A DNA stretch of 34,726 bases from a bacterium (lineage in GTDB: Bacteria > Desulfobacterota > Anaeroferrophillalia > Anaeroferrophillales > Tharpellaceae), in NCBI GenBank assembly GCA_029932385.1, contig JAOZQE010000002.1:12760-47485 (forward strand), given 5' to 3'. The translations under genes and the position numbers were made by a program. Under the pieces are notes generated by a model, which did no database searches, had not been told where the DNA came from, and was given only the letters and a program-made list of their open reading frames with translations. Below are positions 1-34,726 of the stretch, piece by piece; within the stretch, counting starts at the first letter, position 1; every line of letters begins with the position of its first letter.

Positions 1-2
1 TT

Positions 3-50
3 GAAATTCTCAAAAGAGCCGATCGGATTGTTAACCGTAATGACGAATAG
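3..50 (+). CDS. 3' end of an upstream CDS truncated by the window edge (…EILKRADRIVNRNDE*), product unknown
   Basis: Frame 3 is open from the window edge to TAG at 48-50; the charged C-terminal-like peptide is plausible but very short. Confidence 0.35.
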   Translation, partial: EILKRADRIVNRNDE

Positions 51-102
51 CCATAAATAGATGAATAACAGACTCAACCCGGAAACAACACAGGAGTAAA
101 AA

Positions 103-822
103 ATGACAAACAGCGGTAAAACCAGTGCTTTCATACTCGGCCTTGCGATTTTCTGCGGTCTGGCTGCCTTAGGCTTTCTCCTTGGTAACGCGGCCTTAAA
201 GGTTAAAAATATGGAGCGCAGTGTCCGGGTCAAGGGCCTCTGTGAACGTGAATATCCGGCCGATATTGTGATCTGGCCGATCCAGTTTACGGTGGCCGAT
301 AACAACCTGCAGAATCTCTATCAGACAATCGAGAAAAACAGCCGTAAAATTATCGATTTTCTCAACCAGAATCAAATCAATGCCACTGATATTTCCCATA
401 ATCCACCGGCAATAACTGACAAGTCGGCTCAGAGTTATGGCGGTGGTGATCGGATTCAATTCCGCTACAGTGCGACCCAGACCATATCAGTCTACTCCAA
501 AGATATTGCTACGGTCCGCAAAGCGATGCGCACTTTGGCTGAACTCGGCCGGGAGGGAATTGTCTTCAATAATCAAAATTACGATGCCAAAATTGAATAT
601 ATTTTCACCAGGCTCAACCAGGTTAAACCGGAGATGATTGAGGAAGCCACCCGCAAAGCCCGCATGGTAGCCTTGAAATTTGCTAAAGATTCCAAGAGCC
701 GTCTCGGCAAAATCAAACGCGCCTCTCAAGGTCAGTTCAGCATCAGTGCCCGGGATAAAAGTACTCCCTACATGAAACGGATCCGGGTGGTCTCAACCGT
801 TGAATACTATCTATCGGACTGA
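103..822 (+). CDS. SIMPL (DUF541) domain-containing protein, N-terminally membrane anchored
   Basis: 239 aa; N-terminal hydrophobic helix (AFILGLAIFCGLAALGFLLGNAAL) followed by SIMPL-like 'VRVKGLCEREYPADIVIWPIQFTVADNN' and 'EEATRKARMVALKFAKDSKSRLGKI'. RBS 'caggagtaaaaaatg'. Confidence 0.85.
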   Translation: MTNSGKTSAFILGLAIFCGLAALGFLLGNAALKVKNMERSVRVKGLCEREYPADIVIWPIQFTVADNNLQNLYQTIEKNSRKIIDFLNQNQINATDISHNPPAITDKSAQSYGGGDRIQFRYSATQTISVYSKDIATVRKAMRTLAELGREGIVFNNQNYDAKIEYIFTRLNQVKPEMIEEATRKARMVALKFAKDSKSRLGKIKRASQGQFSISARDKSTPYMKRIRVVSTVEYYLSD

Positions 823-825
823 TTA

Positions 826-2076
826 ATGGCAAATAAATCGAGAATTATAGTTATCGGCGGCGGAGCTGCCGGGATGATGGCCGCCGGGGCGGCAGCTGCC
901 ACCGGAGCCCGGGTTCTACTACTGGAAAAAATGCCGCAACCCGGCCGCAAACTGGCAATTACCGGCAAAGGCCGCTGCAACCTGACCAACATTTGTGAAA
1001 TCAGGGAGTTTATCGAACATTTCGGCAAAAACGGCAAATTTCTGCGCCAGACTTTCCACCACTTCTTCAGCCGGGAGCTGGTTGACTTTTTCGCCGGCAA
1101 CGGTCTTGAAACGGTCACTGAAAGAGGCGGCCGGGTTTTTCCTACAAGTGGCAAAGCTCCTGAAGTAGTCAAAATCATGCGTGACTGGCTGCAAAAATCC
1201 GGGGTCACCGTGCGCTTTAACAGCCCGGTGGAAGAGATGCTGCTCAAAGATAAAAAGCTAGCCGGGGTTATGGTCAAGGGCGAGGAATTTCCTGCGGCCG
1301 CGGTCATTCTGGCAACTGGCGGCGCATCCTACCCGAAAACCGGGTCAACCGGTGATGGTTATCACCTGGCTGAAAGTTGCGGCCATACGATCATTGCCCC
1401 CCGACCGGCCCTGGTCCCCCTGATCTGCGCCGGCAATCACACCAGTGCCGCTCAAGGTCTGACACTGCGTAATATCGCCGTCACCCTCTTTATCAACCAG
1501 AAAAAAACCCGCCGTCTTTTTGGCGAGATACTGTTTACGGCAGACGGTGTCAGCGGCCCGACTATACTGACCTTGAGTCATCAGGTGGTCAGCAATCTGG
1601 AGAAAGGTGATCAGGTTGAGATTGAACTCGACCTGAAACCGGCTTTAGATGAGAAAAAACTTGATACCCGTCTGATCCGCGATTTTCACAAGCGCGGCAA
1701 GGAAGATATGGAATCCATCCTCCGCGGCCTGCTTCCCAGAGAGCTGTTAAGCATCTGTCTGCAAATGACCGGTATCGACCCGCAACGCCAGGGCCATCAT
1801 GTAACAACTCAGGAACGTAAACAACTTCGTTCCTGGCTTAAAGGTCTGCGCCTACAGGTCAGCGGCCATCGGCCTTTAGACGAAGCAATTATCACTGCCG
1901 GCGGAGTCTCTCTGAAAGAGATTAATCCCAAAACTATGGCCTCACTGAGACTTGATAATCTCTTTATTGCCGGTGAGCTTCTGGATCTTCAGGCTGATAC
2001 CGGCGGCTATAATCTCCAGGCCGCCTTCTCAACCGGTCATCTGGCCGGAATCTCAGCTGCCAGTTTAATTGTCTGA
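826..2076 (+). CDS. NAD(P)/FAD-dependent oxidoreductase, HI0933/YhiN family
   Basis: 416 aa; 'IIVIGGGAAGMMAAGAAAATGARVLLLEK' Rossmann motif, 'GRKLAITGKGRCNLTN', 'ATGGASYPKTGSTGDGY', C-terminal 'NLFIAGELLDLQADTGGYNLQAAFSTG' typical of this family. Confidence 0.93.
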   Translation: MANKSRIIVIGGGAAGMMAAGAAAATGARVLLLEKMPQPGRKLAITGKGRCNLTNICEIREFIEHFGKNGKFLRQTFHHFFSRELVDFFAGNGLETVTERGGRVFPTSGKAPEVVKIMRDWLQKSGVTVRFNSPVEEMLLKDKKLAGVMVKGEEFPAAAVILATGGASYPKTGSTGDGYHLAESCGHTIIAPRPALVPLICAGNHTSAAQGLTLRNIAVTLFINQKKTRRLFGEILFTADGVSGPTILTLSHQVVSNLEKGDQVEIELDLKPALDEKKLDTRLIRDFHKRGKEDMESILRGLLPRELLSICLQMTGIDPQRQGHHVTTQERKQLRSWLKGLRLQVSGHRPLDEAIITAGGVSLKEINPKTMASLRLDNLFIAGELLDLQADTGGYNLQAAFSTGHLAGISAASLIV

Positions 2077-2096
2077 ATCACTATAAATATTTCACA

Positions 2097-2600
2097 ATGA
2101 CAAAAAAGGATATCTCAACCCCGATGACCAGGCAAGAGTTTACCGTCGGCCTTATTTCCGACACTCACGGCTGGTTACGGCCGCAGGTTATAGATCAGCT
2201 TAAAGGCTGCGATGCCATTATCCACGCGGGTGATATCTGTGATGACGGAATAGTTACGAAACTTGAAGAAATCGCTCCGCTATATCCGGTCGCCGGCAAT
2301 ATGGACAGGAAGGGGAAATATCCGGCCAGCAACTTGATTCAGCTCAGCGGTTACTCAATCTACATTATACATGATTTTGCCGCAATCGATCTTGATCCGG
2401 CGGCCGCCGGCATAGATATCGTCATCTCCGGACACACCCATCAACCCGACCGCTTCAAGCGCGGGTCGGTTACCTGCATCAATCCCGGCAGCTGCGGCCC
2501 GAGACGGCCCGGCCGCCCGATAAGCATGGCCCGCATGCGGCTCTCAGCAGAACAGATAAACACTGATTTCATAGACCTTGAAACTGTGGGTAGAAACTAA
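2097..2600 (+). CDS. YfcE/MJ0936-type metallophosphoesterase (phosphodiesterase)
   Basis: 167 aa; 'GLISDTHGWLRPQV', 'IIHAGDICD', 'VAGNMD', 'VISGHTHQP' and 'INPGSCGPRR' metallophosphoesterase motifs. Confidence 0.93.
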   Translation: MTKKDISTPMTRQEFTVGLISDTHGWLRPQVIDQLKGCDAIIHAGDICDDGIVTKLEEIAPLYPVAGNMDRKGKYPASNLIQLSGYSIYIIHDFAAIDLDPAAAGIDIVISGHTHQPDRFKRGSVTCINPGSCGPRRPGRPISMARMRLSAEQINTDFIDLETVGRN

Positions 2601-3814
2601 CGCGAGCGTTGAAGAACGGCCATAACCTCAAGGTGAGTGGTTCCCGGATACATATCGTAGGCTTTGATTGAAGTGAGAGTAAAATTTCCGACCGGAGTTT
2701 TGAGACGGGCCAGATCTCGTGCCAGAGTCGCCGAGTTACAGCTGATATAAACCAGTTTGCGAGCCGGACTTCGTAATATATTGTCAACAACAGCTGCATG
2801 CAGACCGACCCGGGGCGGATCGACCACCAGAGCATCTAAAAGGTCGGTAAAAACTATTTTTTCCGCCCGACCGCTGATAAAACTAATATTTGTAAGATTA
2901 TTTCGTTTAGCATTACTCCGGCCCCGCGCCGCCGCCGCCGCATCACTCTCATAAACCGTCAGATTTTTTACAACCTGGGCCAGCGGCAGAGAAAAAGTGC
3001 CGCTGCCGCCGTAGATCTCAGCCACCGTACTTAAATCAACACAATGATTTACAAGGTCTCTGATTATAAGGCCGACTATCTGTGGATTAACCTGGGCGAA
3101 TCCGCCTGCGGCCAGTTCAAAACCGCCGAAACCATAGTCTTCTCTTATAGTTTCCGGAATCGTCTTGATACTTTTCAAGTTCCCTGAACGGAAACGACCA
3201 CGGCAGCCTGTCGCGGCAAAATCTCCGGCACGATTTGCCAGAGCATAACAGGTCGTCAGACCATCAGGCAGCAACCCAGGATTCTCTACCAGCTTCCGCA
3301 GCAGTTTTTTCAGCCCCGGGGCGAGCACCATACAATCCGGCACAACCACAACCCGGTGTGAACGACGCTGCAAAAAACCGATATTTTTTTCCCGATCACA
3401 ATGAAAAACCGCCCGATGTCGGTAAGCATAGACCTCAGGTGAGGCAATTATATCCAGCGGCCCGGAAATTCCGACCCCGGCCAGAATTTCGATCAGCATC
3501 TCTTTTTTTAAGTTAAGCTGATCGGCAACAGAGAGCTGAAGCAGGTCACAGCCGCCGCACTCTTCATAGTGACGACATAAGGGTTGGCAACGCTTAGGTG
3601 CAGGCTTAATAACCTTCTCCAGCGAGCCGATGATGTATCGCTTTTTCTCTTTCTCAACCCTGACTAAAAGCTCATCACCAACCACGCCCCGGGAAACAAA
3701 AACGGCCTTGTTCCGGTAAAACCCCAACCCGTTGCCGGGGGGCGCGTATTTCTCTATCGTAAGGGGGATCAGCTGCAATCGATTATTGTTTGACACTATA
3801 TTGAGTATCGGCAA
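2597..3814 (-). CDS. TrmA/RlmD-family 23S rRNA (uracil-C5)-methyltransferase, Fe-S containing
   Basis: 405 aa; TRAM-like N-terminus, 4Fe-4S cysteine cluster 'CQPLCRHYEECGGCDLLQL', SAM motif 'EIYGGSGTFSLPLA', catalytic 'DPPRVGL…YISCNSATLARDL'. True start may be an internal TTG (about LQLIPLTIEKY), because the ORF-track start overlaps the upstream gene by 32 nt. Confidence 0.9.
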   Translation of the reverse strand: MPILNIVSNNNRLQLIPLTIEKYAPPGNGLGFYRNKAVFVSRGVVGDELLVRVEKEKKRYIIGSLEKVIKPAPKRCQPLCRHYEECGGCDLLQLSVADQLNLKKEMLIEILAGVGISGPLDIIASPEVYAYRHRAVFHCDREKNIGFLQRRSHRVVVVPDCMVLAPGLKKLLRKLVENPGLLPDGLTTCYALANRAGDFAATGCRGRFRSGNLKSIKTIPETIREDYGFGGFELAAGGFAQVNPQIVGLIIRDLVNHCVDLSTVAEIYGGSGTFSLPLAQVVKNLTVYESDAAAAARGRSNAKRNNLTNISFISGRAEKIVFTDLLDALVVDPPRVGLHAAVVDNILRSPARKLVYISCNSATLARDLARLKTPVGNFTLTSIKAYDMYPGTTHLEVMAVLQRSR

Positions 3815-4715
3815 CCATCAGTAGACGAAAACCAATATTGTATCCATGATAATCAGGCCGCCTTTTGTTGCGGCTGGCGGAACGCACATAACGGGCCGGG
3901 TTATCCCAGCAACTACCGCGGGCAACCCGGCAATCAAGTGAACAGCCCGGCTTATTCTCTGCAACCAAGGCCGGGTTCACTTTCCCATAACTGGCATATC
4001 TGTCATTACACCACTCCCAGACATTACCCAGCATATCATACAGAAGAAAACCGTTAGGCTTAAAACTGCCGACCGGAGATGTCACCGCAAAGCCATCATC
4101 ACAGTTATGGACACTCCATACAGGCCACTCATGCTTGGCGGTTAAATCTGCAACATTGGCATAGAGACATGCATCGCCAATATCATCGCCCCAGTAACGA
4201 ATGGTTGTCGTACCGGCCCGACAGGCATACTCCCACTCAAACTCACGCGGCAACCGAATAATTCGACCGCTCTTTTTCGACAACCACTCGGCAAAAGCTA
4301 CCGCTTGATTCCACGAAACCTCAACTACGGGCTGCCGGGGACCATTCAGGGAGAACTGTTTATACGATTTACTGTCATGCTTAGGAGCAAAACGAAGATA
4401 TTGAGCATTGGTCACTTCATATTTAGCAATCCAGAAACCGCCGACAGTAACTTCATGGCGGGGAACTTCATCGGCACAATAGCGGTTATATCTATCCCGA
4501 CCCATCACCTTAACCAAACTCTCTTTCTCAGCATCAGTCTGCCCCATAAAAAACGACCCGGCCGGAACCCAGATAAACTCCATACCCGTCAATGGTTCAC
4601 GCCACTGCTGGGTCTCCGCCGCAAGGGGTGCCGCCAGAAAAAACATTATCAGAAAAAAAATCAATAAAAACGGAATCCGGCCCACAATAAAAGTCTTCAT
4701 AATTAACCTTGTCAT
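3783..4715 (-). CDS. SUMF1/FGE-sulfatase-fold protein with N-terminal signal peptide
   Basis: 310 aa; signal peptide-like N-terminus (FLLIFFLIMFFLAAPLAAE); 'GMEFIWVPAGSFFMGQ', 'DEVPRHEVTVGGFWIAKYEVTNAQYLRF', 'PVVEVSWNQAVAFAEWL', 'RLPREFEWEYACRAGT', 'GNVWEWC', 'GYNIGFRLL'. Confidence 0.93.
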   Translation of the reverse strand: MTRLIMKTFIVGRIPFLLIFFLIMFFLAAPLAAETQQWREPLTGMEFIWVPAGSFFMGQTDAEKESLVKVMGRDRYNRYCADEVPRHEVTVGGFWIAKYEVTNAQYLRFAPKHDSKSYKQFSLNGPRQPVVEVSWNQAVAFAEWLSKKSGRIIRLPREFEWEYACRAGTTTIRYWGDDIGDACLYANVADLTAKHEWPVWSVHNCDDGFAVTSPVGSFKPNGFLLYDMLGNVWEWCNDRYASYGKVNPALVAENKPGCSLDCRVARGSCWDNPARYVRSASRNKRRPDYHGYNIGFRLLMVADTQYSVKQ

Positions 4716-4937
4716 TTCAGTATACAGAACATTAATTCAAGCTATTCATAACATAAAAGAAACATAAAATAAACAAGGTTATAAATAATCACTGGAGTAC
4801 GGCAAAGTTTAAAAGGCAACAAAACTTTTCTCATTGCTTCCAGCAGAAAAATAACCTATAGGCTGAGGCTAGGATCTATAACAGATTGTCCAATCAAACT
4901 TTTTCGAACCAAGAATATTTCTTAAGGAAACAATGAA

Positions 4938-5879
4938 ATGAAACTAAGAATTGTTGCCGATTTACATAATCATTCGACCTTTTCCGACGGCGAACTCTCC
5001 CCGGCAGAAGTGGTGAAACTGGCCGCAGACAAAGGCTTTTCAGCTATCTCAATAACCGACCACGATACTCTGGCCGGAGTTGAGGAAGGGCTGGATATGG
5101 GGATCAAGACCGGAATCGAAGTTATTCCCGGAGTTGAACTGACGCTGCGGCTGAAACGACCGGAGTTTGTCGGGTCACTCCATCTGCTTATCTACTTTCA
5201 GCCGGCACTGCTCAAAAACCCTGACTTCAGCAAAGCCATTCAGGCGCTGTTTGCCGCCGGGCGCGGCGCCGCCCTAGTGCGGGATCGAGTCGCGGCCATA
5301 AATCACCATTTCGGCCCGGACTCTGCAACCGCAACTCCTGGAAAAACCCTGACTCTAAAAAAAGAGTTAACCGTTGCCGAAATCGAAAAACTGGGAGACA
5401 ACATCACCAGACGCCATTTTGCCCGGGTTTTGAGTGAAAATCATCAACTTGACAAGTCCCAGGTCAAAGAGATCATCGCCAACCAGAGTCCCGCCTACCT
5501 GCCCTCCGGAATCGATATGGAAAAGCTTTCTCCCCTGCGCCGTAAATTCCCCCTGCTCATCTTTCTTGCCCATCCTGCCGCCGGATCTTTTCCGCCGCCT
5601 TCGCACTATCGCGAAGTCCTACCGCCCTGGCCGATAGTAAAGAAACTGCTGCCGGAATTTACAGCACCGGAACCGATTTGCATTGATGGTCTGGAGATAG
5701 AGTACCCGGGACATCGAAAAATCGATAAACAGGAGTTAAACACGCTGGCCGCAGAGTTCAACCTGCTGACCAGCGGCGGCTCTGACGGCCATGATCTTGG
5801 GGAACGCCCCTATGCCGTATGCGGCTTAGGACAAAAAGATTTCGCCCGCGTTAAGCAGCGCTATGAAGACCTGAGCTGA
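4938..5879 (+). CDS. PHP domain-containing metal-dependent phosphoesterase
   Basis: 313 aa; 'ADLHNHSTFSDGELSPAEVVKLAADKGFSAISITDHDTLAG', 'IPGVELT', 'LAHPAA', 'GGSDGHD'. Confidence 0.92.
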   Translation: MKLRIVADLHNHSTFSDGELSPAEVVKLAADKGFSAISITDHDTLAGVEEGLDMGIKTGIEVIPGVELTLRLKRPEFVGSLHLLIYFQPALLKNPDFSKAIQALFAAGRGAALVRDRVAAINHHFGPDSATATPGKTLTLKKELTVAEIEKLGDNITRRHFARVLSENHQLDKSQVKEIIANQSPAYLPSGIDMEKLSPLRRKFPLLIFLAHPAAGSFPPPSHYREVLPPWPIVKKLLPEFTAPEPICIDGLEIEYPGHRKIDKQELNTLAAEFNLLTSGGSDGHDLGERPYAVCGLGQKDFARVKQRYEDLS

Positions 5880-6093
5880 AGATATCAGCCCCGATCAAGT
5901 TCTCATTCGAGTACCGCTTTCATCCATATCCCTGGACTTTGTCAAGAGAAATTAAGAAATTTGAACACCATTAAGGTTGAATAAAATATACAATTTTAAT
6001 TTGTGCTTGCATTTAGTGAAAAATAATACTAATGTCTCCCGACTCAGTCGATCGTTTGAGCATTTTTAATCTATTTTTCTGATGAGGTGAATT

Positions 6094-7116
6094 ATGAACA
6101 GAACAAGAAAAACCCGCATTCATTGTTTTCTCCTGATAGCTGCTGCAATCCTTTTGTTTATACCCGTCCAGAGCCTCGCCAAAGAGAAAAAAGTTCGCCT
6201 CTCCTACAGCATCTTCTTTCCCCCCTCACATGCACAATGTAAAGCCGGAGAGGCCTGGGCCAAAGAGATCGAAAAGCGTAGTAACGGCCAAGTTGAAATC
6301 ACTGTCTACCCCGGCGGCACTTTGACCAAGGCTCCACAGGTTTATGATGGCGTGGTTAATGGTATCTCTGATATCGGCATGTCCTGCTTTGCCTACACCA
6401 GAGGAAGATTCCCCCTGCTTGAAGGGCTGGACCTGCCGGTCGGCTATCCCGACGGCAAAACCGCCACCAAAATTGCTACGGCAATCACCAAAGAGTTCAA
6501 CCCTAAAGAGGTTCAGGATACAAAAGTTCTCTATATCCATGCCCATGGTCCTGGAGTTCTGCACACGAAAAAGAGGCCCGTTCAACAGTTGGCCGACCTT
6601 AAAGGGTTGAAGATTCGCTCGACCGGGCTCAGCGCTAAAATCGTCAAAACTCTTGGAGCCCTGCCGGTCGCCATGCCCCAGGGAGACACTTATGAAGCCC
6701 TGCAGAAAGGCACAGTTGACGGAACTATCGGGCCAATCGAAGTTCTCAAAGGCTGGAAACAGGGCGAAGTCATCAAATATAGTACTGATCTTCCGGGTAT
6801 CGGCTACACAACCTCTATGTTCGTCATCATGAACAAGAATAAATGGCAAGCCCTGCCTGATAACCTGAAAAAGATTTTTGAGGACGTCAGTAGCGAATGG
6901 GTCGCAGTTCAGGGTCAGGCATGGGATGACGCTGATGCCGCCGGACGCGCTTACACTCTGGAAAAAGGCAACAAGATCTATGCCCTGTCTGAAGCTGAAA
7001 GTGCCAAATGGAAAGCCAAAGTCAAACCGATACTGGATGACTATATCAAAAAAACCACCAGCAAAGGTCTACCGGGAGACAAGGTCGTAGCCCGGATTAA
7101 CGAAATGTTGAAATAA
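6094..7116 (+). CDS. dctP: TRAP transporter substrate-binding protein (DctP family)
   Basis: 340 aa; Sec signal peptide; '[44 protein letters not shown]', '[13 protein letters not shown]…[28 protein letters not shown]'. Confidence 0.93.
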
Positions 7117-7118
7117 GA

Positions 7119-7131
7119 CGGGCTTCGCCCG
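7119..7131 (+). other. Short GC hairpin (CGGGC-TTC-GCCCG) immediately after the dctP stop
   Basis: Perfect 5-bp stem, 3-nt loop, starting 3 nt after TAA (7114-7116); no U-tract. Confidence 0.6.
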
Positions 7132-7141
7132 CAATCCATGA

Positions 7142-7208
7142 CACAGAAGCACAAAGTTTTAATTGAAGAGATAAACTTGCATGCCTTCAAAAACTTTGTG
7201 CCTCTGTG
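7142..7208. repeat. 19-bp near-perfect inverted repeat (REP/MITE-like) between dctP and dctQ
   Basis: Left arm CACAGAAGCACAAAGTTTT (7142-7160); right arm AAAACTTTGTGCCTCTGTG (7190-7208); one mismatch; 29-nt loop. Confidence 0.8.
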
Positions 7209-7295
7209 CTTTCAGCATTTGCACTTCACGACATATTTCCGACAAACCCTTATGAGTGATAAGTCACTTAAGCAACTTCAGGGAGTTTAAAAAGC

Positions 7296-7775
7296 GTGAG
7301 CAAAATTACCAGGCTGTTAGTAGAACTGATGAACTATCTGGCAGCAGCCAGCATTATTGCAATGATGCTGCTGACTTGCGCGGATGTCTTGTTACGCCTT
7401 TTTAAACACCCGATTCTCGGCACCTACGAACTTGTTGGACTTTTCGGAGCGCTGACTATTGCCTTTGCCATCCCGGCCACCACCTTAAACAAGGGTCATG
7501 TTGCCGTAGATTTCATGGTCGAAAAACTCCCGGCAGGAGCCCAAAAAATCTTCGCAGTTGTCGCCAATCTGCTAAGTCTCGCCCTCTTTGCCTTAATTGC
7601 CTGGCAATCTTTTCTCTACGCCAACATACTTAGAAGTAGCGGAGAAGTCACTTTGAGTCTGGAAATGCCTTTTTACCCCGTAGTTTATGTTATCTCCGCC
7701 GCCTCGCTACTGGTCTGCATCGTACTTATACTTGAACTTACAGTTCCAACACAGAAGGTAACAACAACAACATGA
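7296..7775 (+). CDS. dctQ: TRAP transporter small permease (DctQ family)
   Basis: 159 aa with four hydrophobic segments; 'LTCADVLLRLFKHPILGTYELVGLFGALTIAFAIPATTLNKGHVAVDFMVEKLP'. Confidence 0.9.
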   Translation: MSKITRLLVELMNYLAAASIIAMMLLTCADVLLRLFKHPILGTYELVGLFGALTIAFAIPATTLNKGHVAVDFMVEKLPAGAQKIFAVVANLLSLALFALIAWQSFLYANILRSSGEVTLSLEMPFYPVVYVISAASLLVCIVLILELTVPTQKVTTTT

Positions 7776-9073
7776 GTCCCTGTGCTATCGGCCTGATTGG
7801 CCTTGCGATTTTAATCGTATTCCTTTTCGCTCGGATTCCGGTTGGTTTTGCCATGGCCATCGTCGGGTTTGTCGGGTTTGTCCAGCTGGTCAACCTGGAA
7901 GCCGCTCTCTCACTCCTGGCCCGGGATGTCTTTTCAACCTTCAGCTCCTACGGCTTGACTGTAATTCCTCTTTTTATCTTTATGGGACAGGTCTCATTCC
8001 ATGCCGGTATCAGCCGTCGCCTCTATGATACCGCCTACGCCTTCATCGGCCACCGGCCTGGAGGTCTGGCGATGGCAACGGTTGGTGCCTGTACCGCCTT
8101 TGGTGCAATTTGCGGCTCCTCTCCGGCCACGGCCGCAACCATGGCAACCGTTGCCCTGCCGGAGATGAAGCGCTACAACTACTCAATGGAGTTAGGCACC
8201 GGAGCCGTGGCTTCCGGCGGCAGCCTTGGCATGCTCATCCCTCCCAGCGTCGTATTTATTGTCTACGGCATAATGACCGAACAATCAATCGGCAAACTTT
8301 TTATGGCCGGCATTCTTCCGGGACTTTTAATCGCCGGCCTCTTCTGCCTGGCAATCAACATATCCTGTCGTCGCAATCCGGCACTCGGACCTCCGGGACC
8401 ACGAACAGACTGGCCAGGGAGAATCAGGTCCCTTAAAGGAACCGGCGAAACCCTGCTCCTCTTTATTATGGTTATGGGCGGCCTTTTTGCCGGCATATTC
8501 ACCCCGACCGAAGCCGGTGCAATCGGGGCCTTATGCAGTATCGGCATCGCCCTTATGGGTCGCAATATGAGTTTTGAAAAATTAAAGCTCTCACTTTTTG
8601 AAACTACCCGTACCGCCTGTATGGTCATGGTCATCGTTACCGGGGCTGTAATTTTCGGCCATTTCCTGGCTGTCACCCGAATCCCGTTCGACCTGGCCAG
8701 TTGGGTTGCGAGCCTGCCTTTACCCCGTTTCGTCATCATGATGGTAATTATCGCAGTCTATCTGTTCGGCGGCTGCTTCATTGATGCCCTAGCCTTAATT
8801 CTCTTAACCGTCCCTATCTTTTATCCGGTGATACTTGCCCTCAATTACGATCCTATCTGGTTTGGCGTAATTATTGTCCTGGTCACGCAAATGGGAGTTA
8901 TCTCACCTCCAGTCGGCATCAATGTCTACGTCGTCAAAGGGGTGGCACCGGAAATCCCGCTGGGCACCATTTTCAAAGGGGTTATTCCCTTTCTTATCGC
9001 CTTAGTTATCGGCACCATTCTTTTAATTGCCATCCCACAAATCTCACTTTTTCTCCCGGGACTGATGAATTGA
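7772..9073 (+). CDS. dctM: TRAP transporter large permease (DctM family)
   Basis: 433 aa polytopic; 'IPLFIFMGQVSFHAGISRRLYDTAYAFIGHRPGGLAMATVGACTAFGAICGSSPATAATMATVALPEM', 'TPTEAGAIGALCSIGIAL', 'GVISPPVGINVYVVKG'. Start overlaps the dctQ stop by 4 nt. Confidence 0.95.
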   Translation: MSPCAIGLIGLAILIVFLFARIPVGFAMAIVGFVGFVQLVNLEAALSLLARDVFSTFSSYGLTVIPLFIFMGQVSFHAGISRRLYDTAYAFIGHRPGGLAMATVGACTAFGAICGSSPATAATMATVALPEMKRYNYSMELGTGAVASGGSLGMLIPPSVVFIVYGIMTEQSIGKLFMAGILPGLLIAGLFCLAINISCRRNPALGPPGPRTDWPGRIRSLKGTGETLLLFIMVMGGLFAGIFTPTEAGAIGALCSIGIALMGRNMSFEKLKLSLFETTRTACMVMVIVTGAVIFGHFLAVTRIPFDLASWVASLPLPRFVIMMVIIAVYLFGGCFIDALALILLTVPIFYPVILALNYDPIWFGVIIVLVTQMGVISPPVGINVYVVKGVAPEIPLGTIFKGVIPFLIALVIGTILLIAIPQISLFLPGLMN

Positions 9074-9149
9074 TGTCAAGGGTTAAAAGTAAACAACTGC
9101 GACCACCAATTTCCCTCAACAGCTTCATGAGAATCATCTCTGTAAACAG

Positions 9150-9180
9150 AAAAAGTCCGGCCATAACGACCGGACTTTTT
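9150..9180. terminator. Bidirectional intrinsic terminator between dctM (+) and the cupin gene (-)
   Basis: AAAAAGTCCGG (9150-9160) / loop CCATAACGA / CCGGACTTTTT (9170-9180): 11-bp perfect stem with A/T tracts on both sides. Confidence 0.9.
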
Positions 9181-9234
9181 ATTACTCTTCAATTAAATGC
9201 GCTGGACATGCCGACTGACTGACAGTTCTGCTTG

Positions 9235-9573
9235 TTAGAGTATCTTTGTCGCTTTCCCGGGCCGGGGAGCCTTGCAGACCAGGATACGCAAAACACTCTG
9301 GCTTTCATTGTACCAACAGTGAGGAATCCCGGCAGGGCTTTCTATCAGAGTGTCAATACTCACTTCTTGCTTTTCATCCCCCACTTCAACGATTCCGACC
9401 CCTCCCAAGACATAGAAAAATACGTCTACCGGCGTAATATGCCGTTTCAATGACTCACCGGGCTGTAATGTCAGATGGATCACCTGAGCAGCTTCAGAAT
9501 CATAGAGTTTACGGGCATCAACTTTGTGCGGATTATCATTTTTAGCGGCATCAGCTACTTTTGTAATTATCAT
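9235..9573 (-). CDS. Small cupin-domain protein
   Basis: 112 aa; 'IHLTLQPGESLKRHITPVDVFFYVLGGVGIVEVGDEKQEVSIDTLIESPAGIPHCWYN' cupin motifs; RBS AGGAGAAC upstream on the minus strand. Confidence 0.88.
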   Translation of the reverse strand: MIITKVADAAKNDNPHKVDARKLYDSEAAQVIHLTLQPGESLKRHITPVDVFFYVLGGVGIVEVGDEKQEVSIDTLIESPAGIPHCWYNESQSVLRILVCKAPRPGKATKIL

Positions 9574-9668
9574 TTTGTTCTCCTGTTTTCATACCCATTC
9601 ATCGCGGGATTTTTAAGGTGTAAGAGTGCCTTGAGTTAAATAAATTAAGACTTTAAGCGACAGAAACA

Positions 9669-10052
9669 TTACTCATCGATAACTTCATATTCGGCGTACT
9701 CAACATCGCTCTTGGGGTTGAGACCGTACGCATTAGTTCCGGCAGTACTGTCCTGAATGCAGAAATAGATTAGAACCAGAATACCAACCACAGGAATCAG
9801 ACCGATCAACAGCCACCAACCACTACGGTTGACATCATGCAGCCTCCGCACCGAGACCGCCATGCTGGGTACGAATACTGCCAGTCCGTATATAGCCTCC
9901 AAGGTTCCAAAACTCAACAAGGCAAGCACCGCGGAGACAATGAAATTGACCAGAGCAAACATCCAATACTCCTTACGCCGGGCCCGACCTTCGAAAACCG
10001 CGTACTTCTTCAAAACCTCAACATACCAATTCATTACCGATACTCCATGCAA
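9669..10052 (-). CDS. DUF805 family membrane protein
   Basis: 127 aa; 'YVEVLKKYAVFEGRARRKEYWMFALVNFIVSAVLA…AVSVRRLHDVNRSGWWLLIGLIPVVGILVLIYFCIQDSTAGTNAYGLNPK' is characteristic. Confidence 0.93.
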   Translation of the reverse strand: MHGVSVMNWYVEVLKKYAVFEGRARRKEYWMFALVNFIVSAVLALLSFGTLEAIYGLAVFVPSMAVSVRRLHDVNRSGWWLLIGLIPVVGILVLIYFCIQDSTAGTNAYGLNPKSDVEYAEYEVIDE

Positions 10053-10162
10053 AAAAAAGGTTAAAGTATAAATTTCCAGAAAGCTCTAAGTCTCTCTTTC
10101 ATATTTTATGTTATCGAATTGCTCCTAACACGCAAGAAAATAAATGCCAACTTTAAAACGAT

Positions 10163-10194
10163 AAAGAGGCCGAATCACAAGATTCGGCCTCTTT
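10163..10194. terminator. Bidirectional intrinsic terminator downstream of usp (-)
   Basis: AAAGAGGCCGAATC (10163-10176)-ACAA-GATTCGGCCTCTTT (10181-10194), 14-bp perfect stem; T-rich in either direction. Confidence 0.9.
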
Positions 10195-10220
10195 TCAAGG
10201 AATAATAATTTAGTCCAGAA

Positions 10221-10649
10221 TCAACGCAATAAGAATACCGGTGAGCGACATTCCTGCACGACTTTATTGGCAACTGAACCGAACATCATGTTGGATAATT
10301 TACCGTAACTATTCGGTGAAATTATGATAAAATCCACAGCTTCGTGGGCTGCAACCTGACAAATCACCGTGGCAGGGTCACCTGTCTCAATCTTGGTATC
10401 GGCCAAAATCCCAGCCTCTTCCAACACCAGCCGATGTTTTTCAACAACCTTCTCACAATGGCTGATCGACTGCGCCATAATAACTTCCAACTGAGCCAGC
10501 TGAAAACCATGATATTTAAGCTGAGATTCCGACACGACCATAATCAGGGTCACCGACATCGGAATCTGATCTTTCATTTTTATGATATATTGCAGAGCCC
10601 GGTTGGCCGCTACCGAATCATCAACCGGAACTAAAACTCGTACAGGCAT
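10221..10649 (-). CDS. Universal stress protein (UspA family), downstream member of the TRAP operon
   Basis: 142 aa; 'RVLVPVDDSVAANRALQYIIKM', C-terminal 'FIIISPNSYGKLSNMMFGSVANKVVQECRSPVFLLR'. 29 nt downstream of dctM on the same strand. Confidence 0.92.
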   Translation of the reverse strand: MPVRVLVPVDDSVAANRALQYIIKMKDQIPMSVTLIMVVSESQLKYHGFQLAQLEVIMAQSISHCEKVVEKHRLVLEEAGILADTKIETGDPATVICQVAAHEAVDFIIISPNSYGKLSNMMFGSVANKVVQECRSPVFLLR

Positions 10650-10678
10650 CTTAAATCTCCAACCTTAAATGAATAAGT

Positions 10679-11968
10679 TTACTGACCGTAGAAAAATCTC
10701 GGCAGGCAGAGTACCAGATCCGGCCAATAGGTCAAAATCAATAAAATTGCAATCTGGATAGCGAGAAAAGGCATTACAGCTTTAGATACATAAATCAGCC
10801 CCCGATTAACCAGGGCCCCGGTTATATAAAGACTGACTCCGAGCGGCGGCGTACAATAACCAATCCCGAGATTAACCGTCATCAAGAGACCAAAATGGAG
10901 AGAACTGATACCATACTCCGGCAGCATCGGCAACAGAATCGGGGCCAGAATCAGGGTCGCAGAGATAATATCCATGAACATCCCGACAATCAAAAGCATT
11001 ATATTGACTATCAGGAGAAAAGCCCAGGCTGAATGAACCTGACTGACCACAGCCTCAGCGATCTGGGCTGGGATCTGCTCTAAAGTAAGGTAGCGGCCGA
11101 ATGCGGTCGCACCGGCGACAATAATCAGCAGTGTCGCTGAAGTCACGGCGGAAGAGACCACAACATCCTTGACCTTACCAAACTTCATATCCCTATGAAT
11201 AAAAAGTTCAACTACAAAGGCATAGACACAAGCCACGACTGCGGCTTCATTGGCCGTAAAGACTCCGGAAAAAATCCCGCCAAAAATTAGTACCGGCAGC
11301 ATTAAAGCCCAGAAACCATCTTTCAACACAGCGATCAGTTCTTTAAAAGTCGGCGCCGGAGAGCGTTTAAAATTCCGGTTACGACAATAGAAATAGGAGT
11401 ATAGCGACATCGCCACAATAATCATGAAACCGGGGACAAAACCGGTCATGAAAAGTGCGGCCAGCGAATCGTTACTGACCATTGAGTAGAGAATCATCGA
11501 GATACTGGGTGGAATAATAACCCCTAAGATCGGTGCCGTCGTCATTATCCCGACACTGAACTTCTCATCGTACTGATTCTCCATCAGGGCCGGTATCATG
11601 AAACCGCCAATCGCGACAACTGTGGCTACGGTCGAACCCGAGATCGCCCCGAACATGCCGCAGGCCAGAACTCCGGCCATGGCCAGGCCACCGGGAAAGA
11701 ATCCGACCACCGCATTCGCGACTTTGATGAGCTTGTCGACAATCGACCCTGCCGTCATGATGTTGCCGCAAAGAATAAAAAAGAGCACCACCACCAGAGC
11801 GAAATTATCCATACTCCGGAACAGGGTCTGGGCCAGCATCATAATCGGCATGTCGGTAAAATAGACAAAACCCAGGATGCTGGTAAAAAAGAGCGACATG
11901 AAGACCGGGATCGTAGAGCCGAGACAACCTAGCAGACATAATACTATAATGAGGTATGTGCTATTCAT
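10679..11968 (-). CDS. dctM: TRAP transporter large permease (DctM family)
   Basis: 429 aa polytopic; 'VVGFFPGGLAMAGVLACGMFGAISGSTVATVVAIGGFMIPALM', 'GVIIPPSISMILY', 'NLGIGYCTPPLGVSLYITGAL'. Confidence 0.95.
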   Translation of the reverse strand: MNSTYLIIVLCLLGCLGSTIPVFMSLFFTSILGFVYFTDMPIMMLAQTLFRSMDNFALVVVLFFILCGNIMTAGSIVDKLIKVANAVVGFFPGGLAMAGVLACGMFGAISGSTVATVVAIGGFMIPALMENQYDEKFSVGIMTTAPILGVIIPPSISMILYSMVSNDSLAALFMTGFVPGFMIIVAMSLYSYFYCRNRNFKRSPAPTFKELIAVLKDGFWALMLPVLIFGGIFSGVFTANEAAVVACVYAFVVELFIHRDMKFGKVKDVVVSSAVTSATLLIIVAGATAFGRYLTLEQIPAQIAEAVVSQVHSAWAFLLIVNIMLLIVGMFMDIISATLILAPILLPMLPEYGISSLHFGLLMTVNLGIGYCTPPLGVSLYITGALVNRGLIYVSKAVMPFLAIQIAILLILTYWPDLVLCLPRFFYGQ

Positions 11969-12462
11969 TATTTATCCACCTGCTGCCCGGTAAAATCTTC
12001 CCACATCGCCATGATCGTCCGAATAAACATCATCCCCCCCATCAACGGCAGAATTGCGTAGAGTATCACCAGAGGGATGCCTAAGATAATGGTACTCTGT
12101 TGGGTTTCAACCTGCAGCGCCGCCATTTGCCAGCCGAGATAACACATCAGAACACTGTACCCCAAGGTACAGATATGACTGAAATAATCGAGTGATTTTT
12201 TTAATGACGGAACAATCTGCGGCAAGGCATCAATCCTGATCATCGAACGATTCTTGATCGCCGCTGAGCAGCCAATGAATGTAGTATAAATTATAATTTC
12301 ACGAATCAGTTCCTCGGACCAAGCCAGGGAGTAGTGAATTGTATAGCGCAGGACGACATTCACAAAGAGTGAAATCAGGCCGACCATCACAGCAATAAAG
12401 ATGGTCCAGTCTTCAAAGAATGAAAAGACCCTGTCTATGGCCTTAAAACTTTTGGCGATCAT
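11968..12462 (-). CDS. dctQ: TRAP transporter small permease (DctQ family)
   Basis: 164 aa; four TM segments; 'NVVLRYTIHYSLAWSEELIREIIIYTTFIGCSAAIKNRSMIRIDALP'. Its stop region abuts/overlaps the dctM start by 1 nt. Confidence 0.92.
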   Translation of the reverse strand: MIAKSFKAIDRVFSFFEDWTIFIAVMVGLISLFVNVVLRYTIHYSLAWSEELIREIIIYTTFIGCSAAIKNRSMIRIDALPQIVPSLKKSLDYFSHICTLGYSVLMCYLGWQMAALQVETQQSTIILGIPLVILYAILPLMGGMMFIRTIMAMWEDFTGQQVDK

Positions 12463-12513
12463 AAAAACAATCCTAAATAAGACAACGAATATTCAAAACA
12501 GAACGGTTGCAAG

Positions 12514-12546
12514 AAAAAGGAGCCGGAGGTTTGTACCTCCGGCTCC
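12514..12546 (-). terminator. Terminator/attenuator-like hairpin inside the TRAP operon (dctP to dctQ intergenic)
   Basis: On the minus strand: GGAGCCGGAGGT-ACAA-ACCTCCGGCTCC (12-bp perfect stem, 12546-12519) followed by TTTTTCTTG, about 20 nt after the dctP stop and about 52 nt before the dctQ start. Confidence 0.85.
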
Positions 12547-12565
12547 CGTTGTGGTCAGTTATGAC

Positions 12566-13633
12566 CTAGTAGTTAAGCGAGCGTTTATAGCCCATGAGAT
12601 CCTGAACCTTCTTCAGGTAGTCAGCACCGATCTTACCGGCCCACTCTTTATGAACCGTCTCACCCTTAACCCGGAGAGTCTCCATATCTTTTGCGGGGAG
12701 CTGATAGAACTGAATACCATTGGCTTTAGCCTTGGCAATCTGATCAGTTTCCTGTTGGCGAGTCAATACGCGGGTTTTTGCACACTCTTCGTGGATAGTA
12801 TCTAGCAGAACTTTCTGCAGATCGCTCGGCAGAGAATTATAGAATTTCTCATTGACGAGGAAGATAAAGAGCCCCTGAGCGTAGTTAATCTGGGTAAAAT
12901 TCTTACAAACCTCAAACTTCTTCGTGATATTACAAACCATCGGAGTGTGGTCGAGGCCGGTAATGACTCTCTGTTTCAAAGAGATCGGAACATCCGGCCA
13001 AGGCATAACTACCGGATGCAGGCCCCACTCTTTATAAAGTGAACGTTGAACTGCAGCTTCAGCGATCCGGAACTTAACATCTTTGGCATCCGCCAGAGTT
13101 TTAACCGGGTCAACAGTAGCCCAGCCGTAGTTACCATAACCGGTAATATCAACACCCATAATACCCTGATGTTTCATGCCATCCATAAAATACTGCCATA
13201 AAGGACTGGCGATATACTTATCGAGTTTATCAAAAGAGTTGATCAAAAAAGGCAGGTTAATGATACCCATGCGCGGAGCCAAATTGGTTACCGCAACCGA
13301 AGAACAGAGCATACCTTGAACTGTATTAGTTTTCAGCATGTTAAGAACTTCGACTTCACCACCTAGCTGATGCAGAGGATAGTACTTAAGAGCAATCTGA
13401 CCATTACTATTTTTCCACAAACTGTTACGCACCCGATAACCGGCGGCAACCCCTTCGATTACAGGATGGGAAATATTGGAAACCTTCATGGTGTACTTGG
13501 CTCCCGACATATCAACAGTCGATTTCCATTTAGCCAGAGGATTCTTCTTTTTGGCCATTACGGCAGATGAACACACCATCATGACGACCAACGCCAACAC
13601 CAGGACACGCAAACATTTTCTCTTCATTGTCAA
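12566..13633 (-). CDS. dctP: TRAP transporter substrate-binding protein (DctP family)
   Basis: 355 aa; signal peptide (VLVLALVVMMVCSSAVMA); 'YTMKVSNISHPVIEGVAAGYRVRNSLWKNSNGQIALKYYPLHQLGGEVEVLNMLKTNTVQG', 'DAKDVKFRIAEAAVQRSLYKEWGLHPVVMPWPDVPISLKQRVITGLDH'. Confidence 0.92.
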   Translation of the reverse strand: MTMKRKCLRVLVLALVVMMVCSSAVMAKKKNPLAKWKSTVDMSGAKYTMKVSNISHPVIEGVAAGYRVRNSLWKNSNGQIALKYYPLHQLGGEVEVLNMLKTNTVQGMLCSSVAVTNLAPRMGIINLPFLINSFDKLDKYIASPLWQYFMDGMKHQGIMGVDITGYGNYGWATVDPVKTLADAKDVKFRIAEAAVQRSLYKEWGLHPVVMPWPDVPISLKQRVITGLDHTPMVCNITKKFEVCKNFTQINYAQGLFIFLVNEKFYNSLPSDLQKVLLDTIHEECAKTRVLTRQQETDQIAKAKANGIQFYQLPAKDMETLRVKGETVHKEWAGKIGADYLKKVQDLMGYKRSLNY

Positions 13634-13669
13634 CCCCTTTTAAAAATGTATAACCAGTTAAGAGACAAA

Positions 13670-13690
13670 CACGACAAACTACTTGTCGTG
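13670..13690 (-). promoter_or_regulatory. 8-bp inverted repeat in the dctP leader (possible operator or leader hairpin)
   Basis: CACGACAA-ACTAC-TTGTCGTG, 37-57 nt upstream of the minus-strand dctP ATG. Confidence 0.5.
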
Positions 13691-13825
13691 CGTCAGATCC
13701 GACGGCTCCGCAAAAGATTATGCGCTGGCATTATCCCGTTCAAAACTTCTACGTCCCATCTAAAAAATAATAATAACAAAAAAATCATTTTCAGAACAAG
13801 ATTTTATCCTCCAGCGAACACTCTC

Positions 13826-13854
13826 TGTAAAGCAAAAAAAGTGTATACTGTCAA
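13826..13854 (-). promoter_or_regulatory. Candidate sigma70 promoter for the minus-strand TRAP/usp operon
   Basis: Minus strand TTGACA (13854-13849), 17-nt spacer, weak -10 TTTACA (13831-13826). Perfect -35, poor -10. Confidence 0.35.
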
Positions 13855-14111
13855 GGGATAATATGATTTTTTTCTAATAAATACCAGCAAACCGAGAAGA
13901 AAACATCCTGAGAACTGATATATGCAGAATTGTCAAGGTTTCCCAGTTGCCAGACCTCGGCAGAAGAGCATTTTCACAACAACTATTTCACTTGCTTTTC
14001 ATTCCGCCTGTAAGTATTATGGCAGTTGCTTCTAAACTTACTGCAACCGCCGCAACCAGCGACAGGATAGCCGTTTTTACCAATACAAATAAACCGAGAA
14101 AAACCAAACGA

Positions 14112-14801
14112 ATGCGTGTGAATATAAAAAAGTTATCAAAATTGCGGAACCACGCCTGGCATACAAGGTTCGCTGCTGTAATACTCATCTCAAGTCTGCT
14201 ACTGTCGGCACCGCTTTTAGGATATAGCAAATTATATGCCGCTGACAAAAAACAGGTCGAGTTTGCGGCCGACAACCCGCCCTATCTGGAAGACTTTGTC
14301 ATAAGCTCCGAGGATGATAAAATCAGCCTATCTTTAAGTGTTGCAAACCCTTTTGATCTTGAGATAAAATCTTTACTTTTAAACGGTGTCTCACAAAAAA
14401 TCTCACTGAATGTGGAAGTCAGCGTGAACAGTTTTAACCTCTATCTGGTCAAATTCGACCGGACACTGAGCGACAACACCTACATCCACAACATAGATTA
14501 CGACAACCTGAAAAAAGTATTCACGATCACAATTTCACCGGATAAAAAACCGATTGAAACTGACTCTTATAAGAAAGCGGTCGAGATCGCTTCAACATTC
14601 AAAGAGATCACACTGCTCCACAAGAACCAGATTGAAATCGACCGCATCTACCAGGTTGAAACTCAAACTGAGATCAGAGAAGTCAGCCTCCCTTTCCATC
14701 TTGAGTATCTCTTCTTTTTTCTCTCGGCCTGGGATCGAAAAAGTAACAGTTATACCCTGGACATCCCCAATCAACTATTAACTGAATTACTGAAGAGATA
14801 A
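14112..14801 (+). CDS. DUF4390 domain-containing protein (gene preceding NtrY-like kinase)
   Basis: C-terminal two-thirds 'LEDFVISSEDDKISLSLSVANPFDLEIKSLLLNGVSQKISLNVEVSVNSF…IEIDRIYQVETQTEIREVSLPFHLEYLFFFLSAWDRKSNSYTLDI' fits DUF4390. Position upstream of ntrYX-like genes is typical. The ORF track begins at TTG 13947; the internal ATG at 14112 precedes the signal-anchor more plausibly, but the start is uncertain. Confidence 0.7.
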   Translation: MRVNIKKLSKLRNHAWHTRFAAVILISSLLLSAPLLGYSKLYAADKKQVEFAADNPPYLEDFVISSEDDKISLSLSVANPFDLEIKSLLLNGVSQKISLNVEVSVNSFNLYLVKFDRTLSDNTYIHNIDYDNLKKVFTITISPDKKPIETDSYKKAVEIASTFKEITLLHKNQIEIDRIYQVETQTEIREVSLPFHLEYLFFFLSAWDRKSNSYTLDIPNQLLTELLKR

Positions 14802-14803
14802 TC

Positions 14804-17056
14804 TTGACGGCGCCCATATCAATAAGCGGTCAAAACACCAGAGATCACATAAAGAAGGATCATCAGCGCCGCAGACGAGAGAAGATCATTATTGCGGTTC
14901 TGGCGATCGTCATAACCACTCTCTTCTACATCGAGATGAACCTGAGCAACCTGCCGACGGAAATGCCGATCCTCGGCAATGTTATCGTTTTTGCTCTCAT
15001 AAATATCAACATAATCCTCCTGCTCCTGCTGATTTTCCTGATCCTCCGCAACCTCCTGAAACTCCTGCTCGAAAGAAAACGTAAAATTGTCGGTTTCCGC
15101 CTGCGGACCAAACTGGTAGTAGCCTTCATTTCATTGTCACTTTTTCCCACGATTCTGCTCTTTGTCGCGGCAACCGGTTTTATCCGTTTCAGCCTCGACA
15201 ACTGGTTTTCGACCAACTTTGAGACATCACTCGATGCTTCACTCGTGATCGCCCAGGAATACTACGATAATCTGCGGCAGCAGAACCGTACTTTAGCCGA
15301 CGTTATCGCGGCCGAAACCACCCGCAAAGGCCTGTTAATCGGAGAACAACACCAACTTTTACAAAAACTGGTCGAGACGAAACGCTCCGAATATGCTCTT
15401 GATGCCATCGCCATCATCCCGCAACCCGGCCCACCTTTAGCCTGCACTTTAAGCCTGAGCTCCTCGTTAAGCAAAGAGAACTATCAGGCCAGCATCAACT
15501 TGACTGACAAACTGCAAAACCGCGATCTAATTGTGCCTATGGCCGACGGATCCACCATGATTCAGGGGTGGGCCCCGATACTTTCGACCTGGCAGGGGGA
15601 TAAAGTGATCGCTTTAGTGGTTACGATCAAGCAGATTCCGGCCAGCCTCGCCTTACAAATGCAGAATATCTCAGAAAAGTATACGGCTTACAAAAAAGCT
15701 AAGAATCTGGAGATCTATATTAAAAGTAACTATATCATGACTTTTGTCCTGATTACGGCGCTGATCACTTTCATCTCAATCTGGTTTGGGTTCTTTCTGG
15801 CGAAGGATATCACGGCTCCGGTCCACGAACTGGCTCTGGCGACCCAGCAGATCGCCGATGGCAACCTTAATTTCAGCATCGATATGGTTGCCAGTGATGA
15901 ACTCGGCATTCTCGTCAACTCCTTCAACAGTATGACCAGAAACCTTCTCGAAAGTCGAAAGGAACGTGAACTGGCCCACCAGGAGATGAGCCGTATCAGT
16001 TCTGAACACGAACAGAGACGGCGCTACACTGAAACTATTCTCGCAAATATCAGCACCGGGGTTATCGCTTTAGACCGCACCGGCAGCATCACCACGATCA
16101 ATCAGGCAGCAGAAAATATTTTCGCCTTCGCTCCGAATACGACTCAAGGTCGAAACTACCGGGATGTTTTTCACCAGGAGCTGATTCAGAGAATCCGTCA
16201 ATACCTGAAAGAGAGCCAGAATGATCCTGACAAAAAACGCAACATTGAACTGACGCTGCCGGATCGCAACCGTTACGTATCTGTTCATTTCAGCCCTTTT
16301 TACGCGGAGTCTGACAGCTACATCGGCATGCTCATCATTATTAACGACATGAGCGAACTGGTCAAAGCTCAGAAAACCGTAGCCTGGCGTGAGGTTGCCC
16401 GCAGAATCGCGCATGAGATTAAAAATCCGCTGACGCCAATTGCCCTTTCGGCTCAGCGCATCCAGCGCAAATACAGTGACCTGACCGAAGAGGACGACCA
16501 TGTTCTCAAAGACTGCACTACCACAATTGTCCGTCAGGTCAACGATTTGAAATCTCTGGTTAATGAATTCTCTAGTTTTGCACGCATGCCCCAGGCCCGT
16601 CCGACCCTGCAAAATCTGAATCAGATCATTGATGAGTCCCTGATTTTATACCGCCAGAGCCACAGTCAGGTGGAATTCACTTTCACGCCCGACGACAGGG
16701 TGCCGGATTTCTATCTCGACCGGGAACAGATCAAGCGGGTCATGACCAATCTCGTGGATAACGCTCTGGCCGCACTCAAGAAAATCGACTCAAGTAAAAT
16801 CTGGATTGCCACCAGACTTGACAAAAGTCTGGAAATGGTTATTATCGAGCTCAACGACAATGGCCCGGGAATGGATGAAAGAACCCAGGCTCGCCTTTTC
16901 GAACCCTACTTTTCAACCAAAAAGAGGGGTACCGGTTTAGGACTGACCATCGTCAAAACTATTATCAACGATCATCGCGGTTTTATTCGTGTCCGTGAAA
17001 ACCATCTTAAGGGGACCTGCTTTGTAATCGAATTACCGATTATAAAGAATGCATAA
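14804..17056 (+). CDS. NtrY-like sensor histidine kinase (TM + HAMP + PAS + HisKA/HATPase)
   Basis: 750 aa; N-terminal TM segments; 'KLVVAFISLSLFPTILLFVAATGFI'; HAMP 'DITAPVHELALATQQIADGNLNFSIDM'; PAS 'ILANISTGVIALDRTGSITTINQAAENIF'; H-box 'VARRIAHEIKNPLTPIALSAQRIQRKY'; 'NDNGPGMDERTQARLFEPYFSTKKRGTGLGLTIV'. TTG start assumed. Confidence 0.93.
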   Translation: MTAPISISGQNTRDHIKKDHQRRRREKIIIAVLAIVITTLFYIEMNLSNLPTEMPILGNVIVFALININIILLLLLIFLILRNLLKLLLERKRKIVGFRLRTKLVVAFISLSLFPTILLFVAATGFIRFSLDNWFSTNFETSLDASLVIAQEYYDNLRQQNRTLADVIAAETTRKGLLIGEQHQLLQKLVETKRSEYALDAIAIIPQPGPPLACTLSLSSSLSKENYQASINLTDKLQNRDLIVPMADGSTMIQGWAPILSTWQGDKVIALVVTIKQIPASLALQMQNISEKYTAYKKAKNLEIYIKSNYIMTFVLITALITFISIWFGFFLAKDITAPVHELALATQQIADGNLNFSIDMVASDELGILVNSFNSMTRNLLESRKERELAHQEMSRISSEHEQRRRYTETILANISTGVIALDRTGSITTINQAAENIFAFAPNTTQGRNYRDVFHQELIQRIRQYLKESQNDPDKKRNIELTLPDRNRYVSVHFSPFYAESDSYIGMLIIINDMSELVKAQKTVAWREVARRIAHEIKNPLTPIALSAQRIQRKYSDLTEEDDHVLKDCTTTIVRQVNDLKSLVNEFSSFARMPQARPTLQNLNQIIDESLILYRQSHSQVEFTFTPDDRVPDFYLDREQIKRVMTNLVDNALAALKKIDSSKIWIATRLDKSLEMVIIELNDNGPGMDERTQARLFEPYFSTKKRGTGLGLTIVKTIINDHRGFIRVRENHLKGTCFVIELPIIKNA

Positions 17057-17087
17057 GAGCCTTAACCTGTTAAAGTGAAATATAAAA

Positions 17088-18476
17088 ATGAAAAAGACCA
17101 TTCTCATAATTGATGACGAACCGGATATCTGCCAGTCAATGAGTGATATTTTCAGTGATGAAGGCTATAATGTCATGACTGCCGGAGATGGTAACGAAGC
17201 TTTGGGAAAGCTCGAAAAAGAGACCCCGGACCTGATTTTTCTCGATATCTGGCTGCCCGACAGTGACGGATTAAAACTTCTGCCCGGACTCAAACAGGAA
17301 CACCCGCATGTGCCGGTAATCATGATCTCAGGACACGGCACCATCGAAACTGCGGTTCAGGCCACTAAACTCGGAGCCTTTGATTTTATCGAAAAACCTC
17401 TCTCTCTGGACAAGCTGGTAATTACTGCCAGCAACGCTTTAACCATCTCCAGACTCCAGGAAGAGAATGTCCGGCTCAAGAAAAAATATAATGAAAATCG
17501 TCTGATCGGTGAATGCCGCCCGATTCTGCAACTCAGGGAACAGATCAGGATTATCGCCCCGACTGATGGCTGGGTTCTGATTGTCGGCGAGAACGGTACC
17601 GGCAAAGAGATGGTCGCCCGTGAGGTCCACCGCCTCAGTAACCGCCAGAACGGCCCTTTTATTGATGTCAACTGCGCCGCGATTCCCGACAACCTGATTG
17701 AATCCGAACTTTTCGGCTATGAGAAAGGCGCTTTCACCGGAGCTGACCGCCGCCAGAAGGGGAAATTTGAACTCAGTAATCAGGGTACAATTTTCCTCGA
17801 TGAGATCGGTGATATGAGTCTCAACACCCAGGCCAAAATCTTACGGGTCCTGCAGGAGAAGACCCTCTCCCGCCTGGGTAACAGTAAACCGATTCCGATC
17901 GACGTCCGCATCATCGCGGCCACCAACAAAGATCTCGAGGAAGAGATCAAAGCCGGTAATTTCCGCCAGGATCTCTATTTCCGCCTCAATGTCCTCCCGA
18001 TTCAGGTGCCGGCCTTAAGGGATCGCCGCGAAGATATCCCCCTGCTCTGTGAAACCTTTATAACTAATTACTACAATAATCACGGTGGCACTTACCGGCA
18101 TCTCTCCCCTGAGGTAATCGCCAGACTCAAAGAGTATAACTGGCCCGGAAATGTCAGAGAGCTTAAAAATCTGATGGAGCGGCTTTCCATCATGTGCACG
18201 ACCGAGCTCGTCCAGGTAAGCGATTTACCGCCCTACCTGCGCGATCTCAAAGAATCCGGCCGGGGAAATGCGGAAGCCCATCAATGGAGTGATTTTTTAG
18301 AATCAAATTCATTCAACGATGTCACCAAAGCCTTCGAAAAACTCTACATCTCGGATAAACTACTTAAAAATGACTGGAATATATCTAAAACTGCTAATTT
18401 AATCGGCATGACCCGGCGTAATCTGCATCGCAAGATCAACGCGCTGGAGATCTCGCAGCCGGATCCACAATCTTAA
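17088..18476 (+). CDS. NtrX/NtrC-family sigma-54-dependent response regulator
   Basis: 462 aa; receiver 'ILIIDDEPDICQSMSDIFSDEGY…LIFLDIWLPDSDGL'; AAA+ 'ESELFGYEKGAFTGADRRQKGKFELSNQGTIFLDEIGDM' (GAFTGA sigma54 contact); C-terminal Fis-type HTH 'NDWNISKTANLIGMTRRNLHRKINAL'. Confidence 0.96.
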   Translation: MKKTILIIDDEPDICQSMSDIFSDEGYNVMTAGDGNEALGKLEKETPDLIFLDIWLPDSDGLKLLPGLKQEHPHVPVIMISGHGTIETAVQATKLGAFDFIEKPLSLDKLVITASNALTISRLQEENVRLKKKYNENRLIGECRPILQLREQIRIIAPTDGWVLIVGENGTGKEMVAREVHRLSNRQNGPFIDVNCAAIPDNLIESELFGYEKGAFTGADRRQKGKFELSNQGTIFLDEIGDMSLNTQAKILRVLQEKTLSRLGNSKPIPIDVRIIAATNKDLEEEIKAGNFRQDLYFRLNVLPIQVPALRDRREDIPLLCETFITNYYNNHGGTYRHLSPEVIARLKEYNWPGNVRELKNLMERLSIMCTTELVQVSDLPPYLRDLKESGRGNAEAHQWSDFLESNSFNDVTKAFEKLYISDKLLKNDWNISKTANLIGMTRRNLHRKINALEISQPDPQS

Positions 18477-18536
18477 TCTTAATTTTAATCTTAATTCACC
18501 GATAAATTTAACCACGAACGGATAAAACAATAAAAC

Positions 18537-20453
18537 ATGGCTCAGAAAAATAATAACAATAATAATGATTACGGTGCTGATGCAATCGAAGTCCTTAAGG
18601 GCCTCGATCCTGTCAAGATGCGGCCGGGAATGTATACAGATACAACCCGGCCCAACCATCTCGCACAGGAGGTTATCGACAACAGTGTTGATGAAGCGAT
18701 TGCCGGCTTTGCCAACCGTCTCGATGTAACCCTGCACTCGGACAACTCTATCTCGGTTAAAGATAACGGCCGGGGAATGCCGGTCGATATTCATCCCGAA
18801 GAGAAGGTTCCCGGAGTCGAGTTAATCATGACCAGACTCCATGCCGGAGCCAAATTCTCTCAGAAAAACTATCAGTGTTCCGGCGGCCTGCACGGGGTCG
18901 GAGTTTCAGTGGTAAACGCTCTTTCGGAACGCCTTGAAGTTGAAATCCGCCGTGACGGCGGCCGCTTCGGGTGCGCCTATGCTAACGGTGAGACCACTAA
19001 ACCTCTGCATCGGATAGAGGATATCGGTCGCCGCAACAACGGTACGACTATTCATTTCTGGCCCAACCCCAAATATTTTGATTCGGTTAAATTTGTAGCG
19101 ACCAGACTTATACATTCCCTGCGGGCCAAAGCGGTTCTCTGCCCCGGCCTCAAGGTCTCATTCAAAGACCTGATTAATGACAAAACCTACGAGTGGCACT
19201 TTATTGACGGTTTGTCCGACTACCTGAAACAAAGTTTAGGCAACTATCCACAGCTGCCGGAGCAACCCTTTACCCATAAATTCACCGGTGAACATGAAAA
19301 TGTTACCTGGGCCCTGACTTGGCTTCCTGAAGGTGGCGAACTGATCACTGAGAGCTATGTCAACCTGATTCCGACATCCCAGGGGGGCACCCATGTCAAC
19401 GGCCTGCGCAGCGGCCTGCAGTCGGCCTTCAGAGAGTTCTGTGATTTCCGCAACCTGCTGCCCCGGGGGCTCAAGCTCTCCCCCGAAGACAGTTGGGAAG
19501 GCTTAAGCTATATCATCTCCCTGAAAATGCCGGAACCTCAGTTTTCGGGCCAGACCAAAGAACGCCTGACCTCCCGGGAAAGCGCTTCATTTGTAGCCGG
19601 AGTGGTTAAAGACTCTTTCAGTCTCTGGCTCAATGAGAACCCGACCCTCGGTGAAGAGTTGGCGGCAATGGTCATCGCCAGCGCCCAGAAGCGGCAACGG
19701 GCGGCAAAGAAAATTGAACGAAAGAAGATCACCAGCGGCCCGGCCCTGCCGGGTAAACTTGCTGACTGCGTCTCCCAAGACCCCAACTTGAGTGAACTTT
19801 TTCTAGTTGAAGGCGACTCGGCCGGGGGCTCGGCCAAACAGGCCCGGGATCGCAATTTTCAGGCGGTTATGCCTTTAAGAGGCAAGATCTTAAACACCTG
19901 GGAGAGTGATGTCGAAAGTATCATGGCCTCAAAAGAGATTCACGATATCTCTTCCGCAATCGGGGTTGATCCGGGCTCACCCAAACTTGACGATCTCAGA
20001 TACGGCAAGATCTGCGTCCTCGCTGATGCCGACTCTGACGGCCTCCACATTGCCACCTTGATCTGCGCCCTCTTCCTGCGGCATTTCAAACCGCTGGTCA
20101 GCGCCGGGCATCTCTATATCGCAATGCCGCCGCTCTATCGAATTGACCGGGGAAAAGACATTTTCTATGCCCTTGACGAAGCTGAAAAAGAGGGTATTTT
20201 AGATCGCCTTAAAAGCGAGAAAAAAGCTGGCAAAATCAATCTCCAGCGTTTTAAGGGTCTGGGCGAGATGAACCCGCTGCAGCTTCGGGAAACCACTATG
20301 GCGCCGGAGACCCGCCGACTGGTCCGTCTCAACCTGGATAATGAAGAGGAAGATTTCAAAATAATGGATATGATGCTGGCCAAGAAAAGAGCCGCTGACC
20401 GGCGGCGCTGGCTCGAAGGTAAAGACCAGTTTATAAACTTAGACGCTAATTAA
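18537..20453 (+). CDS. parE: DNA topoisomerase IV subunit B (GyrB/ParE family)
   Basis: 638 aa; 'VLKGLDPVKMRPGMYTDTTRPNHLAQEVIDNSVDEAIAGFA', 'SGGLHGVGVSVVNALS', 'LFLVEGDSAGGSAKQARDRNFQAVMPLRGKILN', 'RFKGLGEMNPLQLRETTM'. Confidence 0.95.
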   Translation: MAQKNNNNNNDYGADAIEVLKGLDPVKMRPGMYTDTTRPNHLAQEVIDNSVDEAIAGFANRLDVTLHSDNSISVKDNGRGMPVDIHPEEKVPGVELIMTRLHAGAKFSQKNYQCSGGLHGVGVSVVNALSERLEVEIRRDGGRFGCAYANGETTKPLHRIEDIGRRNNGTTIHFWPNPKYFDSVKFVATRLIHSLRAKAVLCPGLKVSFKDLINDKTYEWHFIDGLSDYLKQSLGNYPQLPEQPFTHKFTGEHENVTWALTWLPEGGELITESYVNLIPTSQGGTHVNGLRSGLQSAFREFCDFRNLLPRGLKLSPEDSWEGLSYIISLKMPEPQFSGQTKERLTSRESASFVAGVVKDSFSLWLNENPTLGEELAAMVIASAQKRQRAAKKIERKKITSGPALPGKLADCVSQDPNLSELFLVEGDSAGGSAKQARDRNFQAVMPLRGKILNTWESDVESIMASKEIHDISSAIGVDPGSPKLDDLRYGKICVLADADSDGLHIATLICALFLRHFKPLVSAGHLYIAMPPLYRIDRGKDIFYALDEAEKEGILDRLKSEKKAGKINLQRFKGLGEMNPLQLRETTMAPETRRLVRLNLDNEEEDFKIMDMMLAKKRAADRRRWLEGKDQFINLDAN

Positions 20454-20507
20454 AGCCCGCAGACAAGTGGCCTTTTCAGAATATTTCTCTCTCTTAAAAA
20501 TGAGCTA

Positions 20508-22832
20508 ATGTTCCGCAAGTCACTAAATTTACTGTCAAGACACAAGGATCACATGAATCAGGACAACCACAACATAATTCAAGATACTACTGAGAAACAG
20601 TTTCTCGGTCAGTTTACAGAAAAAGCCTATTTAGAATACGCCATGTACGTCATCCTCGACCGGGCTCTGCCCTATATTGGTGACGGTCTTAAACCGGTAC
20701 AGCGGCGCATTATCTACGCGATGTCGGAACTCGGCCTTAAAGCCGGAGCTAAATACAAAAAATCGGCCCGAACGGTAGGTGACGTTTTAGGTAAGTTCCA
20801 TCCCCACGGTGATTCCGCCTGCTATGAAGCCATGGTGGTCATGGCCCAGCCTTTCACCTACCGCTATCCACTGGTCGACGGCCAGGGCAACTGGGGCGCT
20901 CCGGATGATCCAAAATCATTTGCCGCCATGCGTTACACTGAATCCCGACTTTCGGCCTATGCCGATCTTCTTTTAAGCGAACTCGGCAACGGTACGGTGG
21001 ACTGGGTTGATAATTTCGACGGCACCTTGAAAGAGCCGGAGCTGCTGCCCGCTCGCCTGCCTAATATTCTCTTAAATGGCAGCACCGGCATTGCCGTCGG
21101 CATGGCGACCGACATTCCGCCGCATAACCTGACCGAAGTCGCGGCGGCCTGCATCCATCTGCTTGACCATCCCCAAGCAACCACGGCGGAGCTCTGCAAC
21201 TGCATCAAGGGGCCGGATTTCCCCTCGCAAACTGAAATTATAACCCCGAATGAAGAGATCATCAGAATCTACGAAAAGGGTTCGGGCTCGATTAAAATGC
21301 GGGCCGTATATCACAAGGAAGATAACGACATCGTTATTACCGCTTTGCCGCATCAAGCCTCCGGTGCCCGGATTATGGAACAGATCGCGGCCCAGATGCA
21401 GGCAAAGAAACTGCCTCTGGTCGCCGACTTGCGGGATGAATCAGACAATGAAGAACCGATTCGCCTGGTCATTATCCCGCGCTCAAACCGGGTTGACAGT
21501 GAACAGTTAATGGCCCACCTTTTTGCGACTACTGATCTTGAAAAAAACTACCGCGTCAATCTCAATCTGATCGCTCTCGACGGCCGCCCCCGGGTTATGA
21601 ATCTGGCCGAGATTTTAAGTGAATGGCTGACCTTTCGTACTGATGTTGTCAGGCGGCGGCTCAACTACCGCTTAGACAAAGTTAAGGCCCGGCTCCATAT
21701 TCTAACCGGTCTGCTGATTGCATTCTTAAATCTTGATGAAATTATTGAGATTATCCGCAACAATGACCGGCCGAAACCGATTCTCATAGAACGTTTTAAT
21801 TTAAGTGAAATCCAGGCGGAAGCCATTCTGGAACTCAAATTGCGTCACCTGGCCAAGCTTGAAGAGATGAAGATTAAGGGTGAAGAGGATGAGCTCGAAA
21901 AAGAGCGCCGGGCCCTCGAAGAGATCCTTGACTCAAGCCGCAAACTGAAAAGTCTGATCCGCAAAGAGATCAAAGCCTGCGCCAAACAGTTCGGCGATAA
22001 ACGCCGCTCGCCCATGGTAAGCCGTTCCGAAGCCCAGGCCCTGACCACGATCGACCTGCTGCCGACCGAAGCAATTACGGTCATTCTTTCGGACAAAGGC
22101 TGGATCAGAGCCGCCAAGGGGCACGATATCAATCCCGAAAAGGTCAACTACCGGGTTGGCGACAGTTTCAAAAGTGCGGTACCGGGCCGCAGTAATCAAC
22201 CGGTAATTCTTCTCGCAGCAAACGGTCGCTGTTACACGCTGCCCTCTCATAACCTGCCTTCAGCCCGGAGTCACGGAGAGCCGTTGAGCGGCCGCCTGCA
22301 ACTTGAAAACAATGCCCCGATAGAGCATATGCTGATGGGGGAAGAGAATAATCTCTTTCTGCTGGCATCTGACGCGGGCTACGGCTTCATCGCCAGACTT
22401 TCTGATCTGATCAGTAAAAATAAGAGCGGCAAAGCCGTTCTAACACTGCCGCCTAACGCCCGGCCCCTGGCCCCGTTAGCGGTCAGAAACCTGCAGGAGG
22501 AAAGCCTGGTAGCCTTAAGCAGCAGCGGCCGCATACTGATCTTCTCACTCACCCAACTACCGCTGCTACCCCGGGGTAAAGGCAATAAAATTATTAATCT
22601 GACCCCAAGCCGCGGCAAGCATAAAAAAGAGATCCTTAAATCCATGGTTATCCTGCCGGACGAGGCAAGCCTGAAAATTTACGCCGGTCGCCGCCATCTG
22701 ACTTTGAAAAAAGAGAGCCTTGAAAGTTATATCGGTAATCGTGGCCGCCGCGGCCAGATGTTGCCGCACGGCCTGCAGCGGGCAGAGCAACTTGAAGTGA
22801 TTACGGCAAAGGAGAGCAGTGATGAAGATTGA
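20508..22832 (+). CDS. parC: DNA topoisomerase IV subunit A (GyrA/ParC family)
   Basis: 774 aa; '[36 protein letters not shown]', '[32 protein letters not shown]', '[11 protein letters not shown]', '[16 protein letters not shown]'. The true start may be the ATG at about 20553 (MNQDNHN…). Confidence 0.95.
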
Positions 22833-23160
22833 TTGGGCCTATATGCGTAAAGGCTGAACTTCATGTAAAAAAGCCCAGGAGTTCCTGGATGAGTACAAAC
22901 TGCAGATCAAAGAGGTAACCGATGCCCGTAAGAAACGGATTGATCACGAAGCTGCCTGGCAGATCTTAAGCCGGGCAGAAACGATAACTGTAGCCAAAGG
23001 CAAAAAACAACTCAATTTCACCCCTACAGACGCTAACCGGGATGAGATTCTCAAGGCGGCAATGGGACCCAGTGGCAATCTGCGGGCCCCGACCTTAAGA
23101 ATCGGCACGCGACTTGTGACAGGATTCAATCCGGAACTCTATCAAACCATATTTTCCTGA
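22822..23160 (+). CDS. Putative ArsC/Spx-like thioredoxin-fold selenoprotein: UGA (22855-22857) read as selenocysteine in a UxxC motif
   Basis: Not in ORF track because of in-frame TGA. Translation: [122 protein letters not shown] 7 nt upstream; start overlaps the parC stop, stop overlaps the next start (TGATG); fills the only un-called 327-nt hole in a dense operon; C-terminal '[26 protein letters not shown]' looks like the ArsC-family (seleno)protein group. Confidence 0.9.
22859..22893 (+). promoter_or_regulatory. Candidate bacterial SECIS element downstream of UGA-Sec
   Basis: Lower stem 22860-22864 (TTCAT)/22889-22893 (ATGAG, includes one G-U), 10-nt 5' bulge, upper stem CCAGG (22875-22879)/CCTGG (22884-22888), apical loop AGUU with G at loop position 2; loop begins 22 nt after the UGA. 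Confidence 0.75.
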
Positions 23161-24662
23161 TGGATGATGCCAGTTTAGAAGTCATGGTTGCGGCCCTGGC
23201 GGAGGAGCTGCAGGAGACCTTCATTACCAAGGTCCACCAGATGACTCCCTACCACCTGCTGTTACGCCTCCGGGGCGGCGGCCGCGGTGGTGAGCGGCGC
23301 CTGCTGATATCGGCGGCACCCCGGGAAGCGGGACTTCATATAAGCTCCCGCCGCTACCTCAACCCTCCCAGACCTTTACGTTTCTGCGCCTACCTCCGCC
23401 ACCATTTTCAGGGAGCAAAAATAAAAACCATCGAAAAGGTCGTCGGCGATCGCATTGTCATCATCAGAGCGGCCCGCCGGCACGAAGAGGAGAAACAACT
23501 CATCATTGAACTTATCGGGAAACGTGGCAACGTTCTCATGACCCGGGGAGAAGAGATGCTGATCGGGGCCTTAATGCTCGAAAAAGGTACGCCCCAGCGG
23601 CTTAAAACCGGCAGCCCCTATCAACTGCCGGAGCCGGTCTGCGAAACTGCCACCGACAACCGGCCCGCCATCTTATTTGAGACTATCGGCATCAACGATT
23701 TCAGAACCCGGCCGGAGCAATTACAGACTCAATATGATAACTGGTTTTTCCCGCACTACAAAAAACATTATGGTGATCTCGAAACTCGGAATTCAAGCAA
23801 AGCGTTACAACAATATCAACGCCGTTTGCAGAAAAGAGTGAAGAAACTGACAGCCGAACAGCAAGAAAAGGCTAAGCATATTGATGACAACCGCTTCGGC
23901 GATCTTCTCAAAGGAGAGATTCACAGACTTAAAAGAGGATGCGAAAAGGTAGTGGTCACCGACTACTACTCTACCACCCTGGAAAAAATCGAACTCAGCC
24001 TCAACCCCGCTTTAAGCCCGTTGGCAAACATGGAAAAGTTTTATAAAAATGCCAAAAAGGCCAAACGTGGACTCAAGCTAATCGGCAAACGCCTGCTGGC
24101 CACCGAACAGGAAAAAATTTATGCGCAGGAGCTCCTTTTTCAACTCAACTGCCTGACCGCTGACCCGGATCGGGAAATCTCGGATGAAGAACAGGAACTT
24201 CTGGAACTGGCTGCGGCTATAACCGAAAAAAGAGGCCGCCGACAGCAGCCGGATGCCGCACCCAGACGACCGCAAGCGCAAGTAAAAAACCGCAATCATA
24301 AACACCGGGGAGTTGAAAGGATCGACGGTATCAGCGGTGGCATCATCTATCTCGGCCGCAATGTCATCGGCAACGAAAACATCTACCGTCACTTAGGATC
24401 TCCGGATGACCTCTGGTTTCATGTCCACAACCATCCCGGGGCCCATGTCCTGCTGAAAAATGCTCCGGGAACTGCGGCATGCGAAGAAGAAAAAATGCAG
24501 GCCGCAGCCCTGGCCGCTACCAACTCAAAGGCTGCCTCGGAAAAGATAGTCGAAGTCACCATGATCCAGGTAAAATACCTGCGCAAGCCCAAAGGCGGCC
24601 GTTTAGGACAACTTCTTTTAAGCGGGCCGCAACAGATCTTGAGAGTAAATAACCATGGATAA
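23160..24662 (+). CDS. NFACT family protein (RqcH/FbpA-like, NFACT-N and NFACT-R domains)
   Basis: 500 aa; 'VMVAALAEELQETFITKVHQ', 'LHISSRRYLNPPRPLRFCAYLRHHFQGAKIKTIEKVVGDRIVII', 'LIGKRGNVLM', NFACT-R 'IYLGRNVIGNENIYRHLGSPDDLWFHVHNHPGAHVLLKN'. Confidence 0.9.
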   Translation: MDDASLEVMVAALAEELQETFITKVHQMTPYHLLLRLRGGGRGGERRLLISAAPREAGLHISSRRYLNPPRPLRFCAYLRHHFQGAKIKTIEKVVGDRIVIIRAARRHEEEKQLIIELIGKRGNVLMTRGEEMLIGALMLEKGTPQRLKTGSPYQLPEPVCETATDNRPAILFETIGINDFRTRPEQLQTQYDNWFFPHYKKHYGDLETRNSSKALQQYQRRLQKRVKKLTAEQQEKAKHIDDNRFGDLLKGEIHRLKRGCEKVVVTDYYSTTLEKIELSLNPALSPLANMEKFYKNAKKAKRGLKLIGKRLLATEQEKIYAQELLFQLNCLTADPDREISDEEQELLELAAAITEKRGRRQQPDAAPRRPQAQVKNRNHKHRGVERIDGISGGIIYLGRNVIGNENIYRHLGSPDDLWFHVHNHPGAHVLLKNAPGTAACEEEKMQAAALAATNSKAASEKIVEVTMIQVKYLRKPKGGRLGQLLLSGPQQILRVNNHG

Positions 24663-26052
24663 ACTGATTGACCCTCTCGCTCGGCAACTCACGGCCCGGC
24701 TTAAAGACGCAGGTTTCCGGTCGGAACAGATTGTCGCTGACAAAGTATTACGAACCTGTTACGGCTACGATGCGACCCGCCAGAGTTCTGACCCGCTGTT
24801 AGCGCTGCTGCCTGAAAATGAGCTGCAGGTACAAACCATCCTTAGACTGGCTACCGAAAAAAATCTTAAAATCTTTCCCCGGGGAGCCGGAAGCGGAATG
24901 TCGGGCGGGGCGATTCCAAGCGCCGACGGCATTATTCTCTCGCTGACCAGAATGAGACGAATCCTGGAAATCGATGAAGACAATATGATCGCCACGGTCG
25001 AACCGGGGGTGGTTACCGGCGACCTGCAGGAGGAGGTCGGCAAATTTGGCCTTTTTTATCCACCCGACCCGGCCAGCCTTGCATTTTCAACCATCGGCGG
25101 CAATGTCACCGAAAACGCCGGGGGCCCGCGGGCCGTCAAATACGGAGTGACCGGCAACTTTGTCATGGGCCTTGAAGCCTATCTGATCAACGGCGAAAAG
25201 ATAACCTGCGGCAACAAATGCATCAAATCGGTATCAGGTTACGATCTCACCTCTCTTCTGGTCGGTTCGGAGGGGACTCTGGCGGTAATCACCAAAATCC
25301 TTTTGAAACTTTTGCCGGCTCCGGAGACTGCAAAAACCTCACTCCTGGCCTTCTCGTCAATGACTGCGGCCGCCCATGCCGTAAACGCGATGTTTAAATA
25401 CCAGATCAATCCTTCAACCATCGAATTTCTTGATCATCATTCCATCAATGCGGTACGTTCCGAACTGCCGTTCGCTCTGCCGGAAGCTGCGGATACGGTT
25501 CTCTTAGTCGAGATCGACGGCCCTGAAGCCCAGGTTAAAAATCAGAGCAAAAAACTCAATGAGCTCTTCAAAAATGACGCTCTGCTTCTGATTGATGCCA
25601 AAGATGAAAGTGAGCGAGAACAACTCTGGCTCGCCCGCCGTAAACTGTCACCCGCAATCGCTAATATCGCACCTCACAAAATCAATGAAGATATCGCAGT
25701 ACCGCTGGCGGCAATCCCTGAGGTAATCTCTAATTTAGAGGAGCTCTCCCGGGAAATCAACCTGCCGATCGTCTGTTTCGGCCATGCCGGTGACGGCAAT
25801 ATCCATGTTAATGTCATGCTCGATAAAAATGACCCCGACCAGGCGGAACGGGGCCGTAAGGGAATCGATAAAATTTTTGCCATAACTCTGGAAGCGGGCG
25901 GTACGCTCTCCGGAGAGCACGGAATCGGCAATACCAAATCGGCCTATTTCGACAAGGAGTGGGATCCTGTAACCATTGCCACGATGCGAGCCGTAAAAAA
26001 GGCTTTTGACCCCGACAATCGACTTAATCCCGGGAAAATTTTCCCGCTCTGA
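24655..26052 (+). CDS. FAD-binding oxidoreductase, glycolate/lactate oxidase GlcD-like
   Basis: 465 aa; 'IFPRGAGSGMSGGAIPSADGIILSLTRMRRILEID', 'STIGGNVTENAGGPRAVKYGVTGNFVMGLE', 'CFGHAGDGNIHVNVM', 'GEHGIGNTKSAYFDKEW…AFDPDNRLNPGKIF'. Confidence 0.95.
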   Translation: MDKLIDPLARQLTARLKDAGFRSEQIVADKVLRTCYGYDATRQSSDPLLALLPENELQVQTILRLATEKNLKIFPRGAGSGMSGGAIPSADGIILSLTRMRRILEIDEDNMIATVEPGVVTGDLQEEVGKFGLFYPPDPASLAFSTIGGNVTENAGGPRAVKYGVTGNFVMGLEAYLINGEKITCGNKCIKSVSGYDLTSLLVGSEGTLAVITKILLKLLPAPETAKTSLLAFSSMTAAAHAVNAMFKYQINPSTIEFLDHHSINAVRSELPFALPEAADTVLLVEIDGPEAQVKNQSKKLNELFKNDALLLIDAKDESEREQLWLARRKLSPAIANIAPHKINEDIAVPLAAIPEVISNLEELSREINLPIVCFGHAGDGNIHVNVMLDKNDPDQAERGRKGIDKIFAITLEAGGTLSGEHGIGNTKSAYFDKEWDPVTIATMRAVKKAFDPDNRLNPGKIFPL

Positions 26053-26081
26053 GACAGCCTTAATCACACTGATACAAGCTT

Positions 26082-27335
26082 ATGACTATGACACCATTTG
26101 AGATCGAAGAAGAACTTAAAAAATGTGTTAAATGCGGTGCCTGTATGGCGGTCTGTCCCATCTACCGGCAGACTGGACGTGAGGATATGGTCGCGCGCGG
26201 CAAGCTTAACCTGATCGAGCTAATCAAAGGCAGTAAAGAACTGCCGGCCGGCTGGCTTGAGGCGGTTGATTACTGTCTCCTCTGCTGCTCCTGTGAAGAG
26301 AACTGTTCCAAAGGGGTGAAGATAACTGAGATTATTGCCGCAGCCCGGGTTCAGCAAACAGAAATCATGGGTTTGAATCCGATTAAAAAAGGGGTTTTTG
26401 CCCTTCTTAAAAACCGCATTATATCGATCTCCAGATTTGTCAAACTGGGGTCTTTCGGACAGTGGCTGCTATGGCAGCGCCTACCGCGCCACAGCGGTCT
26501 GGTGCGCCGGCTGCCGCTGCCGGGAATTGATGAAAAAACCGTTATCCCGGCCCTGCCGAAACGTAATCTTGATGACCTTCTGCGCAAGCAACGGGCTGCA
26601 GCTGGTTTGCAACCGATACTTTTTTTCCCGGGCTGTGCGACCCGTTATCTCCATCCTCAAATGGGACTTGATCTGATTTTTGTTCTGGAAAAACTTGGGT
26701 TTAATGCCATCGTCCCGCCGGAGTTCAAATGCTGCGGCATGGTCACCTGGGGAGCCGGCGATGAAAGCACCAGTGCAAAACTTAAGCAGGCAAACCTCAA
26801 GGTTTTACATGAAAATGCCGGGATCAAGCAGCTGGTTACCGGATGTGCCTCCTGCGGGCACGCCCTTAAAGATTACGACGGCCGGCCGCAGAACTGCGAG
26901 ATTCTAGATATCAGCGAATTCCTGTTCCAACACCGGGAAAAACTTGAAGATCTGCTCGGGAAAAGAAAACTTAGGCAGAAAATCACTTATCACGACCCCT
27001 GCCATCTACGCAAAGGCCAAGGTGTTTCCAAAGAGCCACGCTGGCTGCTCAATTTGATCGCCGGAGAAAATTTTATCGAGATGCGCCACCCCGAACGCTG
27101 TTGCGGGGCAGGCGGAACCTTCGGCATAACCCACAAGGAGCTCTCCCGCAAAATCCTCAAGGAGAAGACTCTGGCAGCCGATGCCACCGGCGCCGGAATT
27201 GTTGCCAGCGGCTGCCCGGGATGCATACTGCAACTTACCGAGGGCGCGGTAGTGGCGGAAAGCGACTGGCAGGCTGAACATCCGATAACCCTGTTGGCAA
27301 ATCTGTTGCACCAGACTGAACCAGAAGAGAGATAA
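26082..27335 (+). CDS. (Fe-S)-binding protein, GlcF/HdrD-like with two 4Fe-4S and two CCG domains
   Basis: 417 aa; '[20 protein letters not shown]', '[15 protein letters not shown]', '[14 protein letters not shown]', '[11 protein letters not shown]'; directly after the GlcD-like gene. Confidence 0.94.
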
Positions 27336-27360
27336 TAAACCTCGTCAAGGTAATCTCAAA

Positions 27361-30300
27361 ATGGAAGAAAAACAGAACTTAAACAGTACCTCTCGAAAAC
27401 AACGCGTCACTTCTGAACAAGAAAATAGCCGAAACAATTCTTCTGAACTTGCACAACTTGAAAAAAACAAAGACCGCCTGATTGAAATTCATGAAATTTC
27501 ACCAAATCCCGTAGTCATGTTCACGGCCGGCGGTGTTATTCACTACATCAACTCAGCCGGACGCAGGCTTCTTGAAATTGAGAAAGATAAAGTTCTTTCA
27601 GCATTTTCTTTTCTTAAACTTTTTCCGCCTTCGGAGCGCTCTCGGCTCACCCAAGAGCTTTTGCCGACTGCCATCAAAGAGGGTCAATGGCAGGGTGAAA
27701 TTAAGATCGCCACCACTTCCACCGACCTGATCTTTCGTTTGATTTTAATCGCCCACCGCCGGGAGCCCGGCGAGGAGCAGTTTTTTTCCGCTACTCTGCA
27801 TGATCGTACCTCCATCATCCGGGCCAATGATACCATCAAAACCATTATCAACAACACGTCCGGGGTTTCCGGACAGCCATTTTTTGACAACGTGGTCAGG
27901 ACGCTGCATGCGTGGCTTAATTGCGATACCGTCTGGGTCGGCAAAATTGAAGGCCCGCAGCTGGAAATTCTGGCCATGCAAAGCCATCAGCACAAGCTGA
28001 AATCATTCAGTTACGATATCAATCAATGCCCTTCGGCAAATGCTGACAAAGAGATCTACTACTGTCCTGAGGCTATCCAGAAACGTTTCCCGAATAACTG
28101 GGTTTTCAGGGAGTTCAAAGGCTCAGGCTATGTCGGAATTGCCCTCTACAGTGCCTCCGGAAAATTAATCGGCAATATCTGCGCCCTCAAAGAGGGCTAC
28201 TTAACTCTGCCGCCTAAAACTGCGGAGTTACTAATTATAATGGCCGCCCAGACGGCCGCTGAGATCCGGCATCAACAGAGTGAAAGTGCCTTGCGCCGTG
28301 CTTATGAAGAGGCCGACAAGGTTAACGAACAACTGGGAATAGCCGTTAAACGGGCCAACAAGATGGCTCGGGATGCGGAACTTGCAGCGGCGACGAAAAA
28401 TGAATTCCTGGCCAATATGAGTCATGAGATCAGAACCCCGATGAATGCGATCATAGGATTTTCATCCCTCCTGCTGGACACCAGGCTCGACCACGAACAG
28501 AAAGACTACCTCAATACAATCATCAGAAACGGTGAAGGTCTGCTTTATATTATCAATGACATTCTCGATTATTCTAAAATCGGAGCCAATAAACTGGAGC
28601 TTGAAGATATTGCCTTTCAGATCAGTGAAATAACCGACGACATTCTCGATCTATTATCTCTCAAGATGGATGAAAAAGAGCTTTTTTTTCACTGTATTGT
28701 CGACCACAATATCCCACAGTCGATGCGGGGCGACCCGATTCGCCTGCGCCAGATCTTGATCAACCTGGCCAACAACGCTATAAAATTCACCCAGAAGGGC
28801 GGCATCATTATCCGGGTCGAGATTGAGGATGAAGAAGCTGAGTATATTAAAATACGCTTCAGCGTGACCGATACTGGAATCGGTATCCCCGAGGATCGTT
28901 TCAAACGGCTCTTCCGATCTTTTTCCCAGGTTGATTCGTCAACCACCAGACAATTCGGTGGTACCGGCTTGGGTTTGGCGATTTCGAAGCAGCTGGTCGA
29001 GTTAATGAACGGTGATATCGGCGTTGAGAGCGAGTTTGGGAAAGGCTCCAACTTCTGGTTTACAGCCCTTTTACGCCGCGATCCCGAAACCACTCTGCCG
29101 CCGCGAGCGAAAATCTTTCAGAACTACCGTTTTCTCATCTTTACTCCGCCGGACAGCGACAACCATGAACTGCAACTGCAACCGGTCGGTGAGGTTGTGA
29201 AAGAGCATCTGCTCTCGTTGGAGTGTAAGCTTGATTTGACTAACTCCTATACAACCTTAAACGAACTTCTGGAACAGGCCCGGCGGGACCGGAAACCATA
29301 TTCAACCATTATGGTTGACCTCTCGCTAATGCCCGAAAATTACACTCTGAAAAATAAACTGGCGAGCTCTTTGGAAGCGGAATTTATCATCGGTCTGGCA
29401 CCGAAGCAGAAGATTGAAGCCTCAAACAACTATGATACCATCATCCCGGCCCCGATAAAAAGGAGACTTTTTTATGAGCAGCTGGGATTATGCCTTGGAC
29501 TTTTCAACTCCAGGAATGACCCACTTCAGAAGAAAAAAGTTTCTAGCACCGTATCAAATCTGAATGGCCAGCCAAAAAAACTCAATATACTTATAGTTGA
29601 TGATAATCACGTCAACATCAAAATCGCATCGAAAATGCTTACTAAAATCGGTTACCGCAGTAGCAGTGCCGACAACGGAGTTGAAGCACTTAAAGCCTTG
29701 GCAGAGAAATATTACGATATCGTTTTCATGGATATTCAGATGCCGGTTATGGACGGTTACGAAGCGACCAGACAGATACGCAACCACTTAACCCCAACCC
29801 TGAATCCTGAGGTAATAATCATTGCGATGACCGCCCACGCCTTAAAAAGAGACCACGACCGCTGCCTTGAAGCAGGAATGGATGATTTTCTGACAAAACC
29901 GGTTCGCCTTAAGGAGCTCAATGAAATCATGGACCGAACCCTGGCTCGCCTCCAGGCCGCCCCAGCCAACAGCCGGCCTCAGACAAGAGAAGATGAAACC
30001 AACAATGACAGCCCGGCAATCACTGAAATCAGCCGACTCAGACCTCCGGGAAAAAGTCATCTCGACCCGGACATAAAATGTTTTGACCACAGCACGTTTA
30101 GCCAGAAAATAGACCATGATCTGCAACTCTACCATGAACTGCTGAATGAATTTATTCAGGAGGTCGATGACTATTTACTAGATATTGAGAAGGGTTTGCA
30201 GGAAAGTGATTTCGATAAAATCAAAATCAATGCCCATTCAATTAAAGGTGCCGCCGGGAGTATTGAAGCTCAGCGACTGCGGGAGGCCGCATATGAGTTG

Positions 30301-30429
30301 GAGAAAGCAGCAGGAGTTAAGCAACTTGAAGCTGTCTCTGAAGCCCGATTGGTAGTAAAAATGGAATTTGAGCTCTTTAAGGATACCGTGAAAGAGCTTT
30401 CTGACCCGGAAAACCGGTTGCCGGATTAA
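27361..30429 (+). CDS. Hybrid sensor histidine kinase (PAS-GAF-HisKA-HATPase-(degenerate REC)-REC-HPt)
   Basis: 1022 aa; H-box '[24 protein letters not shown]', '[39 protein letters not shown]', REC '[25 protein letters not shown]…[23 protein letters not shown]…MTAHALKRD…FLTKPV', HPt '[28 protein letters not shown]'. Confidence 0.95.
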
Positions 30430-30447
30430 AAAGAGCTGGTGCCAGTA

Positions 30448-31539
30448 TTAAAACCGGGTACAACTCTGGCGCAAAGCCAGATCAGCCAGAGTTAAAGCCG
30501 CCATCGACTCAACAATCGGCACCGCTCGGGGTACGACACAAGGGTCGTGCCGGCCTTTGCCTTCTAAAACGACTTCATGGCCTTCATAATCTGCAGTTTT
30601 CTGGGCTCTGCCGATGGTCGGCACCGGCTTAAAGGCCACCTTGAAATGAATCAACTGGCCGTTACTGATACCGCCCTGGATCCCGCCGCTGAAATTGGTT
30701 TCAGTTTTAAGACCGCCGCCACCTTTGACAAAACAGTCATTATGAGCAAAACCGGTCATCGCCGCTGCCGCAAAACCGGAACCTGAAACAAAACCCTTTG
30801 CCGCCGGGATTGAAATCATGGCCTGCGCCAGAAGGGCATCAAGTTTATCGAAAACCGGTTCACCCCAACCCGCCGGCACATTACGACAAAGACAACTGAT
30901 CACTCCGCCCAAAGAGTCTTGCGCAGAGGCTGCGCTTTCGATCGCTAACGTCATCAGATCAGCTTTCTGCCGGTCGGGACAACGCACTATCGTCGCATCG
31001 ACTCCCGCACGGGTGATGGTTTCAAGTTCAGACTCGGCCAATACCAGCTCCTCGCCTCCGATCTGACTGGACCAGGCCACAATCTCAACCCCGTAAACCG
31101 CCCGCAGAAACTGTTCGGCGACACTGCCGGCCGCAACCCGGGCCAGAGTCTCCCGGGCGCTGGCCCGGCCGCCGCCACTTTGAGCGGTTACGCCGTATTT
31201 CATCCGGTAACTGTAATCGGCATGTGAAGGCCGGGGAATATCTGCCATTTTACGATAATCACCCGGTTTCTGATTGCGGTTGCGCACCAGTAACCCTATC
31301 GGGGTACCCAGAGTCAAACCATCTTCAACCCCGGACAGAATTTCAACTTCATCACTCTCCTGCCGGGGAGTACTCAAACGGCTCTGCCCCGGTCGCCGGC
31401 GCTCAAGCTGAAGTTGAATTTCATCGACTGAAATAGTGATCCCGGCCGGACAGCCGTCGACCACCGCGCCAACTCCCAAACCATGCGATTCACCAAAAGT
31501 AGTAGTCTTGAATATAGTGCCGAAGGTACTGCCCATCAA
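30448..31539 (-). CDS. aroC: Chorismate synthase
   Basis: 363 aa; 'GSTFGTIFKTTTFGESHGLGVGAVVDGCPAGI', 'RRRPGQSRLSTPRQESD', 'GGGRASARETLARVAAGSVAEQFL', 'NFSGGIQGGISNG', 'RHDPCVVPRAVPIVESMAALTLAD'. Confidence 0.98.
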   Translation of the reverse strand: MMGSTFGTIFKTTTFGESHGLGVGAVVDGCPAGITISVDEIQLQLERRRPGQSRLSTPRQESDEVEILSGVEDGLTLGTPIGLLVRNRNQKPGDYRKMADIPRPSHADYSYRMKYGVTAQSGGGRASARETLARVAAGSVAEQFLRAVYGVEIVAWSSQIGGEELVLAESELETITRAGVDATIVRCPDRQKADLMTLAIESAASAQDSLGGVISCLCRNVPAGWGEPVFDKLDALLAQAMISIPAAKGFVSGSGFAAAAMTGFAHNDCFVKGGGGLKTETNFSGGIQGGISNGQLIHFKVAFKPVPTIGRAQKTADYEGHEVVLEGKGRHDPCVVPRAVPIVESMAALTLADLALRQSCTRF

Positions 31540-32081
31540 ACTCTCCTGTCTTGATAGTAACGCAAAATACGGGTGACGATCTCAGCAATACTTAACTGAT
31601 CAACCGGGATTATGTAGTCCGCAATTTCCCGATAAAACGGTTCTCGCTCTTTTAACCCAACAGAGATCTCATCCGCCGGAGAAAGGGAACTTAAAGGCGG
31701 CCTCTGAGACGCACTCCGAAAATCCGCTGCCAGCCTTGTGAACACGGTTTCAGGCTCAATCTGCAACCAGAAGTTAAGCCCGCTCGCATTGAGAAGAGAC
31801 CGGTTTTCAGATTTTAACACGACTCCGCCGCCGGTAGCCAGAACGATCCCTTCTTTACGACAAAGATCACTTAAAATACGGCTTTCAACCTGACGAAATT
31901 CCGGCCAGCCTGATGCCGCCACAAACTCAGCCACCGACCGCCCCTCCTGCTCGACAAAAATCAGATCAGTATCAACAAAAGGCCGCGATAGAACCTTAGC
32001 CAGCTGCCGGCCAACCGAACTTTTACCGCTGCAGCGATAACCGATAAGATTAATATTTATTTTTGTTTCAGGATCTGACAC
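31536..32081 (-). CDS. aroK: Shikimate kinase
   Basis: 181 aa; P-loop 'INLIGYRCSGKSSVGRQLAKVLSRPFVDTDLIFVEQEGRSVAEFVAASGWPEFRQVESRIL', 'VLATGGGVVL', 'QRPPLSS'. Overlaps aroC start by 4 nt. Confidence 0.95.
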   Translation of the reverse strand: MSDPETKININLIGYRCSGKSSVGRQLAKVLSRPFVDTDLIFVEQEGRSVAEFVAASGWPEFRQVESRILSDLCRKEGIVLATGGGVVLKSENRSLLNASGLNFWLQIEPETVFTRLAADFRSASQRPPLSSLSPADEISVGLKEREPFYREIADYIIPVDQLSIAEIVTRILRYYQDRRV

Positions 32082-32111
32082 AGGTTAAGTCCGAAGTTAT
32101 TAACTAAAAGA

Positions 32112-32876
32112 TTATAATATTTGACTTAAGAAAAGTTTGGTTCGCTCATGTTGCGGGTTATCAAAAAACAGATCCGGACGGTTCTGTTCAACTATCTCGC
32201 CATCATCCATAAACATGACCCGATCGGCAACACTTTTAGCAAAACCCATCTCATGGGTGACCACCAGCATGGTCATCCCCTCTTCGGCCAGACCTATCAT
32301 GACATCGAGAACTTCCTTGATCATTTCCGGGTCAAGGGCCGATGTCGGTTCGTCGAAAAGCATAACTTCCGGGTACATGCAGAGGCTGCGGGCAATCGCG
32401 ACCCGCTGTTGCTGACCACCGGAGAGCTGGCCGGGAAATTTCTTAGCCTGCTCGGCGATATTAACCTTTTCAAGATACATCATAGCTGTTTCTTCGGCCT
32501 CTTTTTTGGGTTTCTTGCGCACCCAGATCGGGCCGAGAGTAAGATTTTCCAAAATCGTCAGGTGGGGAAAAAGATTGAAATGCTGAAAGACCATACCGAC
32601 CTCGGCCCGAACTTTCTCAATATTTTTAATATCGTTGGTCAATTCAGTGCCATTAACAATGATCTGACCGCGCTGATGTTCCTCCAGACGGTTGATACAG
32701 CGAATCAGGGTCGATTTACCCGATCCTGAAGGGCCGCAGATAACAATTTTTTCCCGCGGTTGGACCTCAAGGTTAATATCACTTAAGACATGAAAATCTC
32801 CATACCATTTGTGCATTCCGTGAATCGCTATAATCGGGTCACCGGATTTCACGGACTCTACCTGTCGCTCATTCAT
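32112..32876 (-). CDS. Polar amino-acid ABC transporter ATP-binding protein (GlnQ/AapP-like)
   Basis: 254 aa; '[29 protein letters not shown]', '[24 protein letters not shown]', '[35 protein letters not shown]', '[27 protein letters not shown]'. Confidence 0.97.
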
Positions 32877-32914
32877 GAGAATTCCATCACCTTTTTAAGT
32901 CAAAAACTATTCAA

Positions 32915-34006
32915 TCAATAGCTGGTATCCAGCTCTTTTTCGAGTCTGCGGCTGTAACTCGACATGGCATAGCAGAAAACAAAATAGAGCAGGGCCAGAA
33001 AAATATAAGCCTCAGTCGAACATCCTGTCCATTTAGGATTGGAAAGGGTGACCTTGGTAGTTTTTAAGACATCATAGAGGGCTATAATCACAACCAGAGA
33101 GGTATCTTTGAAGGCGGAAAGCAGGATACCGACGGTCGGCGGGATAACAATTTTTAGCGCCTGGGGCAGAATAATCAACCGCAGGGTCTGATTGTAGGTC
33201 AATCCGAGAGACTCAGCAGCCTCATATTGACCACGGGGCATAGCCTGCAGGCCGCCCCGGACAACCTCGGCGATATAGGCGGCAGTAAACAGGATAATCG
33301 CAACCTGAGCCCGCAGTACCTTGTTTATGGTAATACCTTCAGGGAGAAAGAGCGGAAACATAATTGATGACATAAACAACAAACTGATCAAGGGCACCCC
33401 GCGAATCATCTCGATATAGACAATACACAAAGATTTGATAGCCGGCAGCCGGGAACGGCGGCCGATGGCCAGCATGATCCCCAGAGGGTAAGCTGCCACC
33501 ATCCCGAAAAAAGAGAGCATCAGGGTTAGTGGTAGACCGCTCCATTGGGAAGTTTCAACCACCGGCATACCAAAGATACCGCCGTACATCAAAACGCCCA
33601 TAACCGTCAAGCTGACCGCCCAGAGCCAGCCGAGCGAACCTTGCCAGCGGTTTCGCTTGCGGGAATAGATTACCAGAGCCAGCAACAAAAACATAGCCAG
33701 AGCCGGACGCCACTCCTGACCCTCAGGGAAAAATCCGAAAATAATGAATCTGATGTTATGGGGTATCACCGACCAGCAGGCCCCGTCAATATCGTGACAG
33801 GCCGCAGCGGAACTATACCAGACACTGTCAACAAAGGCCCACTTGAAAAGTGGTGGCACCAGTATCCCGAGAACAACTACCATACAAACGGTCAGGATTG
33901 AGTTATACCAGGTATTGAACAAATTTTTATGGAACCAGCCGATAACCCCTATGTCGACAACCGGAGGTTTCAGCTGCTCTCTTCTGACGGCGGCAGGTTC
34001 ATTCAT
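32915..34006 (-). CDS. Amino-acid ABC transporter permease (AapM/HisM-like)
   Basis: 363 aa polytopic; 'SLCIVYIEMIRGVPLISLLFMSSIMFPLFLPEG', EAA loop 'MPRGQYEAAESLGLTYNQTLRLIILPQALKIVIPPTVG'. Confidence 0.94.
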   Translation of the reverse strand: MNEPAAVRREQLKPPVVDIGVIGWFHKNLFNTWYNSILTVCMVVVLGILVPPLFKWAFVDSVWYSSAAACHDIDGACWSVIPHNIRFIIFGFFPEGQEWRPALAMFLLLALVIYSRKRNRWQGSLGWLWAVSLTVMGVLMYGGIFGMPVVETSQWSGLPLTLMLSFFGMVAAYPLGIMLAIGRRSRLPAIKSLCIVYIEMIRGVPLISLLFMSSIMFPLFLPEGITINKVLRAQVAIILFTAAYIAEVVRGGLQAMPRGQYEAAESLGLTYNQTLRLIILPQALKIVIPPTVGILLSAFKDTSLVVIIALYDVLKTTKVTLSNPKWTGCSTEAYIFLALLYFVFCYAMSSYSRRLEKELDTSY

Positions 34007-34010
34007 ACAC

Positions 34011-34726
34011 TCACCTCTCCACCAGAGCCATGCGTTTATTATACCAATTCATGAAAACCGAGGTTGAGAGACTGAAGAGCAGATAGACCGCCATGATCAT
34101 GGCAACACCCTCAATCGCCTGACCGGTCTGATTGATCGTGGTATTGGTTACGGCAACAAAATCGGTGTAACCGATAGCAACCGCCAGGGAGCTGTTTTTG
34201 GTCAGATTAAGCATCTGACTGGTCAACGGTGGGATTATAACCCGTAAAGACTGAGGCAGAATCACCAATTGCAGAACCTGCCCCGGGCGTAAGCCCAGCG
34301 CCATCGCCGCCTCAATCTGTCCCCGGCCAATCGACTGAATACCGGCCCGAACAATTTCCGCAACAAAGGCCGAAGTATAGAGCACCAGACCCAGCAGAAG
34401 AGCACTGAACTCCGGGCTGACGCTTAAACCACCGCTGAAATTAAAGCCGCGTAACTCCGGCATATTCATGGCCGTCGGTGTACCATAAGCGACCCAAGCC
34501 AGCAACGGCAACAGGAGAGCCATAAATAAGGTAACCCGCAGAACCGGAAACGACTCTCCAATCGCTTCCTGCCGACGGCGAGCCCAGCGGTTAAGAAACC
34601 AGCCCCCAATCAAGACGGCAATGAGTATCCAAGCCATAACCGTATGCGCGTTGTGCGCCTCCGGAATTGCAAAAATCAGACCCCGATTACAGAGAAACAC
34701 CCCCTTAATCGGATTCAACGCCTGCC
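34011..34726 (-). CDS. Amino-acid ABC transporter permease (AapQ-like), partial; 5' end beyond the window
   Basis: Open on the minus strand to the window edge (codons CAG GCG TTG AAT… precede the ORF-track TTG start); EAA loop 'IGRGQIEAAMALGLRPGQVLQLVILPQSLRVIIPPLTSQ'. Confidence 0.92.
   Translation of the reverse strand, partial: QALNPIKGVFLCNRGLIFAIPEAHNAHTVMAWILIAVLIGGWFLNRWARRRQEAIGESFPVLRVTLFMALLLPLLAWVAYGTPTAMNMPELRGFNFSGGLSVSPEFSALLLGLVLYTSAFVAEIVRAGIQSIGRGQIEAAMALGLRPGQVLQLVILPQSLRVIIPPLTSQMLNLTKNSSLAVAIGYTDFVAVTNTTINQTGQAIEGVAMIMAVYLLFSLSTSVFMNWYNKRMALVER

Follow-up and report, generated by a model that had tools for sequence, protein, structure and literature searches.

The 34,726-nt window of DNA analysed here contains, according to its ORF list, no plus-strand standard ORF of at least 80 aa covering positions 22822–23160, an interval between parC and an NFACT gene. 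This raises the question of whether the interval carries a gene, how an in-frame TGA within it is read, and which function the product may have.

An uncalled reading frame between parC and the NFACT gene

The first-pass annotation had proposed an un-called gene of 112 codons at this site, and the coordinates, the TGA as sole in-frame stop inside the gene and the U-T-S-C motif all proved to be exact (Table 1). The ATG at 22822 lies inside the 3' end of parC with an overlap of 11 nt, and the last letter of the terminal TGA (23158–23160) is also the first letter of the NFACT start codon, ATG at 23160. These overlaps with both neighbors and the ribosome-binding site AAAGGAG, located 7 nt upstream of the ATG, had been described before and are directly seen in the sequence. 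A purine-rich site 5' of the gene occurs in nearly all orthologs as well. A scan of the window for UGA-interrupted redox motifs returned this gene together with other matches, which look like chance occurrences or frames overlapping called genes. Rfam families and tRNAs had no match within the window, and no plasmid relatives were found.

Table 1. Positions of the features discussed (in the window, or in the numbering of the locus named)
Feature	Position	Strand	Remark
ArsC/Spx-like selenoprotein gene, NF041106 family	22822–23160	+	112 aa, Sec is residue 12
In-frame TGA, selenocysteine codon (Sec12 in U-T-S-C)	22855–22857	+	predicted from TGA in orthologs and Sec machinery
Cys15 codon of U-T-S-C	22864–22866	+	
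Ribosome-binding site AAAGGAG	22808–22814	+	read from sequence
Upstream neighbor parC, topoisomerase IV subunit A	20508–22832	+	ORF list, Pfam
Downstream neighbor, NFACT (RqcH/Tae2-like) gene	23160–24662	+	ORF list, Pfam
Predicted bacterial SECIS hairpin	22875–22888	+	folding, published bSECIS model
Ferritin-like gene, locus L042	2474–2983		
Ferritin-like gene, locus L043	1896–2627		
Ferritin-like gene, locus L044	2461–2967		
Ferritin-like gene, locus L045	2486–3001		

The selenoprotein gene is flanked by parC and the NFACT gene solely within its own family. As the neighbors vary elsewhere, gene context gives no role. Four Desulfobulbaceae-type loci have a ferritin-like gene upstream of the ortholog (Table 1), possibly hinting at a role related to oxidative stress or iron.

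Conservation of the TGA codon and selenocysteine machinery

The selenoprotein gene was identified in 13 of 16 genomes of the family and, in a wider sample of the phylum, above the cut-off in 16 of 297 genomes, in each case with one TGA. The carriers include Desulforhopalus singaporensis as well as metagenome-assembled Desulfobulbaceae and SAR324 genomes. From these, an ortholog alignment of 33 rows was obtained, comprising 31 sequences that are distinct around the TGA. All 31 retain the TGA at the Sec site with the frame intact on both sides, and none has a further internal stop. Homologs with Sec at this position, which had been named as a check, were thus present in the form of a TGA in every ortholog found, and no Cys-form ortholog within NF041106 was found among the sampled genomes. 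A homolog with Cys aligned to the U, which had also been sought, is Spx. The second redox residue (+3) is Cys in all orthologs except L054 (G066), which reads U-A-S-S and therefore has Ser instead of the resolving Cys. Two more distant ArsC/glutaredoxin-like genes outside NF041106 (L057 and L060) likewise have a TGA at the attacking position (UTTC and UATC, respectively).

Where dS was unsaturated, dN/dS of the codons 3' of the UGA was approximately 0.12–0.25 (dN/dS pairs of 0.046/0.289 in the comparison with the nearest relative and 0.12/0.96 with the second nearest), indicating that this part of the sequence is under strong purifying selection. A pseudogene, or a sequencing or assembly error turning a Cys codon into TGA, would fit the interruption of the gene under the standard code and the draft state of its genome (G000; 206 contigs with 2.35 Mb in total, completeness of 90%). 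However, the 31 TGA-containing sequences stem from independent assemblies, among them the genome of a DSM strain of Desulforhopalus singaporensis, and selection 3' of the TGA is strong. Because the TGA is conserved in independent genomes, we rejected this explanation as highly improbable. Two genomes of the genus or family lack the gene in spite of a completeness of >90%, and both possess selB; the gene therefore appears to be dispensable.

A search of the source genome for selA, selB, selC and selD, as had been suggested, revealed all four, with selB scoring over its cut-off. The gene for tRNA-Sec (selC; L010, G000:C23:55088-55181) shares a contig with the window; the selenoprotein gene lies about 19 kb upstream of it. 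The selD gene (L019, G000:C99:4142-5068) itself has an in-frame TGA and is probably a second selenoprotein gene. Nothing was found in favor of TGA being a general sense codon in this organism: the TCA-anticodon tRNA of this genome is tRNA-Sec, and parC stops at a TGA at which its orthologs stop too. Since this neighboring gene ends normally with TGA, a general sense code is hardly conceivable. Taken together, the conserved TGA, the purifying selection and the Sec machinery uphold the initial proposal of a selenoprotein gene rather than a pseudogene.

According to the published model, a bacterial SECIS (bSECIS) has a loop of 3–9 nt with a G in the first two positions, a stem of 4–16 bp, a distance of 16–37 nt from the UGA to the loop and a free energy of at most -7.5 kcal/mol (2026 review, PMC13188914). 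The hairpin predicted downstream of the UGA (CCAGG-AGUU-CCUGG) has a stem of 5 bp, the loop AGUU, a distance of 22 nt from the UGA and a free energy of -8.2 kcal/mol, in agreement with all of these rules. Where orthologs differ in sequence, a different hairpin forms at roughly this position, such as AAACGCAU-GGC-AUGCGUUU in L041 and CCCAAGA-GGC-UCUUGGG in L055, as read from the sequence. Compared to synonymous recodings, the hairpin was stronger with z < -1 in 19 of 31 orthologs (mean z of -1.43), values that stand individually without a combined probability, the sequences being related. In several distant orthologs the hairpin was no stronger than in synonymous recodings, and against dinucleotide shuffles of the window sequence, which do not keep the protein, it was unexceptional (z of -0.47 to -0.01).

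Family, fold and predicted activity

An HMM search with the readthrough translation, a further check proposed at the outset, yielded a match to NF041106 (NCBIfam 'ArsC_rel_Se_1, ArsC family (seleno)protein') at 132.1 bits (E = 1e-38), over the curated cut-off of 85 bits. The match covers the profile in full length (1–107 of 107), and assignment of the product to the selenoproteins of this family is well supported. This score and the 31 orthologous sequences with TGA and intact frame lie far outside what chance would give. PF00462 (glutaredoxin) matched exactly at its threshold. At the threshold used, no second ArsC/Spx-family protein was found in the window's own genome. An AlphaFold model computed from an alignment of 11 relatives had a mean pLDDT of 93.6 and places Sec12 and Cys15, the two residues of UxxC, where the first helix begins. 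Foldseek with this model returned Spx, YffB and ArsC-related structures at the top (TM-score of about 0.55), and a search of solved structures with a profile of the 11 relatives listed Spx first, followed by ArsC-related proteins, glutaredoxin 1 and YffB. The family match and the predicted fold agree with the ArsC/Spx-like product anticipated by the first-pass annotation. In the aligned relatives the cis-Pro loop reads GNLRAP, with Ala89-Pro90 at the position of Arg-Pro in ArsC and Spx.

Membership in the ArsC superfamily and a UxxS selenium form of ArsC reported from marine metagenomes would be in line with a selenium-containing arsenate reductase. On the other hand, Pfam ArsC (PF03960) scored 18.4 bits, below its gathering score of 24, and ars genes were absent from the neighbors examined. 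In addition, the orthologs have Ala instead of the Arg directly before the cis-Pro, a residue that is catalytic in R773 ArsC (Arg94), and their motif is UxxC rather than C/UxxS. Due to these two replacements, arsenate reduction is not supported, in accordance with the caution voiced earlier on this point. Past the N-terminal part, E. coli ArsC aligned poorly in MAFFT, and the alignment was used for the N-terminal part only; the equivalents of Arg60 and Arg107 of ArsC fall in the unreliable stretch. Judged by sequence, the NF041106 protein of this locus probably does not act as an arsenate reductase, and a selenium version of that enzyme is very unlikely.

Alternatively, by analogy to Bacillus Spx, the product might be a regulator that binds the alpha subunit of RNA polymerase and uses U-T-S-C as a redox switch in the manner of CTSC. 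The nearest solved sequences and folds are those of Spx, and U-T-S-C parallels its C-T-S-C. However, the readthrough product did not reach the thresholds set for the Spx models (32.4 versus 75 bits for TIGR01617 and 26.2 versus 152 bits for NF009885), it has RAP where Spx has RRP (LRRP at the cis-Pro loop), and the TM-score reached only the value given above. Such a regulator is very unlikely, as is one switched by a selenenyl-sulfide instead of a disulfide. If it did exist, it would tie transcription to selenium and the redox state in anaerobic bacteria.

The explanation that we favor, and consider very probable as a whole, is an NF041106 selenoprotein in which UGA is decoded as Sec and which acts as a thioredoxin-fold oxidoreductase. 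Based on conservation and the machinery present, the UGA at codon 12 would be translated as Sec by SelB and tRNA-Sec, presumably aided by the SECIS hairpin 22 nt downstream. The product would be a selenoprotein with a thioredoxin fold, located in the cytoplasm and belonging to the ArsC/Spx/YffB superfamily. Sec12, positioned N-terminally on the first helix, may provide the attacking selenolate. Resolution of the selenenyl-sulfide would fall to Cys15, and the conserved GNLRAP loop with its cis-Pro is predicted to face this site. Fold and motif suggest that the most likely role is that of a thioredoxin-fold selenol/thiol oxidoreductase, which may act similarly to glutaredoxin or NrdH on a disulfide, an oxidized protein or a small molecule.

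Relation to known systems

ArsC-like selenoproteins were reported in 2006 for Desulfotalea psychrophila (PMC1794560), and an 'Arsenate reductase 2, cd03032, UxxC' was described in the Global Ocean Sampling survey of 2008 (PMC2398784) and is probably the same as NF041106. The 2026 review lists an 'Arsenate reductase-like protein, NF041106, UxxC' (PMC13188914). Thus, the gene at 22822–23160 is new while its selenoprotein family is already described in NCBIfam and reviews, and little changes beyond annotation. It clearly illustrates how ordinary ORF calling can overlook a selenoprotein gene, and its UGA is conserved throughout a whole candidate lineage.

Compared to the known systems, the product shares with Spx (PDB 3gfk, 1z3e, 6ghb) the fold and the position of the CTSC/UTSC motif but differs by Sec for Cys, RAP for RRP and a score under the Spx family cut-offs. 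With ArsC (PF03960; E. coli arsC), it has the superfamily fold and an attacking residue at position 12 in common; it deviates by UxxC for CxxS, the missing Arg before the cis-Pro and a score under the gathering threshold. Glutaredoxin and NrdH have a similar N-terminal thioredoxin half with a CxxC-type redox motif, whereas here Sec replaces the first Cys and an ArsC/Spx-type middle region is present. Finally, with NF041106 and the 'Arsenate reductase-like protein, UxxC' the match is full-length, with Sec in UxxC and a size of about 110 aa in common; there is no essential difference, the present member being an uncalled gene of a Candidatus Tharpella-like genome.
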